From Fructilactobacillus cliffordii (GTDB lineage: Bacteria; Bacillota; Bacilli; Lactobacillales; Lactobacillaceae), in contig NZ_CP097117.1 of the NCBI RefSeq assembly GCF_024029355.1, positions 744,001 through 808,000 of the forward strand: a stretch of DNA of 64,000 nt, read 5' to 3'. The translations under genes were made by a program, and so were the position numbers. Each line of letters begins with the position of its first letter. Position 1 is the stretch's first letter. The notes beneath the pieces are model-generated. The model made no database searches, was not told the origin of the DNA, and worked only from the letters and a program-made list of their open reading frames with translations. Shown one piece after another: positions 1-64,000 of this stretch.

Positions 1-33
1 GTCAATCTCCTTCTCATGAACTAAATTAACCAA

Positions 34-66
34 ATAAAAAAAGTTCCCAGCAATCGCTGAGAACTT
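34..66 (-). terminator. Rho-independent terminator, expression platform of the TPP riboswitch
   Basis: On the minus strand AAGTTCTCAGC and GCTGGGAACTT form an 11-bp stem around a GATT loop, followed by a T run. It lies between the aptamer and the ribosome site at the left edge, so ligand-controlled premature termination is the likely mechanism. Confidence 0.85.
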
Positions 67-106
67 TGAGATTAACAATTATTAAGGGACGAAATCCGTC
101 CGGGAT

Positions 107-180
107 AAAAGTTTCCTGCGATAGTGTTAACTACATCAGGTTCAATGGGTATAATCTCAGCGCATGGCACCCCAACTTTT
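107..180 (-). promoter_or_regulatory. TPP (thiamine pyrophosphate) riboswitch aptamer
   Basis: Read on the minus strand, the segment carries the conserved THI-box order: GGGGTGCC, then GCTGAGA, then ACCC and GAACCTGAT, followed by CGCAGGAAACTT. The outer ends AAAAGTT and AACTTTT can pair as helix P1. This matches the TPP aptamer known from thiamine synthesis and transport genes. A terminator follows at 34-66, and a ribosome site AGAAGGAGA lies at about 6-14, so the controlled gene starts just beyond the left edge. That gene is probably a thiamine or thiamine-precursor transporter or enzyme, but it is not visible. Confidence 0.93.
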
Positions 181-195
181 TATTTGATTAACGTC

Positions 196-225
196 ATTGT
201 AGCACTAGTTGCTTGAACCAAGCAA
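196..225 (-). promoter_or_regulatory. Candidate promoter of the TPP-riboswitch transcript
   Basis: On the minus strand TTGCTT (220-225) and TACAAT (196-201) are 18 bases apart, just upstream of the aptamer. The -35 lies in a 9-bp inverted repeat (207-215 with 219-227) that also overlaps the stop codon of the upstream phosphatase gene. The repeat has no T run, so it is not a typical terminator. Confidence 0.5.
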
Positions 226-885
226 CTACACATCCTGGTCTAATTTATTGTAGTATTCAACCTCAATGGTTTCCGGATGAATCAGTAACTTAGTGATGCT
301 ACCATTTTTAGCGGCTTGCCCATCATCGAGTTCTGGGGCGTATCGATCCACAATTGATCGAATCGTCATCCCGTGAGACACAATCAGGATGTTCTGCCCA
401 TCCTCAGTATTTTCCCGAATCCGATCAAAGCCCCGGTTCAAGCGGTCCCAAAACTGTTGGTTATTTTCGGCATTGTTGTACAGATCCGCCTTGGCAATCA
501 GATCCCGAGCTCGTTCCAGTCCGTAGTGGTCTAAAACGCCCGCTTCGTTAGTAATATCAACTTGTTCCCCCACGAACTGCCACATTTGTTCGAGGTTTTC
601 CCCTTCAAAATAGCCGTGGAACTGTTCTCTAAGTTCAGGATATTGGTAAGTAATGATGTCCATCCCACGCGGATTTTTCTTCAAAATCTCACGACCGGTT
701 GCCACTGCCCGGCCCGAGTCACTGGTAAAGGCGGCGTCAAATTCAATTTTTGCTAACCGGTCACCCGCGTCCTGGGCATCCGCAATTCCCTTCGAAGTCA
801 AGGGGGAATCAATCCACCCCTGGACCTTGTTATAAAGGTTTAAATAAGTTTGTCCGTGTCTTACTAAATATGCTGTTACTACCAT
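226..885 (-). CDS. Histidine phosphatase family protein (phosphoglycerate mutase-like)
   Basis: This 219-residue protein has the family signature LVRHGQT near the N-terminus (His10 is the expected phospho-acceptor) and a second catalytic His in IVSHGMT near residue 171. Length fits a cytoplasmic phosphatase of the broad cofactor-dependent mutase superfamily. The substrate cannot be read from sequence; many homologues are general sugar-phosphate phosphatases, not glycolytic mutases. The ATG shares one base with the stop codon of the upstream YfhO gene (TAATG) and has its own ribosome site AGGAG, so the two genes are probably co-transcribed and translationally coupled. Confidence 0.88.
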   Translation of the reverse strand: MVVTAYLVRHGQTYLNLYNKVQGWIDSPLTSKGIADAQDAGDRLAKIEFDAAFTSDSGRAVATGREILKKNPRGMDIITYQYPELREQFHGYFEGENLEQMWQFVGEQVDITNEAGVLDHYGLERARDLIAKADLYNNAENNQQFWDRLNRGFDRIRENTEDGQNILIVSHGMTIRSIVDRYAPELDDGQAAKNGSITKLLIHPETIEVEYYNKLDQDV

Positions 886-3503
886 TATACATTTCTCCTA
901 ACCGTACGCTTTTTCCGCCAGAACCATCCGGCCAATCCGGTTCCAATTAATCCCACCAGTGAGATTAAGAAACCAGCCTTAAGACCCGGGGTCTGGTACC
1001 GGAACGTCAACCGATGAGTGCCAGGATTTAACCGAACTTGTGACAATCCGTTCACCGCCTTCTTCATTTTAACAGGTTTATTGCCATCTGTAATCGTCCA
1101 CCCTTGATCGTACGGAATGCTAATCAACACCACCGGCCGAGTTTGGGTCGTTTTAACCGTACCCGTAAAGTGGTTTCCATGAATGGCAAGGCGGTCCGGA
1201 TGGTCCACGTGCAATTGATAAGGTACCGTAGCCTGGCTAAAGCGATCTACCGCTTGACCCTGATAACTAGCAAAGGTCGTTTGTAAATCATGCTGATTGA
1301 GCTTCCGGTTACTCATGAACTGCACCGTAAACTGCTCTTGAGCATTTCTGTATCCTAGCTCAATCAGCTCTGCTCCATTCTGTGGATAGCGACTCTGAAT
1401 GGGTTGCCCGTTAACCAGAATCTGCAGTTTTTGGTTGGGACTAACCCGCTGCAAATCAAGATACTGCATGCCCGGTTTGGCAGCTGTTACCCGAACTCGA
1501 TAGCGGTACTGACCCCTCTTCTTCTGAGCTTGCACCAGCTGAACCACATTGGGATGGAAGACAGTGGTCTTGGAATTGCTTTCCGCTTGGAACAAGCGAT
1601 TCAAGTTGCCATACACGTCATTGTTAGCTAAGTGCAGGTGCTCCAGTTGGTCCGAAACGGCATAACCAAGGCCGGCGTTAGTCGGCGTGGTTTTAATTTG
1701 CCGCTTTCCGGTAGAACTGATGTCCACCTGACGCCCAACGCTCAAGAGTTGCGCGGTTACCGGCGTTAAGCCCCGGACACTAACCCGGCGCTCGTTTCGA
1801 CTATACAAACCGAGCTTGGTCAGTGCATCATGCGTATGGACGTTGAGTGAGGACGTGTAACTATTCACTCCGTAAAAATCAAACAGGAGGGAGTCATTGT
1901 ACTGGTTATAATTAATGTTGAAGTTGTGCACGTACAACTGGTTATTGACATCTAACCGAGTAAAGCGGTGTCGATCTTGAGCCGTTTTCACCAGTTGAGC
2001 AGACCGATTGTATTTTTGCACAAATTGGTTTTGATTCCCGTATTCATGGGTTCCACCGAGGGCCAGCCACAAGTTAGTGCCCATTTCTAGGGAAACCACC
2101 AGTAACAATAATGGCCACCAGCGTGGTTGTCGTTGACTAATCCCAACTGCTGCAACCGTCAGTAAAATAAACAGCATGGTCCACAGCCAGTTCCAGTAAC
2201 TAGTCACGTAGAAAGGCGTGGCCCAGTGTAGCGCCCGCGCAATCCGAATTTCTAAGAAAGCGGAACCGTAGCCAATTGTGATTAATAAGGCTAATAAGCC
2301 AGCTGCTTTTTTAACTACCTGAAATTGAGAAAACGCACCCCGCCGCCAAGCTTGGTAACCCAGCCAGATCATCACAAAACTCAACATGTAAACTTCGCGG
2401 AACGGGAAACCGGCGGGCATTTGAAACATGTGCCAGACCGTGTCGAAGGTAGCAATCAGCATCCCGACAAAAATCGCCCCCACTAACCAGGCTGAGGCTC
2501 GCTTTTCGTGACGTTTAATTTTAGGACTAAACCAGAATATGAGCATGCCTAAAGCAAAGAAGCTCCCGACAAACAAGGATGGTTCGTGGTTTAAGCGGCC
2601 CACAAAGTTCGTCGCGCCGACCCCTAAACTAAGCAGGTCGGATGGCAAAAACCGAAAGATTGGTAAAAAACTAGTCCAATCGAGGCTTCCCTTCCCCGTT
2701 GACAGCATCCCCACCAAGGTGGGCACTAACAAGATTGCTGATAGAGCACCGCCGAGGATGGAGCTGACGATGTATTTAGCCAGTAAAGTTCCCTGGGTCT
2801 TGACGTAGGCCCAGAATTTCATGGACTGCGGTTGATGCAGTAGCAAGAGGTAAACAAAGTAAATCACAGAGTAAACGCACAGCATGTACCCCATGTAATA
2901 GTTCAACAGAATGGCAACCAATAAAGTAAAAGTGTACCAACCCCATTTACCTTTCTGAAAGAGTCGGTCAATGGCAAGCGTTAAGAACGGTAGGACCATC
3001 AACGCTTCTAGCCACATAAAGTCGTAAAAATACATGGACACAAAGCCACACAGGCCGTACGCGACCCCGGCCACTAGCTGCCGCCAATTAAATTTGTGTT
3101 CCTTAACCCGCAGGAAGACCACCATGGACAGACTAATTAGCCCAATTTTAATCATGATGATGGCTTCCATGAGCAGCGGAATCTGGGCACTTTTAACAAA
3201 AGCCACCAGCAGATTCAAGGGACTCATTAGATAATAGGTATAGACTGGAATCGTGTTATCCCCGAGGGAAAACAAAAAAGAATAGGTACTAAAGCCCCCA
3301 TTGTGTAACTGCATTCGTAAAAAATTGAAAAAGGGAAAGTATTGGGTTGCTAAGTCGCTCACCAACAGATTATGGTCGCCCAAAGGAGCGATTCCCCGTC
3401 CAGCAAAGGCCAAAATTACAACTAAAATGGGCAGGAAAAAGGCTCCCAAATAACCAGAAAGATGGTACAGTTTCTTCTTCATGAATTTCAACACTTTCTT
3501 CAT
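885..3503 (-). CDS. YfhO family large polytopic membrane protein
   Basis: The 872-residue product has a dozen or more hydrophobic segments in its first 500 residues. A long extracytoplasmic region follows, and a final membrane helix lies near residue 850 with a basic tail (FWRKKRTVRRNV). The early motif SDLATQYFPFFNFLR is typical of the YfhO family. Family members have a GT-C-like architecture; some have been linked to glycosylation of lipoteichoic acid or other wall polymers, but the acceptor here is unknown. It is the first gene of a two-gene unit with the histidine phosphatase. A second, distantly similar protein is encoded at 7286-9079. Confidence 0.85.
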   Translation of the reverse strand: MKKVLKFMKKKLYHLSGYLGAFFLPILVVILAFAGRGIAPLGDHNLLVSDLATQYFPFFNFLRMQLHNGGFSTYSFLFSLGDNTIPVYTYYLMSPLNLLVAFVKSAQIPLLMEAIIMIKIGLISLSMVVFLRVKEHKFNWRQLVAGVAYGLCGFVSMYFYDFMWLEALMVLPFLTLAIDRLFQKGKWGWYTFTLLVAILLNYYMGYMLCVYSVIYFVYLLLLHQPQSMKFWAYVKTQGTLLAKYIVSSILGGALSAILLVPTLVGMLSTGKGSLDWTSFLPIFRFLPSDLLSLGVGATNFVGRLNHEPSLFVGSFFALGMLIFWFSPKIKRHEKRASAWLVGAIFVGMLIATFDTVWHMFQMPAGFPFREVYMLSFVMIWLGYQAWRRGAFSQFQVVKKAAGLLALLITIGYGSAFLEIRIARALHWATPFYVTSYWNWLWTMLFILLTVAAVGISQRQPRWWPLLLLVVSLEMGTNLWLALGGTHEYGNQNQFVQKYNRSAQLVKTAQDRHRFTRLDVNNQLYVHNFNINYNQYNDSLLFDFYGVNSYTSSLNVHTHDALTKLGLYSRNERRVSVRGLTPVTAQLLSVGRQVDISSTGKRQIKTTPTNAGLGYAVSDQLEHLHLANNDVYGNLNRLFQAESNSKTTVFHPNVVQLVQAQKKRGQYRYRVRVTAAKPGMQYLDLQRVSPNQKLQILVNGQPIQSRYPQNGAELIELGYRNAQEQFTVQFMSNRKLNQHDLQTTFASYQGQAVDRFSQATVPYQLHVDHPDRLAIHGNHFTGTVKTTQTRPVVLISIPYDQGWTITDGNKPVKMKKAVNGLSQVRLNPGTHRLTFRYQTPGLKAGFLISLVGLIGTGLAGWFWRKKRTVRRNV

Positions 3504-3569
3504 TACTGATTTCGAAAAAAATTGCCGTCAACTTTATTTTACTATAAAACAAGGATAGCTTACCAAGTA

Positions 3570-3578
3570 TGATATAAT
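3570..3578 (+). promoter_or_regulatory. Extended -10 promoter of the DUF308 gene
   Basis: TGATATAAT matches an extended -10 (TGN-TATAAT) and lies 35 bases before the start codon. No convincing -35 is seen, which is tolerated when the TG extension is present. Confidence 0.55.
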
Positions 3579-3612
3579 TAAGATTGTATTAAGAATATAA
3601 GGAGGAGAAACT

Positions 3613-4134
3613 ATGTTTAGTTCCGAGAGAAAATTTGATCCATTTACTTTAGTAGTAGGAATTTTATTTGCGATTCTTTCATTAGTAATGCTGAAATACC
3701 CCGGCGGCTCCCTTGTAGTGGTTGCTTACATAATTGCCTTTGCAATGGTCATGGAAGGAATCTTCAAGCTAGCTGATTTAACGGCGCTTGATAAGTCACT
3801 GGGAATCAGTAATACGTGGGTGATTATTAGTGCCGTCCTAGATTTAATCTTAGGGGTCCTAATCATCTTTATGCCTGGTTTAGGTGGAATTTACCTTTGG
3901 GTTGTTTTGTCAATTTCATTCATCATGGACTCCCTCTTCGAACTTTGGGCTAGTCGTTACATCGGCAAGAACCATAAAGGTTACTTTTGGTTTACTGTAA
4001 TCCTCGCTGTCATTGGTTTGATTTTAGGAATTGTCCTCTTATTCAACCCAGTGTTAGGAGTAAGTACCAGCTTGTTCTTAATTGCCTTTTACCTGATGTT
4101 CTTTGGAATCTTATTGATCATCCGTTCGTTCTAA
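3613..4134 (+). CDS. DUF308 / HdeD-like small membrane protein
   Basis: The 173-residue product is almost wholly hydrophobic, with about six membrane helices in pairs separated by short polar turns. This is the layout of the HdeD/DUF308 family. In enterobacteria HdeD is linked to acid resistance; no function is established for the Lactobacillaceae members. The start follows the strong ribosome site AAGGAGGAG. It is a single-gene unit with its own extended -10 promoter and a terminator directly after the stop. Confidence 0.8.
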   Translation: MFSSERKFDPFTLVVGILFAILSLVMLKYPGGSLVVVAYIIAFAMVMEGIFKLADLTALDKSLGISNTWVIISAVLDLILGVLIIFMPGLGGIYLWVVLSISFIMDSLFELWASRYIGKNHKGYFWFTVILAVIGLILGIVLLFNPVLGVSTSLFLIAFYLMFFGILLIIRSF

Positions 4135-4147
4135 CCAACGAACTCCT

Positions 4148-4176
4148 GAGAGTGACAATTCGTCGCTCTCTTTTTT
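4148..4176 (+). terminator. Rho-independent terminator after the DUF308 gene
   Basis: GAGAGTGAC pairs with GTCGCTCTC over nine positions around a five-base loop and is followed by six T residues. Confidence 0.85.
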
Positions 4177-4208
4177 ATTGTCTAAATCATCAAGGGAGGT
4201 CCTTTACC

Positions 4209-5156
4209 ATGAAATACGCGGTCACCGCGGCAACCGGCCGTTTTGGCCAGTTAGTCGTCAATCACCTACTAACTCGGGTGCCCTTTCGCGATATCGTGAT
4301 TATTGCTCGTAATCTCGATAAAGCCCACCAGCTCTATCCCGCCTATTTAGACATCCGTCAGGGTGATTATGGCGATCCTGCCAGTTTACAAGCAGCGTTA
4401 ACGGACGTTGACCGTGTCCTTTTGATTTCATCCCATCCGAATGAAGCGGTCCCGCGAATCACTCAACACAAAAACGTCGTCCAAGCCGCTGTCCAGAACC
4501 ACGTGCACTGGCTTGGTTACACCAGTTTCTTTCACGCCGACCGCTGTCAGAATCCACTGGCCGCGGATCACTTGGCCACCGAACAATTCATTAACCAAAC
4601 CAATTTGCCCCACTCCTTTCTACGGAACAATTGGTATCTAAACAACGAATTCCCAGCCCTTCAAGCAGCATTGCAGCAAAAAGACCCAATCGTAACGACG
4701 GCCGGCAAACAGAGCATTGGTTGGGCCGCAGAAAGCTATTACGCACAGGCGGCTGCCAATTTGTTGAGTAATCCCGAAGACGAATTAAAATCCAGTTACG
4801 AATTAACTGGCGTTTTCCATACTTACACAGAGTTAATCAAAGCCGTCCGGACCGTTACAGGTCAAGATGTCCAGTTACAACAGCTAACTCCAGCTGAATA
4901 CCAAGCCTGGTTACAGCAGCAAAACTTAGACGCTGCCACCCAACAGTTCTTAATTAATTGCCAAGCTCTGATGCGTTCTGGTGCGTTAGGACCACAAGTA
5001 GCAAAACAAACGGTGGAAATGGGCATGAGTCACGAGACGATTGCAAAACGCCACGCTCAGTATCAGGACTTACCCCAAACGCTGAGCCGTCCTTTACCAA
5101 GCCTTACGGAACAAGTTCGAGACATGTTGACGCCGAAACCTGGTTATCTTTTATAG
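4209..5156 (+). CDS. NAD(P)-binding NmrA/QorB-like oxidoreductase
   Basis: The 315-residue protein begins with a Rossmann nucleotide-binding motif (TAATGRFGQLV) and lacks the YxxxK motif of classical short-chain dehydrogenases. It therefore resembles the atypical NmrA-like group, which includes the quinone reductase QorB and redox sensors. An open frame runs upstream to 3987, but ATG 4209 is chosen because GGGAGGT lies nine bases before it and the Rossmann strand starts there. The upstream part would overlap the DUF308 gene and its terminator. Likely a monocistronic cytoplasmic reductase; substrate unknown. Confidence 0.82.
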   Translation: MKYAVTAATGRFGQLVVNHLLTRVPFRDIVIIARNLDKAHQLYPAYLDIRQGDYGDPASLQAALTDVDRVLLISSHPNEAVPRITQHKNVVQAAVQNHVHWLGYTSFFHADRCQNPLAADHLATEQFINQTNLPHSFLRNNWYLNNEFPALQAALQQKDPIVTTAGKQSIGWAAESYYAQAAANLLSNPEDELKSSYELTGVFHTYTELIKAVRTVTGQDVQLQQLTPAEYQAWLQQQNLDAATQQFLINCQALMRSGALGPQVAKQTVEMGMSHETIAKRHAQYQDLPQTLSRPLPSLTEQVRDMLTPKPGYLL

Positions 5157-5166
5157 CCAAATATTA

Positions 5167-5204
5167 AAAAGGATCTTCCTGAAATTAGGAGGATCCTTTT
5201 GCAT
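5167..5204. terminator. Bidirectional terminator between convergent genes
   Basis: AAAAGGATC-TTCCT and AGGA-GGATCCTTTT form a stem with T runs on both strands. It serves the oxidoreductase gene (plus) and the permease gene (minus). Confidence 0.85.
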
Positions 5205-5205
5205 T

Positions 5206-6672
5206 TTATTCAGTTTTTCGTGACCAAATCAGAGCCACCGTAATAAACAGCACGGGACCGAGAATCATCCACATCGTGGTGGTCCACTGACCACTCATGA
5301 CCGGAGCAACTAAAGTAAAGATAATCGCTGCTCCTACCGTCACTAGTACCACGATGGACGCTAACCGAGCCACCGCATAGCTCTTAAAGAACACGAAGGG
5401 ATGGTCAATCCGCTTCTTCCGGAACTGCCAGAAAGCGTAAGCCACAAACAGATACGGCAGTGACATGGCTACGTTGGTCATAGAAACCACAATCTGGAAA
5501 AACATCTTGGCATCCTTGCCACCAAACGAAACCAACAAGATAAAGGCAATCACGATCAAGGCTTGAACTTTCATCGCGTTTACCGGTAAGTCACGTTTCA
5601 CCTTTCGGAACCACTTGGGCCACATGGTTGCCGGGGTCCCTTCCACCAGTTGCTTAATGGGTGAAAAGACCACCGTCGTAAAGGCGCCCATTAAAGCGAG
5701 GAACATGGATAACCCAATGTAGCGCGCCACCCAGAGTCCCATTTGCACGGCTACTCCGTGCGGGCAATGTAGCGCTAATCCAAGTTGGTAACCAAAATTA
5801 TTCATCGCAATGAAGGCTTCGTTTCCGATGTTAACATGTTTCCCACCATTGGCATTAAAGACTTGGTTCCAGTTGGTAAACATCCCGGTCACAAAGATTC
5901 CTAACGCATACACAATCGTGATCAGAATTGCACTTACTGCAATTCCCCGCGGAAACGTTTTTTGTGGATTCTTAGTTTGATCTACAAGTCCACTAATGAT
6001 TTCAATGCCCCCAAAGGCGAAAATCGCGTAGACGGAGAATCCGAGCACTGCAATTCCCGTTTGATAATCTGGATTCGGCGAGTGAATGAAACTCAGCAAA
6101 CTCAGGGGTTGCAAGGGATGACCATTCAGCAGCAAAATCACGCTTCCACCCACAATCAGGATGAAACTGGCCAGTAACATGGCAGAGCCCCCGATAGAGG
6201 TAATCAGCTTGAACTGGTTCAAGCCCCGACTGGCAACAAAGGTCACTAGAAGCACCAAGACAACCGCCAAGATTCCCAAAGTCTGAACGTCATTTAAGCC
6301 CAGTAAGTGCCAACTTTGCGTCTTATCAACCCCGAAGATTGCCGTGGAAATCGGAATCCAGATAATCGAACTGGTGTTGAGCATCCACGTAATAAACGAG
6401 GTATACCACATCACGATTCCTACAAAGGCATAGCGGGAATTAACAGCGGAAGCCATCCACGTATAGATGCCCCCCTTGGCACTCGGATAAGCGGAACCGA
6501 ATTCCGCCACCATGAAAGCAAACGGTAAAAAGAAACACAGAGCCGCAATTACGTAAAAAATGATGGAAGCATAGCCCATCAGGTAAAAGGCCCGGGGAAT
6601 GTTAACGAAGTTAAAGATTGAGGTAAAAATAATCAATACCAACGATAACAGGGTGATTTTTCGGTTATTCAT
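5206..6672 (-). CDS. APC superfamily amino-acid permease, YjeM-like
   Basis: The 488-residue protein has about twelve membrane helices in the APC amino-acid/polyamine/organocation pattern. The segment AEFGSAYPSAKGGIYTWMAS and the central AFGGIEIISGLVDQTKNP correspond to conserved loops of that family. Overall it most resembles the YjeM branch of glutamate/GABA-type transporters, so an inner-membrane amino-acid transporter is likely; the substrate is not determinable. It follows the MGMT-like gene by 33 bases with ribosome site GAGAGGA and may be its operon partner. Confidence 0.85.
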   Translation of the reverse strand: MNNRKITLLSLVLIIFTSIFNFVNIPRAFYLMGYASIIFYVIAALCFFLPFAFMVAEFGSAYPSAKGGIYTWMASAVNSRYAFVGIVMWYTSFITWMLNTSSIIWIPISTAIFGVDKTQSWHLLGLNDVQTLGILAVVLVLLVTFVASRGLNQFKLITSIGGSAMLLASFILIVGGSVILLLNGHPLQPLSLLSFIHSPNPDYQTGIAVLGFSVYAIFAFGGIEIISGLVDQTKNPQKTFPRGIAVSAILITIVYALGIFVTGMFTNWNQVFNANGGKHVNIGNEAFIAMNNFGYQLGLALHCPHGVAVQMGLWVARYIGLSMFLALMGAFTTVVFSPIKQLVEGTPATMWPKWFRKVKRDLPVNAMKVQALIVIAFILLVSFGGKDAKMFFQIVVSMTNVAMSLPYLFVAYAFWQFRKKRIDHPFVFFKSYAVARLASIVVLVTVGAAIIFTLVAPVMSGQWTTTMWMILGPVLFITVALIWSRKTE

Positions 6673-6705
6673 CTGTTTTTAATCCTCTCAAAGTTAGTGA
6701 GTAAT

Positions 6706-7221
6706 TTATAGTAACTCTCGTAACTCCGATTTTGGACTTTGTTCCAGATTCCGGAGATAAATCCGCATGGCCGCATCAGTACGGTAGCCCCGGTCAGTGC
6801 CCCGCTCCACCACTCGGTGTAACGGCACTACCAACCATAAAGGACAATTCTGCAGTGCTTGTTGCACCACCTGCGGTTCTAACTGTAATTGATCTGCAAC
6901 CTCAGCCAACGTCAGAGTTTTTCCGTATGGAATTGCTCTAATCAGCTGCCAGACCTCTTCTTCCTGAGGAGTCCCATTCACAAAATAATCCAAGGTAAAG
7001 CCAAAGTGGTCACTTTTGCCCTTGAGATACCGTTTCAGTTCCTTGCGGTAATGATCAATTTGCTGGTGATCGTGGACGTATTCAAAGGCCTGGGGATAAA
7101 ACCGCAACACTTGTGATACGCCGTGATCAGGCGAGCTCACAAAATTAAGCCCAGCGTCAGTTACAGTGTAAAAGACTTTCTGGCCATCAATGTTAATCGC
7201 ATCCCAGTATAACCGTTGCAT
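6706..7221 (-). CDS. MGMT-like (alkyltransferase-like) protein lacking the catalytic cysteine
   Basis: The 171-residue protein has the fold signature of O6-alkylguanine-DNA alkyltransferases: an N-terminal domain, then EEEVWQLIRAIPYGKTLTLAEVA and the C-terminal winged-helix segment. The active site, normally PCHRV, reads PLHRVV here, with a TTA leucine codon at the acceptor position. It therefore cannot transfer alkyl groups by the usual mechanism. Alkyltransferase-like (ATL) proteins, which bind alkylated DNA without repairing it and recruit excision repair, are the closest known analogy, although characterised ATLs commonly carry Trp at this site. Ribosome site GAGGAG precedes the ATG. Confidence 0.82.
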   Translation of the reverse strand: MQRLYWDAINIDGQKVFYTVTDAGLNFVSSPDHGVSQVLRFYPQAFEYVHDHQQIDHYRKELKRYLKGKSDHFGFTLDYFVNGTPQEEEVWQLIRAIPYGKTLTLAEVADQLQLEPQVVQQALQNCPLWLVVPLHRVVERGTDRGYRTDAAMRIYLRNLEQSPKSELRELL

Positions 7222-7285
7222 CCGCTAACTCCTCATTTCGTTCTGTTGATGTGATTGTAATTTTAGCACATTTTCGTGCGGTCGC

Positions 7286-9079
7286 CTAGCTCATCCGCTT
7301 TTTGGTGAATTTACCGACCTTCCGCAACATCAAGACCAAACCCCAGCTGAGCACTAGGATCCAAGCCCCTAGAGAAACTAAGACCGCTCCTTTTACAAAG
7401 AACGGCGCCGCATAGGTAACCAACAAGCGATTTGTACCTAGATTTTGCATAACCTGGATGGTACCGATGTCTGTGACTTGGTAATGACTGGTATCGGCCT
7501 GCTTCCCGCGCCGCAGTTGCTGTCCGTTCAAGCGAACGGTCGTATCATGATAAGCCACCACGGGAATTGTAACTAAGCCCGGTTGCGGACTATTCCAGGT
7601 AACGTGCATCCGTCCGGATTCGTCCACCCATTTATGGACCCAACGATTCCGCTGCATAATCTGAGCTTGATACTGTTGCTGGAGATGTTTGACGTTCGTC
7701 CGCCCGCTATAGTTTGGTAGGTAATCGGTCATTCCCCGCCGTTCTGTTAGTAACGGGCGCGCTAAATCATGACTAGCAAAATCAACCTTCAACGTTTGAC
7801 TGGTAACGCCTGGTTGATAGTAATCGTACCGGTGTTTAATTGGCGTATAGACTCCCACTTGGGGTGGTCGCATCCCGCTATTCCAGTTATTATCGGCTTG
7901 AATCTTAACGTTACGCATTCCTAACATTACGGCAGCAACCGCTAGTAGACCCACCAAAGCATAGACGGAACCAAAACTCCAGCGGAAACGAGGTGTTTGC
8001 AAAACTTGAGTTAAGGACATCAATAACCCAGCCAATAACAACAGTGCTGCAAACGAAAAGAAGCGCGATGGGAACTGTAAGAAGTGCTGCAGGAAGGGAA
8101 AGAGCCGTTGAACCGTCCGCCAGGGAAAGAGGATGGATGAAATGTAGAAGAAAAAAATCCCTACGCCCGTCAAGAAGTAGTTCAGACGACGTAAAGGGCG
8201 AACTACAACCAACATTAGTAATTGGAGCAATAAAATCACAATGAACACAATCCCGACGTCCGCCTGCATCCAGTTCGGACTTAATAGGTGCATCGCTCCG
8301 GTCCGTAAGCTTTTCACGGCAAACGGAGCCACCAGGTGATTGTGTAAGGCAATGTTAACGAATGCCACCAAGTAATTAGCCGTTAACACCACGGCTAATA
8401 ACACGTTCAAGCCCAGTCGAACCAGGTACCGTCCCTTTTCTCGGGACCGATTCCAGCCAACCAATGCAAACGGAAGTAGCAAGAGACAGGTCATGACCGC
8501 ACTCAACGTGTGGACCTCAATCAAAACCGCCATAATAAGCCCCAGTCCCCAACTAATGCGCCGAGGATTCCCGTTTAATAAAGTTAATCCGGATAGCACC
8601 GCTAGGGGTAGTAACATCGCTCCCCAATCTAAAAAGGCGGAACTGGTAATCCAATAGGTAATGAAATTTTGGGATAGGTAAATCAACGCCCCTAACATTG
8701 CTAAAAAAGGTTGAACGTGTAAGCGCCGAAAAATGAGCCAGGCGCTGAAACCGGCCCCGGCCAAAATCAGAAAGCCGGTTAATAACTGAAAATTAAACCA
8801 ACTACCGGTCAGCCATAGTAGCATCCCTAAGAGATACGCAAAGTAAGGCCCATACAATGCATTAATCATTTGTCCCGATCGCTGGTAGCCAAAGTTACTC
8901 ATAAAGTAATTAAAATGGCCGGTCTGGAGCTGTTCAGCAGCATCATAAATCCGATTAAAATGGAAAAAAGTATCATAGCCTAAAATGACCGTTCCCACTT
9001 TCCACTGCATTAGCATGATTAAGGCCGTTGCGATTCCAATTAACAGGACGGCCGGTCCCCACGTGCGAAATTTTTGCAC
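7286..9079 (-). CDS. Polytopic membrane protein with 6-pyruvoyl-tetrahydropterin synthase-related membrane region (YfhO/GT-C-like)
   Basis: The 597-residue product has roughly twelve membrane helices, an early loop with GYDTFFHFNRIYDAAEQL, a soluble region between residues 400 and 550, and a last membrane helix followed by a basic tail. This architecture is shared with the PTPS-related membrane family of Gram-positive bacteria and with GT-C glycosyltransferases that use lipid-linked sugars. The acidic loop after the first helix fits a catalytic position in GT-C enzymes, by analogy only. Ribosome site AGGAGGAG overlaps the region just before the start. Its role in envelope glycosylation is inference. 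Confidence 0.72.
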   Translation of the reverse strand: MQKFRTWGPAVLLIGIATALIMLMQWKVGTVILGYDTFFHFNRIYDAAEQLQTGHFNYFMSNFGYQRSGQMINALYGPYFAYLLGMLLWLTGSWFNFQLLTGFLILAGAGFSAWLIFRRLHVQPFLAMLGALIYLSQNFITYWITSSAFLDWGAMLLPLAVLSGLTLLNGNPRRISWGLGLIMAVLIEVHTLSAVMTCLLLLPFALVGWNRSREKGRYLVRLGLNVLLAVVLTANYLVAFVNIALHNHLVAPFAVKSLRTGAMHLLSPNWMQADVGIVFIVILLLQLLMLVVVRPLRRLNYFLTGVGIFFFYISSILFPWRTVQRLFPFLQHFLQFPSRFFSFAALLLLAGLLMSLTQVLQTPRFRWSFGSVYALVGLLAVAAVMLGMRNVKIQADNNWNSGMRPPQVGVYTPIKHRYDYYQPGVTSQTLKVDFASHDLARPLLTERRGMTDYLPNYSGRTNVKHLQQQYQAQIMQRNRWVHKWVDESGRMHVTWNSPQPGLVTIPVVAYHDTTVRLNGQQLRRGKQADTSHYQVTDIGTIQVMQNLGTNRLLVTYAAPFFVKGAVLVSLGAWILVLSWGLVLMLRKVGKFTKKRMS

Positions 9080-9122
9080 CAGTTGCTCCTCCTTTCCGTT
9101 TTCAACCTTTTCATTTTACACC

Positions 9123-9158
9123 AAAAAAGCACCCCTCACCACGACGAGCGAGGGATGC
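9123..9158 (-). terminator. Rho-independent terminator of the D-hydroxyacid dehydrogenase operon
   Basis: On the minus strand GCATCCCTCGC pairs with GTGAGGGGTGC, with GT wobble and one mismatch, and is followed by TTTTTT. It lies just after the small membrane protein gene. Confidence 0.82.
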
Positions 9159-9162
9159 CTGG

Positions 9163-9378
9163 TTAATTTTGTTTTCTGCGTTTCCACACGTAATACAGCG
9201 TAACGGCACCGTACGGAATGTAGGCACAAACTACGAGAATCGCGAGGATAATCACTAAGGGTGTGACTTCTTTTTGCACAAAGTAGGCCACAATCAACGC
9301 CAAACACAGCGGGGTAATCGTCCAATTAGCAATCCGCCGTAGTTTGATTAAGCGTTGATCAATCTCATCTTGCTTCAT
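9163..9378 (-). CDS. Small two-helix membrane protein, function unknown
   Basis: The 71-residue product has a charged N-terminus, two hydrophobic segments (about residues 18-34 and 40-62) and a basic end (WKRRKQN). Ribosome site AAAGGAG precedes the ATG. It is the last gene of a tight four-gene unit, 18 bases after the nitroreductase gene, and a terminator follows directly. I do not recognise a family. Confidence 0.7.
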   Translation of the reverse strand: MKQDEIDQRLIKLRRIANWTITPLCLALIVAYFVQKEVTPLVIILAILVVCAYIPYGAVTLYYVWKRRKQN

Positions 9379-9396
9379 GGTGGACTCCTTTAGATT

Positions 9397-10002
9397 CTAG
9401 TCAAAGACCTTGAACCGTTGGTCATCATCCATAAATTCTTTTTCAGCAGCGGGCTTTTCGATGGATCCAAAGTTCATTTCAGCCCGTAATTGCCAACTAC
9501 CTGGAATGTCAAATTGAGCGGCCACGGCGGAGTTGATCAGTGGGTCGTAGTGTTGAATGTTTACGCCCAAACCGTTTTCTTCTAATCCGGTCCAGACCAC
9601 AAATTGCGCGTTTCCCTGTGCTTCTTCAGCCCAGTTATACTCTTGGTATTGGTAAGTAGCTAGGTGAGGATTATCAGCGTACGCCTGCACCACGTCCATG
9701 TCCGTGTAGAACAAAATGGAGGCAAATGCGTCTCGGAAACTACTAATTTTTGCTTTCGTCCGTAAAAAGGCATCGGGCGCCACTTTTTCTTCTAGTGCCG
9801 TTTCCACGATGTCCCACAGTTTTTCGTGGTTGTCGTTAAACAATACCACGGCCCGGACTGGTTGACTGTTAAAGGCCGATGGAGTGTGCCGAATCACTGC
9901 CTTAATGTATTGATAGAGTTCCGCTTGGGAAATCTGCACGTTGCGACCTAAATTATAAATGGTGCGCCGGTGTTTCATTAAATCTAATAATTGCGTATCC
10001 AC
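9397..10002 (-). CDS. Nitroreductase family FMN-dependent oxidoreductase
   Basis: The 201-residue protein opens with MKHRRTIYNLG and has TPSAFNSQPVRAVVLF, the usual FMN-binding Arg and Ser/Asn-Gln regions of the nitroreductase fold. A C-terminal FGSIEKP segment also fits. It resembles the short Frm2/HBN1-like subgroup. Members reduce nitroaromatics or quinones with NAD(P)H; the natural substrate is usually unknown. It lies 11 bases after the second D-hydroxyacid dehydrogenase gene, suggesting co-expression with enzymes of NADH turnover. Confidence 0.85.
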   Translation of the reverse strand: MDTQLLDLMKHRRTIYNLGRNVQISQAELYQYIKAVIRHTPSAFNSQPVRAVVLFNDNHEKLWDIVETALEEKVAPDAFLRTKAKISSFRDAFASILFYTDMDVVQAYADNPHLATYQYQEYNWAEEAQGNAQFVVWTGLEENGLGVNIQHYDPLINSAVAAQFDIPGSWQLRAEMNFGSIEKPAAEKEFMDDDQRFKVFD

Positions 10003-10013
10003 AGTGTAACCTC

Positions 10014-11006
10014 CTACTTGATTTGGTTTTCGGTTTCGCCCGTTTCAATGGCATCCTGGAAGTTTTGGAAACTAACCTTAATCATGTCTTTTGTTGCTGG
10101 TTGGGTGTCATATCCCATGTGGGGCGTAATAATCACATTTGGGTAGTGCTTCATCAGGCTCAATAGTTCCTGATCTGGAATGTCATCTAGGCTATCAAAT
10201 TGTTTGCCGTCAATCGCATTTTCGTCTGGAATTACATCGGCAGCATAGCCGGCAAGGTTCCCGTCTTCGAGCGCATCTGCGACCGCAGCCGTGTCCACTA
10301 ACTCACCACGAGCGGTGTTGACCAGCACGGCGTTACTCTTCATGTTACCGATTTCAATGGCTCCGATCATCAAATCATTTTCGCCGGGGAAGTACGGAAC
10401 GTGAAGCGACACGATGTCTGACTGCATTAACAACTCGTTTAACGAAACAAAATCAACATCCGGGTTATCGTTTGGATGACGTTGAAACCCTAACACATTG
10501 GCGCCGAGATTGTGCCACAGCTGAGCTTCGGCTGCGCCCATGTGACCCACTCCGATAATCCCAACCGTTAGATGGTCAATTTCATTAGCAAAGTAATCTG
10601 GTTGTAGGAAAAAGTTCCCCTGATTCGTGTTATCGGTTGCTGCCATAACATGCCGGGCCAGGTCTAATCCCATCGTCAGTGCCAACTCAGCCACTGAGTA
10701 TGGTGAATAACTAGGTACCCGAGCTACCATGATGTCTCTGGCATTAGCGGCATCCAAATCGATGTTGTTGTAACCGACAAAACGGGTGAAACAATATTTA
10801 ATCCCCATATTTTTGAGGGCTGCCAGTAATTCGGCATCCGCCGTAGTCGTTCCATCAATTAAAACCCCAATCGAACCGTCAGCAGTGTCCACGTTTGCTT
10901 CCGATAAAGGTTCCGTTAGTAAGTTCAATTCAAAGCGACCGTGATTTAAATCCTCGTACATCGGCTTTTCAAACTCGCGGACGTTATAAACCGTAATTTT
11001 ATCCAT
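10014..11006 (-). CDS. D-2-hydroxyacid dehydrogenase (D-lactate dehydrogenase family), second copy
   Basis: The 330-residue enzyme has the NAD-binding motif VGIIGVGHMG and the catalytic set of the family: Arg in NTARGELVDT, Glu in ADVIPDENAI and His in IITPHMGYDT. ATG 11006 is chosen because AGGAAGGAACG precedes it and its N-terminus (MDKITVYNVREFE) matches that of the upstream paralogue; a longer frame would overlap that paralogue. The substrate may be pyruvate or a branched 2-oxoacid, and the differing residues between the two copies suggest different preferences. It lies 13 bases downstream of the first copy. Confidence 0.87.
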   Translation of the reverse strand: MDKITVYNVREFEKPMYEDLNHGRFELNLLTEPLSEANVDTADGSIGVLIDGTTTADAELLAALKNMGIKYCFTRFVGYNNIDLDAANARDIMVARVPSYSPYSVAELALTMGLDLARHVMAATDNTNQGNFFLQPDYFANEIDHLTVGIIGVGHMGAAEAQLWHNLGANVLGFQRHPNDNPDVDFVSLNELLMQSDIVSLHVPYFPGENDLMIGAIEIGNMKSNAVLVNTARGELVDTAAVADALEDGNLAGYAADVIPDENAIDGKQFDSLDDIPDQELLSLMKHYPNVIITPHMGYDTQPATKDMIKVSFQNFQDAIETGETENQIK

Positions 11007-11019
11007 TGTTCGTTCCTTC

Positions 11020-12018
11020 CTACTCGTTGATTGGGTACAACGGTTCCCCGTTGGCCAACGTATTGGCAAAGTTTTCAAAGCTAATCCGAATCATGTCTTC
11101 TACCGCTGGTTCCGTAAAGAAGCCCATGTGCGGTGTTACTAGAACGTTCGGATAATTCTTCATTAGTTCCACGTTGAGTTGGTTTGGTAAATCATCAAGT
11201 GAATCAAACTGCTTGCCGATAATGGCATCTTCATCGAGGATTACGTCAGTTCCGTAACCACCAATTTGGTTACTTTTAACGGCATCTGCTACCGCTTGGG
11301 TGTCCACAACTTGACCTCGAGCAGTATTAACCAAAATGGCACTGTTCTTCATCTTCGCGATTTCTTCGTCACCAATTAGGTTACCCGTTTGGCCGGGGAT
11401 GTAAGGAATGTGCAATGAAACAACGTCTGATTTCCGAAGTAAGTTATCTAAATCAGTAAATTTAACCACATCGTTATCCGGTTCTGGGTGGCGTTTGTAA
11501 GCCAAGACTTGCGCTCCTAAAGCTCGGTACAGTTTGGCCTCAGTCATCCCAATTTTACCCGCACCAATGATTCCGACCGTGGCGCTGTGAATTTCGTTAG
11601 CATAGTAGGTTGGCAACAACCGGAAGTCTCCAGCATGCGTGTTAGCAGCGGCTCGAGACACGTTCCGAAAGAGCGTTAGTCCCAAGCTCAGCGATAACTC
11701 TGCTACCGCCCGGGGGGAGTAGTTTGGCACGTTGGCCACTTGAATCCCTAAATTACGGGCGGCTTTCACGTCAATATTGTTAATTCCCACTACCCGGGTG
11801 TAGATGTACTTAACTCCGTAGCCAGCTAGTTTTTCAATTACCTCAGCATCACAGTCGTCAAAGGCCGTGATTAAAACGGCATCGGCGCCCTCAGCCCGGT
11901 CCACGTTATCAAGCGTCATCCGTTCTGCAACTAAGGTTAAATCATAATCATCTTTATTCAACTTTTCGAACAGTGAGGTTTCCACCTCACGCACATTGTA
12001 CACAGTTATTTTAAACAT
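11020..12018 (-). CDS. D-2-hydroxyacid dehydrogenase (D-lactate dehydrogenase family), first copy
   Basis: The 332-residue cytoplasmic enzyme carries VGIIGAGKIG for NAD binding and the catalytic Arg (NTARGQVVDT), Glu (TDVILDEDAI) and His (LVTPHMGFFT). It would reduce pyruvate or related 2-oxoacids with NADH, regenerating NAD in fermentation. The His is followed by Met-Gly, whereas the well-known Lactobacillus bulgaricus D-LDH has Thr-Ala. It may therefore not be the main lactate-forming enzyme. It leads a four-gene unit: this gene, its paralogue, nitroreductase and a small membrane protein. Confidence 0.87.
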   Translation of the reverse strand: MFKITVYNVREVETSLFEKLNKDDYDLTLVAERMTLDNVDRAEGADAVLITAFDDCDAEVIEKLAGYGVKYIYTRVVGINNIDVKAARNLGIQVANVPNYSPRAVAELSLSLGLTLFRNVSRAAANTHAGDFRLLPTYYANEIHSATVGIIGAGKIGMTEAKLYRALGAQVLAYKRHPEPDNDVVKFTDLDNLLRKSDVVSLHIPYIPGQTGNLIGDEEIAKMKNSAILVNTARGQVVDTQAVADAVKSNQIGGYGTDVILDEDAIIGKQFDSLDDLPNQLNVELMKNYPNVLVTPHMGFFTEPAVEDMIRISFENFANTLANGEPLYPINE

Positions 12019-12110
12019 ATTTATTCTCCTCGTTGAGTCGTCTACTTTTAATTATAAGGTACTTCGAATTTAGATGGCAAGAAATTAGGAAAATCTTACA
12101 TTATTACTAC

Positions 12111-12151
12111 CAAAAGAAAAACCACTTAGATTGGACATCCAATCTAAGTGG
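12111..12151 (-). terminator. Rho-independent terminator of the oleate hydratase gene
   Basis: CCACTTAGATTGG and CCAATCTAAGTGG form a perfect 13-bp stem, followed on the minus strand by TTTTTCTTTT. Confidence 0.9.
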
Positions 12152-12170
12152 CTCGTTGCAAAGCAAATGA

Positions 12171-13967
12171 TTATTGATTCTTCTTCACTAAATGGCTCTC
12201 TTCCAACAAGTCATTGAACCAGGTTCCCTTAATTTTGTTCAAAACAAAATTCAAACCGAACCGTTCCATTGGGTTTAAATCCATTTGCTCCAGTGTTTTT
12301 TGATCACTTAAATAATACAATGATTTCATTAACGTTCTAATGTCATAAACCGATGGGTAAACCTCTGGAATCGTATGGTCAATGTTTAACAAACCGTAGA
12401 CAGCTTCAAAAGCAGTTCTAACTGAATATTCAGTCGTGAATACTACGTCGCGAGTGGTAGATTCAGCAAAGTTACCGATGAAAGCCAGGTTAGCAGAACC
12501 ATTGGGAATTACTTGCGGACGATCACCCGGTTTCCGCATTTGGAAATAACTGGTGATAAACGGCATGTAATCAGGAATGGCTTGAATGTTCTCAATGTTC
12601 GACATTTCATCAATCTGATCTTCGGGAACCCCAAGGTGGTATAGCAGTTCCTCGGTGATTTCTTTCCCGGAACAATCTGTGATGTTCTTTTTAATGTAAT
12701 TACCTTTAACGTCGGAATACAAGCCGTACAACCATAAAACAACTTCATCCTTTGGTTGCCCTTTATAAGCTGGTTGGCGGTGAATCGTGAAACTCATGCC
12801 CCAATTGGAATCCGTAATCGTGATAATCCCACCGGTTTCACACTTATCATAATTAAATAGCGGTCGTTTCGTTAATTTTTCAATGTAAGGAGCAATGCGT
12901 TTATCCTTCAAAGTCAAAGTAGCGCTGGTCTTCCAGGCTTTGGCTGGAATCGTGTCACAAAAGACCTCAGGATGCCCAAATCGTTCATCTTGAGCAGCTA
13001 AACGCTTCCAAATTGTCCAACTACCACCCAAATCTTCATTAGGGACTGGAGCTACGTCATGAGAACCATAAGTAATTGATTCCGTAATGGAACCATTGGT
13101 GACAAAGACCAAATCATTTTCATTTAGTGCAATAGTATCTTCCTGCTGATCCTTTTTTAGGATGATTTCCTTAGCTAACACTTTGTAACCATCAGTGCTA
13201 ACTTTCACATTTTCCACCGTGGTATTGTACTGGAAAACTACCCCATGGTCCTGCAAAAAGGCCACTAACGGTTCACTCATGGATTGATAATCATCGTATT
13301 TGTTAAACTTTACTGATGAAAAATCAGATAATCCGTCAATTTGATGAATAAATCGCATTAAATATCGCCGCATTTCAATCGCCGATTGCCACGTTTCAAA
13401 CGCAAACATCGTTTGCCAATCGGTCCAAAAATTAGAACTAAAGAAGTTATCATCAAAGACGTTCTCAATGGATTTTCCGACTAGTTTCCGTTCCGGGGTC
13501 ATTACCAACTTCATGATTTGCTTTAACGCCTTTTTATTAAGCGTGTAGTACTTATCGTCAGGTAATTTTTCCCCTTGATTGTGAATTAATCGACAATTTG
13601 ATTTGTTCGGATCCGCTTGATCGAGGTAATAGTACAAATCTAGACAACTCTGCTTGGGATCCTCTAAAGACGGAATGGTGCTAAAAAGATTCCACAAGCA
13701 CTCAAAGTGATCCTCCATCTCCCGACCACCAGGAGTTACATAACCGCCATTAATGTTTTCAAAGGCTTCCAAGGAACCACTTGCCTGTTCCTTTTCTTCA
13801 AAAATCGTAATGTTTTCACCCGGCATGTAGCCATCACGAATCAACAACGCCGCAGAAGCTAGTCCTGCTAGTCCCGCTCCAACGATATATGCTTTCTTAT
13901 CTTTAACTCCTGGCGTTGCTTTTGGTCGTACCAATCCATAATAATTCCCTGTCGTAAACTTAACCAT
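12171..13967 (-). CDS. ohyA: Oleate hydratase (myosin-cross-reactive antigen family)
   Basis: The 598-residue flavoenzyme shows the FAD-binding motif VGAGLAGLASA near residue 32, followed by the family block GGREMEDHFECLWNLF. Oleate hydratases add water to the cis-9 double bond of free unsaturated fatty acids, giving 10-hydroxy acids. In lactobacilli this is linked to detoxification of host or food fatty acids. A GTG three codons upstream is also open, but ATG 13967 is preferred because GAGGTGA lies at the right distance, whereas the GTG lies inside it. The gene is monocistronic with its own terminator. Confidence 0.93.
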   Translation of the reverse strand: MVKFTTGNYYGLVRPKATPGVKDKKAYIVGAGLAGLASAALLIRDGYMPGENITIFEEKEQASGSLEAFENINGGYVTPGGREMEDHFECLWNLFSTIPSLEDPKQSCLDLYYYLDQADPNKSNCRLIHNQGEKLPDDKYYTLNKKALKQIMKLVMTPERKLVGKSIENVFDDNFFSSNFWTDWQTMFAFETWQSAIEMRRYLMRFIHQIDGLSDFSSVKFNKYDDYQSMSEPLVAFLQDHGVVFQYNTTVENVKVSTDGYKVLAKEIILKKDQQEDTIALNENDLVFVTNGSITESITYGSHDVAPVPNEDLGGSWTIWKRLAAQDERFGHPEVFCDTIPAKAWKTSATLTLKDKRIAPYIEKLTKRPLFNYDKCETGGIITITDSNWGMSFTIHRQPAYKGQPKDEVVLWLYGLYSDVKGNYIKKNITDCSGKEITEELLYHLGVPEDQIDEMSNIENIQAIPDYMPFITSYFQMRKPGDRPQVIPNGSANLAFIGNFAESTTRDVVFTTEYSVRTAFEAVYGLLNIDHTIPEVYPSVYDIRTLMKSLYYLSDQKTLEQMDLNPMERFGLNFVLNKIKGTWFNDLLEESHLVKKNQ

Positions 13968-14182
13968 TGCGCTCACCTCATATCCCTTTTTCTTAATTAT
14001 AACGCTGAAACGAGCTAATTATTTTAAAATATATTTAAAAAATAAAATTTTAATTTTTTATGTAAAAATTGTTAACTTTAATGTGAAATCTTCTATTTAA
14101 TCTAAAAAAGCAATGCAATTTTTTAATATCAATGTCATACTTAAAATACTGTTTACAAATTCTTAAGAAAGGCCAACTCATT

Positions 14183-15202
14183 ATGAAAAAAAGAATCATT
14201 TATATCGACTTAATTAACATTTTTGCCATCTTTGCGGTTCTCATGCTTCATTCTTCCCAATACATCAATAAAAGCGGGATGGTCATGAAAAACAATATCA
14301 TCCAAGCTATTTTTATTCCTGCTGTTTATCTTTTTATTATGAATTCAGGAGCAACGCTTTTAAATTATCGAGCTAAATATTCGACTAAGACCTTTTTAAT
14401 TAAGCGGATTAAAAGAGTAGGTATTCCACTTGTAATTTGGAGTATCATTTACTATTTATATGACACCAAATTCACTGCCTTTCCTGGTCCAATTCCTCAT
14501 CCCAATCCTGGAATTAAAGATTTTATCTATAGCTTTTTAAACAATAACATCAATAATATTTTTTGGTTTTTCTATGCTATTATCCTACTTTATCTGCTGA
14601 CCCCTGTCCTAGCGGTTTTAGCTGAAAAAAATAAAGATTTATTGTTTTACCTAGTTGGGCTGAATTTCATCGGCAATTACGTTTACCTTTACTATACCCA
14701 TGCCCTTAATCTTCCAATCTTTGGTGGATCGGTTGGTTTGCAGATCAATCCCATTGCTTCGGAATTTGTGGGCTTCTTCATCATGGGTTATCTCATTAAA
14801 AGCAATTATTTCTCCGCAAAGGCTCAAAAAATAATGATTTACCTCGGAATTTTATCCTTATTCATATCATTATTACTGTGTCTGCTTAAACTTGATAATT
14901 TTGCTTTAGGCGGAGTTTTACTCTTCAGTTATTCAATTGCTCTTTATCTCCTGATTAAAAAGGGTAGCGAAGCAACCGATTTTTTCCATCGTCACGAAAA
15001 ATTTTTTGCTGGCACAGCTTCAACCAGTTTAGGTATCTATATTCTTCATCCTTTATTTTTCAAACTTTTCGAAACTTTATTTAATCCTCATCCCACTAGT
15101 TTTCTTTTCGTTTGGATTATGCCGATTGCAACATATGTAATTGGTGCAGGATTATTGTTCATCATTAGAAAAATTAGGTTTATCAAAAATTTAATTCCAT
15201 AA
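14183..15202 (+). CDS. Acyltransferase 3 family membrane protein
   Basis: The 339-residue protein has about ten membrane helices. Its first helix has the pattern YIDLINIFAIFAVLMLHSS, where the His fits the conserved catalytic position of the acyltransferase-3 family. Such proteins O-acylate wall polymers, exopolysaccharides or lipids using acyl-CoA. The start at MKKRIIYIDL is preferred over an upstream ATG at 14132, because it follows AAGAAAGG and begins at the family N-terminus. It is convergent with the polysaccharide cluster and could modify its product; this is positional inference. The preceding 200 bases are very AT-rich. Confidence 0.8.
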   Translation: MKKRIIYIDLINIFAIFAVLMLHSSQYINKSGMVMKNNIIQAIFIPAVYLFIMNSGATLLNYRAKYSTKTFLIKRIKRVGIPLVIWSIIYYLYDTKFTAFPGPIPHPNPGIKDFIYSFLNNNINNIFWFFYAIILLYLLTPVLAVLAEKNKDLLFYLVGLNFIGNYVYLYYTHALNLPIFGGSVGLQINPIASEFVGFFIMGYLIKSNYFSAKAQKIMIYLGILSLFISLLLCLLKLDNFALGGVLLFSYSIALYLLIKKGSEATDFFHRHEKFFAGTASTSLGIYILHPLFFKLFETLFNPHPTSFLFVWIMPIATYVIGAGLLFIIRKIRFIKNLIP

Positions 15203-15206
15203 CTCA

Positions 15207-15247
15207 AAAGGCTTGTCAGTAGAAATAATTCTGCTGACAAGCCTTTT
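15207..15247. terminator. Bidirectional terminator at the end of the polysaccharide cluster
   Basis: AAAAGGCTTGTCAG and CTGACAAGCCTTTT form a long stem with T runs on both strands. It ends the acyltransferase gene (plus) and the cluster's last glycosyltransferase gene (minus). Confidence 0.88.
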
Positions 15248-15250
15248 TAC

Positions 15251-16276
15251 TTAATTTAAACACTTATTAACGGCATTATATAAATAATCACCATTTCTTA
15301 ATTTAGCACCAATTGCTTGAACATTGTTAGCCATTTTAGCAAAATCAGCATTGCTAATGTGATTTAGAGACTGCTGCAAATCCTCAATCTGATCAACAGC
15401 GATTCCAATTTGGTTAGAAATCACAAAATCACTAATTGCTGATTGCTTCCAAACAATCACAGGCATTCCAGAGCTTAAATAAGAAGATATCTTATAAGGA
15501 TCGTTATATTTTAAATAATTACCCACTCTTCCAGTTACACTGTCAACAGAATTCCCGTCCCAGACGAGGCCAAATCCATGCCCCATTTTAGTGGCTAGTA
15601 CTTCCGGAGAAACGCTACCGTGATAGTCCAAAGATGGATTAATCAGCTTAGGATTATCAATGTTTCCATATAAATCAAAAGTAACCGGCTTCCTAACTTG
15701 CAAATCCTTAAGAAATTTAGCCTTGTTAAGATTTCCGGCAAATGTAACTAGATTCTTATCATCACTAGAATTACTGGTTGAGCTGGCTTTAGCCAGATAA
15801 TCAAAAATATTTAAATTAACTACGTTAGTTGTTAAACCATTTTCTCGTAGCAACTCAACCATCTTAGGGTTATGCGCAATTACATAATCATAACCATTTA
15901 AATACTCAACTTCATGTTTTAAATCGCCAAAAATACTCCAATTAAAGCGGAGTGAATCTAAATCATGAATTAAAACAATGGTTTTAGTGCCACGATTTTT
16001 CATATAATTCAATAAGGCAGTTTCGAATTTAGCTCCCGTATAAATGGGATAGTGCACTAAAACAACATCATCGGCATTCAAATGAAGTGGATTTAGGTTT
16101 TTATTAATCCGACTTTTTATAAATAGATTTTGATCAATCCGGCTGTGCTGATATTGTCTGATGTGAACCGCTTGAAATCCTAATCTTTTTTCTAAAATCT
16201 GTTCCGCATCGGCTTTGGGCTTATTATCACCAGAAGTACCATCGGAACGAACCATATTAATTACGTATCTACTCAT
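15251..16276 (-). CDS. Gtf3-like / galactofuranosyltransferase-type glycosyltransferase
   Basis: The 341-residue soluble protein has a Rossmann-like N-terminal half with VVLVHYPIYTGAKFE, VLIHDLDSLRF and IAHNPKMVELL. The C-terminal half has GLVWDGNSVD and a late PYKISSYLSSGMPVIVWK donor-site segment. This arrangement fits the Gtf3/beta-1,6-galactofuranosyltransferase group. The UDP-galactopyranose mutase in the same cluster would supply UDP-galactofuranose, supporting that reading. Start 16276 follows GGGAG; an ATG four codons earlier overlaps that ribosome site. It is the last gene of the cluster, 15 bases after a GT2 gene. Confidence 0.72.
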   Translation of the reverse strand: MSRYVINMVRSDGTSGDNKPKADAEQILEKRLGFQAVHIRQYQHSRIDQNLFIKSRINKNLNPLHLNADDVVLVHYPIYTGAKFETALLNYMKNRGTKTIVLIHDLDSLRFNWSIFGDLKHEVEYLNGYDYVIAHNPKMVELLRENGLTTNVVNLNIFDYLAKASSTSNSSDDKNLVTFAGNLNKAKFLKDLQVRKPVTFDLYGNIDNPKLINPSLDYHGSVSPEVLATKMGHGFGLVWDGNSVDSVTGRVGNYLKYNDPYKISSYLSSGMPVIVWKQSAISDFVISNQIGIAVDQIEDLQQSLNHISNADFAKMANNVQAIGAKLRNGDYLYNAVNKCLN

Positions 16277-16291
16277 AAATACTCCCATTAA

Positions 16292-17287
16292 TCAGCTATT
16301 GGTTTTTACATCACGTCGATTTTGTAAGGTCTTTTTGAAAATCCCAATTTTTCGCCTAGTCGAAAAATACTTACTAAATAAAGTTGGCCAGAAATCATGT
16401 TTGATCCAATGCATAAATTCCATTTTAAATCGAATTGCATCCTTAATATCATCAACCGCAAATAAATCATACATAAAATCGTTAATTGAACCATAATATT
16501 GAATATCAAGAAGTCTAAAAACCTTACGATTATTGTGTTGATTAAGATTATCATCAATAATACTTTCTAAAACTTGGTAAGTCTTTAACCAATTATTTCC
16601 TTTTTTAAGAACGCCTTCAGCACTTCTATTTTTTCGCATGGCACTGTCTAAATTAGGGCGATAGTAGTAAGTAATTTTCGGATCATAAATGATTTGCGCA
16701 TGTGCTTTAACTGCTAATTTAAACACAAATAGCAAATCTTCTCCCATAAAGATATCTTTTATAAAATTAAGTTGATATTTTTTTATATCCTCTACATAGA
16801 ACAGCTTATTCCATAAATAACCCTCTACTCCGCGCGAACCCAATAACTCACACAAACTATCATTAAAAGAGTATAACCGTTTTCGTTGGAAATTCTTCGG
16901 ATTCAATTTCAAATGGCTTCCACCTCCGGTAACAGCGATTCGAGATGGATTATTTTCAATTAAATTAACCAACTTTTCAACGTGGTTATTCAATAAGACA
17001 TCATCAGCATCTAAAAAAGTTACAAATTTACCCTTCAGTTGTTCCAATGCTCGATTTCTAGAATAGGAAACGCCTTGATTAGTATCATTTTCTAGTACCG
17101 TTACTTCAAACTTAGAGTTTTGCTGGTATTTTTGAATAACTTTCAAGGAACTATCGCTAGAGTGATCATCAATAATAATCGGATGAATGTTTTGATAACT
17201 CTGTTGTTCCAATGATTCCAAACATTCTTGTAAAAACTTTTCGCCGTTATACACAGGAACAATCATATCAACCATTGCATTCATCAT
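16292..17287 (-). CDS. Glycosyltransferase family 2
   Basis: The 331-residue protein starts with the GT2 core IVPVYNGEKFLQECLESL and has IIDDHSSD and FLDADDVL, the nucleotide-sugar and metal-binding positions of the GT-A fold. A further charged helical region follows. No membrane helix is seen, so it likely works at the inner face of the membrane on the lipid-linked repeat unit. Start 17287 is chosen because GGAGAG lies seven bases upstream; a TTG frame start at 17302 falls in the ribosome site. Confidence 0.85.
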   Translation of the reverse strand: MMNAMVDMIVPVYNGEKFLQECLESLEQQSYQNIHPIIIDDHSSDSSLKVIQKYQQNSKFEVTVLENDTNQGVSYSRNRALEQLKGKFVTFLDADDVLLNNHVEKLVNLIENNPSRIAVTGGGSHLKLNPKNFQRKRLYSFNDSLCELLGSRGVEGYLWNKLFYVEDIKKYQLNFIKDIFMGEDLLFVFKLAVKAHAQIIYDPKITYYYRPNLDSAMRKNRSAEGVLKKGNNWLKTYQVLESIIDDNLNQHNNRKVFRLLDIQYYGSINDFMYDLFAVDDIKDAIRFKMEFMHWIKHDFWPTLFSKYFSTRRKIGIFKKTLQNRRDVKTNS

Positions 17288-17302
17288 TAATTCACTCTCC
17301 AA

Positions 17303-18352
17303 CTACACAATCTTCTTCAAAGTTTCTAACAATCGTTTGTCATATTCATCAGTATAAATAAAATCAATTGATTCTTTAATGACTTGCGGTTTAAAATCCA
17401 CATTTCCGTTCACAAAGCTTTGTAAATCGGAATTTAACGTCGCATAATCACCTAATTGATATAGAAATCCATTGACTCCCGGCTTAATAATGTCACTGGG
17501 GCCAACCGGGCAATCTGTGGAAATGCAGGGAATCCCATAGCTCATTGCTTCTGCTAAAACCATTCCAAATCCTTCATAGTTAGAATTTAAAACCAGTGCA
17601 TTAGCATTTTTAATCTCAGCAAAAGGATCTTCCGTCCACCCGTGGAGAGTTACGTTATCCTTCAACTTAGGATTTTGTTTAACTAATTCTGCTAAAGCAG
17701 CATCGTCTTTTCCACTTCCAAAAACGTCTAATTGCCAACGACCATGCAAACGTGCAAAACATCGTAGTAATAGACGTAGATTTTTTTGCCCGTCTAAAGT
17801 AATCCGACCAATGTAAATAAATTTACACGGTTCCGCCGCAGAAATGGTTTTTGCTTGTTGCTCAATTGGATTATAAACAACTTTAATCCGATTAGCAGGC
17901 ACCCCACATTGTTCTAATTCCTTCTTAATTCCCGTGGAAATAGCTAAATGATAATCAGCATATTTTAAAGCGAAAAACTTATTCTTAATCCCAGGATCCT
18001 GTTGAGAAACCTGAATCCACGAAATAATGACATATTTTTTTCTAAAAATAAGCTTAACTAATTTAGCTACAATGATTTGCAGCGGACCTAAAATAATTAA
18101 AGCAGATCCATCATAGTGAACTAAAAAGTTAAATAATGCCTGCATGTTTTTAAGCTTAGAAGTACTAGTTGCATTATTAATCTTTACATGTTGGCTAATA
18201 TTTTTTAACGCTTCCGTATAGTTAGAATGTTTGAAAATATAAAGAGAGAAGTTGAACGTTTGGAGAAAGGATTGACTAGTCAACAGATGCTTAACAACCG
18301 TCGTAATTCCTCCTGGTTCAATATTGCAAATAATGTCAATTTTCTTTTTCAA
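17303..18352 (-). CDS. Glycosyltransferase family 4 (GT-B fold)
   Basis: The 349-residue protein has an N-terminal acceptor half (IEPGGITTVVKHLL) and a C-terminal donor half with FIYIGRITLDGQKNL, VTLHGWTEDPF and EGFGMVLAEAMSYGIPCIST. The EGFGMVLAEA block is the EX7E-type donor site of GT4 enzymes. It probably adds one sugar of the repeat unit in the cytoplasm. Spacing of 15 bases on each side places it in a tight set of five genes (19348-20133 down to 15251-16276). Confidence 0.87.
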   Translation of the reverse strand: MKKKIDIICNIEPGGITTVVKHLLTSQSFLQTFNFSLYIFKHSNYTEALKNISQHVKINNATSTSKLKNMQALFNFLVHYDGSALIILGPLQIIVAKLVKLIFRKKYVIISWIQVSQQDPGIKNKFFALKYADYHLAISTGIKKELEQCGVPANRIKVVYNPIEQQAKTISAAEPCKFIYIGRITLDGQKNLRLLLRCFARLHGRWQLDVFGSGKDDAALAELVKQNPKLKDNVTLHGWTEDPFAEIKNANALVLNSNYEGFGMVLAEAMSYGIPCISTDCPVGPSDIIKPGVNGFLYQLGDYATLNSDLQSFVNGNVDFKPQVIKESIDFIYTDEYDKRLLETLKKIV

Positions 18353-18367
18353 AAAAAACTCCTATTT

Positions 18368-19336
18368 CTAATCCCCGTTCATTTTCTTACGATACATTTT
18401 AATGTATAGATTAGGCATAAACCGTGCTAATAGAAGAGCTACACGATACTTATTATCTAAATCTGAAAAAGAACAGCTACTAACTCTAGACTTTAAAAAA
18501 TTACGTTGTTCTTTGCCATTCCAAGACTGATTAGTCAAAATATTTCTGTGTACGTAATAAAGATAAATCCGGGCTTTAAAACTAGCAAAATAACTTGGCA
18601 ATTTTTGATTGGTTTGCACGATTTCAGCCACATCAGAAATATACTTATTACAACGATCTAAAAGTTGTTTTTCATACGAATTAGTAATTGATCCATTTCT
18701 TTTATAGAGAATATACTCCGGAGTATGAACGAAGCCAATTTCATCGTAATTAATAAGACTTAAATATTTTAAAATAAATAAACTATCTTCGAAAATTTTA
18801 TTAATAAAGTAAAGGCTATTTTGTTTAATTACCGATAACTCAAACAGCTTATTCCAAGGTCCTACATCGAATTCCTGGTTATTAACTAAATAACCTTTAA
18901 TCATTTGCTGATTATCGTTAGCATCCTCTAAAACTGAATGGGTCTCTTTTACAATTTCACCGCTTTGTAATCGCTTTTCAATTCCAACAATCACTAATTT
19001 ATTCTGTTTAACTTGTTCCATCGCTTTTTCAATGTAATCAGGTAAGTATTCGTCATCATCGTCCGAAAAAAGAATATATTGTCCTTGGGCATGATCAATC
19101 CCGTTATTCCTAGCAATCGATGGCCCACTATTTTCTTGTGAAAAGTAGCTAACATTATCATATTGATTAGCGTAATCTTTTATCATCGAAACCGTATCAT
19201 CACTTGATCCATCATCAATAATAATTACTTCAAACGAATGGTTCGTTTTCTGATTAATGATGGAATCAAAGGCTCTTTTTAAGGTCTTTTCAGCATTATA
19301 AGTTGTTAATACGACGCTAACTTCATATTCAGCCAT
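18368..19336 (-). CDS. Glycosyltransferase family 2
   Basis: The 322-residue protein has a GT2 N-terminal domain: SVVLTTYNAEKTLKRAFDSI, then VIIIDDGSSDDT and ILFSDDDDEYLP with acidic metal-binding residues. It has no signal peptide or clear membrane segment and probably elongates the lipid-linked repeat unit. ATG 19336 has AGGAG eight bases upstream; the preceding in-frame TTG is less well placed. It is only distantly similar to the GT2 enzyme at 16292-17287, so the two probably use different donors or acceptors. Confidence 0.85.
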   Translation of the reverse strand: MAEYEVSVVLTTYNAEKTLKRAFDSIINQKTNHSFEVIIIDDGSSDDTVSMIKDYANQYDNVSYFSQENSGPSIARNNGIDHAQGQYILFSDDDDEYLPDYIEKAMEQVKQNKLVIVGIEKRLQSGEIVKETHSVLEDANDNQQMIKGYLVNNQEFDVGPWNKLFELSVIKQNSLYFINKIFEDSLFILKYLSLINYDEIGFVHTPEYILYKRNGSITNSYEKQLLDRCNKYISDVAEIVQTNQKLPSYFASFKARIYLYYVHRNILTNQSWNGKEQRNFLKSRVSSCSFSDLDNKYRVALLLARFMPNLYIKMYRKKMNGD

Positions 19337-19347
19337 CAATAATTCTC

Positions 19348-20133
19348 CTAATAGTGGGTATTATCATTGCCAACGTTACTAAATAACTTACGCTTTAGGA
19401 AGCCATAGGCCTTTTTCACCAATTGCCGGTCTCCAATTTGAATCCAATTGCATTCAACGTAGTGAACGTGATTAGTATCAATCCAAACGTCCATTAATAA
19501 CTCAGATAGATACCCAAATACCCGGGCTTCCTGCGTTGAATAGCTAGAAATGTCAATTTGTTTTTCCACATCAGCTAAAACAGAAAACATCCAGTTACAA
19601 TACGAATCAAAATAATCTTTTTTCATAATGAACATGTTAAACATGTGGGCTGAACGCCGTTTCATCACCCGATCAAATGTAGCTAAATATTCAGGATAAT
19701 TAGTAGCAATCACTTCTCTGGTAACATCTAATGGATGTTGATAATGAGAATGTAAATAATGAGATTTAATCGTTTCTATGTAGTAATGTCGTTTTTTAGG
19801 TAGAACCACTGGAGCTTTTTGCAATAGTTTTTCTACCTGTGCTTCAGTTAAAACATCATCTAAACTTCTCTTTCGTTCTTCACTAAAAAAACGTCGATAG
19901 TGGACTAACCCTACTGCATCAACATTTTTTAAATTTTTCCATGCCCAATAAACTGCCGTTAACTCATTATAATTAGGATTCTTGGCAGAGATGTTTTCAC
20001 CTTGATTATCTAGCTGAAACCCTCGCTGTCCCTTATAGTTGAAATCTGCTCCAACTAAAACTGGTAAATATAAATTGTGATCAGCTGGCATCGGAGCCTC
20101 TTTATGCGATGCAACTAAAATTTTGGGTGTCAT
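19348..20133 (-). CDS. DUF4422 domain glycosyltransferase-like protein
   Basis: The 261-residue protein shows the DUF4422 features KILVASHKE at the start, NYNELTAVYWAWKN and VGLVHYRRFF in the middle, and a late SELLMDVWI segment. Family members occur in capsule and exopolysaccharide clusters and are presumed transferases, mostly uncharacterised. The start at 20133 has AGGAG nine bases upstream; an earlier ATG overlaps the ribosome site. It is the first gene after an internal terminator, so it may be read at a lower level or from its own promoter. Confidence 0.8.
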   Translation of the reverse strand: MTPKILVASHKEAPMPADHNLYLPVLVGADFNYKGQRGFQLDNQGENISAKNPNYNELTAVYWAWKNLKNVDAVGLVHYRRFFSEERKRSLDDVLTEAQVEKLLQKAPVVLPKKRHYYIETIKSHYLHSHYQHPLDVTREVIATNYPEYLATFDRVMKRRSAHMFNMFIMKKDYFDSYCNWMFSVLADVEKQIDISSYSTQEARVFGYLSELLMDVWIDTNHVHYVECNWIQIGDRQLVKKAYGFLKRKLFSNVGNDNTHY

Positions 20134-20165
20134 TTTCCACATCTCCTTACAAATAATCCCAATAA

Positions 20166-20199
20166 AACAAAAGTGAATCTAATCCGATTCACTTTTTTA
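20166..20199 (-). terminator. Internal terminator in the polysaccharide cluster
   Basis: On the minus strand AAAAGTGAATC and GATTCACTTTT form an 11-bp stem followed by GTTTT. It lies directly after the priming sugar transferase gene and splits the cluster. Confidence 0.75.
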
Positions 20200-20862
20200 G
20201 TATGCAGCATTGGGCTTTATCATAATCTTTACGGTATCGAACATCATTTTTAAATCAAACGAAAAAGAGCTCTTTTGAATGTACTCTAAATCTAGGTTAA
20301 CCATTTCTGCAAAATCGGCACTATTTCGAGCGGTAGTTTGCCATAACCCTGTACATCCCGGAACAACCATCAGTCGCTGCATATCATACTTAGTATACTC
20401 AGCTACTTCACTAGGAATTGGTGGGCGTGGACCTACTAAAGACATATTGCCACTGATAACGTTAAATAATTGCGGTAATTCATCCAGACTGTATTTTCGA
20501 ATAAATTTACCAATTTTAGTTACTCGTGGATCATCTTTCATTTTGAACATGGCACCGTTAACTTCATTTTTATTCTTCAGTTCGGCCAATTTTTGATCGG
20601 CATTAGGAATCATTGAACGAAATTTAAACATTTTAAAGTGATGACCGTTTTTACCAACTCGTTCTTGAATGTAAAAAACAGCTCCATGAGAACCATCAAA
20701 TTTAATAAGTAACCCGATAACAACTAAAATGGGACTTAGTACAATCAATCCTGAACAACTCAAAAAAACATCCATAATTCGTTTAGTGGAAAAATAAATT
20801 GGTCGATTTTGTACTTTTGAAGGATTCAGCCAGATTTTTTTATGACTATTTTCCTCTGTCAA
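20197..20862 (-). CDS. Undecaprenyl-phosphate sugar-1-phosphate transferase (priming transferase)
   Basis: The 221-residue protein has one N-terminal membrane segment (VFLSCSGLIVLSPILVVIGL). The bacterial sugar-transferase core follows, with FKFRSMIPNAD, LDELPQLFNVISGNMSLVGPRP and GLWQTTARN. It starts repeat-unit assembly by moving a hexose-1-phosphate from a UDP-sugar onto undecaprenyl phosphate at the inner membrane. The first sugar cannot be told from sequence. The start is TTG at 20862, supported by AAGGTGAT upstream. It has an extended -10 promoter at 20930-20938 and a terminator directly after it, so it may be its own transcription unit. Confidence 0.9.
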   Translation of the reverse strand: MTEENSHKKIWLNPSKVQNRPIYFSTKRIMDVFLSCSGLIVLSPILVVIGLLIKFDGSHGAVFYIQERVGKNGHHFKMFKFRSMIPNADQKLAELKNKNEVNGAMFKMKDDPRVTKIGKFIRKYSLDELPQLFNVISGNMSLVGPRPPIPSEVAEYTKYDMQRLMVVPGCTGLWQTTARNSADFAEMVNLDLEYIQKSSFSFDLKMMFDTVKIMIKPNAAY

Positions 20863-20929
20863 ATCTAATCACCTTTTTCTCAAAAAATAAATCCCAAGCA
20901 TTACGTAGTTATCAGTTTAAAGCGTTCTA

Positions 20930-20938
20930 ATTATATCA
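20930..20938 (-). promoter_or_regulatory. Extended -10 promoter upstream of the priming transferase
   Basis: TGATATAAT on the minus strand matches TGN-TATAAT. It lies 68 bases before the TTG start, in the 131-base gap after the GT-D gene. No strong -35 is visible. Confidence 0.5.
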
Positions 20939-20993
20939 TACAAAATTATGGAAAAATGAACATCATTGGATTGAATTTGATCTTTTACTAAAA

Positions 20994-21827
20994 TCAATCA
21001 GCCTCATTAACAGCTTTCCCAGTAATGGGAACCCGTTTCGTGTCCCCGTTCAAATACCAACTATACTCAATATCCATGTGTCCAACGTCAATAATTTGCT
21101 TATCCGTTTCCTTGGCCAAATCGTAAGCCAGGATTGTAGCAGTGGGACCTAAAGCAACTAGAACCAAATCAATTTGCTTTTCTTTAATCTGACTAATTGC
21201 TTGCGAAAAAATTGATTGATAACTTTCAAAAGCATTACGATCGGGACAAATTAATCTCGTAACGTTTTGGGCCTGATCTAACAAATCATTTCCCTTACCA
21301 AAGTTAGTTTGATCGCCTTCAATCATCAATACATTCTTACCTCGTAAATAACGCTTGAATTTATCAAAAACATATTTAGCCACGGATTTATCAATCAAAT
21401 CCATGTATGGTCTAGTAACAGATGAATTAAAATAATGCTTCGCTGGATCAGGGTCATTGGACCATTGCTCCCCATACTTACCCATTTCTCGTTCCCAATA
21501 TTTTGTGGCAGTCAGAATGGTGGGATCCCGAAAAGCTTGTGGAAGCGCAACTTGAATCCGAGGATCAGTTGAATTCATGACTTCTAATAACCGGTTACTT
21601 AATTCCGGGGATTCTTTTTCATAAGAATGCTGTTCAGTCATATGAATCCACTTAAATTCTCCATCGCCAAATCGACTCAGAGAAATATGATCATCAACAA
21701 TTGCGTCAATTGTTTGTTCAATGCTTGCAATTGAAAAGCTGCGATACTTTTTTTTATATTTAACTTGGTAAATAGGAATATAAATTAAATCATTAATGGC
21801 TTTATCAAAAAAAACACTAACTTTCAT
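20994..21827 (-). CDS. GT-D fold glycosyltransferase (former DUF1792)
   Basis: The 277-residue protein has SLSRFGDGEF, the signature of the GT-D domain first described in streptococcal serine-rich-repeat glycoprotein glycosylation. It also has LMIEGDQTNFGKGNDLL and VLVALGPTATILAYDL. It probably transfers a hexose in the cytoplasm; in this cluster the acceptor is more likely the lipid-linked repeat unit than a protein. The start at 21827 has GAGAGG just upstream; an ATG five codons earlier overlaps it. A terminator separates it from wzx. Confidence 0.82.
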   Translation of the reverse strand: MKVSVFFDKAINDLIYIPIYQVKYKKKYRSFSIASIEQTIDAIVDDHISLSRFGDGEFKWIHMTEQHSYEKESPELSNRLLEVMNSTDPRIQVALPQAFRDPTILTATKYWEREMGKYGEQWSNDPDPAKHYFNSSVTRPYMDLIDKSVAKYVFDKFKRYLRGKNVLMIEGDQTNFGKGNDLLDQAQNVTRLICPDRNAFESYQSIFSQAISQIKEKQIDLVLVALGPTATILAYDLAKETDKQIIDVGHMDIEYSWYLNGDTKRVPITGKAVNEAD

Positions 21828-21861
21828 AGGGACCTCTCTCATTGTTAATTATCAAGTTATC

Positions 21862-21906
21862 AAAAATTAACCATTTAAATTAATTAGTCTAAATGGTTAA
21901 TTTTAA
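21862..21906 (-). terminator. Internal terminator after the flippase gene
   Basis: AAAATTAACCATTTA and TAAATGGTTAATTTT form a perfect 15-bp stem, with an added T run on the minus strand. It starts at the wzx stop codon and splits the polysaccharide cluster. Confidence 0.78.
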
Positions 21907-23334
21907 TTAGTTTTTGGCTCTAGACATTAACTTTTTAAGTGTTTCTCGAATCAAGTGGGGTCGCAAAATGATTAACATCAATGCATAACAAATCATTCCA
22001 ACCATGATTTCCACAAAAAGAGCCAGCCACGTATCTGGAGCTTTCAAATCAATCGCAAACACCACTGCAAACATTACTACTCCAGCAATAAAGTACTTAA
22101 AATAACCTTCAAATAGTTTTCTGAGATTAACTTGATTCCGAATTGCATAAACCTGATAGATGGTAACACAAGTTTCGGATAAAACAGTTGCCAAAGTAGC
22201 TCCAACCGTTCCAATTAATAAAATCAAAGGAACATTTGCAACAATATTAACAATAGCACCAATAATTACGGAATAATTATAAGCTTTATTTTGTCCAGTT
22301 GGGACTAAATATTGCACCCCAATTGCATTACTCCAAGCAATCAAAATGATTACAACCGATTCCAACATCATTAAAGGAATCACTGGCATAAATTTGGTTG
22401 AGAAAAACAATGGTACAAAAGTTCGTGCCACAGCAGCAATTCCAAAGGTTAATGGAATGGAAAGCGCGGTCACAAATTCAAAAGTAGTATATAGATAACC
22501 CCGAACCCGATCCATTTCTCCCCGTTGAAACGCATTGGCAACATGGGGCAGCATTACCATTCCCGTGGCAGTTACAACCGCCAGGGACATTTTGACAATT
22601 TTATCTGATTGCCCAAAATACCCTGCTTGCGTTACGTTCGTCATTATTCCTAACATGTACTTATTAACGTACAGGTAAATTTGCGTTGCAATTTCTGGGA
22701 TAAAAAGCACCAGTGATGGGTATAAATGGTGCCAGAGATGAAAATTTTTCCAGTTTGGCAGTCCGATATAACGACGCAAACTCGGGAATAAAGTTAAGTT
22801 CCCGATCAAAGCAGAAAGAGATAGTATCAATATATAAATAGCTAAATCATCATATGATTTCACCAAGGTAAAGATGCTAATCAATGTAATAATCTTTACG
22901 ATTAGGTTTCGTAATACCGTTACAGCAAAATTTTCTACCCCCTGGAAAAACCATGAGATATCAAATGCAGCAGCCAGTAAAGAAAATGATTGAGCTAAGT
23001 AATAAATTTGAAACCGATGTACTAACGAAAGAAAAATAAAGAATGCAACATACGCAATTCCAATCGTAATAATCCGCATGAAAAAGATTTCGTAAAAAGT
23101 ATTAGTTAACTTTTCCCGATTATTTCGAACGTATGCAACTTGACGGTTCCCATACAATGCCACGCCAATACTACCAAAAATGATAAAAAACTGAATTACA
23201 GCGTTAGTAAAATCATTAATTCCCACTCCTGTAGGTCCCAAAACTCGGGCTAAATAAGGAGACGTGACTAACGGAACCAGTAAAATGAAAATTTGATAAA
23301 AAGCATTGTACAGGTAATTTTTAATTACCTTCAT
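21907..23334 (-). CDS. Wzx-type oligosaccharide flippase
   Basis: The 475-residue protein has about fourteen membrane helices in the MOP/polysaccharide-synthase pattern. Near the start is LVPLVTSPYLARVLGPTGVGI, and YFGQSDKIVKMSLAVVTATG lies in the central loop. It would flip the undecaprenyl-linked repeat unit across the membrane for polymerisation by Wzy. It starts six bases after glf, so glf and wzx are likely co-translated. A terminator follows immediately. Confidence 0.88.
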   Translation of the reverse strand: MKVIKNYLYNAFYQIFILLVPLVTSPYLARVLGPTGVGINDFTNAVIQFFIIFGSIGVALYGNRQVAYVRNNREKLTNTFYEIFFMRIITIGIAYVAFFIFLSLVHRFQIYYLAQSFSLLAAAFDISWFFQGVENFAVTVLRNLIVKIITLISIFTLVKSYDDLAIYILILSLSALIGNLTLFPSLRRYIGLPNWKNFHLWHHLYPSLVLFIPEIATQIYLYVNKYMLGIMTNVTQAGYFGQSDKIVKMSLAVVTATGMVMLPHVANAFQRGEMDRVRGYLYTTFEFVTALSIPLTFGIAAVARTFVPLFFSTKFMPVIPLMMLESVVIILIAWSNAIGVQYLVPTGQNKAYNYSVIIGAIVNIVANVPLILLIGTVGATLATVLSETCVTIYQVYAIRNQVNLRKLFEGYFKYFIAGVVMFAVVFAIDLKAPDTWLALFVEIMVGMICYALMLIILRPHLIRETLKKLMSRAKN

Positions 23335-23340
23335 TGTGAA

Positions 23341-24459
23341 TTACTCACCAAACTCTGTTTTAACCAACCGTAAGGCTGACATAATCGTTTGATCCATGTT
23401 GTAGTAACGATATTGACCTAAACGGCCTCCAAAGACGACGTTATCAGCTTCTTGAGCAGCCAAATCCGTATACTGCTTGTAAAGGGAACGGTTTTGCTTA
23501 TTGTCAACCGGATAGTACGGTTCATCGCCACGATGCCAGTCCTTCGGATATTCATGCGTAATAACCGTCTTCCCTTTGTTACCTTTGCCAAATTCAAAGT
23601 GTTTGTGTTCAATCACCCGTGTAAACGGCGTTTCAGCGTCAGTATAGTTAACTACTGCGTTTCCCTGATAGTTATCAACGTCCTTTAATTCAGTTTCAAA
23701 CCGTAAGCTCCGGTACTCTAACTCCCCTAAGGCATAGTTAAAGAACTGGTCAATCATTCCCGTAAAAATAATTCGCTTACCAGAGTTTAAGTACTGATCT
23801 TTGTGAGCAAAGAAGTCCGTATTCAATTTCACATCAATCAAGTCACTGGCTAACATTTTCTCGACAATTTGGGTATAGCCACCTTTCGGAATTCCTTGAT
23901 AAGGATCACTAAAGTAATTATTGTCGTAAATGAACCGGACTGGAATTCTCCGAATGATGAAAGATGGCAAATCTACGGCCTTTCTTCCCCATTGCTTTTC
24001 AGTGTAACCCTTGATTAATTTTTCGTAGATATCTGTTCCAACTAACGAAAGGGCCTGTTCTTCCAAATTCGTTGGCTTTTCGGGGACATTCGCATTGCGT
24101 TTTTGTTCCTCAATTTTAGCCTGAGCTTCTGCAGGAGTTTGAACCCCCCACAGCTTGCTAAAGGTGTTCATGTTAAACGGCAAGTTATAAATCTCACCAT
24201 TATAATTAGCAATCGGGCTGTTAATATAATTGTTAAATTCAGCAAATTGTTGCACGTATTCCCAAATGTCTTTCATCTTCGTGTGGAAAATGTGTGCTCC
24301 GTATTGATGAACCTGAATCCCTTCAACTTCCTTCGTGTAGATATTTCCAGCGATGTGATCGCGTTTCTCAATCACTTCCACGTGGTCACCACGCTTAGCT
24401 GCTTCATAGGCGAACGTTGCTCCAAATAAACCTGAACCAACTACTAAATAATCAGTCAT
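23341..24459 (-). CDS. glf: UDP-galactopyranose mutase
   Basis: The 372-residue flavoenzyme starts with the FAD-binding motif YLVVGSGLFGATFAYEA and has GNIYTKEVEG, HQYGAHIFHT, KQWGRKAVDLP and the C-terminal GRLGQYRYYNMDQ typical of the family. It interconverts UDP-galactopyranose and UDP-galactofuranose, so the polysaccharide probably contains galactofuranose. Length is normal. It overlaps the end of the upstream polymerase gene by eight bases, indicating translational coupling. Confidence 0.95.
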   Translation of the reverse strand: MTDYLVVGSGLFGATFAYEAAKRGDHVEVIEKRDHIAGNIYTKEVEGIQVHQYGAHIFHTKMKDIWEYVQQFAEFNNYINSPIANYNGEIYNLPFNMNTFSKLWGVQTPAEAQAKIEEQKRNANVPEKPTNLEEQALSLVGTDIYEKLIKGYTEKQWGRKAVDLPSFIIRRIPVRFIYDNNYFSDPYQGIPKGGYTQIVEKMLASDLIDVKLNTDFFAHKDQYLNSGKRIIFTGMIDQFFNYALGELEYRSLRFETELKDVDNYQGNAVVNYTDAETPFTRVIEHKHFEFGKGNKGKTVITHEYPKDWHRGDEPYYPVDNKQNRSLYKQYTDLAAQEADNVVFGGRLGQYRYYNMDQTIMSALRLVKTEFGE

Positions 24460-25621
24460 AAATAAACCTCTTTCTTTCTGGGAGTAATACTTTCAACCCA
24501 AACAAAGTAACGTTAAATGCTACGGTCATAAATAAAGTTGAAAATGTTCCTTCCAACATGGCAACGATAAAGACCAATAGGAATGCTGTTAAAAAAGGAA
24601 CTTCTTTTTTGATAATTAAGTAGAAAGCAATTTGAATTGCTAAGTAAATTAAAATGAATGACAACATCCCATTTAATAACATCACACGAGAAAATGAAGA
24701 GTCAATAAAAAAGTAATTTTTCACTGGTTTCAAACTATATCCATTTCCATGTTCATTAAAACTTTGTCCCAGTAACCGAACTGGGTACCGATTGGTTGCA
24801 TAATATACTAAAGCTAGTCGATTACTGAATAAGCGATTAAAAAAGTTCCAAGTTGCATTCCCTGAATTGAAAAAGAAACCTGAAATCATTGTCCATAGAA
24901 ATACAATGGTTGGCATTACCAAAACTACAGCTCTCAGTAATCTGGTCTTAAGAATTTTTTCGTAATAACGCCACAGAATAACCACTGCTAACAACATAGT
25001 ACAAATAAAATCATTTCTAGTATCAGTTAAGATGTACATTACCAATCCCAAAAGTGAGATTACCGTGAAGCTACTGATTACCAATCTTTTATTGGTCGTC
25101 TTAATATTCCAGCACACAAATGCGACCATGATGAAAAAGATTATAGATGAAAGAATGGTAGGATAAATCGTCCCCAGCGCCATCCGAAAAATGCCGTTTC
25201 TAAAGTAAACTAGATTAGGAACCAATCCAATAAACGAGCTTAAAATAGTTAGCAATATAACAAAAAACATGGTAAAAAAAGATGCTTTAAAAATTTTTTT
25301 TACGTTAATCCCCGCAGAACCTAGAATTAAAAAATACGAATTAGCTAAATCATGCGATTTAGAAATATAAGATGAATAAAAAAGAATAACCCCTAACCCA
25401 ATAAAAATTAATTTATTTAAATTTGAAAACTTGTCCAAAAATAACACTTTCACCGTAACCAAGAGTAAGGGTAAATAATCAAACAGTGTACACATTCTTG
25501 CAATCATTCGATAATGTGGAACAAACATTGTCATTCTAAATGTCCCACTTAAAATCAGCATTATAAATGCCGTAAAAAAAATTAAGCTTCGATAATCAAT
25601 TTTATGTCTAAAATCAATCAC
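24452..25621 (-). CDS. Wzy-type polysaccharide polymerase (probable)
   Basis: The 389-residue protein has about ten to eleven membrane helices and a longer extracytoplasmic loop between about residues 255 and 315, as in Wzy polymerases. Wzy proteins diverge strongly, so the call depends on topology and on position between LCP and Wzx genes. The start is GTG at 25621, supported by GGAGGAGG seven bases upstream. It would join flipped repeat units into chains at the outer face of the membrane. Confidence 0.72.
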   Translation of the reverse strand: MIDFRHKIDYRSLIFFTAFIMLILSGTFRMTMFVPHYRMIARMCTLFDYLPLLLVTVKVLFLDKFSNLNKLIFIGLGVILFYSSYISKSHDLANSYFLILGSAGINVKKIFKASFFTMFFVILLTILSSFIGLVPNLVYFRNGIFRMALGTIYPTILSSIIFFIMVAFVCWNIKTTNKRLVISSFTVISLLGLVMYILTDTRNDFICTMLLAVVILWRYYEKILKTRLLRAVVLVMPTIVFLWTMISGFFFNSGNATWNFFNRLFSNRLALVYYATNRYPVRLLGQSFNEHGNGYSLKPVKNYFFIDSSFSRVMLLNGMLSFILIYLAIQIAFYLIIKKEVPFLTAFLLVFIVAMLEGTFSTLFMTVAFNVTLFGLKVLLPERKRFIYD

Positions 25622-25680
25622 AGCTAACCTCCTCCAATTAAACTCATATTTTCAAATAGCAACTAAATCATAAATTAGAT

Positions 25681-26367
25681 TTAGTCTGGTTTAGCTGGAT
25701 TTGGGATTTTATGAACTACCCCATTAACGTCGGATTTATTAAACAAATCGACTTTTTCAGCAAGGTGTTTGTCGTCCTTAAACTCAGCATGATTTTTATA
25801 TTTAAATTCGAGTTTATTAGTCTTAATTTCAACAACGTCGTTAGGATGTAATCGATTAAAATCTTTTTTATCGATATGAAGCCCTTCATATTTATAAATT
25901 ACTTGATCATAGGGAGTTACCGTTCGACTATCAACCTCAGCAATCACAGGATAAGTGTTTCCCCTTTTGATGACGAATATTTCTGCTTGATGGGCACGAG
26001 GATTAATCCGGTTAACGATCCCAGTCGCAACTAACTCCGGTTTGGAATTTGGAACAACAACGTCTGGAGCATCGATATTCGTTAAGCTATTTTTAAAAAC
26101 AAATAGAGAAAGTAATAGAAAGGCTGGGATAATCAGAAAAAGTGATTTAACCCAGCTGTGCGTTTCAAAAATACTTTTACGACTATGTCTAAAGCGATGG
26201 TTAGGCGAATGATGTTCATTTAAAACAGGGCCATTTGCTCTGTAGTCATAAATGAAAAATGCCAAAAGACCAAACACAACCACGATCGTTATCAGTGCAA
26301 TAAATAATTTATTATTGAGAAAGAGATTCAAAAGAAACAAAAAATACTTAAATTTAGAGTATTCCAT
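25681..26367 (-). CDS. Unknown two-helix membrane protein of the polysaccharide cluster
   Basis: The 228-residue product has one hydrophobic segment near residues 18-40, a short basic stretch (HRFRHSRKS), a second hydrophobic segment near 71-93, and a soluble C-terminal domain of about 135 residues. I do not recognise the domain; it lacks the P-rich motif and second C-terminal helix of Wzd co-polymerases. Its place between LCP and Wzy, where Wzd/Wze usually sit, suggests a role in chain length or attachment; this is inference. ATG 26367 has AAGGA upstream. Confidence 0.65.
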   Translation of the reverse strand: MEYSKFKYFLFLLNLFLNNKLFIALITIVVVFGLLAFFIYDYRANGPVLNEHHSPNHRFRHSRKSIFETHSWVKSLFLIIPAFLLLSLFVFKNSLTNIDAPDVVVPNSKPELVATGIVNRINPRAHQAEIFVIKRGNTYPVIAEVDSRTVTPYDQVIYKYEGLHIDKKDFNRLHPNDVVEIKTNKLEFKYKNHAEFKDDKHLAEKVDLFNKSDVNGVVHKIPNPAKPD

Positions 26368-26384
26368 CAATTAATCCTTCCCTT

Positions 26385-27374
26385 TTAATTTAAAGCAATG
26401 TCTCCCGTGGTGGCCTTAGGAAGATCTAAGCTGTTTCTAATCTGATCCGTTGTTTTTTGAAGTTGTGATTGCGGAGTAACTTCCATATCTTGTCCTCCAA
26501 TTACCTCTCCAGACTGACCACTTAAGTAAGTATTTTCAATGTTCTTGCGAGCAGAAAGGTAGCCGGTTGCAATCGCAGATAAATCAGAAAATTGCAAATC
26601 GGTTTGCGTGTTTTTAGCAATAGAATCGATGAAACCTTGATTTAGTAATGAAGTTACGGATCCACTCTTAGTAACTACCCCTTCAAGTAATTGCCGTTGG
26701 CGCTGTTCCCGACCGAAATCACCTCGAGGATCGTCATAACGCATCCGGGAGTAAGCCAAGGCCTTTTTCCCATCCATTTTAGTGGGTTGCCCCTTTGTAA
26801 AATGATAACCTTCGTAATCAAAGGTTAATTCAGGAGAGATGGTTACACCCCCCACTTGATCAACCACTTGCACTAACCCACGCATGTTAATCATGGCATA
26901 ATAATCAATCGGGATATTCAACATCTTTTGCACCGTCTGAATAGCAGTCTTAGCACTTCCATAAGCATAGGCAGCGTTAATCTTAGCGGGTGATTGGTCT
27001 GGATAGCCTGGGATGTTAACCGCCGTATCCCGTGGAATACTGGTAATCAACGTCTTATGTGTATTCGGGTTGATGGTAACTACCATCATGGTATCCGTCC
27101 GACCTTTGTAAGTCCGACCCAGTTCCCCCGTATCGGTTCCCATGAGTAAAATGGAAATCGGTTTTTTGTTCTTCAATAATGCATTGGTATCACGTTCTTT
27201 TTGTAACCCAGCACTGTTATAAGCCTTGTTAACAGCGTTTTTGACAGCAAAGTATTTATAAGATCCAAAGGCTATTCCACCAACCAAAAGGACCAAAATA
27301 ATCGTCAAAATAATGTTGCGGGTTCGATGTGATCGTTGGGGCCGTTGATCACGATCTAATCGACTTTCGTCCAT
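26385..27374 (-). CDS. LytR-CpsA-Psr (LCP) family phosphotransferase
   Basis: The 329-residue protein has a short cytoplasmic arginine-rich N-terminus, one membrane helix (NIILTIILVLLVGGIAFGSY) and an extracellular LCP domain. That domain has SILLMGTDTGE, GRTDTMMVVTINP, SIPRDTAVNIPG and DPRGDFGREQRQRQLL, whose Arg and Asp residues bind pyrophosphate and metal. LCP enzymes attach undecaprenyl-linked polymers to peptidoglycan. It is the first gene of the cluster, with ribosome site AAAGGAG. The product is thus likely wall-bound rather than released. Confidence 0.92.
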   Translation of the reverse strand: MDESRLDRDQRPQRSHRTRNIILTIILVLLVGGIAFGSYKYFAVKNAVNKAYNSAGLQKERDTNALLKNKKPISILLMGTDTGELGRTYKGRTDTMMVVTINPNTHKTLITSIPRDTAVNIPGYPDQSPAKINAAYAYGSAKTAIQTVQKMLNIPIDYYAMINMRGLVQVVDQVGGVTISPELTFDYEGYHFTKGQPTKMDGKKALAYSRMRYDDPRGDFGREQRQRQLLEGVVTKSGSVTSLLNQGFIDSIAKNTQTDLQFSDLSAIATGYLSARKNIENTYLSGQSGEVIGGQDMEVTPQSQLQKTTDQIRNSLDLPKATTGDIALN

Positions 27375-27508
27375 ACGGATAATCTCCTTTTTCTACATAA
27401 AGTCCAAACAACAATAGTTACAGTTTACCAAACAAAAGTAGATTTTAAAACATTAAGTTGGGCGTGTTCCCCATGATGCTTGAATTTAACCCCAGATTTT
27501 GCCTAAAT

Positions 27509-27525
27509 TTTGACTTTTTTTGACT
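27509..27525 (+). promoter_or_regulatory. CtsR-type operator upstream of clpL
   Basis: TTTGACT-TTT-TTTGACT is the complement of the CtsR heptad repeat RGTCAAA-NAN-RGTCAAA with both heptads intact. It lies 127 bases before the clpL start. CtsR represses clp genes at normal temperature in Gram-positive bacteria, so heat-stress control of clpL is likely. The ctsR gene is not in this window. Confidence 0.75.
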
Positions 27526-27651
27526 TTTGCAAGCTAATTACTGTTCTTTTTGGTTAAGAAAGGTTAAACTTTAAACATAGAGATTAATTTAAATCTCTGT
27601 CGGGAAATCATCTAATTGCTTTCTCAAAAACTTAGGAAAGAAGGATTTTCT

Positions 27652-29802
27652 ATGCCAAGTAATTTTGGAAATGACCCATTCGGAAACAACGGAATGGATG
27701 ACTTATTTAACAGCTTTTTTAACAACATGGGGAACAACCCCAATGCTCGTTACGTCGTTAACGGACATGAATTAACTCCAGAACAAGTGGCCGAAATGCG
27801 CCGCACTGGTCAGATTCCTGGCCAAACTGGACAACACAATGTCACACCAAATCAAACTAATCAACAAGCAAATCAAAAACAAGAAAGTTACCTTGACAAA
27901 ATCGGTCGCAACTTAACTGACGAAGCCAAACAAGGTTTACTGGATCCCGTAATTGGTCGGGACAAAGAAATTCAAGAAACTGCCGAAATTTTGAGCCGGC
28001 GAATTAAAAACAACCCGATTTTAGTTGGAGATGCCGGAGTTGGTAAAACAGCAATCGTTGAAGGATTGGCACAAAAAATTGTCAATGGTGATGTTCCAGC
28101 TACCATCAAGGACAAGGAAATCATTTCAATTGACCTTTCTTCTCTAGAAGCCGGAACTCAATACCGGGGTGCCTACGAAGAAAACATTCAAAAGTTAGTT
28201 AAAGAAGTTGAACAACGTAAAAACGTCATTCTCTTCTTTGATGAAATTCACCAAATCGTTGGTGCCGGTGCTTCTGGGGATGAAAATGGTGGCAAGGGGC
28301 TTTCTGACATCTTGAAGCCAGCTTTATCTCGTGGTGATATCTCAATCATTGGAGCTACTACCCAAGATGAATACCGAAACACCATCATGAAAGACGCTGC
28401 TTTGGCCCGTCGTTTTAATGACGTTGTGGTTAATGCGCCTAGCAAGAAGACGACCTTTGAAATCTTACAAGGAATTCGGAAGTCTTACGAAGAACACCAC
28501 CAAGTTAAATTACCTGATGATGCTTTGAAGGCTGCCATTGACTACTCAGAACAATACATTCCACAACGATCATTGCCAGACAAGGCCATCGACTTAGTTG
28601 ACATGACCGCAGCTCACTTAGCTGCTAAACACCCAGTAACTGACAAAGTTAGTCTGGAAAAAGAATTACAAGCCGCAAAGCAACGAAAAGAAGACAACGC
28701 TAACGCGGAAAACTTCGAAGCTGCTGCTAAAGACAAAGCTCGGATTGAAGAATTAGAAAAACAATTAAACAATGAGTCTGACAATTCTGAAACTCCAGTG
28801 GCCACTCCTGCTGACATTGCTGAATCAGTAGAACGTTTGACTGGAATCCCAGTTTCACAAATGAGTTCAGACGATATGGAACGCTTGAAGGGCATGGGAA
28901 GTCGGCTCAAATCACACATCATCGGCCAAGATGAAGCTGTGGATGCCGTTGTTAACGCCATTCGGCGGAACCGGGCTGGTTTTGATGATGGTAACCGTCC
29001 CATTGGATCCTTCCTCTTCGTTGGACCAACTGGGGTTGGTAAAACTGAATTAGTAAAACAACTGGCTAAGGATATGTTTAACAACCAAGATTCCATTATC
29101 CGGCTGGACATGTCTGAATACCAAGATGAAACCGCAGTTTCTAAGATGATTGGTGCCACCGCTGGATACGTTGGTTACAACGACAACGGTAACACCTTAA
29201 CGGAACGAGTACGGCGGAATCCTTACTCCATTGTCTTACTTGACGAAATTGAAAAAGCTAACCCCCAAGTAATCACCCTATTACTGCAAGTAATGGATGA
29301 TGGTCGATTAACTGATGGGCAAGGAAACGTGGTTAACTTCAAGAACACAGTGATTATCGCTACTTCTAACGCTGGATTTGGTAACAACTCCATGACGAAG
29401 GATAACGATGAGAACGAAAGCATCATGGATCGTTTAGCTCCATTCTTCCGTCCTGAATTCTTGAACCGATTTAACGCCATCGTAGAATTCTCCCATCTGA
29501 CGAAAGATGACTTAAGTCAAATCGTGGATCTGATGATTCAGGACTTGAACGAAACTTTGGCTCGCAAGGGCATGAAGTTGGCCATTTCTCAAGATGTCAA
29601 AGACTGGTTGATGGAACAAGGTTACGACGAAGCCATGGGCGCTCGGCCATTGCGGAGAGTCATCGAACAACAATTGCGTGACAAGATCGCAATGTACTAC
29701 CTTGACCACCAAGATGTTAAGGACATCAAGGCCGTGTTGGATAAAGAAAACGACACCATTAAAATTGAAGCAGATCATGTCGCTGAAAAAACTGAACAAT
29801 AA
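27652..29802 (+). CDS. clpL: ClpL, Hsp100/Clp ATPase chaperone
   Basis: The 716-residue protein has two AAA+ modules, with Walker A motifs [13 protein letters not shown] and [14 protein letters not shown] and Walker B motifs ILFFDEIHQ and [11 protein letters not shown] short coiled coil with [20 protein letters not shown] lies between them. The N-terminus is a short Asn/Gly/Phe-rich stretch instead of the Clp-N double repeat, and the overall length is that of ClpL. ClpL disaggregates and refolds heat-damaged proteins independently of ClpP. ATG 27652 follows GAAAGAAGGA. The CtsR-like operator upstream supports stress control. Confidence 0.93.
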
Positions 29803-29819
29803 TCTTCTTCACTAATAGA

Positions 29820-29852
29820 AAATAACCTGTCATTATGGCAGGTTATTTTTTT
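29820..29852 (+). terminator. Rho-independent terminator after clpL
   Basis: AATAACCTG and CAGGTTATT form a 9-bp stem followed by a run of T. Confidence 0.85.
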
Positions 29853-29954
29853 GCTTAATTTTTCTTTAATTTACGCTTGCCTATTGTAACGCCATTCTTC
29901 GGGATATATTATTAAAGATGTGCCCAAAAATTTTGCAAAAGAGGTTTCATCACC

Positions 29955-31823
29955 ATGCCAACTGATCGCCCTAAAAATCGCTTCATTACCGGATTTACGG
30001 GTTTGCGAGCCCTAGCCGTTATTTGTGTTATTCTGTACCATTTTAATCCTGCTCTCTTTAGTGGGGGTTATTTAGGGGTTCCGGTCTTCTTGACCCTTTC
30101 AGGATACCTAGTAACAGACCATCTGCTTAATGAATACCAAACGACTGGTACCTTCAGTTACGGTCATTTTTGGTATAAACGTTTGAAACGTCTGTATCCA
30201 ACTCTGATTGTGATGCTCTTTGCTACAGCCGCTTACATTACATTTTTCCAACGTAACATTCTAGCCAACCTCTGGCAGAGTATCTTGACAAACCTTGCAT
30301 ACGTATATAACTGGTTCGAAATTTTAAACGGTCAGTCTTACTTTCAAAAGTTTGCTGGTTCAGAGTCCCCTTTTACGCACCTCTGGACCCTCTCCATTGA
30401 AGGCCAGTTCTATCTAATTTGGCCTCTGATTGTCATTTTATTACTCCACTTTTTCCGTAAATCTAAACGTGCAATCTTCTGGACGGCCCTAATTCTTTCC
30501 GTGATTTCGGCTCTCTTAATGGCCTTCTTGTTTAAACCTGGTGTTGATCCTAGTCGGGTTTATTATGGAACTGATACCCGGATGTTTTCCATCCTGTTAG
30601 GGGCTTGCTTAACGGTCCTCTGGCCGAGTCAAAAGACACTTAGCAACCCAAATTCCCAACAACGCTGGTTTTTCGAGGTGATTGGCGCCATTGGAATGGC
30701 TGGAATGGTAATCACCGTCTTTACGGTCGGCGCCCAATCACCATTCTTATACCGTGGGGGGATGTTCCTCTTTTCCATCTTCACCGTCCTCGCCATGTGG
30801 GCCATCATCGCTAACGCCAGCGTTTGGAATCGCTTGTTAACGAATCCGGTCTTTGATTGGATTGGATCAAGAAGTTATGAAATCTATGTCTATCAATTAC
30901 CGGTCTTCGTATTCTTTGGCGATAAAATTACGAACCTTTCTGATTACCAGTGGCTCTACGCCATCATTGAAGTTGTCATCATTCTGGTGATTTCAGAGCT
31001 TTCCTACCGTTACGTGGAAGTTCCCTTCAGCCACTATGATTATGCCCACGCTGCTCGGCAGATTTTGAATTTTGTCAATCACATTACTCCGCGGCGGGCC
31101 ATCCTCTCCTTAATCATTGCATTAGGAATGGTGGGTTTCCTTCAATCCACCATTGTGGACCCCAAGGTGGCGAACCATTCTCCACTGGCTAACCACATTA
31201 AGCAAAACGCCAAAAAGGAAAAACAATATAACCAAAAACTAGCCCAACAAATTAAAGACGGTAAAAAAGTTAAACGAACCTCTGAAGACGAAGCAAAAAT
31301 TCAAAAAGACGGACTTACCAAGGCGCAACTAAAACAGGCTCAACAATTATCTGGAAGTGCCGTGGGCGACTCCGTCATGTTAGCGGGTCGGGATGATTTA
31401 CAAAAGATTTTCCCACAACTCTACATTGACGCTCAGGTCTCCCGCCAAGCTGATGCAGCCATTTCTTCCTTAAAAGAAATGCAAAGTAAGGGAGTCTTGG
31501 GTAAAAATGTTATCATTGGACTAGGTACTAACGGGAACATTAATCAGGATACCATCGACGAAGTGATTAAAATTGCGGGTCCTAACCGCAACGTTTTCTG
31601 GATTAATAACCACATTCCGTCTCAACCATGGCAAAACAAGAACAACGACCTCTTAACGGAAGCCCACCAAAAGAACAAAAACTTCTACGTGATTGATTGG
31701 AATGACTACGTCGAAAACCATCCGGATTGGCTTTACAATGATCAAGCGCACCCCAACACTACTGGAGCGCCTAAATACGCTACGTTCATTGCCAAAAACG
31801 TTTTAGAACATGAAAAAAAATAG
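29955..31823 (+). CDS. OatA-like peptidoglycan/wall O-acetyltransferase
   Basis: The 622-residue protein joins an N-terminal acyltransferase-3 membrane domain (about residues 10-400, with GFTGLRALAVICVILYHF) to an extracellular SGNH esterase-like domain. The latter has AVGDSVML near residue 471 and DQAHPN near 596, giving the Ser and Asp/His catalytic residues. This two-domain build is that of OatA, which O-acetylates MurNAc and gives lysozyme resistance; related proteins modify teichoic acids. Ribosome site GAGG lies before the ATG. It is probably co-transcribed with the VTT protein gene 23 bases downstream. Confidence 0.85.
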   Translation: MPTDRPKNRFITGFTGLRALAVICVILYHFNPALFSGGYLGVPVFLTLSGYLVTDHLLNEYQTTGTFSYGHFWYKRLKRLYPTLIVMLFATAAYITFFQRNILANLWQSILTNLAYVYNWFEILNGQSYFQKFAGSESPFTHLWTLSIEGQFYLIWPLIVILLLHFFRKSKRAIFWTALILSVISALLMAFLFKPGVDPSRVYYGTDTRMFSILLGACLTVLWPSQKTLSNPNSQQRWFFEVIGAIGMAGMVITVFTVGAQSPFLYRGGMFLFSIFTVLAMWAIIANASVWNRLLTNPVFDWIGSRSYEIYVYQLPVFVFFGDKITNLSDYQWLYAIIEVVIILVISELSYRYVEVPFSHYDYAHAARQILNFVNHITPRRAILSLIIALGMVGFLQSTIVDPKVANHSPLANHIKQNAKKEKQYNQKLAQQIKDGKKVKRTSEDEAKIQKDGLTKAQLKQAQQLSGSAVGDSVMLAGRDDLQKIFPQLYIDAQVSRQADAAISSLKEMQSKGVLGKNVIIGLGTNGNINQDTIDEVIKIAGPNRNVFWINNHIPSQPWQNKNNDLLTEAHQKNKNFYVIDWNDYVENHPDWLYNDQAHPNTTGAPKYATFIAKNVLEHEKK

Positions 31824-31846
31824 TTACAAACAATTAAGGAGTAACC

Positions 31847-32524
31847 ATGAAATTACCCCGAATCAGTCGCATGGATCTCATTAAAATCGGTGCCACCATC
31901 ATCGGCATTTTAATTTTGCTAATGATCTTTAAAGATTACCTCCCCCAAATTAAGATGATGTTTGATCCCTCAAAACGACCACAAGCCATCCACGAAATTC
32001 GCCAACATGGTGCGTTCGATGCCCTGCTTTTGATGGTGCTCTTATTTATCGGGACCGTCGTGCCGGGGATTCCTGTAATGCCAATCGCAATTTTAGCTGG
32101 ATTATGCTTTGGCACCCTATTTGGAACTTTAATTAATGCAATCTCCATCGGTCTGGGTAACTTAGTAGCCATTCATCTAATTAGCCTCTTCAAACGTGAC
32201 GTCCAAAAAGAATACAAACATAATCGGTTTGCGGATCACCTAAAAAACAGCAAGAATCCCCTGATGGCACTGGTCGTGGGTTATTCAATTCCAGCCATCC
32301 CATCTTATCTCGTTAGCTTACAAGCTGCTAACGACGAAAGACGCTTTGGGAATCAACTAGTCCAAGTGGCGGCTTGTTTGGGAACAATCCCTCTGGCCTT
32401 GATTTATGCCCTCGGAGGAAATTCACTGCTCGCCGGGAAATGGCTAGAATTATTGATTGTGGTCATAATTCTCTTGTTATTTTTCTTGGGAGCAGACCGC
32501 TTCTTAAAGTATTTAGCGGGATAA
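31847..32524 (+). CDS. TVP38/TMEM64 (VTT/DedA-related) membrane protein
   Basis: The 225-residue protein has about five membrane helices. The central block GTVVPGIPVMPIAILAGLCFG, running on to GTLINAISIGLGNL, fits the VTT (SNARE-associated) domain. DedA/VTT proteins have recently been linked to recycling of undecaprenyl phosphate and other lipids across the membrane, which would suit the nearby envelope genes; this is inference. It starts after AAGGAG and ends at a strong terminator. Confidence 0.82.
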   Translation: MKLPRISRMDLIKIGATIIGILILLMIFKDYLPQIKMMFDPSKRPQAIHEIRQHGAFDALLLMVLLFIGTVVPGIPVMPIAILAGLCFGTLFGTLINAISIGLGNLVAIHLISLFKRDVQKEYKHNRFADHLKNSKNPLMALVVGYSIPAIPSYLVSLQAANDERRFGNQLVQVAACLGTIPLALIYALGGNSLLAGKWLELLIVVIILLLFFLGADRFLKYLAG

Positions 32525-32564
32525 AAAAAGTGATGCTGACTTTTCAGTTAACATCACTTTTTTT
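32524..32564. terminator. Bidirectional terminator between convergent genes
   Basis: AAAAAAAGTGATG and CATCACTTTTTTT form a stem with T runs on both strands, between the VTT gene (plus) and the HesB-like gene (minus). Confidence 0.86.
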
Positions 32565-32603
32565 GTTTATAAAATTTTTTACTACAATGGATTAGACTAC
32601 TAA

Positions 32604-32987
32604 TTAGCAGCCAATCACACCGTCCATGCCAGTGTTTTCAACGCCTTTAGTAGCATCATTAGTAGTCATTTGACCGTCTAATAGTTCACTATCGCTCTTT
32701 AATTGTAGCCAGTTGTGATTAAAGTCAATCTTCATACCCTTGTCAAAGAATGACATGTCATTTTTACTCGTGTAGAAAGGAGCATCCTGATTATTATCCA
32801 TTTTAACGTCATATGGAGCTTCTAACTTAGAAACACCTACCACTTGGAAAGTGTCACCAACGGTACAAGAACCGCCACCCTTTGAGTATTGGTTGGAACC
32901 ATCATCAGTAGCTAACAGGTAGTATTTAGCATCTGGCATGCGTTTCTTGATGTAGTCCATTGCTGGGTCAGTAATCGTTAAGTTCAT
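32604..32987 (-). CDS. HesB/IscA-like iron-sulfur biosynthesis family protein
   Basis: The 127-residue protein resembles the short HesB-like family of lactobacilli, with ITDPAMDYIKKR at the start, GGGSCTVGDTF in the middle and a C-terminal GVIGC. Only two Cys are present (near residues 41 and 127), instead of the three of canonical A-type Fe-S carriers, so cluster binding is uncertain. The start follows AAGGAGGA. It appears monocistronic. Confidence 0.78.
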   Translation of the reverse strand: MNLTITDPAMDYIKKRMPDAKYYLLATDDGSNQYSKGGGSCTVGDTFQVVGVSKLEAPYDVKMDNNQDAPFYTSKNDMSFFDKGMKIDFNHNWLQLKSDSELLDGQMTTNDATKGVENTGMDGVIGC

Positions 32988-33169
32988 AATAATATTCCTC
33001 CTTCAATTAGTTTACTAATTCATTCTAACAGCTTCACCAGTCGAACCCCAATATTTAGCTCACAAAATTTAATTTTTAACAATTTAATTTCCAAGAGACC
33101 ACTGCCACAGTTGCGAAAGAGGTATGGTAAAATTGAGATATCTCGACACACAGAAAAGGAGTAACTAGT

Positions 33170-33961
33170 ATGGTTATGTACAAAGATCTTGAAGGCAAGA
33201 CGGCTGTGATTACCGGGGGAGACTCTGGAATTGGCGCTGCAATTGCTGAACGACTCGGTCAAGAACACATGAACGTGGTCATTAACTACCATCGTAATGA
33301 AGCGGCAGCTAACGATACTGCTGCTAAAGTCGAAGCTGCTGGTGGAAAAGCCACGACTATTCAACAAGACATTAGTGACGAAGCCGCTGCTGATGCATTG
33401 GTAAAAAAGGCCGTTGCTACTTTCGGTGGACTAGACGTGTTCTTTAACAACGCCGGCATGGAAAAACGGTGTCCAACGGATCAAATCGAACTTAACGATT
33501 GGAACGCTGTTTTAGACGTTAACTTGACCGGAACTTTCTTAGGAACCAAGGCTGCTTTAGACTACTGGTTGGCTAACAAGAAAAAAGGCGCCATCATCAA
33601 CACCTCTTCCGTGCATCAACAAATTCCATGGCCAAACTTTGCTAGCTATGCAGCCAGCAAAGGTGGTGTAAAGCTCTTTACCGAAACTACGGCTATGGAA
33701 TACGCTAACCAAAATATTCGAATTAACCAAATTTGTCCGGGGGCCATTAATACTCCAATCAACGCCAAGAAGTTTGCAAATCCAGAACAATACAAATCCA
33801 CGGTTTCCATGGTACCCATGAATCGGATTGGAACTCCCGAAGAAGTAGCCGCTGGAGCTGCCTTCCTAGCCTCTGACCAAGCCAGTTACATTACTGGAGT
33901 TTCCCTCTACATTGATGGTGGAATGACGCTTTATCCTTCCTTCATGGGGGGTAAAGGCTAA
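33170..33961 (+). CDS. SDR family glucose 1-dehydrogenase-like enzyme
   Basis: The 263-residue protein is a classical short-chain dehydrogenase: TGGDSGIGAAIAERLG binds NAD(P), NNAGME follows, and SSVHQ with YAASKGG gives the Ser-Tyr-Lys triad. The start (MYKDLEGKTAVITGG) and end (YIDGGMTLYPSF) closely match Bacillus glucose 1-dehydrogenases. Glucose as natural substrate is plausible but unproven. AAAGGAG lies upstream of ATG 33170; a second ATG two codons later is possible. Confidence 0.87.
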   Translation: MVMYKDLEGKTAVITGGDSGIGAAIAERLGQEHMNVVINYHRNEAAANDTAAKVEAAGGKATTIQQDISDEAAADALVKKAVATFGGLDVFFNNAGMEKRCPTDQIELNDWNAVLDVNLTGTFLGTKAALDYWLANKKKGAIINTSSVHQQIPWPNFASYAASKGGVKLFTETTAMEYANQNIRINQICPGAINTPINAKKFANPEQYKSTVSMVPMNRIGTPEEVAAGAAFLASDQASYITGVSLYIDGGMTLYPSFMGGKG

Positions 33962-33975
33962 ACCATCTGATCATC

Positions 33976-34012
33976 AAAAAAACGCTGATTCGAATCGAAT
34001 CAGCGTTTTTTT
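33976..34012. terminator. Bidirectional terminator between convergent genes
   Basis: AAAAAACGCTGATTCG and CGAATCAGCGTTTTTT form a near-perfect stem with T runs on both strands. Confidence 0.9.
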
Positions 34013-34016
34013 GTGA

Positions 34017-34895
34017 TTATTTATTTAATTCATTGGCCAATTTGATGATGTAATCCTTCAAATCAGCACTTAAATCAGGGCGCTTCAAACCAAATTGGAT
34101 GTTCGTCTTGAGCCAGCTCAATTTGTTCCCGGTATCAAATCGTTCCCCTTTAAATTCGTGTGCATAGACTTTTTGGGACTTGTTTAAAGTGTCAATCGCA
34201 TCCGTCAGTTGCACTTCGTTTCCCTTACCTGGTTTAGTCGTTTCCAATACATCCAAAATTTCTGGAGTAAAGAGATACCGTCCGATAATAGCCAGGTCAC
34301 TAGGGGCATCGTCTGGATTCGGTTTTTCCACGAATTGACGTACGTCGTAGGTCTCATCGTCCACTTTTTCGATGGGATCAATCACTCCGTACTTGGAAGT
34401 TTCTTCGTGCGGAACTCGCATCACAGCAAGAGTTGATGAACCGGTCTTTTCGTAACTGTTAATTAATTGCTTAGTCAACGGAACTTGATCAGTCATCAAG
34501 TCATCCCCAAGCATGACCACGAATGGTTCGTTGCCGAGGAAACTTTTACCGGTTAAGACCGCATCCCCTAAGCCTTTCGGATAAGGTTGGCGTACGAAAT
34601 AAACCTTTACGTCATCAGAAGCTTGTACCGACTTCAACATGTCGAGCTTCCCTTTGCTTTCCAGGTTTTCTTCCAACATGTAGTTCGGTGAAAAATGGTC
34701 TTCAATTTCGTTTTTACCACTTCCCGTAACAATCACAATGTCGGTAATTCCCGAAGCCTTCGCTTCTTCCACTATGTATTGAATCGTTGGAGTGTCAATC
34801 ACCGGCAACATTTCCTTTGGAACTGCTTTGGTTTCCGGCAGGAACCGGGTTCCTAATCCAGCCGCGGGAATAATCGCTTTTGTAACTTTTTTCAT
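34017..34895 (-). CDS. galU: UTP-glucose-1-phosphate uridylyltransferase
   Basis: The 292-residue protein begins AIIPAAGLGTRFLPETKAVP, the nucleotidyltransferase signature, and has VMLGDDL and FVEKPNPD as in GalU. It makes UDP-glucose from UTP and glucose-1-phosphate. UDP-glucose feeds the polysaccharide cluster 6.6 kb away, both directly and through UDP-galactose to the glf product, and also feeds glycolipid synthesis. It is transcribed alone. Confidence 0.95.
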   Translation of the reverse strand: MKKVTKAIIPAAGLGTRFLPETKAVPKEMLPVIDTPTIQYIVEEAKASGITDIVIVTGSGKNEIEDHFSPNYMLEENLESKGKLDMLKSVQASDDVKVYFVRQPYPKGLGDAVLTGKSFLGNEPFVVMLGDDLMTDQVPLTKQLINSYEKTGSSTLAVMRVPHEETSKYGVIDPIEKVDDETYDVRQFVEKPNPDDAPSDLAIIGRYLFTPEILDVLETTKPGKGNEVQLTDAIDTLNKSQKVYAHEFKGERFDTGNKLSWLKTNIQFGLKRPDLSADLKDYIIKLANELNK

Positions 34896-35038
34896 GTGCT
34901 TTAATCCACCTTTGATTGTAATAACATTATCGTTTAACCCAATAATGTTTTATTTTTAAGCAAGAAATTTATCTTTAGCATATCAATTCTAACACTTTTT
35001 GTAAATATCTTTTCCAACACAGTAATGTCGATAAATCC

Positions 35039-35965
35039 CTACGGCTGAGTATTAAACCACCGTTCGGCAAAGGCCTGGGTCCGTTGCTGATAGGCTTCTG
35101 GATCCGTAGAACGAGCTTGGGCATGCCCCGCTCCCTTCACAATCCAGATTTGCTTATTCTTGCCTCCGTTGTTTTTGTAGTTCTGGTAGGCAAACTTGGT
35201 CGGGACAAACTGATCGGCATCCCCGTGGATGATGAACAACGGAATCTGATTATTGCGCAGGGTTTGCTTGGTATTGGCCTGCTGGAAATTGTACTTCGCT
35301 AAGATTTTCGAGTAAATGCTGGCCAACGGTAGAATTGGAAACGACGGTAAATTAAACATCGTCTTGAGTTCGTAAGCCAACTCAGCGTTAATGCTGGAGT
35401 ATCCACAGTCGGCAATCGCAAACCTCACGTTTTTCGGTGCAAGCGGAAGCGTATACATCACTTCAGCGGCCCCCATGCTGACCCCAAACATTCCAATTTC
35501 TGCGTGGGGATTGTATTCGTTTAACTGCTTCATCCAGTTGGCCAGGTCAATCCGATCTAGCCAGCCATAACCCACATAATGACCTTGACTATCCCCAAAT
35601 GCACGGTTATCGGGCGCTAAAACGTTGTAACCATCGTTATGAAACATTTTGATGTATGAACTCATTTTCCGCGCGGAACTTCCATAACCATGCACCACCA
35701 CGACCGTTTTGTCGGTAGGTTGCGCCGCAGCAAAATAATGGGCTTTTAAAAGTAACCCATCCTTGGTTTTTTGAGTCCAAGTTTGGGATGGCGTTTCATC
35801 GTAAAATTCAGTGTTAACGTTCCCCCCCTGCTGGGAAGCAAAGCCACCCTTTTGAAAGGCAAAGTTAAAAAGATAATAAATTGCGAAGCCACTGGCAACT
35901 ACTACAATAATCAGAAGTACTACTAGTACGCGAGGCCACACCCGTTTTTGTTTTACTTTATCCAT
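35039..35965 (-). CDS. Membrane-anchored alpha/beta hydrolase
   Basis: The 308-residue protein has a basic N-terminus and one membrane helix (VLVVLLIIVVVASGFAIYYLF). The extracellular alpha/beta-hydrolase domain has oxyanion region VVHGYGSSARK, nucleophile elbow GVSMGAAE, the Asp region IHGDADQFVP and the late catalytic His in GAGHAQ. The triad is complete, so it should be an active esterase or acyl hydrolase; substrate unknown. A 34-codon reading frame with a good ribosome site lies 18 bases upstream. Confidence 0.85.
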   Translation of the reverse strand: MDKVKQKRVWPRVLVVLLIIVVVASGFAIYYLFNFAFQKGGFASQQGGNVNTEFYDETPSQTWTQKTKDGLLLKAHYFAAAQPTDKTVVVVHGYGSSARKMSSYIKMFHNDGYNVLAPDNRAFGDSQGHYVGYGWLDRIDLANWMKQLNEYNPHAEIGMFGVSMGAAEVMYTLPLAPKNVRFAIADCGYSSINAELAYELKTMFNLPSFPILPLASIYSKILAKYNFQQANTKQTLRNNQIPLFIIHGDADQFVPTKFAYQNYKNNGGKNKQIWIVKGAGHAQARSTDPEAYQQRTQAFAERWFNTQP

Positions 35966-35983
35966 TTCTAACCATCTTTCTTT

Positions 35984-36088
35984 TTATTCAGACTTAAGTT
36001 GTTTAATCAATTTGAGGTAATTAACTACCAAATTTTTATCATTACTCGTTAGCTTGAAATGATGGAAAATTGTGACCATCATCCGCAT
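35984..36088 (-). CDS. Possible small protein upstream of the hydrolase gene
   Basis: A 34-codon frame starts at ATG 36088 with AAGGA eight bases upstream and ends at TAA 35984. The product begins MRMMVTIFHHFK and ends in a Lys-rich amphipathic stretch (NYLKLIKQLKSE). It lies 18 bases before the hydrolase start. It could be a real small protein, a leader peptide or chance; I recognise no family. Confidence 0.4.
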   Translation of the reverse strand: MRMMVTIFHHFKLTSNDKNLVVNYLKLIKQLKSE

Positions 36089-36180
36089 TCTATTGTTCCT
36101 TATTTTACCACATCTCGAACTAGCGCCGGAAAATGATACAATAATGAATGTTTTAAACAATCATGGAGGAGATGGAAGTT

Positions 36181-37734
36181 GTGGCCAAACCGCACTGGCT
36201 AGCATTAGCAAACTTAAAATTCGTGGGAATTAGCGCTGTTATTGGAATCACAACGGGGGGCGTCATCTCTGTGTTTCGCGTTCTGATTGAGCACGGGCTC
36301 CAGTTCAGTACACACTTGTACCAAACCATTCCCCATCATTGGCAAAATCTCTGGATTGCCATTCCTCTGGCCCTCTTGTTGGCCATCGTGGTCGGCTTGC
36401 TGGTTAAATCCGAACCGAGCATCCGTGGTTCTGGAATTCCGCAGGTAGAAGCGCAGCTAGCCGGGAACCTCGAAATGAACTGGATCCAGGTCCTCTGGAA
36501 GAAATTCGTAGCGGGCGTGCTCACCAACTCTACCGGAGTTTTCATGGGACGTGAAGGACCATCCATTCAACTTGGAGGTGCCGTGGGTCAAGGAATTGCC
36601 GCTGGCTTAAAACAACAAGGCGGAACCAGACGGCTTTCGATTGCCACTGGAGCTGCTGCAGGACTTTCTGCTACGTTTAGCGCGCCGTTAGCCGGCACCT
36701 TCTTCGTCCTTGAAGGCGTCTATCGGAACTTTCAACCCACTATCTGGCTCTCCTGCCTGACTGGGGCACTGTGTTCTAACTTTGTTTCAGAAAACGTATT
36801 TGGATTAGCTCCCGTTCTTCCAATTACCTATCAAAAATTACTCCAACCGGTAATGTACTGGCAGTTACTGCCGCTCGGTTTAGCCTTGGGAATTCTGGGT
36901 CACTTCTATAACTTAGGTTTGCTCAATTTCCCAGCGTGGTATTCCAAAATCAAGTTGATTCCGAGTTGGCTTTACTGTGCAATTCCCCTGCTCCTCATCA
37001 TTCCAATTGGCATGTACTTTCCTGCTACCACCGGTGGGGGAAGTAAAATCATCATGCTCCTGGCCACCCACCACTATGCCGTGATGCTGATTTTAGCTTG
37101 GTTAACGTTGCGGTTTAGCTTTGGACTAGTATCATATGGCGCCGGCTTACCAGGTGGTTTCTTCATGCCCATCCTAACCATTGGGGCTTTAATTGGAGCT
37201 GGCTACGGTACCATCATGCACCAACTGGGCTTTTTACCCGCCAACTTAATGAACAATCTGATTATCTTTGGCATGGCCGGTTGTTTGACTGCCGTCTGCA
37301 AGGCTCCGTTCACTTCCATCATTCTAATCACCGAATTAGTGGGTAGTACCAGAAACTTCATGTCATTAACCATTGTAGTTTTAATTGCCTACCTTACCGC
37401 TGATTTAATGGGAACTCAACCCATCTATCAGGTACTCTCGGAGCGGCTGACAAGTGTTAAACGTTACCTCGATTCACTGGAAGCCACCGACCAACTCCAG
37501 GTGCCGGTCTTTGGTTTTAGCGAGGTCGCCAACCAGCAGGTCCAAGACGTTAAGTGGCCGGAAAATACCATTCTGATTACGATTAAACGGGGTAACCTTA
37601 CGATTCTGCCGCACGGTTCAACCGTGATTAAACCTGGGGATACGCTAATTTTCCTGGTCCACAAGGACTCTGTAGGTTATCTGTACAAGGAACTACGACA
37701 GATGGCAACAAATCAAACGGATGATTTAGGATAA
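36181..37734 (+). CDS. ClC family chloride/proton exchanger with C-terminal RCK_C domain
   Basis: The 517-residue protein has the ClC motifs GSGIP, GREGP (gating Glu) and GGFFMP, the latter in FMPILTIGALIGAG. A Glu in FVLEGV is at the proton-side position of exchangers, favouring H+/Cl- antiport over a channel. The C-terminal 80 residues (VPVFGFSEVANQQVQDV onward) form a TrkA_C/RCK_C-like ligand domain. The start is set to GTG 36181 because GGAGGAG lies nine bases before it; ATG 36163 and ATG 36172 flank or overlap that ribosome site. TGATACAAT at 36134-36142 is a likely extended -10. Such exchangers can support acid tolerance. Confidence 0.87.
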   Translation: MAKPHWLALANLKFVGISAVIGITTGGVISVFRVLIEHGLQFSTHLYQTIPHHWQNLWIAIPLALLLAIVVGLLVKSEPSIRGSGIPQVEAQLAGNLEMNWIQVLWKKFVAGVLTNSTGVFMGREGPSIQLGGAVGQGIAAGLKQQGGTRRLSIATGAAAGLSATFSAPLAGTFFVLEGVYRNFQPTIWLSCLTGALCSNFVSENVFGLAPVLPITYQKLLQPVMYWQLLPLGLALGILGHFYNLGLLNFPAWYSKIKLIPSWLYCAIPLLLIIPIGMYFPATTGGGSKIIMLLATHHYAVMLILAWLTLRFSFGLVSYGAGLPGGFFMPILTIGALIGAGYGTIMHQLGFLPANLMNNLIIFGMAGCLTAVCKAPFTSIILITELVGSTRNFMSLTIVVLIAYLTADLMGTQPIYQVLSERLTSVKRYLDSLEATDQLQVPVFGFSEVANQQVQDVKWPENTILITIKRGNLTILPHGSTVIKPGDTLIFLVHKDSVGYLYKELRQMATNQTDDLG

Positions 37735-37735
37735 G

Positions 37736-37852
37736 ATGAACAGCTTTAACAATCCGCTAGATTTAGCTAAGTTAATTCTTAAAATTGGACGCCAACTTTG
37801 TCAAAATACCGTTTTTGTTCAAGTTACAGTCAAAAATGATGAGGTAACTTGA
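37736..37852 (+). CDS. Possible 38-codon open frame or gene remnant after the ClC gene
   Basis: An ATG one base after the ClC stop opens 38 codons. The start reads MNSFNNPLDLAKLILKIGR, which looks like an N-terminal amphipathic helix, perhaps of a MarR-like regulator. The end runs into a 15-bp inverted repeat. It has no ribosome site of its own and would depend on reinitiation. A truncated gene remnant is as likely as a real peptide. Confidence 0.25.
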   Translation: MNSFNNPLDLAKLILKIGRQLCQNTVFVQVTVKNDEVT

Positions 37853-37858
37853 ACAAAA
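37813..37858. repeat. 15-bp perfect inverted repeat
   Basis: TTTTGTTCAAGTTAC and GTAACTTGAACAAAA are exact inverted copies separated by 16 bases. No T run follows on either strand, so it is not a normal terminator. It may be an operator, an mRNA hairpin or the scar of a lost element. Confidence 0.7.
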
Positions 37859-37950
37859 CAGCCAATTTGTTGAAGTTGTAATAATTATAAATAACATTTC
37901 AATCCTAAATTAAGCACTTTCATAAATATGCAAATTAATTTTCACATTGA

Positions 37951-37990
37951 AAAAGAGGCTAGCTACCGATTTCCGGTAATTAGCCTCTTT
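37951..37990. terminator. Terminator between the ClC and HisS-like genes
   Basis: AGAGGCTAGCTACCG and CGGTAATTAGCCTCT form a stem with small mismatches. The T run is longer on the minus strand, so it mainly serves the HisS-like gene. Confidence 0.8.
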
Positions 37991-38002
37991 AAGTAAACCT
38001 GA

Positions 38003-39190
38003 TTATTCAATTACAATAATATTTTTCGCGTTTAGCTTAAAGGCTTCCTTCTTTTGACTCTTCATACTACGTTCCTGGAAGTTTACTTCCACTATGTTTC
38101 CACTACTGCGTAGTTCCGCTGCCTTGGCTAACGCTCCGTCTAGAATGCGATTAACTTCTGCGGATTCTTTGTCCTTGGTATCAGTACAAATGAAGTAGTC
38201 CACCGCATGTTCGTTTTCATCGGCTTGAACCACCGTGGCTAGTCGCTCTTCTCCAAACGCAAAGCCCACGCCACCCATTTCGGGACCACCAAATTCCTGC
38301 ACCATGTTATTATAACGACCACCGGCACAAATGGTGGTATATTCATCCCCAAAGGCGGGTGCTTTCGCTTGGATTTCAAACACCGTATCGGTGTAGTAAT
38401 CGAGCCCCCGCACTAGCCGATCATCAACCGTGTAGCCAACGTGTAAAATGTCCAATGCCCGTTTGACTGCCGCAAAGTATTGTTGCGAACGTTCGTTTAA
38501 GCTGTCTTCCAATTTCGGGGCCCCCGCCACAATTTCTTGATCATGCCGGTCTTTACTATCAAGGATTCGGAGTGGGTTTTGGTCCAACCGCCGTTGCGAA
38601 TCATTGCTCAACTCGTCTTGGTACTGTTTAAAGTAGTCCACCAACGTGTCCCGGTAAGCAGCCCGACTTTCGTCGTCTCCGAGGGTGTTGAGTTCCACTC
38701 GCAAGTCTTGAATGTCTAAGCCTTGAAAAATGTCGATGGCTAAGCGAATCACTTCAGCATCGATTTGAGGGCTTACAGTTCCAATCGTTTCACAACCGAT
38801 TTGATGAAATTCCCGGTTGTGCGTAGCCCCCGGTCGTTCGTAACGAAACATTGGTCCCATGTAGTAAGTCTTAACTGGTTTGGGGTGTTCTGGTCCAAAT
38901 AGCTTGTTTTCGACAAACGAGCGGACAATCCCGGCCGTTCCTTCCGGACGTAGCGTGATGCTTCGTCCACCCTTGTCTTCAAATGAATACATTTGTTTCG
39001 TCACAATGTCTGAGGAATCCCCGGAGGTCCGACTAAACACGTCCGTCTTTTCTACCAGTGGGGTTCTAATTTCAGCATAGTTATAGCGCGCAAACACGTC
39101 ACGGGCTGTATCTTCGATTCGTTGCCAGATCGCAGTTTGTTCCGGCAGGATATCTTCCATCCCCCGCACTCGTTTGAATTTTCCGTCCAT
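38003..39190 (-). CDS. Histidyl-tRNA synthetase-like protein, divergent and C-terminally short
   Basis: The 395-residue protein matches HisS along most of its length: VRGMEDILPEQ at the start, TLRPEGTAGIVRSF, FRYERP in motif 2, LVRGLDYYTDTVFEI and GVGFAFGEERLATV in motif 3. Two things differ. The motif 2 loop reads RPGATHNREFHQ instead of the usual RPQxGRxRQFHQ, losing one Arg near the ATP site. The anticodon-binding domain stops at NAKNIIVIE, about 25-30 residues earlier than normal. A terminator follows at once, so no remnant lies downstream. It may be a second, specialised paralogue. ATG 39190 is preferred over TTG 39202 by family alignment. Confidence 0.8.
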   Translation of the reverse strand: MDGKFKRVRGMEDILPEQTAIWQRIEDTARDVFARYNYAEIRTPLVEKTDVFSRTSGDSSDIVTKQMYSFEDKGGRSITLRPEGTAGIVRSFVENKLFGPEHPKPVKTYYMGPMFRYERPGATHNREFHQIGCETIGTVSPQIDAEVIRLAIDIFQGLDIQDLRVELNTLGDDESRAAYRDTLVDYFKQYQDELSNDSQRRLDQNPLRILDSKDRHDQEIVAGAPKLEDSLNERSQQYFAAVKRALDILHVGYTVDDRLVRGLDYYTDTVFEIQAKAPAFGDEYTTICAGGRYNNMVQEFGGPEMGGVGFAFGEERLATVVQADENEHAVDYFICTDTKDKESAEVNRILDGALAKAAELRSSGNIVEVNFQERSMKSQKKEAFKLNAKNIIVIE

Positions 39191-39344
39191 GAATTCAACC
39201 AACTTTCTTTTTTGAGTGTTTAGTTAAATTCTACCATTATTCTCAAATTTTTAATAATTCCCCTGCTAATTCCAAACATTTTTCCATGTCAAAATGGTTA
39301 CGTACATTAATTTGCAATAGTGGAGTTAGTGTTCGTGATTTTCT

Positions 39345-39373
39345 TTGATTTCCCCCGCTCTTTCTGCTATTCT
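39345..39373 (+). promoter_or_regulatory. Candidate promoter of guaBA
   Basis: TTGATT and TATTCT are separated by 17 bases, with the -10 ending 39 bases before the guaB start. No purine riboswitch core is visible in the 210-base gap upstream of guaB. Confidence 0.45.
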
Positions 39374-39403
39374 ATGATATTAATAACAGTCATAGATAAT
39401 TAG

Positions 39404-40549
<1,146 letters not shown>

Positions 40550-40559
40550 GAGGATTGGA

Positions 40560-42113
40560 ATGCCAAATTTAGCCAAAAAATATGATTCAGTGGTTGTGTT
40601 GGACTTCGGAAGCCAATACAATCAACTCATCACCCGTCGGATTCGGGAAATGGGTGTTTATTCCGAATTAAAACCACATACCCTGTCCGCCGCAGAAATC
40701 AAAAAGATGGATCCTAAAGCCATCATCTTTTCTGGTGGTCCGAATAGTGTTAACGGCCCGAACGCCCTTGGAGTTGATCCTGATATTTTTAACCTAGGAC
40801 TCCCAATTCTAGGAATTTGTTATGGAATGCAACTGATGGCCCACGACTTGCCGGGTGGCGAAACCGTCACCGCTGAAAGCAGCGAATACGGTCAGGCTGA
40901 CATCGACGTCACGGATCCCCATTCCGAATTCTTCAAGGATATGGACGAAAAACAACAAGTGTTAATGAGTCACGGTGACTTCGTTACCAAGGTTCCCGAT
41001 GGCTTCGCCGCGACCGCTACCAGTGCTAATTGCCCCATCTCAGCCATGGCTGATCCCGAACGAGGTTTTTACGCCGTTCAGTTCCATCCCGAAGTAAACC
41101 TAACGGCTCAAGGTCGGGAAATGTTACGCCACTTTGTCTTTGACATTGCTGGTGCCGAAGCTAACTGGTCGATGGACGACTTTATTGAAGATGAAATTCA
41201 AACCATCAAAGAAACCGTGGGCGACAAACGGGTCTTACTCGGCCTGTCCGGTGGAGTTGATTCCTCAGTGGTGTCAGTGCTATTGCACCGTGCCATTGGC
41301 GACCAACTGATCCCGGTGTTCGTGGACCACGGTCTGTTGCGGAAAAGCGAAGCCGAACAAGTGCTCAAATCCCTAGGTGAAGACTTTGGCTTAAACATCG
41401 ATTTCGTGGATGCTAGCAATCACTTCTTGAACAAGCTCAAGGGCGTTACGGATCCCGAAAAGAAACGGAAAATCATCGGAAAAGAGTTCATTGAAACCTT
41501 CTCCAACGAGGCCCGTAAGTTTAAGGACGTTGACTTCCTAGCTCAAGGAACGCTCTACACCGACGTGATTGAATCCGGAACTGATACGGCCCAAACCATC
41601 AAATCCCACCACAACGTGGGTGGTTTGCCCGAAGACTTACAGTTCAAACTGATTGAACCTTTAAACAAACTATTTAAAGACGAAGTTCGCGAACTCGGGG
41701 AGAAATTGGGCATGCCAAGTGAATTAGTTTGGCGTCAACCATTCCCTGGTCCTGGTTTAGCCATTCGGGTAATTGGTGAAGTGACACCAGAACGTTTACG
41801 GATGGTACGTAACTCCGATGCCATTTTACGAGATGAATTTGCTAAAGCTGGTTTAAACAAGACCGTTTGGCAATACTTCACTGCCCTGCCTGGCATTCGC
41901 AGCGTGGGGGTCATGGGTGACGAACGGACCTATGACGAAGCCGTTACAATTCGGGCTGTCACCTCGGTTGATGGAATGACCGCTGAATTTGCGGGAGTTC
42001 CCTGGGAAGTCCTGGGTAAGGTTTCCAAACGAATCGTTGATGATGTTCCAGGCGTTAACCGCGTCCTCTACGACATTACTGGTAAGCCGCCTGCAACGAT
42101 TGAATACGAATAA
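40560..42113 (+). CDS. guaA: GMP synthase (glutamine-hydrolysing)
   Basis: The 517-residue enzyme has an N-terminal class I glutaminase ([24 protein letters not shown] with the nucleophile Cys, FHPEV with His and Glu). The ATP-pyrophosphatase domain has the [10 protein letters not shown]-loop, and the dimerisation domain ends in [13 protein letters not shown]. It converts XMP to GMP using glutamine and ATP. ATG 40560 follows AGGAGG; an upstream in-frame ATG lies inside guaB. It forms an operon with guaB, ended by the terminator at 42174. Confidence 0.96.
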
Positions 42114-42173
42114 TCAAGCAATATCAAAGTAATCTAATTTTAGACTTCCTTGATTGACAGCTTAAATAAGCGA

Positions 42174-42222
42174 AAAAGATCCCTGTATTATGAAATAAAT
42201 TCATGATACAGGGATCTTTTTG
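42174..42222 (+). terminator. Rho-independent terminator of guaBA
   Basis: AAAAGATCCCTGTAT and ATACAGGGATCTTTT form a 15-bp stem with a T run. Confidence 0.9.
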
Positions 42223-42314
42223 TATCCTTTCCTTAACTACCAATAAAATTTTATAAACTCGCCGACCTCCGGTATAATTGAATTATTAATTACTTTTATA
42301 TAGGAGGACTCGCG

Positions 42315-44444
42315 ATGCACATTTTAGAAGCCGTGCTGATTTTGCTTGGATTAGTTTTAATTTCTAACGTTGCTAGCCATTACATCACAATAGTACCAGT
42401 AAGTTTAATTCAAATTACGCTGGGAGTTGGGATGGCTCTCTGCTTTAATTTTCAAATTGACTTGGATACTACTTGGTTCCTCTTGCTGTTTATAGCACCG
42501 TTACTATTTAACGATGGACGTGATTTCCCCAAAAAAGAACTCTGGGAGCTTCGAGGTCCCATCTTTGAAAACGCTATCTGGTTAGTCTTTTTAACCACGA
42601 TCGTCGGTGGATTTATCGTCAACTGGCTAATCCCATCAATGCCATTAGCGGTTTGTTTTGCCTTAATTGCAATCCTCTCCCCGACTGATCCGGTGGCGGT
42701 TCAATCAATTTCCAAGCGAGTCAACCTACCTAAAAGCATTCTGCACTTAGTTAGTGGCGAAAGTTTAATTAATGATGCTAGTGGCCTAATTGCCTTTAAA
42801 TATGCAATTGCGGCCGTAGTAACTGGTTATTTCTCGATTTACAAAGCCGCTGGTGACTTTATTTACATGTCACTGATGGGGCTTTTTCTAGGTTGGATCT
42901 TGATGCTCGTCTTGCTTTGGGTTAGAAACAAACTCGATAGCATCCACTTCCACGATGCCATTTTTAGCGTTGTCCTCCAAATTTTAACTCCTTTCTTAGT
43001 TTACATTGTTGCAGAAGATTTTTTTCATGCTTCTGGAGTAATTGCAGTGGTAACCGCTGGGATTCTTGATCACGTCCAAAATAAACGAGTAACTGGTCAA
43101 ACCCCCGAGATTACCCTTCTAACCAATCGAACCTGGGATATAATCGTGTACTGTTTAAACGGGGTCGTTTTCCTTATCCTCGGGATTGAACTCCCATTAG
43201 CCATGCGTAGCGTGATTAAGGGAAATAAGTATGGAACTCTACAATCAATTGGCTACGCTTTTTTAATCTGGTTGATGATTCTCATCATCCGGGTAGTATG
43301 GATTCTTGGTTACCAAGCTTTCTCCTACTACGTAACGAAAAAAGAAAAGAAAAAACCACAGTTTAAAGTGGGGTTATTGGCCGGATTATCAGGAGTACGT
43401 GGCGCCATCACTATGGCTGGAGTCTTATCCGTACCAACTATCATTGATACCGGGGCTCCATTCCCTGATCGTGCTCTGATGCTTTTTATTGCAGCTGGTG
43501 TGATTGTGATTAGTTTAATTGCTGCTTCCATCACACTTCCGCTAATTGCTCCCGGACAAGGAACCATTGAAACTAGAGCTTCTAGCATCAAAGACAACGA
43601 GCCAGAGGATGACAACGAAGAAGAGGAAGAGCAAAAAAACAACGAATTTGTCAGCTACGGAGTTGCCAAACTTTATATGATGAACTCGGCTATTGCTTAT
43701 CTTGAATCCAATAAAACCGACTCCAATCAACGAGCAGTTTTTGACATCATCATGGATTACGAAGTTGCCATTCGGAAGCAACAGCGCCAATTCCATAATC
43801 GACCAGAAATCACCAAAAACTTGAACGAAACCATCGCTCTTCGCCGTGTGGCCCTTCGTGGAGAGCGTGATGCAGTGGAACAACTCTACAAACAAAAACT
43901 AATTGGAACCGACGCTTACTGGATTGCTTCTCGTCAATTAAATCGCGAAGAATATCGACTTTTGCAAGCAACCGGAACCAAACAAAACCGAATTAAAACG
44001 AATCGAATTGGATGGTTATCACGCTTAATCCGCCTGCTTAAAATCTGGCAATGGAATCAAAAGGAGAGTAAACAAACCAAGGACGATTTACGATTAATCC
44101 AAAAGGTCGGGTCGCAAGGAGCTATCAATGCGATTAATCACTTCCTCAATCGGGATGACATTAATCGCGAGGACTTTTCTTCTCAAAATATCCACTTTTT
44201 GTTAGTTTATTATCAAAATCGTATCCAAGAAGCAAAGTCATTTGGAGATAGTGAACAAGAAGAAGAAAAATACAACCGTCAAGTTCTTGAATTAAAAACC
44301 CAAGCTCTGGAAGCAGAACGAAAAGCAATTGAGACATTAATTGAAAATTGTCACATTTCTCGCAACATGGGATTACATTTACGGCAAAACGTTAACTATG
44401 AGGAAACCATTCTACTCAACAACTACAAAAAAGAAACCGAGTAG
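42315..44444 (+). CDS. NhaP-type (CPA1) cation/proton antiporter with long C-terminal coiled domain
   Basis: The 709-residue protein has about twelve membrane helices in its first 420 residues, with SPTDPVAVQSI and SGESLINDASGLIAF. The latter Asn-Asp pair is the ion-binding site of CPA1 antiporters. Then follows a very acidic linker (NEPEDDNEEEEEQKN) and about 270 hydrophilic, mostly helical residues rich in Gln, Glu and Arg. It would exchange Na+ or K+ for H+ in pH and salt homeostasis; the tail may be regulatory. AGGAGG precedes the ATG. Confidence 0.88.
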   Translation: MHILEAVLILLGLVLISNVASHYITIVPVSLIQITLGVGMALCFNFQIDLDTTWFLLLFIAPLLFNDGRDFPKKELWELRGPIFENAIWLVFLTTIVGGFIVNWLIPSMPLAVCFALIAILSPTDPVAVQSISKRVNLPKSILHLVSGESLINDASGLIAFKYAIAAVVTGYFSIYKAAGDFIYMSLMGLFLGWILMLVLLWVRNKLDSIHFHDAIFSVVLQILTPFLVYIVAEDFFHASGVIAVVTAGILDHVQNKRVTGQTPEITLLTNRTWDIIVYCLNGVVFLILGIELPLAMRSVIKGNKYGTLQSIGYAFLIWLMILIIRVVWILGYQAFSYYVTKKEKKKPQFKVGLLAGLSGVRGAITMAGVLSVPTIIDTGAPFPDRALMLFIAAGVIVISLIAASITLPLIAPGQGTIETRASSIKDNEPEDDNEEEEEQKNNEFVSYGVAKLYMMNSAIAYLESNKTDSNQRAVFDIIMDYEVAIRKQQRQFHNRPEITKNLNETIALRRVALRGERDAVEQLYKQKLIGTDAYWIASRQLNREEYRLLQATGTKQNRIKTNRIGWLSRLIRLLKIWQWNQKESKQTKDDLRLIQKVGSQGAINAINHFLNRDDINREDFSSQNIHFLLVYYQNRIQEAKSFGDSEQEEEKYNRQVLELKTQALEAERKAIETLIENCHISRNMGLHLRQNVNYEETILLNNYKKETE

Positions 44445-44572
44445 ATAACAGTAATATCTACCAGTATAATCACCTTCAATTAAGTTTAATCTTTGATTTA
44501 CGCTAAACAATCAAATTGAAAAAAATTAATTAACTTTTTTTATTTTTTGCTTTTCTTTTAACACTTATAGGT

Positions 44573-44578
44573 TATAAT
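44573..44578 (+). promoter_or_regulatory. -10 element of the WxL locus promoter
   Basis: TATAAT lies in GGTTATAATAAAATTG about 85 bases before the first WxL gene. No optimal -35 is seen (TTGCTT is 20 bases away). The resulting 5' leader of about 80 bases contains the hairpin at 44608-44633. Confidence 0.5.
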
Positions 44579-44607
44579 AAAATTGTGCTTTTTGAGTACA
44601 ATGTTTA

Positions 44608-44633
44608 AGTGAACGCGGATTCCCGTGCTTACT
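44608..44633 (+). promoter_or_regulatory. 5' leader hairpin of the first WxL mRNA
   Basis: AGTGAACGCGG can pair with CCGTGCTTACT (GU pairs and one mismatch) around a four-base loop, about 30 bases before the start codon. A stabilising 5' hairpin would fit a highly expressed surface-protein transcript; this is inference. Confidence 0.4.
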
Positions 44634-44664
44634 CACATTTTAATATTTTAGGAGGTCTTCAATT

Positions 44665-45360
44665 ATGAAGAAGAACAAGCTCATCATTGGTGGAGTTGCT
44701 TCATTTGCTGCTGTCCTTGGTTTAGCTGTTGCTGCACCTGCAGTTCACGCTGAAACATTCAGTAACAATGATTTACCACAAAACACTAGCACTACTAAAG
44801 ATGCTAAAACTGGTGATGTTTCTGCAACTTCAAATGCTCACATTGACATTCAAAGTGGTTACTTAACTTTGAACTCAGTTCCTGACTTGAACTTTGCCCC
44901 AACCAGTCAATCAAGTAATAACCAAGTTCAAGGGTTATTAAACAACAACACTGGTAACCGTCAAAGTCAAATTTCAATCACTGACAGCCGGACTGCAGAA
45001 GGTAAGGCTCAAAATGGTTGGCAATTAAGTGCCGCTCTTGGTCAATTCCGTGGCTTAAACGGTGCTGCTACTGACAATCCTGGTGCTTGGGCAATTAACT
45101 TGAACAACACTGGTTACACTAACAGCCAAAACTCACGGGTTAATGTTACTCCAAATGCTCGTCTTTCTGCTGGTGGTAACGGTACCAACATTGCTTCTGC
45201 TAACAACAATGAAGGTATTGGTAACACTACGATTGACTACAGCAAACAAGGTAAGAATGTTGCTAGTTTAACTGTTCCTGCTAACACTAAGGAAGGTTCA
45301 TACGACGCACCTATTACTTGGACATTGACTGCTGGAACTCCAAACAACCCTACTGCATAG
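44665..45360 (+). CDS. WxL domain surface protein
   Basis: The 231-residue protein has a signal peptide (KKNKLIIGGVASFAAVLGLA, cleavage after VHA) and then a WxL domain. The first WxL motif is in NGWQLSAAL near residue 119 and the distal one in YDAPITWTLTAG near 218. WxL domains attach non-covalently to peptidoglycan. The body is rich in Asn, Thr, Ser and Gly. AGGAGG precedes the ATG. Use of common codons (AAC, GGT, ACT) suggests strong expression. A partial terminator separates it from the four following genes. Confidence 0.92.
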   Translation: MKKNKLIIGGVASFAAVLGLAVAAPAVHAETFSNNDLPQNTSTTKDAKTGDVSATSNAHIDIQSGYLTLNSVPDLNFAPTSQSSNNQVQGLLNNNTGNRQSQISITDSRTAEGKAQNGWQLSAALGQFRGLNGAATDNPGAWAINLNNTGYTNSQNSRVNVTPNARLSAGGNGTNIASANNNEGIGNTTIDYSKQGKNVASLTVPANTKEGSYDAPITWTLTAGTPNNPTA

Positions 45361-45383
45361 AGTTAACGAGTTTCAATAGTTTA

Positions 45384-45424
45384 AAAAGGGGATCACTTAT
45401 TTGTATGAGTGTTTCCCTTTTTTA
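45384..45424 (+). terminator. Terminator after the first WxL gene
   Basis: AAAAAGGGGATCACTTA pairs imperfectly with TGAGTGTTTCCCTTTTTT and ends in T residues. It may lower expression of downstream WxL-locus genes relative to the first. Confidence 0.72.
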
Positions 45425-45449
45425 CTAATAAATATAGAAGAGGAAAATT

Positions 45450-46481
45450 ATGATTTTAAAGAACCACAAATTGCGCTTACTATTAGGTATCGCCTTTTTC
45501 TCTTTCCTGTTCGCATTGGTAGTTCCTACAGCAGTAAACGCTACCCCGGGTCCAGGAATAGCGGTTAAGCCCAACTATCCATCCACACAATTTGATCAGG
45601 GTGGATCGTTCTTTTTCAAAACTAAGCCAGGCGAACCGCAAACAATTACGATGGATGTGGCTAACCTTGCTAATTATTCTCAAACTTTAACAATTGAACC
45701 AACCACTGCTTACACTTCTAAAGATGGTTCAATTACTTATAAGCCCGGAAAAGTTCCTTATGATCGAACTTTAAAGTACAAAATGCGCGACTTGGTTAAA
45801 GAAAAGAAACAAAAAATCACAGTTGGTGCCAATCAAACTAAAAAGGTTAGCTTTACAGTAACTCCTCCCAAAAAGGACTATAAAGGAATCATCTTGGGAG
45901 CATTGTACGTAAAGACTGAAAACCGAAATGATAATGTTAATGCTAACAACGTTAACCTTAACAATAAACTTTCGTTGGTTATGCCGATTATGATTAAGTC
46001 GCAAGATAAAAAAGTTAATCCTAAGTTAACTGTTCCAAGTATCAAACCCGATAAAAGTGGATCCCAAACGCTCATCAACACTAAATTAGCTAATGAACGG
46101 CCAACCACAATTAAAGGGATGACAGTTACCAATCGGATTTATCGAAAGGGAAATTCGAAGAAGACTTTATCCAAAAACAAACAATATCAACTAAGCATGG
46201 CACCTAATTCTAATTTCAACATGCAAAATGATTTTGGAAAAAATGCCCTCCTCCCCGGAACATATCACCTGAGTTTACGAGCCCACGATGAAAACGGTAA
46301 TCACTGGAAAATTGAAAAAGACTTCAACGTTTCAATCAAGGATTCAGTAATTTACAATAATAACAACTGGTGGTGGATTGCACTTCTTGTTGCCCTCTTC
46401 TTGATTATCTTGTTATTGCTGTACCTAATTTACCGACAAAAAAGGAAACAAAAAGAGCTGCTTAACAATCAAGCTAAATAG
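45450..46481 (+). CDS. WxL-interacting protein (DUF916-DUF3324) with membrane anchor
   Basis: The 343-residue protein has a signal peptide and then DUF916 (from about residue 33, with VKPNYPSTQFDQGGSFFFKT and TKKVSFTVTPP). DUF3324 (about 185-290) follows, and a C-terminal membrane helix (WWWIALLVALFLIILLLLYL) with a basic tail. Proteins of this type bind peptidoglycan and WxL proteins and anchor the complex to the membrane. It is followed 13 bases later by the LPxTG gene. Confidence 0.9.
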   Translation: MILKNHKLRLLLGIAFFSFLFALVVPTAVNATPGPGIAVKPNYPSTQFDQGGSFFFKTKPGEPQTITMDVANLANYSQTLTIEPTTAYTSKDGSITYKPGKVPYDRTLKYKMRDLVKEKKQKITVGANQTKKVSFTVTPPKKDYKGIILGALYVKTENRNDNVNANNVNLNNKLSLVMPIMIKSQDKKVNPKLTVPSIKPDKSGSQTLINTKLANERPTTIKGMTVTNRIYRKGNSKKTLSKNKQYQLSMAPNSNFNMQNDFGKNALLPGTYHLSLRAHDENGNHWKIEKDFNVSIKDSVIYNNNNWWWIALLVALFLIILLLLYLIYRQKRKQKELLNNQAK

Positions 46482-46493
46482 GTAGGTGATTAG

Positions 46494-46907
46494 ATGAAAT
46501 TTGATAAACAAAAGGCCTTCTTATTTGCGATTCTAGGCTTAGCTTTGATTGCCATCATCTTTGGAACCAGTAGTATTTATGCTGACAATCAGTTTACTGA
46601 TGGAACTTCTAAACAAAGTTCTGTTAATATGAGCGTTGGTAAGCACAAGGATCACAAAAAAGATGACCAATCAGGTCAAGAACATCGAAAGAAAAAAGAG
46701 CACAAGAACACCGATAATAACAACAAAGAAACTCCCATGGCCAGTGTAAAACCTGCGCCAGTTACTTCGTTGCCACAAACTGGTCAATTCCTGCACTTTG
46801 GTGTGACTGCAACTGGAATTGTTGTACTTTTTCTAGTCATTTTGATTGTCATTAACAACCAGTTCCAAGCTAAATTAAAAAGCATCGATAAACACCATGA
46901 AAATTAA
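46494..46907 (+). CDS. Small LPxTG-type sortase-anchored protein of the WxL locus
   Basis: The 137-residue protein has an N-terminal signal segment, a Lys/His/Asp-rich linker (KHKDHKKDDQSGQEHRKKKE), the sortase signal LPQTG near residue 94, a hydrophobic helix and a charged tail. WxL clusters usually carry one such small LPxTG protein. The tail after the helix is longer than normal (about 18 residues). Its last 11 bases overlap the start of the next gene, pointing to coupled translation. Confidence 0.85.
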   Translation: MKFDKQKAFLFAILGLALIAIIFGTSSIYADNQFTDGTSKQSSVNMSVGKHKDHKKDDQSGQEHRKKKEHKNTDNNNKETPMASVKPAPVTSLPQTGQFLHFGVTATGIVVLFLVILIVINNQFQAKLKSIDKHHEN

Positions 46908-47748
46908 GGTGTCTTTAGGTAATATGGTCCTTGGATTATCAATCCTCGCTTTTCTCTGTTTTCCTGCGGTAGCCAAAGCTCAGGATGCCCCAGATAATTT
47001 TTCTGTAACTCCTCTCTTAGGTAACTTACCGATTCAAAAAGGAAAGAGTTACTTTGCGTTACGTTCTCAGAATCATACTACCTATAAATTACCGGTCATG
47101 CTAAGTAATGACAGTGATCTACCGATGATTGTCACGACTAACGTTAACAATGCGATTACTGCTGACAACGGAACCATTAGTTATAGTAACAATACCGTCC
47201 AACCTCGTGGCAAAATGAGTTTGACTAATAAAGTTGTTGGCAAGCGCAAGCATAAACTCACTCTTGCTCCGCATTCTAATCAAATTGTGACTTATAAAAT
47301 TAAAACTGGTAACCAAGGCAACGGCATTACTTTAGGTGGAATTAACGCTACCTCAGTCGTAGACCGCCAAGGTGATATTCAAAATAAAGTAACGTTTGTG
47401 ACTGGGGTTTCCCTAAATACCCCTGCTAATCATCCTAATCTCAAACAACTAACCTTTAAAAAAATATCAACAGATTACTTAGCAACTGATGCTAACCCTA
47501 GTGTTGTAGCCACGTTATCCAACGATAAACCGCAACTTTTGCAGCATTTACATGGTAAAATGGTCCTCAAGCGCGGCAATAAAGTGTTAGCTACCAAAAA
47601 GATGAAAGACGTTAGTATTGCCCCTAACTCAGACGTTAAGTTTTACTTACCTCCTAAATCGATGGCAAACGGCAAGTATCAGGTGCTAATTCAACTGAAA
47701 GATAAACGTCACACCATTGATTTAAAAAGAAACATCGTAATTAATTAG
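46897..47748 (+). CDS. Second WxL-interacting protein-like (DUF916/DUF3324), without membrane anchor
   Basis: The 283-residue protein has a signal peptide (VLGLSILAFLCFPAVAKAQ) and a DUF916-like part with FSVTPLLGNLPIQKGKSYF and HKLTLAPHSNQIVTYKI. The DUF3324-like end has VVATLSNDKPQLLQHLHGKM. Unlike the protein at 45450-46481, it ends in DLKRNIVIN with no membrane helix, so it should be secreted and held only by binding. The start overlaps the LPxTG gene by 11 bases. Confidence 0.8.
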   Translation: MKIKVSLGNMVLGLSILAFLCFPAVAKAQDAPDNFSVTPLLGNLPIQKGKSYFALRSQNHTTYKLPVMLSNDSDLPMIVTTNVNNAITADNGTISYSNNTVQPRGKMSLTNKVVGKRKHKLTLAPHSNQIVTYKIKTGNQGNGITLGGINATSVVDRQGDIQNKVTFVTGVSLNTPANHPNLKQLTFKKISTDYLATDANPSVVATLSNDKPQLLQHLHGKMVLKRGNKVLATKKMKDVSIAPNSDVKFYLPPKSMANGKYQVLIQLKDKRHTIDLKRNIVIN

Positions 47749-47810
47749 ACTAGTATGTTAGTATGATAAACTGCCTAATTGCTAATCTTGATTGAAAGGA
47801 GGCTAACATC

Positions 47811-50555
47811 ATTAAAAAGTTCAAAAAGTTACTGGCTAGTACTGCTATCGGTTTGGTTACCGCTGGGAGTCTCTTAACTGGTAGTGGTGGGTTAACAACT
47901 CAGGCCAGTAACGATCTTAATATCCCTGCTCCCCCGGAATCAGGACCAAGTATGAGTAACTTCACGTACAAAGGGAATCCACCAGCTGCCATTGACTATC
48001 CCAACGCTCAAGTTGTTACCGATGAAAATCAAGGACAACTACGAGGATTATGGTGGAAAAATAAGGTTGATTTATCGCGACCATTTACCTTGAAATTTTA
48101 CATCTATATGGCTTCTACCAATCCTAGTGACGCTGCCGATGGTCTGACTTTCACATTACAAAATGACGAAGATCAGGTAGACGCTAAAAAAGGATCTGTT
48201 GCTGTCGGAACTAACGGGGAATCACTAGGGGCATATGGTAACCTTCGGGGAATGGTTAACCAGGGTGGAACCAACGATGATAAATTACAAAGTGCTAAAG
48301 ATTTCTATAATGATCCCGATAAATCGCACTACATTCATAATGCCTTATCATTAGAGTTTGACCCCTATCTAAACAATGACTTTAGTGATGGGTTCCAACT
48401 TCCCGGTAATAGTGCCAATGACATTGGATCACATATTGCCTTTACAATACCAGATGCTGATCATATCAACGTTCATAATTCCCTTTATACAGAATGGGAT
48501 GCTGGAATTAATCATTACAGCGGTAATCAAAACTGGTTTAATAATCCACCTTCAGATGCTGATACGTACCTCTATCCTTACCCCGGTAAGAATGATGGTT
48601 ATGGGGCAACTCCTGCTCCCAACATGGTCGGAAAATCAAGCGGGACCGGTAAATACAGAGCTCGATGGGAACCCGTTATTTACACGTGGACGCCTAAGGG
48701 TGATGGAACTGGATCAGCAACAGCTACCTTTGGTTATCCAACCGCTAGTCAGAATACTGGTGGCTTCAAGCAGTTATCTGTTACTTCTCCTTCCGTTAAC
48801 ATTAAAGATAAGTTTGGTCCTGACCAAAAAGCTTATTGGGGAATGACCGGATCAACCGGTGAAAAATCACTGATTAGTGCCATTTCGGCAACTGATGTTC
48901 CCGGAAGCCCCGGAGTAAGTAAGCTAGCTGCCGACTTAACTAGATTAGGCCAACAAGGATTACGTATTAGTAAAGCCGATGGTGGTAAGGTCGTTTCTAA
49001 AAATGATTCGGGAGCTCTAATGCCCGATGATCATTCGTTAAGTTCTGAGGAATTGATGAATGCCCTTCCCTATAATGCTGAATTTACTGGGGATGACGGT
49101 AATAAATATCCAGTCTTTCGGAACAAAATTTATGATGCCAACGTTGGGGACGTTTTCTTGTATCGAGCCGATATCTATAACTACTACGACAGTATCTTCA
49201 ATGATAAGAATCCTGACATCGGGAATCATTGGTATGATGTCCACGTTCGGGATGAACTTCCATCTCAACTAAAACTTTTAGATGGAAGTAGTGATGTTGA
49301 TCTATTCTTTAAGGATATTCCTCCGATTAAGAAGGGAACGACAAGCCCAACTCCAATGTCTCATGGATTCAAAGCCGCCCTTGTTTCTGACAAGTTAGAC
49401 AAAGGTAAAAATGCCGTAATCAATACGGTTAGTGCTACTGGATCAAACTTTGCTGATAAAACTCCAGTAGAATCCAGTGAGGTTCAAGTTATTCCGAATG
49501 GTAAAAGACCGCAGCGACCATCATTTTACATCAATAACAAGATGCAAAATACGTCACAAAACATGACTGACTGGTCTGATACTTTAAACAACGTTAAGGA
49601 TAGCGACAACATTAACTACCGAATTCCTTTGTATAACTATAGTCAAGTACCATTGGATAACGGTCAATATACTTTCCACCTTCCAAGTATTAAGAATGAT
49701 GATCCTAACAATCTCCACCTGCAGTATGAAGGTCAAGACATTCCATATGATCCTAATGATAATTCCACAGGACTTCACTTCACCATGAGTGATGATGAAG
49801 TGCTTCAGGATGATGGATCAACCTACACCAATAGCAAGAAGATTGTTATCAAAGGATTACCAACGTTGGATCCTTACTCAACTAAGAACATCACTGCCAA
49901 CGTAACCCTTGGTAATAATAAGGGAAAGGTTTTCGCAAGTACGCCAAAACTAAGTGGGCAGGCAAATGGGGATTCAACCACTCTTTATTACTATGGACAA
50001 AAGGAAATTTATAACTTAAATGCCGGCAGTGTTCAAATTGAGCCAAAGAGTTTTGAGTATGGTACTCATTCCTTCCTTAAGCCCAATTCATACCTACTAC
50101 CAATGGATACCTATACCTTTGATGACGCCGGTAAACCGGTTCGAACCACTCCTTGGATTAATCCTCGGGTTGGTTATCAAGCATTCTCACTGAAGGATAC
50201 CCGAAAGGCCTCCGACCGTAAGGAATTTAAAGTTTCTTTATCACAAGCTAGTGATAACAGTCGTAGTGTTGCGGGTCAACTTCAAAATGCCAATATCATT
50301 GGTACCGATAATTCTCCATTCCAGTTAGTATTCTTTGACGGAAAGGGAACTAAATATCCATTAACTCCTGGTAATAATGATAATATTCCAGTTTATTCAT
50401 CTGGTGATGATCTTCCTGATTTAAAGAGCGTTGATTGGAACGAAAAACTTGGTTTGAAACTCAACGTCCGTAAAACTCCTGATGCCCCTGCTAGTGGTCA
50501 CCAAGATTACGGAGCAACTTTAAATTGGACTATCAATACCACAGATACACCATAG
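47811..50555 (+). CDS. Large lectin-like WxL surface protein; probable ATT start codon
   Basis: Taking ATT 47811 as start gives 914 residues with signal peptide MKKFKKLLASTAIGLVTAGS, followed by TQA and the mature chain. AAAGGAGG ends eight bases before the ATT. No in-frame ATG or GTG exists near the ribosome site; the next start, TTG 47853, would remove the basic end of the signal peptide. Residues 60-360 form an L-type lectin-like domain (FTLKFYIYMASTN, ADGLTFTLQND, LSLEFDPYLNND). The middle has repeated beta-rich modules. The end has YGATLNWTI, a WxL-type distal motif. Carbohydrate binding at the cell surface is likely. Confidence 0.82.
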   Translation: MKKFKKLLASTAIGLVTAGSLLTGSGGLTTQASNDLNIPAPPESGPSMSNFTYKGNPPAAIDYPNAQVVTDENQGQLRGLWWKNKVDLSRPFTLKFYIYMASTNPSDAADGLTFTLQNDEDQVDAKKGSVAVGTNGESLGAYGNLRGMVNQGGTNDDKLQSAKDFYNDPDKSHYIHNALSLEFDPYLNNDFSDGFQLPGNSANDIGSHIAFTIPDADHINVHNSLYTEWDAGINHYSGNQNWFNNPPSDADTYLYPYPGKNDGYGATPAPNMVGKSSGTGKYRARWEPVIYTWTPKGDGTGSATATFGYPTASQNTGGFKQLSVTSPSVNIKDKFGPDQKAYWGMTGSTGEKSLISAISATDVPGSPGVSKLAADLTRLGQQGLRISKADGGKVVSKNDSGALMPDDHSLSSEELMNALPYNAEFTGDDGNKYPVFRNKIYDANVGDVFLYRADIYNYYDSIFNDKNPDIGNHWYDVHVRDELPSQLKLLDGSSDVDLFFKDIPPIKKGTTSPTPMSHGFKAALVSDKLDKGKNAVINTVSATGSNFADKTPVESSEVQVIPNGKRPQRPSFYINNKMQNTSQNMTDWSDTLNNVKDSDNINYRIPLYNYSQVPLDNGQYTFHLPSIKNDDPNNLHLQYEGQDIPYDPNDNSTGLHFTMSDDEVLQDDGSTYTNSKKIVIKGLPTLDPYSTKNITANVTLGNNKGKVFASTPKLSGQANGDSTTLYYYGQKEIYNLNAGSVQIEPKSFEYGTHSFLKPNSYLLPMDTYTFDDAGKPVRTTPWINPRVGYQAFSLKDTRKASDRKEFKVSLSQASDNSRSVAGQLQNANIIGTDNSPFQLVFFDGKGTKYPLTPGNNDNIPVYSSGDDLPDLKSVDWNEKLGLKLNVRKTPDAPASGHQDYGATLNWTINTTDTP

Positions 50556-50572
50556 TTACTATTTAGAAACAC

Positions 50573-50612
50573 AAAAAGCGTTCCAAGGAATAAATCCTTG
50601 GAGCGCTTTTTT
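50573..50612. terminator. Bidirectional terminator ending the WxL locus
   Basis: AAAAAGCGTTCCAAGGA and TCCTTGGAGCGCTTTTTT form a long stem with T runs on both strands. Confidence 0.88.
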
Positions 50613-51426
50613 AGTAACCCACTTGCAGAATAGTTTGCAATAATTTCACGTCGTTGAACGTATAAATCTGAATTCCTACTCCACGCTGGCGTAAAGCCTG
50701 AATTTGTTCCAGAGCCACCTGAATCCCCAACATTCGTAGTTCTACTTCCGTCCGGGCCGTTGCCAAACGATTTTGAAGTTCGTTTGGTAACGGATGCCCC
50801 AGCATGGTTTCAGCTTGTTGAATCCGCGTTCGACTAGTCAGCGGTAACACCCCTACTACCACGGGAACTTGAATATCGGCTGCATGAATGCGGTCTAACC
50901 AGCTGACAATTGCTGGCGTATCAAAACAAAACTGGGTAAATAACTCCGTGGCGCCAGCCTGGACCTTAGCCCGGAGATAAAAAAGTTCTGTTCCCCAGGT
51001 ATCTGATTCCGGGTGTCGTTCTGGATAAGCTGCGGCAGCAATTTTCAATTTACTGTGTTGTTTGATGTAGTGAATTAGGTTAGTGGCGTGCGGAAAATAG
51101 CCCGTGGGTCGCTGATGAGGATTTGCATCTCCACGTAAAGCCAGTACCTGTTTAGCTCCTAGCCGCGTTAACTCCTGCAATTCCTGGTTCACCGCAGCGG
51201 GAGTTTTATACAAACCGGTGAGATGGGGGATTACTTGTAGTTGCAACCGTTCCATTCGTTGAATCAGGTCATACGGGGTTCCAGATTCTAGCTTTCCCCC
51301 AGTCCCACACGTTACCGCGACAAAATCGGGACGAATGGTAGTCCCCAGACCACTAGCTTCAATAAAACGTTGATTGGCAATCGGGGTTGCCGCTGGCGAT
51401 ATTTCAATCCCAAGCGGTGGTGTCAT
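50611..51426 (-). CDS. Methylenetetrahydrofolate reductase family protein
   Basis: The 271-residue protein shows the MTHFR barrel: GIEISPAATP at the start, FVAVTCGTGGK, VIPHLTGLYKTPAAVNQEL, VLALRGDANP and AAAYPERHPES, with a late TQFCFDTP. It would reduce 5,10-methylene-THF to 5-methyl-THF for methionine synthesis. No methionine synthase gene is nearby, so the pathway partner is elsewhere or absent. ATG 51426 has AAAGGGAG eight bases upstream; the GTG at 51435 lies at that ribosome site. Confidence 0.85.
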   Translation of the reverse strand: MTPPLGIEISPAATPIANQRFIEASGLGTTIRPDFVAVTCGTGGKLESGTPYDLIQRMERLQLQVIPHLTGLYKTPAAVNQELQELTRLGAKQVLALRGDANPHQRPTGYFPHATNLIHYIKQHSKLKIAAAAYPERHPESDTWGTELFYLRAKVQAGATELFTQFCFDTPAIVSWLDRIHAADIQVPVVVGVLPLTSRTRIQQAETMLGHPLPNELQNRLATARTEVELRMLGIQVALEQIQALRQRGVGIQIYTFNDVKLLQTILQVGY

Positions 51427-51469
51427 GGCAGCCACTCCCTTTCTCTAATTACCTTTATTCTACGCTGAA

Positions 51470-52372
51470 CTAAAGCCTTAAAACAGGGTCAGCCTGACTG
51501 CGTAGATATTTTTGCAACAGAAGCTGCATCATGTAAATAATTAACGCCGTGATAAAAAACGAAAACGTTACGTCAGATAAAAAGTGTGCTCCGATTATCA
51601 GCCGACTTAACACAATCAAAATGGCATCCAGCAGACCCAGTCGCCACAACCAAAGGTGCCAGCGTCCGCGACCAAACCAAGAAAAGACGAGGGACAACGT
51701 CGCCGCCATCGTGTGCCCCGAGGGAAAGGAATAGTGACCGTTAGGGCCGTTGATGTGATACCAGTTGGTAAAATCTTGGAGATGTTTTTGTACTTCATAG
51801 GGTCGGTACCGGCCCCAGATTGTTTTTAAAGTAACGTTTACCGTCAGTGCTAAAAATACCGTTCCACTGGCAAAGATGGCAATAGTTAAGAGCTGGTGCA
51901 AGCGAAAATCAGACTGACGGTGTAGCCACCATTGGCAAATGATTGTAATGATGATGTACAAAAGTAACTCCATAAAGACTACCCACCAACCGTAGTCATG
52001 AGGCTGCAACTGACTGGGAGTCCCTACTGCTACGCCCCGCTGCATATTTTGTTGCGCCTTGAAAAAGTACGAACTACTTTCTCGCCCAAAATGTTGCAGT
52101 TGACTAACAGACAAAGCCAGTCCCACTGCAAATTCCAGTAAAGCCAGCCAGCGCCGTGGTTGTCTCAATGCACTTCCAATTGCAACCTCCCCACTTAGAA
52201 TTAACACCAAGTACAATGGAAATGAGCCAATGGTTTGGCCCACGGTGGCTCCATAACTATGATAATTAGTGATGGTTTGACTCAACTGCAGATCAAATCT
52301 AGTAGCGGATCCCATTAACCCAATAAACAGCAGGATAGCGCAGAATAACATCCAGTATTGTTGTTTTGACAT
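51470..52372 (-). CDS. PAP2 family membrane phosphatase
   Basis: The 300-residue protein has about seven membrane helices and the three PAP2 motifs: KTIWGRYRP, FPSGHTMAA and SRLIIGAHFLSD. These supply the Lys/Arg, Ser-Gly-His and catalytic His residues. Such enzymes dephosphorylate undecaprenyl pyrophosphate, phosphatidylglycerophosphate or other lipid phosphates at the outer face of the membrane. A role in lipid-carrier recycling would fit the wall-polymer genes here, but this is inference. It starts 43 bases from the MTHFR-like gene, same strand. Confidence 0.87.
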   Translation of the reverse strand: MSKQQYWMLFCAILLFIGLMGSATRFDLQLSQTITNYHSYGATVGQTIGSFPLYLVLILSGEVAIGSALRQPRRWLALLEFAVGLALSVSQLQHFGRESSSYFFKAQQNMQRGVAVGTPSQLQPHDYGWWVVFMELLLYIIITIICQWWLHRQSDFRLHQLLTIAIFASGTVFLALTVNVTLKTIWGRYRPYEVQKHLQDFTNWYHINGPNGHYSFPSGHTMAATLSLVFSWFGRGRWHLWLWRLGLLDAILIVLSRLIIGAHFLSDVTFSFFITALIIYMMQLLLQKYLRSQADPVLRL

Positions 52373-52452
52373 GTTTTTCTCCCTCCAGTGATGGTCAAGC
52401 TCACCATAAATTAATATAATTAAAGTAATCTAAATATCAAAGGAGTCCCGCT

Positions 52453-53292
52453 ATGACTAGTACAGAACCCATTGAGATTTTGGTTACCAGTAACCAAAAC
52501 TACATTGATCCGCTTAAAGTAATGCTTTATTCACTCCGGCTGAATAATCCGAAGGCCGCCTTTCGCGTCTGGTTGTTACAATCAGACATTAGCGCAGAAA
52601 CCAATGCTAATTTGTTAAAATACGCTGGTCGCTTAAACTTAGACTTAAACGTCATTAAAATGGACGAACGGGTCAACTTACCCAAGTCCTTTTTAAGCGT
52701 CTATGATTACCCGCAGGAAATGTACTTCCGCCTGCTCTGTGCCGATTCACTGCCCCAAGACCTTCACAAGGTTTTATACCTAGATCCTGATTTACTGGTA
52801 ATCAACGACATCATGCCCCTCTGGGAAACTAACTTAGACGGCAAAATGTTTGCAGCAGCTGTACACAAGGGATTAACCGACATCATGCGTTCCATCAACA
52901 ACCTCCGCTTAGGAACCGACGGCGGGTACTATAACTCAGGCGTCATGCTGATGGATCTCGATCAGATGCGGCAAAAAATTAAAATTAAAGACATCATAGA
53001 GACGGTGGAAAAGTACCATGATTACCTAATTTTGCCCGATCAAGACATTTTGAACTACCTTTACAGTGACGATACTAGGGAAATCTCTGAAGACCTCTGG
53101 AACTTCGACGCCCGCAAGTCAATCATGTACCTCACCCGCAGTGGTGGCCAGGAAAATCTAGATTGGGTCATGAAACACACCAGCATCATCCACTTCTGCG
53201 GAAAACCGAAACCGTGGCAACCAGACAGCAATTCGCCATATACCGCTCTGTGGCTCAACTACCAACAAATTGTCACTAACCATTTTAACTAA
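52453..53292 (+). CDS. Glycosyltransferase family 8
   Basis: The 279-residue protein has the GT8 features VTSNQNYIDPLKVMLYSL at the start, MYFRLLCADSLP, YLDPDLLVIND with the metal-binding Asp-x-Asp, and a late HFCGKPKPW. GT8 enzymes are retaining glucosyl- or galactosyltransferases using UDP-sugars. It is isolated from the polysaccharide cluster and may act on wall glycan, lipid or protein; acceptor unknown. AAAGGAG precedes the ATG. Confidence 0.87.
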   Translation: MTSTEPIEILVTSNQNYIDPLKVMLYSLRLNNPKAAFRVWLLQSDISAETNANLLKYAGRLNLDLNVIKMDERVNLPKSFLSVYDYPQEMYFRLLCADSLPQDLHKVLYLDPDLLVINDIMPLWETNLDGKMFAAAVHKGLTDIMRSINNLRLGTDGGYYNSGVMLMDLDQMRQKIKIKDIIETVEKYHDYLILPDQDILNYLYSDDTREISEDLWNFDARKSIMYLTRSGGQENLDWVMKHTSIIHFCGKPKPWQPDSNSPYTALWLNYQQIVTNHFN

Positions 53293-53298
53293 CACTTT

Positions 53299-53331
53299 AA
53301 GCAGTCCCAATTCATCTTGGGCTGCTTTTTT
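53299..53331 (+). terminator. Rho-independent terminator after the GT8 gene
   Basis: AAGCAGTCCCAA and TTGGGCTGCTT form a stem with one mismatch, followed by TTTTT. Confidence 0.83.
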
Positions 53332-53412
53332 ATTTCATGCTATAATTAGGCTACTAGGGAATGGTTCCCTGGTCGGATATTTGAAAACTGAATCAGAAAG
53401 GATGAGGAGTTT

Positions 53413-53676
53413 ATGCGCAATGATGAACCCGTCTATCGAAGTGTGAGCGTCGGCATGGTGAAAGTGGCGATTAAAAACGATGGCAATCAGATTATTGCTA
53501 ATGTAATTGGTAATAATGTAATTGCGATCGATGACAAAGTGAGCCGTGCCACCGTAACTGGTCCAGATCGAGCCGGTGATTACGGGATTGGCGATTACGT
53601 CTACTTTACCACTGACAAACGGAAGCACCACACAGCGATTCCCGCAGAAGTGGTCAAGCAACGATTGGTCAACTAA
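53413..53676 (+). CDS. Uncharacterised 87-residue protein
   Basis: The small soluble product has no signal peptide or membrane helix and is predicted to be beta-rich (VSVGMVKVAIKNDGNQIIANVIGNN). A Gly/Asp-rich stretch, GPDRAGDYGIGDYVYFTTD, looks like a barrel-type fold. AAAGGATGAGGAG precedes the ATG, which is a single-gene unit between two terminators. I recognise no family. Confidence 0.65.
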   Translation: MRNDEPVYRSVSVGMVKVAIKNDGNQIIANVIGNNVIAIDDKVSRATVTGPDRAGDYGIGDYVYFTTDKRKHHTAIPAEVVKQRLVN

Positions 53677-53689
53677 TCCTTTCGGATGT

Positions 53690-53727
53690 AAAAAACGTCT
53701 TGAGCGTGATGCTCAAGGCGTTTTTTT
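53690..53727. terminator. Bidirectional terminator
   Basis: AAAAAACGTCTTGAGC and GCTCAAGGCGTTTTTT form a stem with T runs on both strands, between the 87-residue protein gene and the GH32 gene. Confidence 0.88.
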
Positions 53728-55141
53728 AGTGGAGTTGATACCCAGTAAGTTGCACCGTCACTGGTGCATCAGCTACGAGCGTTATTTCTGGTGCAATAAG
53801 TGGATAAAAGCGTTCGCTAAAGACCGCTTCGCCGTGGTTAACAAAGATTTCCACCGAACTGGTATCGGTCCAGATTTGCAGATCTAATTCTGCTTGGGGT
53901 TGCACCTTAGCAAACCGTTGGGCATCCTGGCCCGCCCTGGTAACTATGATTTCATGCTGTGATTTGTGGTAAGTAACTTGCAGTTGTTGGTCGCCTGCTT
54001 GGAATTGCAGGGTTAGTTGTGATCCCTGCCAGCTAGCTAACTTGGTATGCAAGTGCAGTTCGAGGTGCTGCGCATCGGGAACTGCCAAATTACGTTCCGT
54101 GCCGTGCCACTTCTGGTCAATCACTTGCTGCGTCCGTAACTGGGTTACTTCAGCAACCGGTAACATGCATAGTTGACCGGCGCGCCAAGTTAATTCCCGT
54201 GGGAGCGTCATCGCGCCGGCCCAGCCATCGGCTTGCTCGGGAAACTCCGTTTCCCACATGTCCATCCAGCCGACTACAATCCGGCGGCCGTCTGGGGCTA
54301 ACATCGTTTGGGCCGCATAAAAGTCGTGCCCATGATCTAGCTCCTGCAGGTTACCGTGCTGATAATCGAGCGTTTGAAAGTCAAATTGGCCGGCTAAATA
54401 ACTGGTCTGGTAGATGTTTAAATTTTCTTTCTCCGTTGCCTCGATTCCTTGTGGCGACAACAGCAATACGTCCTGACCGTTAAGCCGGAAGAAATCGGGA
54501 CACTCCCACATAAAGCCGGCTTCACTAGCAGTCGAAGCTGCGGTGATCACTCCTTGATATTCCCAATCGACTAAATTAGTGGATTGATAGAGAAGGGCCC
54601 GTCCCGTCTGCGTAGCTGCAAGCTGACTTCCCAACACTAGATAATACTGCCCGTCTCGTTCAAAGACCTTGGGATCCCGGAAATGCTGGCTGTTATCAGC
54701 CGGTGGCGTTTCAATGACCGGATTCGTGGCTAATTTATAAAAATGAATCCCATCATCACTGACTGCCACGTTTTGGGTTTGCCAAAAATCATCCGGTTTG
54801 CTTTCATCCGGAACGTGATGTCCCGTATAAATGAGAAACAACCGGTTACCTTTAACGATCGCACTCCCCGAAAAACAACCGGACTCGTCGGCTTCACTAT
54901 CCGGAGCAAGTGCCGGTGGCAAGTTTTCCCAGTGCAACAGGTCCTGACTACGGGCGTGCCCCCAGTGCATCGGCCCCCATTCTACTCCGTACGGATGGTA
55001 CTGGTAAAACAAGTGGTAGTAACCCTGAAAGTAGACGAAGCCGTTCGGGTCGTTCATCCAGCCCTGGGGTGGCATCAGATGGTAGTGTAGGCGAAACCGG
55101 TCGTTTGTAACGGCGGGCATCCGCTGTTGCTCAAGTTTCAT
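53726..55141 (-). CDS. GH32 family sucrose-6-phosphate hydrolase / beta-fructofuranosidase
   Basis: The 471-residue protein has the GH32 catalytic motifs in order: WMNDPNG (nucleophile Asp31), FRDPKV (Asp near 156) and WECPDF (acid/base Glu213). It has no signal peptide, so it acts in the cytoplasm, most likely on sucrose-6-phosphate from a PTS or on imported sucrose and short fructans. No sucrose transporter or ScrR-like regulator lies beside it. GGAGGAAAG precedes the ATG. Confidence 0.9.
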   Translation of the reverse strand: MKLEQQRMPAVTNDRFRLHYHLMPPQGWMNDPNGFVYFQGYYHLFYQYHPYGVEWGPMHWGHARSQDLLHWENLPPALAPDSEADESGCFSGSAIVKGNRLFLIYTGHHVPDESKPDDFWQTQNVAVSDDGIHFYKLATNPVIETPPADNSQHFRDPKVFERDGQYYLVLGSQLAATQTGRALLYQSTNLVDWEYQGVITAASTASEAGFMWECPDFFRLNGQDVLLLSPQGIEATEKENLNIYQTSYLAGQFDFQTLDYQHGNLQELDHGHDFYAAQTMLAPDGRRIVVGWMDMWETEFPEQADGWAGAMTLPRELTWRAGQLCMLPVAEVTQLRTQQVIDQKWHGTERNLAVPDAQHLELHLHTKLASWQGSQLTLQFQAGDQQLQVTYHKSQHEIIVTRAGQDAQRFAKVQPQAELDLQIWTDTSSVEIFVNHGEAVFSERFYPLIAPEITLVADAPVTVQLTGYQLH

Positions 55142-55179
55142 GTGCTTTCCTCCGTGGTGAATTAAAATCGTCTATTTGC

Positions 55180-57444
55180 TTAATCCGTTTTTAAATACTC
55201 CGTCAGTGCCTGCCCCGTCACCGAAGTCGGCGTCGTCATGGCTCCGGCTGGAATCCCGCTATAAAGCACCTGACCGCCGTAAATTCCGGCCCCCGGACCA
55301 ATGTCAATCAGCCAATCGGCCTGGCTAATCACGTCTAAATTGTGTTCCACCAGGATTAGGCTATTTCCAGCTGCGACTAAGCGGTGAAACAGCTCGACTA
55401 GTTGGGCAGTATCTTTGAGATGCAGGCCCGCCGTCGGTTCATCGAGAAAGTAGGTCTGCCCTTTTTCACCGAGCGTTTGGGCTAACCGGAGTCGTTGCAG
55501 TTCTCCTCCAGAAACCGTCGTCAGAGATTGATCCAAACCAAGATAGCCGAGTCCCACTTCTTGGAGCCGTTTTAGTGGCGTTACTAGGTCGGGTTCCGCG
55601 GCAAAGAAATCCACCGCTTCATCCACTGATAACGCTAGCACGGCTGCGATGTCTTTGCCGTGGTATTGATATTGTAAAGCTTCCTGACTATACCGCTTAC
55701 CACCACATAGCTCACAGACCTGTTTGACCGGGTCCATAAATGCCATATCGGTAATCGTGATCCCCTTCCCCTTACACCGCGGGCAAGCACCCTTCCCGTT
55801 GTAACTAAAGAGCTGGGTTGAAACCCCGTTGTTTTTCCCAAACAAGCGTCGGATGGGGTTCAATAGGTTTAGATACGTCACTGGCGTCGAACGAATGCTA
55901 ATTCCGGCGGCTTGCTGGGTTAAATCAACGTAGTTACCGTTTAGCTTCCGCTTCAAGGCCAGGGCCAGCGAACTCTTTCCCGAACCCGCCACTCCCGACA
56001 GCACGGTCATGATTCCCATTGGTACTTTGACACTGACGTCCTGCAGGTTGTGCAGATGAACGTGGTCTAAGGCCACAAACTCATGCGGTTCGTGGGGCGT
56101 GGCCAGTTGGTGCGGTTTCCGCAGCCATTCCCCGGTTAGAGTATTAGAGGCACGTAATTCCGGATAAGTGCCTGTAAAGGTAATTTCCCCACCGGCGGCT
56201 CCAGCTTGCGGCCCGACTTCCACAACGTGATCGGCAATCGTAAACAAGACCGGATTGTGGTCGACCACAAAGATGGTATTGCCCTTATCCTTCAGCTTCA
56301 GCAAAGCTTTTTTAATCAGTTGAATGTCGTGCGGATGTAATCCGACGCTAGGTTCATCAAATACGTACAACAGGTCTGACAGCGAGTTCGTGAGGTGTTT
56401 GGCAATCTTAATCCGCTGCACTTCTCCCCCAGAGAGCGTGCTGGTGGTTCGGTCCAAGGTCAGATAACCGAGCCCAATCTCAATCAACGGGTTAATTTTG
56501 GTGGTTAAACTCCGGATGATTTCGTCACCTAAGTTGTTTTTAATCCCCTGTAAAAATTCCAGAAATTGGACCAGGTTCATTTTGGTTGCTTTCGCAATGT
56601 TCACGTCGTTAATGGTGACACTCAGCGCCTGTTGGTTTAACCGGGCGCCCCGACAGACCGGACATTCCCGCTGGGTGACGACCTCGTTAATGGCGTCCTG
56701 ATGATGTTTTCCTTCCGAGCTGTGCAGAATCGAGCGAACGATCCGGGGTACCACTCCTTCGTAATCTGCACTCTTAAAGGCCGCTGGTGAGTTCGGAAAC
56801 GGCTGCTTGGGCGCATGCATTAGTAACTCGTATTCAGCGGGGGTGTAGTCTTTAATCGGTTTATCGTTATCAAATAACCCCGAATCCCCGTAACGGCGCC
56901 ACCGCCAACTACCCGGACGGAAGCTGACGAAGGTAATGGCCCCTTCGTTTAACGATTTCTCCGGATCAATCAGCTTGCTTTCGTCCACGTCATCCACATA
57001 GCCGAGTCCCTGACAGTTAGGACACATTCCCTGGGGTAGGTTAAACGAAAAGACTTCTGAATACCCCACAAAGTGGTCCCCAATCCGTGAGTACAGCAAC
57101 CGAAGCAGCGAGTAGATTCCGGTATAGGTTGCCAAAGTAGAGCGGGCGTTTCCTGTCAGTTGTTTTTGTTCAATCGCAATGGCTACCGGCAGGTTCTCAA
57201 TCTCACCGACCTCTGGCTGTCCGTACTTAGGTAGATACTGCTGGGTAAAACTAGGGAAAGTTTCGTTAAGTTCCCGCCGTGACTGCGCCGCCACCGTATC
57301 AAAAACTAAAGAGGATTTTCCAGATCCCGATTCCCCTAGAAAAACGGTGATTTCGTGTTTGGGTAATTGAATATTAACGTGCTTTAAGTTATTTTGGTGT
57401 GCATCTTTAACAATTATTTCGGTTGCCACCTGTTGTTTCTTCAT
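55180..57444 (-). CDS. UvrA-like ABC ATPase (UvrA2/drug-resistance type)
   Basis: The 754-residue protein is built like UvrA, with two ABC modules. Walker A motifs are GESGSGKSSL and GVAGSGKSSL, both followed by signature motifs TLSGGEVQRIK and TVSGGELQRLR. It has two zinc-binding pairs (CPNCQGLG with CPVCRGAR; CPRCKGKG with CELCGGKR). It is about 190 residues shorter than UvrA, consistent with loss of the UvrB-binding and insertion regions seen in UvrA2 and in drug-resistance relatives such as DrrC. It overlaps the MFS gene by four bases, suggesting a resistance operon. Confidence 0.87.
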   Translation of the reverse strand: MKKQQVATEIIVKDAHQNNLKHVNIQLPKHEITVFLGESGSGKSSLVFDTVAAQSRRELNETFPSFTQQYLPKYGQPEVGEIENLPVAIAIEQKQLTGNARSTLATYTGIYSLLRLLYSRIGDHFVGYSEVFSFNLPQGMCPNCQGLGYVDDVDESKLIDPEKSLNEGAITFVSFRPGSWRWRRYGDSGLFDNDKPIKDYTPAEYELLMHAPKQPFPNSPAAFKSADYEGVVPRIVRSILHSSEGKHHQDAINEVVTQRECPVCRGARLNQQALSVTINDVNIAKATKMNLVQFLEFLQGIKNNLGDEIIRSLTTKINPLIEIGLGYLTLDRTTSTLSGGEVQRIKIAKHLTNSLSDLLYVFDEPSVGLHPHDIQLIKKALLKLKDKGNTIFVVDHNPVLFTIADHVVEVGPQAGAAGGEITFTGTYPELRASNTLTGEWLRKPHQLATPHEPHEFVALDHVHLHNLQDVSVKVPMGIMTVLSGVAGSGKSSLALALKRKLNGNYVDLTQQAAGISIRSTPVTYLNLLNPIRRLFGKNNGVSTQLFSYNGKGACPRCKGKGITITDMAFMDPVKQVCELCGGKRYSQEALQYQYHGKDIAAVLALSVDEAVDFFAAEPDLVTPLKRLQEVGLGYLGLDQSLTTVSGGELQRLRLAQTLGEKGQTYFLDEPTAGLHLKDTAQLVELFHRLVAAGNSLILVEHNLDVISQADWLIDIGPGAGIYGGQVLYSGIPAGAMTTPTSVTGQALTEYLKTD

Positions 57445-58643
57445 GCTTTCCTCCGTGATGATGTCGTCGTATGGTTATAAAATAACACGACCACCAGCGC
57501 AATTAAAATCGAGAGGCCGGCCAACGCAAACAGAACAGAATAGTTCAGCCATTCGACCATCAGACCACCAAACAAGGGACCGACTGCTCGGCCAAAGGAC
57601 ATGAAGACGTTGAACATCCCCTGGTACTGACCCTTAGAGCGCGGATCAGCTAAACTGTCAATCCACGCGGGAATGGCGGGAAGTCCGTTCATTTCTCCAA
57701 TCGTTAGGATAATCATGATGATAATGAACCAGTGATACTGACGCGCCCAGATTAACATGAAAAAGGTCGAAGCAAATAGAGTAACTCCAAACGCAATTTG
57801 GGGTACCATCCGAAAGCGCATCCCGATTCGATTGATCAGTGGTTGCCCAATCACAATTAACAACCCGTTAATCGGCCAAATAAAACTGTACTGTTCAAAG
57901 GAGATGTGCAGGTCCTGCATGTGAACTGGCATGACACTTTCCCACAGGGTGTAACTCAAATAAATAAAAAAGACCATGCCACAAATGAGCCAGATTAACC
58001 GCGGATTCGGCTGGGGCGCGGGTCCCATATCCACCTGAGCATCCGGTTGTTGGTGCGGATGGACTTGCACTGGAGGAAACTTAACGTTAAACTCAAGAAT
58101 CGTCATAATCAATAGAATGACGTAGAAAAACGAAGCAACCGCAAAGACAACTCCAACGCCGTACTTCATCAAGTACCCGACCGCGGCGGTTCCAATTACA
58201 ACCCCTAGGTTCACGCCGATGTACACCGAGTTAAACACCTGCCGGGTACTTTTACTGCGCACCTTGGCCGCATATGCGTTAAGGATGGTTAAACTGGATC
58301 CTTCTCCTAGTCCATATACGAACAACATGATGGCAAACATGGGCCAGCCGTGGGAGAAGATTAGTACCACGACCGCCGCCAGAGCAATGGAGATGCTAAT
58401 GATGGCAGTTTTGTACGGCGACCACCGGTCAAAGAGCCGGCCACCGAGATAATTTCCCAATACCATGAAACAAGACATGATAAACAACACCACTCCCGCG
58501 ACCGTTAAGGACTCGTGGAGCGTGTTATGCATGTAAACGGTGGTCAACGGCCACATTAAGGCTGCTCCAGAATTAAGAAGTAATGAATAGATTAAGACTG
58601 AAGTCAGTCGAATTTCCGAACGAGGCGTTTTCGTCATGCGCAA
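57441..58643 (-). CDS. MFS family transporter
   Basis: The 400-residue protein has twelve membrane helices with a central cytoplasmic loop. The conserved loop after helix 2 reads GNYLGGRLFDRWSPYK, the usual GxxxD-(R/K)-x-G-(R/K) region of the DHA1 group. FNSVYIGVNLGVVIG and RAVGPLFGGLMVEWL fit the pattern of proton-driven multidrug or peptide exporters. Four bases of its end overlap the UvrA-like gene (ATGA), so the two are translated together. Confidence 0.87.
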   Translation of the reverse strand: MRMTKTPRSEIRLTSVLIYSLLLNSGAALMWPLTTVYMHNTLHESLTVAGVVLFIMSCFMVLGNYLGGRLFDRWSPYKTAIISISIALAAVVVLIFSHGWPMFAIMLFVYGLGEGSSLTILNAYAAKVRSKSTRQVFNSVYIGVNLGVVIGTAAVGYLMKYGVGVVFAVASFFYVILLIMTILEFNVKFPPVQVHPHQQPDAQVDMGPAPQPNPRLIWLICGMVFFIYLSYTLWESVMPVHMQDLHISFEQYSFIWPINGLLIVIGQPLINRIGMRFRMVPQIAFGVTLFASTFFMLIWARQYHWFIIIMIILTIGEMNGLPAIPAWIDSLADPRSKGQYQGMFNVFMSFGRAVGPLFGGLMVEWLNYSVLFALAGLSILIALVVVLFYNHTTTSSRRKA

Positions 58644-58799
58644 TCCCTCCTAGATAATTAGTCATTTCTTCTATTCTCGCACAAATTCATGGGTTTCAAA
58701 AGAAACGGTTCTGGCTTTAAAGCGTGGTAAAATATGGATACTTAGTTACGAACCAACCTAATTTTAACCAACAATAGCAACTCGAAAGGAAGTCCCTTT

Positions 58800-59639
58800 A
58801 TGATTCATATCGTTACGGATTCAACCGCCCAACTAACCCCCGAAGAAATTAAAGACAATGATTTACACGTCATCCCGTTGCAAGTCAGCTTTGAAGGCAA
58901 AACTTACCAAGATAACGTGGACATCACCCGGCAACAATTTTCAGAAATGCTCCATGATGACGAAACGGAATTCCCCAAAACTAGCCAACCAGCCATGGGT
59001 CAATTCGTAGAAACTTACGAACAAATCTTAAAGGACGATCCCGATGGGAGTATCGTTTCAATTCACATCACCCGCATCCTTAGTGGAACCGTCGAAACAG
59101 CCCAATCGGCTGCCCAACAAGTGAACGGTGACATTCGGGTGATTGATAGTAAATCAACCGACCGGGGACTTGGTTTTGAAGTCCTAAAAGCTGCTGAATT
59201 AGCAAAGGCTGGAAAATCGGCGGAAGAAGTGGAAAATGGCGTGATTGCCATGATTCCTGAAATTAGCTTACACGTGTTCGTGAACAGCTTTGATTACCTG
59301 GTTAAGGGTGGTCGTGCTAGCCGTGCCGTTGGGTTCATTTCCTCCCTCATTCAGCTCAAACCCGTCTTAGCTCTTAACGATGGTAAGCTCGAAATCGTGG
59401 CTAAATGTCGCGGTGCTAAAAAGATGCGGAAGGTCCGCGATGAAATTACGGAAACCCTCATTAACGATCCGACGGTGAAGGAGGTCGGCCTCTCCTACGT
59501 GGACTCTACCGAAGACGTTGACGCTGTGGTCGCTCGCATTAAGGAAGCCCGTCCAGACATTAATGTGTTAGTCCGCCTGACCTGCCCTGTCATTATGACC
59601 CACGTAGGTCCTGGTGGCTTTGCCATTATTTACAACTAA
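58800..59639 (+). CDS. DegV family fatty-acid-binding protein
   Basis: The 279-residue protein has the DegV N-terminal VTDSTAQLTPEEI, HITRILSGTVETAQSA with the lipid-headgroup Ser, and SRAVGFISSLIQLKPVL. A late HVGPGGFAI also fits. DegV/FakB proteins bind fatty acids and present them to the kinase FakA for phospholipid synthesis. No fakA gene is seen. GAAAGGA precedes the ATG. Together with oleate hydratase, it implies handling of external fatty acids, though the genes are far apart. Confidence 0.88.
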   Translation: MIHIVTDSTAQLTPEEIKDNDLHVIPLQVSFEGKTYQDNVDITRQQFSEMLHDDETEFPKTSQPAMGQFVETYEQILKDDPDGSIVSIHITRILSGTVETAQSAAQQVNGDIRVIDSKSTDRGLGFEVLKAAELAKAGKSAEEVENGVIAMIPEISLHVFVNSFDYLVKGGRASRAVGFISSLIQLKPVLALNDGKLEIVAKCRGAKKMRKVRDEITETLINDPTVKEVGLSYVDSTEDVDAVVARIKEARPDINVLVRLTCPVIMTHVGPGGFAIIYN

Positions 59640-59657
59640 ATTTATGAAGCAAAAAAC

Positions 59658-59707
59658 AAGCGCTCTCACAGAATTAGCTATTTTTCTAATTCCATGAGAG
59701 CGCTTTT
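59658..59707 (+). terminator. Rho-independent terminator after the degV-type gene
   Basis: AAGCGCTCTCA and TGAGAGCGCTT frame a longer stem that also includes GAATTAG/CTAATTC, followed by TT and then CGG. The stem is strong and the T run short. Confidence 0.75.
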
Positions 59708-59750
59708 CGGTTAAGATAACCGTATATAAGATAAGGGTTTCGTGGCCAAA

Positions 59751-59787
59751 GAAAAAAGTGTACCTAAATGGGTAATTTAGGTACACT
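59751..59787 (-). terminator. Minus-strand terminator beyond the small membrane protein gene
   Basis: AGTGTACCTAAAT and ATTTAGGTACACT form a perfect 13-bp stem, followed on the minus strand by TTTTTTC. The nearest minus-strand gene upstream of it is the DUF1906 gene ending at 60437, so its transcript may run antisense through the plus-strand gene at 59903-60436 before stopping here. Confidence 0.72.
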
Positions 59788-59798
59788 CAAAAGACACA
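59774..59798 (+). repeat. Left copy of an imperfect direct repeat flanking the accessory block
   Basis: The 25 bases match 63699-63723 at 21 positions; all four differences are A/G changes. The shared core is TACACTCA-AAG-CACA, and some AT-rich similarity continues for about 20 bases. Confidence 0.55.
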
Positions 59799-59902
59799 CG
59801 TCTATTATTGTAAAACATTCAAGAACTATACTATCATTAATGATGAATATTGGGTTAATTAATAAAAGTTCCGGAATCCACTAATAATAACAGGAGAATC
59901 TC

Positions 59903-60436
59903 ATGCTTAAAATTTTTAAAGATAATCCACTTAATCTTAAGACTTTAACAAAAATGGTGATCTTCTTTTTAGCTATTTTATCACTATTTATGTCATTAAT
60001 TTTTATTACTGATTTTGATACAACTAAAGTTGCATTAATATACTTACATCCCAATGAGCCCATCATTACTGGTCTTATCCATGACGTAGTATTAGCAATA
60101 ATAATCTTATTTTTGGCATTAATTCCAATTCCCAAACTGTTTATGGTTGTTCCTTTTCTAAATGCATTGGTTTTTGGATTCATATTTCCAATCTTGATAA
60201 TAAATCCCAACACAGCAATTGCAAGATCATTAATGAATAACATGCTAAATTCAATTTTAGTTCTATTGTCATTTTTAATCGCATGTACTATTGCAAATTT
60301 CGTGAATGTATCTGTTTGTAAAAAAGTATATAAACACCAATCTATAAGATTAAAAGACGTAATTAAGCAAGCAGCTAAATTATATTTTCTTTATGCATTT
60401 CCAGTGTTAATTATATCTTTATTATTCATATCGTAA
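59903..60436 (+). CDS. Uncharacterised polytopic membrane protein next to the DUF1906 gene
   Basis: The 177-residue product has about five hydrophobic helices (residues 17-38, 58-80, 82-103, 117-138 and 159-177) with a basic stretch KKVYKHQSIRLKDVIKQ before the last. AGGAGAA precedes the ATG. The gene is unusually AT-rich with ATA codons, unlike its neighbours to the left, suggesting acquisition. Its stop abuts the stop of the convergent DUF1906 gene with no base between. It could be an immunity, holin-like or transport partner, but no family is recognised. Confidence 0.65.
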   Translation: MLKIFKDNPLNLKTLTKMVIFFLAILSLFMSLIFITDFDTTKVALIYLHPNEPIITGLIHDVVLAIIILFLALIPIPKLFMVVPFLNALVFGFIFPILIINPNTAIARSLMNNMLNSILVLLSFLIACTIANFVNVSVCKKVYKHQSIRLKDVIKQAAKLYFLYAFPVLIISLLFIS

Positions 60437-62587
60437 TTATCTAAGTAAATTTAAGAGAAATTCTATAAATTGGGGAGATGTTAGAAAAGCGAATAGGGCG
60501 GCTAAAGCAGCGAGAGCCACTTTTCCTGAACTAACAGACTTAGTAGCAATAAATTGGATAACTACATTAGCAAACGATTCTACATCATAAGCAACGACTC
60601 CGTATAATCTGCTTACGTCTTTTACTGCTTCAGTACCATACTTCTCAATTTTCTCGATATTAGGGAGTTTCTCTTCCTTAATTTTCATTGTAATCGTGTA
60701 AGATAATTCCCCGGATAATTCTTTATTGCCTACTTTAAATACGTTAACAGTAGTTGAGATCTCGGCTTCTCCAAACTGAATACTGGCTCCAATGGATAAA
60801 TTGCCTAGGTCAACGTTCGCAGTGAACTTGAAGTTATTTACATAATCATCCAACATATTGTATAGATTTTGAGAATCTTTAAATCCATTTTCTGTTAAAT
60901 ATCTAAACAAGCCATCTTTAGTAAATTTACCATTTTGAATATCAATGTAGCCATGTCCTTCTTGTACAGTATATTTTTGATCGACCTTTACAGAAAGTTC
61001 GACTGCACCGATATTAATAATGTCATATGTTTTGCCATAGTCTAATGAAAAGTCACCAAAAATTTTTTTCATGGCTTCGGTTGGACTAATGGTATTTCTA
61101 GGAGCTGGCTTAAACTTGTTAGCTCCCTTATCTTTACCAGATGAAGCATCTTGATCAATTGCGATATCTGCAAAGTTATATTCGGTAAATTGATCAATAG
61201 ACCAACCATCTGGCATTTTGTAGCCTAAGTTCCCACTGTAACCAGTAGACATATCGGAAACAAAAGCATTTACTGCATAACCCCGTTTTAGTGTTTTACT
61301 GCATACATTTCTGGTTCCATAAATACCTACTTTAAAACGTTTACTAATAGCATAATTAACAGCTTCCATATATGGAATAACCGTTCCGGCAATATCTCCA
61401 TCTTGAATGTCAGTATCCACAGCAAAATAAATGGTAGTTCCTTCAGAGAATCCCAATTCAATTGCTTTAGAAGTTGCAATTCGTGCATCAGAGAATCCTT
61501 GAGCTGCAGTAAAGTACGATTGATCGCCATCATTATCCTGGTAAATGGGAAAAATATGCAAACCGGCGTTTACCAAATCTTCAATCTCACTCGGGATTAA
61601 ATTTTTTTGCCGCCGATTTGAACCAGTACCCACCGTTCCAGTTAAATACCGACCAATTAAATTAAAACCATAACTTTTGAGTTTTTTAGCTGTTGAACTG
61701 GAGACTTGGAATGAGGTATCACAAGCGTCAGAGTCACGGTTAGTATCACCATTGGAGGTTAATAATCCCTTGATTACAGCTAAGTTAGCGGATCCATTGT
61801 AAGGTGGAAGTTTCATAAAATTCCGAAAGTTGAATACCGCATTAGCAACGTTACTTCCATAAATCCCGTCAAAAGGTCCATCGTAAAATCCGTTTACCAT
61901 TAAACCATATTGAATAACTTTAACAATCGGACCACTGGTACCTTGATAAATCGTTGGCGTTAATCTAATGGTACCGGGACCATAAACTCCATTTGCCTGA
62001 CTAGTAGACATACCTTCAGTTGCTTGTAAGGCATAAATTAAAGCGGTATTAGTGTTTCGTTGGTAAAGACCATCAGTGGGAACTAAGCCTAAATCATCAC
62101 CAAAGTAACTAAGATAGTTATGATTCAGGTATTGTTGCATTTTTCGGATAGCAGTAGTACCCCCACCTAATAATTTAAAGGCACTCATATCAAACAAAGC
62201 GGCCATTAAAGGAACCGTTAAATTACCACTGGGTAGCCCTGCATCTTGACGCAATTCGTCTACTGCAGTTTGCATTCCTTTAGAAAATTTAGTGTTAAAG
62301 GCAGCTGGACTATAACCTTTACACCAAAAAGCACCTTGAATTAATTTAGCGATGTTGCCTTTATAACCTACCCGATATTTAGCTACTTGGCCTGCTAAGG
62401 CTGACTTAGTATGGTCCCCAAAGCCACTGGACACAGGATTAATGCCTAATTCGTGCTGTAATCCTTCACGTAAAGCATAAATGGTCTTCCAACCAGTTTG
62501 GCCATTTTCATTAACCTTGGTGTAGCCACTTACCTTTCCGTATTCTGAATTTAACCATTTTTGTACTTTTAAAACTTGTTGATCCAT
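60437..62587 (-). CDS. Peptidoglycan-binding repeat / DUF1906 glycoside-hydrolase-like protein
   Basis: The 716-residue protein has four peptidoglycan-binding-like repeats in residues 1-270 (e.g. VKVIQYGLMVNGFYDGPFDG). A DUF1906 (Rv2525c-type) barrel follows at about 290-480, with NLIGRYLTG, IFPIYQD, TIYFAVDTD and WSIDQFTEY. The C-terminal region of about 235 residues is unrecognised and ends in a hydrophobic tail (VALAALAALFAFLTSPQF). There is no signal peptide, so release would need lysis, a holin or an unknown route. ATG 62587 has GGAGG upstream. The gene lies divergent from an XRE/ImmA pair. Confidence 0.8.
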   Translation of the reverse strand: MDQQVLKVQKWLNSEYGKVSGYTKVNENGQTGWKTIYALREGLQHELGINPVSSGFGDHTKSALAGQVAKYRVGYKGNIAKLIQGAFWCKGYSPAAFNTKFSKGMQTAVDELRQDAGLPSGNLTVPLMAALFDMSAFKLLGGGTTAIRKMQQYLNHNYLSYFGDDLGLVPTDGLYQRNTNTALIYALQATEGMSTSQANGVYGPGTIRLTPTIYQGTSGPIVKVIQYGLMVNGFYDGPFDGIYGSNVANAVFNFRNFMKLPPYNGSANLAVIKGLLTSNGDTNRDSDACDTSFQVSSSTAKKLKSYGFNLIGRYLTGTVGTGSNRRQKNLIPSEIEDLVNAGLHIFPIYQDNDGDQSYFTAAQGFSDARIATSKAIELGFSEGTTIYFAVDTDIQDGDIAGTVIPYMEAVNYAISKRFKVGIYGTRNVCSKTLKRGYAVNAFVSDMSTGYSGNLGYKMPDGWSIDQFTEYNFADIAIDQDASSGKDKGANKFKPAPRNTISPTEAMKKIFGDFSLDYGKTYDIINIGAVELSVKVDQKYTVQEGHGYIDIQNGKFTKDGLFRYLTENGFKDSQNLYNMLDDYVNNFKFTANVDLGNLSIGASIQFGEAEISTTVNVFKVGNKELSGELSYTITMKIKEEKLPNIEKIEKYGTEAVKDVSRLYGVVAYDVESFANVVIQFIATKSVSSGKVALAALAALFAFLTSPQFIEFLLNLLR

Positions 62588-62660
62588 GTTAATTTCCTCC
62601 ATTTGTATAATTGAATTGTGAGTAATTAGTACTAATTAAGCTATATAATCTATAATTACG

Positions 62661-62689
62661 TTGCTTATTGTAGATAAATAGTCTACAAT
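62661..62689 (+). promoter_or_regulatory. Candidate promoter of the XRE-immA genes
   Basis: TTGCTT (62661-62666) and TACAAT (62684-62689) are 17 bases apart. The start of RNA would be near 62696, giving a leader of about 140 bases that begins at the hairpin at 62693-62731. Confidence 0.5.
62667..62689. promoter_or_regulatory. Palindromic operator overlapping the XRE promoter
   Basis: ATTGTAGA and TCTACAAT are perfect inverted copies seven bases apart. They fill the spacer and -10 of the promoter TTGCTT-17-TACAAT (62661-62689). An XRE dimer binding here would block its own promoter. Confidence 0.6.
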
Positions 62690-62692
62690 GGT

Positions 62693-62731
62693 GACAAATA
62701 AAAAGCCAACACGTCTGTTGGAGTTATTTGT
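62693..62731 (-). terminator. Hairpin/attenuator in the divergent control region
   Basis: CCAACA and TGTTGG form a stem around a four-base loop, extended by ACAAATAA pairing with TTATTTGT outside an internal loop. On the minus strand the inner stem is followed by CTTTTT, as in a terminator, so a transcript from the promoter at 62761-62789 could end here. Confidence 0.5.
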
Positions 62732-62760
62732 TCTTCGTAATCAATTAGATTACAAGAAAC

Positions 62761-62789
62761 ACTATATATACTAATTTTCTAAATGTCAA
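62761..62789 (-). promoter_or_regulatory. Strong minus-strand promoter facing the XRE promoter
   Basis: TTGACA (62784-62789) and TATAGT (62761-62766) are 17 bases apart on the minus strand. RNA would start near 62754 and run leftward into the hairpin and then toward the DUF1906 gene. A second palindrome, ATAGAA-AAATA-TTCTAT (62797-62813), lies just upstream of the -35. Confidence 0.65.
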
Positions 62790-62837
62790 CCAATAAATAG
62801 AAAAATATTCTATAAAGATGAAGGGAAAGTGCTGCAA

Positions 62838-63155
62838 ATGTCGATTTATCAACGGATTAAGGAATTAGCCAAAAATAAAAATATTTCCATTCGCGAATTA
62901 GAACATCAACTGGGTTTCCCTAATGGAACTTTACAGAAATGGGTTGATAACGCTAATTCACAAAAATTAAAGAAAGTAGCCAATTACTTTAACGTTTCCA
63001 CTGATTATCTCTTGGGGAACGGGGAACGGCCTACCGCTGATTTAGACGATTTAGAAACCATTATGATGTTTGGAGGAAAACCGGTGCCAGAAGAAGATAA
63101 GCAAACTGTTCTGGAAATTTTAAGGAGGCTCAGAGATGCAAGAGATCATAAATAG
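62838..63155 (+). CDS. XRE family helix-turn-helix repressor
   Basis: The 105-residue protein opens with IYQRIKELAKNKNISIRELE, a lambda-Cro/C1-type helix-turn-helix, continuing to FPNGTLQKW and NVSTDYLLG. The C-terminal half is short and acidic. It is of the size and type of phage and ICE repressors such as ImmR. ATG 62838 is preferred over GTG 62829 by homologous N-termini; AAGGGA lies upstream. The end overlaps the ImmA-like gene by 20 bases, as expected of a coupled repressor/antirepressor-protease pair. Confidence 0.88.
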   Translation: MSIYQRIKELAKNKNISIRELEHQLGFPNGTLQKWVDNANSQKLKKVANYFNVSTDYLLGNGERPTADLDDLETIMMFGGKPVPEEDKQTVLEILRRLRDARDHK

Positions 63156-63546
63156 CCTGTTTAACTACGCGTTAAATCATGATATTGGAGTGGTTTACAC
63201 TGATAAGTTGATGCCAGAAACAAAGTCATTTGCTGACATTCCTACACGCTCGATTGTGATTAATGCAAACGAACCTAATCAGCGGCAATTACCCCTTATT
63301 ATTGCTCATGAAATTAGTCATGTAGTCCAGTGCGATACGAATGATGCTCAGTTAAACTTTTCAACGGCGCTCAAACCACATTACGAGCAAAAAGCTAACA
63401 TTGGGGCCATTGACTTATTAATCCCATTTTATGTAGAAGATAAAGAACTGGATCAAATTAACGTGGACGAGTTTATGCAGCTATTTGCAATTCCCAGTTC
63501 TTTACGGGATATCTGTATTACTGAAATGAAAAATAACATTAACTAA
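63136..63546 (+). CDS. ImmA/IrrE family metallopeptidase
   Basis: The 136-residue protein has IIAHEISHVVQ, the HExxH zinc-protease motif of the ImmA/IrrE family, preceded by RSIVINANEPNQRQLPLI. Proteins of this group cleave partner XRE repressors after stress or cell-cell signals and so release repressed genes; ICEBs1 ImmA/ImmR is the model. Its translation start lies inside the XRE gene with AAGGAGG upstream. A strong terminator follows. Confidence 0.88.
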   Translation: MQEIINSLFNYALNHDIGVVYTDKLMPETKSFADIPTRSIVINANEPNQRQLPLIIAHEISHVVQCDTNDAQLNFSTALKPHYEQKANIGAIDLLIPFYVEDKELDQINVDEFMQLFAIPSSLRDICITEMKNNIN

Positions 63547-63549
63547 ATA

Positions 63550-63595
63550 AAAGAAGCCAGCCTTACTAATTATTTTAGTAGGGCTGGTTTCTTTA
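63550..63595 (+). terminator. Terminator after the ImmA-like gene
   Basis: AAAGAAGCCAGCC and GGGCTGGTTTCTTT, with TTACTAA/TTTAGTA inside, form a long stem ending in T residues. Confidence 0.85.
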
Positions 63596-63698
63596 AATTT
63601 TATAAGTAATTGCACAATTTGATTGTTATTTTTACTATCTAGGGATTCAGTGGGTTACTCAGCTAAAATTAATTCACTAAATTTAATAGTACTCTGGA

Positions 63699-63723
63699 AA
63701 TTTAAATACACTCAGAAGGCACA
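63699..63723 (+). repeat. Right copy of the imperfect direct repeat flanking the accessory block
   Basis: It matches 59774-59798 at 21 of 25 positions in the same orientation. It is followed by a 14-base palindrome (ACAAATATATTTGT, 63721-63734). The 257-base gap between the ImmA-like gene and the toxin fragment otherwise shows only the terminator at its left end. Confidence 0.55.
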
Positions 63724-63803
63724 AATATATTTGTATACATTACCACAAGTAGTAATGTAGATTTTACTACTTTATACTTGTTTCTGTAATTTATTAATAT
63801 TTA

Positions 63804-64000
63804 TTATTCAAACAAGTCTGAATGACTACCGGTATCAATGAATTTAATATAATCACCATCGTACCGATAAATCAAAAGCCAATCTGGTTTAATGTGAAGT
63901 TCTCGTTCAGGTTTTCGATTTATGAGGTTATGGTCGTTAAACTTAGCTGGAATTTCTTCATCGTTAATTAATAAGTAATATATTTCATTGAATTGATTTT
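63804..64000 (-). CDS. YafQ/RelE family type II toxin, partial at the right edge
   Basis: The last 65 codons of a minus-strand gene are visible, ending at TAA 63804. They include RELHIKPDWLLIYRYDGD and TGSHSDLFE. These match the C-terminal block of YafQ-type mRNA interferases, with the His, Asp-Trp and final His that form the RNase site. The N-terminus and the expected antitoxin gene lie beyond 64000. All visible catalytic residues are present, so it is probably functional. It is too short for simple listing because the window cuts it. Confidence 0.8.
   Translation of the reverse strand, partial: NQFNEIYYLLINDEEIPAKFNDHNLINRKPERELHIKPDWLLIYRYDGDYIKFIDTGSHSDLFE

What the first reader, a model, noticed from the sequence alone, without database searches (positions are those of the whole stretch)
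59903..63546. Candidate new system: peptidoglycan-binding/DUF1906 protein, membrane partner and XRE-ImmA switch
A protein with four wall-binding repeats, a glycoside-hydrolase-like barrel and an unknown C-terminal region with hydrophobic tail has no signal peptide. It lies against an AT-rich polytopic membrane protein and is divergent from a phage-type repressor with its activating protease. No capsid, integrase or other phage gene is present. This looks like a small inducible module, perhaps a wall-active effector with an immunity or release protein, turned on when ImmA cleaves the repressor.
Basis: inference. Interest (0 to 1): 0.75.

Follow-up and report, generated by a model that had tools for sequence, protein, structure and literature searches.

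The report
Bac41-like effector, immunity, phage-type switch
A lactic acid bacterium carries what looks like a protein weapon against its relatives: a wall-binding protein with an exchangeable, probably membrane-attacking end and a matching protective membrane protein, apparently held off by a switch of the kind phages use.

Summary
The 721-aa protein (probably 716) has four wall-binding repeats, an Rv2525c-like barrel and a C-terminal domain with a hydrophobic tail. It is a homologue of BacA, an effector of Enterococcus faecalis bacteriocin 41 (Bac41); the convergent membrane protein sits where an immunity gene belongs.

Evidence for an effector-immunity pair: the first 490 residues are conserved and the last 220 exchanged; the next gene covaries with the exchanged end; one sister species has swapped exactly C-terminus plus next gene; in two Clostridium proteins tested the same front carries RHS repeats.

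The XRE-ImmA pair belongs to it: in 10 genomes of the genus both occur in the same six, adjacent and divergent, with conserved palindromes (TAGA-N7-TCTA) between them. A 99%-identical ImmA copy in one relative lies beside a gene with BacL1 architecture.

Killing, immunity, release and ImmA cleavage are inferred. The C-terminal domain has no significant match among solved folds.

The parts
59903..60436 (+). 177-aa polytopic membrane protein, proposed immunity protein, convergent with the effector
   Evidence: ORF; six hydrophobic segments; no Pfam, PHROG, NCBIfam or PDB hit. In 10 genomes of the genus found only in G000 and G004 (86% id), the two sharing this effector C-terminus at 98.6%. Position and covariation.
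60437..62602 (-). BacA-like effector, 721 aa (probable start at 62587, 716 aa)
61760..62581 (-). four three-helix peptidoglycan-binding-type repeats (residues 3-276 of the 716-aa form)
   Evidence: Model (pLDDT mostly 92-98); one repeat over cut-off by Pfam; weak match to SleB N-terminal domain 6tci (phmmer E 0.0011)
61142..61741 (-). Rv2525c-like glycoside-hydrolase-type barrel (PF08924)
   Evidence: Pfam E 1e-46; Foldseek 4pmr E 3.5e-7, TM 0.78 by target
60440..61102 (-). exchangeable C-terminal domain (strand-rich part plus hydrophobic helices at about 60440-60658), proposed membrane-acting toxin domain
   Evidence: Profile family 60 of 85; held-out match to the C-domains of the pMG2200 and pUAMSEL3 proteins; model pLDDT 76, pTM 0.73; no significant PDB fold match
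62798..62812 (.). palindrome 1, TAGA-N7-TCTA, proposed operator next to the effector promoter and upstream of xre
   Evidence: present in all 7 close XRE-ImmA loci of the genus
62671..62685 (.). palindrome 2, TAGA-N7-TCTA, proposed operator
   Evidence: exact in 6 of 7 loci, one mismatch in G002
62761..62789 (-). sigma-70-type promoter towards the effector, TTGACA-17-TATAGT
   Evidence: 11 of 12 consensus matches, largely conserved in the loci aligned. The scan as a whole found no more promoters than shuffles (14 against mean 19.4).
62706..62721 (-). terminator-like hairpin in the effector leader (possible attenuator)
   Evidence: 171-nt leader z-score -3.6; in G003 a hairpin of different sequence near the same place (read)
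62829..63155 (+). XRE-family repressor (probable start 62838)
   Evidence: HTH_3; 81-100% identical copies beside the other five effectors of the genus and a near-identical one beside the BacL1-like gene of G004
63136..63546 (+). ImmA-like metalloprotease (Peptidase_M78), proposed anti-repressor
   Evidence: phrog_87 metallo-protease; present in the same 6 of 10 genomes as the effector

Best explanation
The module is a chromosomal antibacterial effector-immunity pair of the Bac41 BacA type under a phage-type switch. Proposed working: (1) the XRE repressor sits on the TAGA-N7-TCTA operators in the divergent promoter region and keeps the effector, and probably its own gene, low; the membrane immunity protein is made separately from the opposite strand. 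(2) On DNA damage or another stress the ImmA-like protease cleaves the repressor and the effector is made. (3) The effector has no signal peptide, so it leaves by lysis of some producers or by an unknown route. (4) Four peptidoglycan-binding repeats and the Rv2525c-like barrel dock it on the wall of related cells. (5) The exchangeable C-terminal domain, with its hydrophobic helical tail, damages the target membrane; cells with the cognate membrane protein are protected. Shown here: gene content, domain architecture, exchange of C-terminus plus next gene, co-occurrence of the switch, conserved palindromes in the shared intergenic region. Inferred: every biochemical step.
For: Homology to the BacA-position protein of Bac41-type loci on pMG2200 and pUAMSEL3 (42-45% id). 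A C-domain profile built without those two finds both (14.9 and 13.8 bits; best of 850 shuffled decoys 11.7), the reverse profile finds the window (13.1 bits), and hhalign aligns 188 columns, probability 86. Front residues 1-480 show 40-64% mean identity per 30-residue bin to 72 relatives, residues 511-720 12-17%. The next gene has 2 or more hydrophobic segments in 63 of 80 loci, the upstream gene in 13 of 66. C-domain and next gene are related together in 44 pairs against a shuffled mean of 4.9, maximum 14 in 2000. G000 against G001: left flank 96.6% identical but about 59835-61128 (C-domain plus immunity gene) replaced; G000 against G004: the four-gene block 94.9%, left flank 82.9%. XRE-ImmA in the same 6 of 10 genomes as the effector. 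Operator core TAGANTATTTNTCTA exact only twice in G000, both here. A second G004 copy of the switch faces a lysozyme + Amidase_5 + SH3 gene with BacL1's architecture.
Against: No activity data. The 177-aa protein shows no sequence similarity to any characterised protein in the libraries searched. Only 44 of 297 related C-domain pairs have a detectably related next gene, and 8 related next-gene pairs lack related C-domains (no correction for phylogeny). No BacL1-like lysin in this genome, while a paper passage calls BacA a co-factor of BacL1. The C-domain has no significant fold match and the tail is modelled poorly (pLDDT below 50 over most of 644-716 in the full-length model), so 'membrane-acting' rests on hydrophobicity and on the membrane nature of the partner. 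The operator core also occurs once exactly at an unrelated place in G005, and with one mismatch in all ten genomes. In the genus the effector is split in G001 and lacks the tail in G003, and immA is interrupted in G005.
Confidence: 0.66

Rival explanations
1. The effector is not itself a toxin but an activator or wall-docking co-factor for a peptidoglycan hydrolase supplied by another locus, as BacA is described for BacL1; the partner protein protects the wall or its synthesis.
For: A passage on Bac41 calls BacA a co-factor of BacL1. G004 has a BacL1-like gene beside a copy of the same switch.
Against: Only 1 of 10 Fructilactobacillus genomes has Amidase_5 over cut-off, against 6 with the effector. 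Only 4 of 85 relatives' loci show an Amidase_5-type neighbour, two of them Bac41 loci (BLAST with a few queries in about 6 kb of flank, so a lower bound). The same front carries RHS repeats and other ends in Clostridia, which fits a carrier of toxins better than a co-factor.
Confidence: 0.15
2. Leftover of a prophage: a lysis-region or moron gene with the phage's repressor and anti-repressor, now without function as a unit.
For: XRE and ImmA match phage regulator families. Distant paralogues of ImmA (47-50% id) lie in regions of G002 and G003 that read as prophage (integrase-like and other phage-like ORFs). 44 loci in viral contigs encode relatives; in one (L178) a relative lies with a phage repressor, SPP1 holin, Amidase_5 endolysin and integrase.
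Against: I read no holin, phage lysin, integrase or structural gene beside the window module. XRE-ImmA and effector stay together in six genomes, the four-gene block is shared between two species above the level of the flanks, and the palindromes are conserved down to 66% ImmA identity. Relatives are in 546 plasmid records but only 2 of 50,697 phage records.
Confidence: 0.09
3. Self-directed (abortive-infection or addiction) use: the switch senses phage or DNA damage and the effector kills or lyses the producer itself, with the membrane protein as antitoxin.
For: Phage-type switch; no signal peptide; toxin-antitoxin genes next door (63804-64335); many relatives on plasmids.
Against: Four wall-binding repeats and a wall-type barrel would be of no use inside the cell. 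Exchange of C-terminus plus partner between close species is typical of competition between relatives. A related protein is an extracellular component of Bac41 (passage: BacL1 and BacA are secreted individually).
Confidence: 0.07

Closest known systems
Bacteriocin 41 (Bac41) of Enterococcus faecalis: BacA with its downstream immunity genes (the names BacI1/BacI2 are recalled)
   Same: PG-binding repeats + Rv2525c-like barrel + C-domain of the same distant family; small membrane-protein genes directly downstream; a variable downstream region linked to specific immunity (review passage)
   Different: Here no bacL1, bacL2 or holin gene beside it; proposed immunity gene convergent instead of co-directional; XRE-ImmA switch with conserved palindromes; chromosomal; the immunity protein is not recognisably related
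Polymorphic toxin systems (PGBD + Rv2525c-like carriers, RHS toxins)
   Same: Constant front, exchangeable C-terminal end, linked partner gene. TelC toxin domains fused to PGBD and an Rv2525c-like barrel are in print (eLife 2025, passage). In Clostridium the same front carries RHS repeats, in one case with a weak nuclease-like end
   Different: The C-domain here is another family, strand-rich with a hydrophobic helical tail, without a known fold
ImmR/ImmA of ICEBs1 and the CI-like/MpaR switch of the Listeria monocin
   Same: Repressor gene followed by an M78/DUF955 metalloprotease gene, divergent from the controlled genes; the monocin switch controls a bacteriocin (passages; ICEBs1 abstract)
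   Different: Here it faces a single large effector gene, not a phage-tail cluster; in G004 a copy faces a separate lysin gene; cleavage untested

Membership tests
Bac41-type bacteriocin determinant | BacA-type effector architecture | tested here: met
   tblastn 42-45% id to the proteins in the pUAMSEL3 and pMG2200 Bac41-type loci; C-domain by held-out profile
Bac41-type bacteriocin determinant | BacL1 lysin (lysozyme + Amidase_5 + SH3) in the same genome | tested here: not met
   No Amidase_5 match in G000; BacL1 search finds only weak matches to its SH3 part in G000. Met in G004 only, of 10 genomes.
Bac41-type bacteriocin determinant | Specific immunity gene linked to the BacA C-terminus | tested here: inconclusive
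   Linkage and covariation met; no sequence relation to a known immunity protein found; function untested
Bac41-type bacteriocin determinant | BacL2 regulator and holin-like gene | not tested
   Looked for only in loci around effectors: none in the five Fructilactobacillus loci among the 85; BacL2-like ORFs in 8 loci outside Bac41 (L057, L105, L111, L121, L123, L126, L140, L157). Whole genome G000 not searched for them.
Polymorphic toxin system | Conserved front, exchangeable C-terminus, covarying linked partner gene | tested here: met
Polymorphic toxin system | C-terminal domain is toxic and the partner neutralises it | not testable with these tools
   Needs expression tests
ImmR/ImmA-type switch | HTH repressor followed by M78 metalloprotease with HExxH, divergent from the controlled gene | tested here: met
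   HEISH read in the translation; orientation
ImmR/ImmA-type switch | Operators in the shared intergenic region | tested here: met
   Conserved palindromes, (sequence evidence only; binding not tested)
ImmR/ImmA-type switch | Protease cleaves repressor on a stress signal | not testable with these tools
   Inference from ICEBs1 and monocin
Prophage lysis module | Holin, endolysin and structural genes at the locus | tested here: not met
   None read (by reading ORFs; the PHROG search covers only the four proteins and the edge ORF)
Rv2525c-like glycoside hydrolase (PF08924) | Fold and family profile | tested here: met
   (160 bits, cut-off 27.2). Enzyme activity not tested.

The most novel reading that the evidence does not exclude
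BacA is not just a lysin co-factor. It is one branch of a widespread class of Gram-positive polymorphic toxins: four PG-binding repeats plus an Rv2525c-like barrel form the delivery part, and the C-terminal warheads are exchangeable. The commonest warhead is an undescribed membrane-active fold. In Fructilactobacillus the class is run by a stand-alone phage-type switch whose operators also stand before a separately located BacL1-like lysin, so a Bac41-like bacteriocin exists as a split, co-regulated regulon.
Probability: 0.45. Interest if true: 0.76.

Novelty: new variant of a known kind. Interest (0 to 1): 0.6.

Why it matters
If right, a protein now labelled 'glycoside hydrolase domain-containing protein' in many plasmid records is an antibacterial effector, and the small membrane gene beside it can be annotated as its immunity. 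It would change the reading of BacA from helper of a lysin to toxin carrier, give a new predicted membrane-acting domain to solve, and offer a narrow-spectrum bacteriocin of lactic acid bacteria with a clean on/off switch. The claim is directly testable with one protein and one membrane gene.

Tried and rejected
Endolysin of a prophage: rejected as the main reading because I read no holin, phage lysin or structural gene at the locus and relatives are far commoner in plasmid than in phage records, although 44 viral-contig loci hold relatives too. PHROG family 15213 (E 1.5e-130) is of unknown function, so it says nothing for lysis.

Known fold for the C-domain: PDB profile search, Foldseek against PDB and viral models gave nothing at E 0.001 or better (best E 0.013 and 0.005). 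Weak SciW/Eag-chaperone and START hits (TM at most about 0.34) were not used.

Immunity protein: no match in Pfam, PHROGs, NCBIfam, PDB or plasmid tblastn.

Orientation of the immunity gene as a mark of pore-formers (recalled from colicins): 30 convergent and 27 co-directional in the C-family, 8 and 15 in the rest; not decisive, dropped.

Rfam over 59600-64000: one chance match only. The first genome-contig scan with the single protein found no relative (39 pattern matches, none confirmed); the scan with alignment A1 did.

The sigma-70 scan as a whole found no more promoters than shuffles (14 against 19.4); the effector promoter is used only because it is conserved in place across loci.

The count of the C-domain family (60 of 85) depends on the profile: L061, not in the iterated list, does match the six-sequence profile (E 5e-8).

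In print or not: searches of the open-access PMC library only. Papers seen: passages of PMC8532689, PMC10746210, PMC12419801, PMC3482391, PMC9951850, PMC7117660 and PMC6872733; abstract and outline of PMC8960796; the rest as search listings. The Bac41 primary papers (Tomita 2008; Kurushima 2013 and later) were not read: one looked up by PMC id is not held; what goes beyond the cited passages is recalled.


Full report
WHAT IS THERE. The four ORFs are present at the stated coordinates. The window lies in a 1.46-Mb single-contig genome (G000). Two genomes of its genus have contigs of the same lengths and match positions as named records, Fructilactobacillus florum DSM 22689 and F. fructivorans DSM 20203 (L083, L084), so the genus is Fructilactobacillus; the species was not determined. 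The large protein has PF08924 (160 bits, cut-off 27.2) and one PG_binding_1 by Pfam. The AlphaFold model shows four three-helix units and a barrel, mostly at pLDDT 84-98, and the barrel matches the solved Rv2525c structure. Only the C-terminal tail passes the hydrophobicity threshold, so there is no signal peptide. The start is probably the ATG at 62587, preceded by GGAGGAA and matching the start of most relatives. The XRE and ImmA-like proteins score over Pfam cut-offs (HTH_3; Peptidase_M78).

RELATIVES. tblastn finds relatives in 546 of 72,556 plasmid records (384 Enterococcus, 72 Lactiplantibacillus; 124 cover at least 80% of the query) and in 2 of 50,697 phage records, one of them over 21% of the query only. 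In 350 Lactobacillaceae genomes drawn by the tool, 64 have a match at E 0.001 or better, in 19 of 40 genera; by my count of that table 48 of 350 have a match spanning at least 300 residues. In 398 Bacilli genomes 71 have any match, but only 8, the window's own included, match over most of the front part. A scan of named genomes gave 170 relatives, of which the tool kept 80, from Bacillus, Leuconostoc, Sporolactobacillus, Clostridium, Bifidobacterium and others.

LINK TO BAC41. On the E. faecalis plasmids pUAMSEL3 and pMG2200 the relative (42-45% identical) stands after a peptidoglycan amidohydrolase (the BacL1 position), a gene annotated bacL2, a phage-holin-family gene and one hypothetical gene, and is followed by small genes with hydrophobic segments. 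pMG2200 is described in passages as carrying a Bac41-type bacteriocin. The review passage says Bac41 shows partial diversity in the downstream region, linked to specific immunity factors; another passage describes BacA as co-factor of the endopeptidase BacL1. Calling this gene BacA is my assignment by gene order and recall; the records name it 'glycoside hydrolase domain-containing protein'.

THE C-TERMINUS IS AN EXCHANGEABLE DOMAIN. From 107 loci (111 hits) I used 96 effectors, 85 of them distinct; 15 hits were dropped (12 with a short front part, 3 without a closed C-terminus). Per 30-residue bin the front shows 40-64% mean identity to the window protein, dropping at residues 481-510 to 33% and then to 12-17% (72 relatives). 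An iterated profile from the window's C-domain collects 60 of the 85; 25 do not match. Because iteration can drift, I built a profile from six window-group C-domains only: it finds both E. faecalis C-domains with 14.9 and 13.8 bits, while the best of 850 shuffled decoys reached 11.7; the reverse profile, from the two E. faecalis domains, finds the window domain with 13.1 bits; profile-profile comparison aligns 188 columns (probability 86). The similarity is distant but collinear. The C-domain alone models at pLDDT 76, pTM 0.73 as strands plus C-terminal helices, with no significant match in PDB or viral model libraries. Other ends occur: three Clostridium proteins have 2149-2215 aa, and in the two tested the front is followed by RHS repeats; one of these has nuclease-like matches below cut-off at its end. 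In L124 and L127 (uncultured Clostridia) it is followed by weak hydrolase-like, Big_2 and dockerin parts. In L057 a second protein carries the same C-domain on a different, unassigned front.

THE PARTNER GENE. Of 85 effectors 80 have an ORF of at least 90 aa within 600 bp downstream (mechanical calls, not confirmed genes); it has two or more hydrophobic segments in 63 of 80, against 13 of 66 for the upstream neighbour. Among 3160 pairs of these loci, 297 have related C-domains, 52 have related downstream proteins, and 44 both; shuffling the downstream proteins gave a mean of 4.9 and a maximum of 14 in 2000. This is not corrected for phylogeny. By front identity, related downstream proteins among pairs with related C against pairs without: at 80-97%, 15 of 20 against 0 of 5; at 60-80%, 11 of 63 against 0 of 41; at 50-60%, 10 of 143 against 7 of 504; at 40-50%, 0 of 54 against 1 of 1600. 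Most related C-domain pairs (253 of 297) have no detectably related partner, which fits fast evolution of the partner but also limits the claim. The most direct evidence is at the DNA level. Between G000 and G001 the left flank (58001-59714) is 96.6% identical and 61129-67000 is 94.9%, but about 59835-61128, that is the C-domain and the immunity gene, finds no match in place. Against G005, G002 and G003 homology ends at 61129, 61107 and 61106. Between G000 and G004 the block 59747-63642 holding all four genes is 94.9% identical, while the left flank is 82.9%; to the right homology resumes only at 65009 in pieces of 74-93%. So the four genes have moved together. At 64425-64543 the window keeps 119 nt, 88% identical to the end of G001's immunity gene and what follows it, perhaps the scar of an earlier cassette.

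THE SWITCH. In 10 genomes of the genus the ImmA-like protein and the effector occur in the same 6. In all 6 the XRE-ImmA pair is divergent from the effector. Of the seven close ImmA copies (66% or more), six lie there. The seventh, in G004 and 99% identical, lies with its XRE beside a divergent 450-aa gene with Phage_lysozyme + Amidase_5 + SH3 domains, the architecture of the E. faecalis hydrolase in the Bac41 locus, 45% identical over its residues 5-391. Amidase_5 is over cut-off in only 1 of the 10 genomes, G004. Two more distant copies (47-50%) lie in regions that read as prophage; they lack the palindrome. The intergenic DNA of the seven loci aligns and holds TAGA-N7-TCTA palindromes: two exact copies in six loci, one exact plus one with a mismatch in G002. 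The core TAGANTATTTNTCTA occurs exactly twice in G000, both here; with one mismatch G000 has three further places, G005 has one exact copy elsewhere, and all ten genomes have matches with up to one mismatch. In the window TAGA-N7-TCTA occurs twice, both here, against 0.74 expected; 17 of 100 shuffles reach two, so the count alone is weak and the conservation across species is the argument. A good sigma-70 promoter points to the effector and a terminator-like hairpin lies in its leader. In G003 that place holds a hairpin of another sequence (read), which suggests attenuation or a guard against read-through. Whether XRE binds and ImmA cleaves is untested; the precedent is the Listeria monocin, where a CI-like repressor is paired with the metalloprotease anti-repressor MpaR, needed for induction under SOS (passages).

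HOW IT MOST LIKELY WORKS. Induced production, release by lysis of some cells, docking on the wall, membrane attack by the exchangeable domain, protection by the cognate membrane protein. The effector stands without a detected lysin in most loci: an Amidase_5-type neighbour is seen in 4 of 85, and any lysin-, holin- or BacL2-like neighbour in 16 of 85, some of them weak hits (BLAST with ten queries in the flanks held, so no full census). This favours a toxin in its own right over a co-factor, but is not proof.

RELATION TO PHAGES. In viral contigs 118 stretches matched, 52 were relatives, giving 44 loci. I looked at the genes of four and ran family searches on parts of three, L178, L180 and L181. 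L178 holds a phage repressor, DUF722, the effector, SPP1 holin, Amidase_5 endolysin and integrase; L181 holds phage-type replication genes around the effector. So phages and their remnants carry the effector too, and the Bac41 order of lysin, holin and effector may be a domesticated lysis region (inference).

VERDICT.

Noticed in passing
63804-64335 (- strand; past the window edge in L002:5804-6335): YafQ-like toxin with a RelB/DinJ-like antitoxin gene directly behind the module; identical proteins in G001, other small ORFs in that place in G004.
   Followed up: partly
L002:7148-7879 (65148-65879 in window numbering, beyond its end): A secreted LysM protein with a lysozyme-like end by its look (read only), 1.6 kb past the module; also near the module in G001 and G004. 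Probably a housekeeping wall protein.
   Followed up: no
L057:9998-12403: 801-aa protein with the same C-domain family on a different front without Pfam match; the locus also holds a GH25-like lysozyme, a holin-like ORF and BacL2-like pieces.
   Followed up: partly
L129, L132, L134 (Clostridium): The same PG-binding + Rv2525c-like front on proteins of 2149-2215 aa; the two tested (L129, L132) have 26 RHS stretches each, L129 also weak nuclease-like matches; downstream ORFs without clear membrane segments.
   Followed up: partly
L046:1591-5237 (Bombilactobacillus apium, same contig as L085): A run of ORFs, several strongly hydrophobic and in two paralogous families, behind the effector, which looks like an immunity array; this locus also has a distant XRE-ImmA pair divergent from the effector.
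   Followed up: partly
L078, about 9240-9335: A short, strongly basic ORF with a good ribosome-binding site between the switch and the BacL1-like gene of G004 (read); nature unknown.
   Followed up: no
L178 (viral contig): Phage repressor, DUF722, effector, SPP1 holin, Amidase_5 endolysin, nuclease-like protein and integrase within 13.5 kb: a possible phage-to-bacteriocin intermediate.
   Followed up: partly
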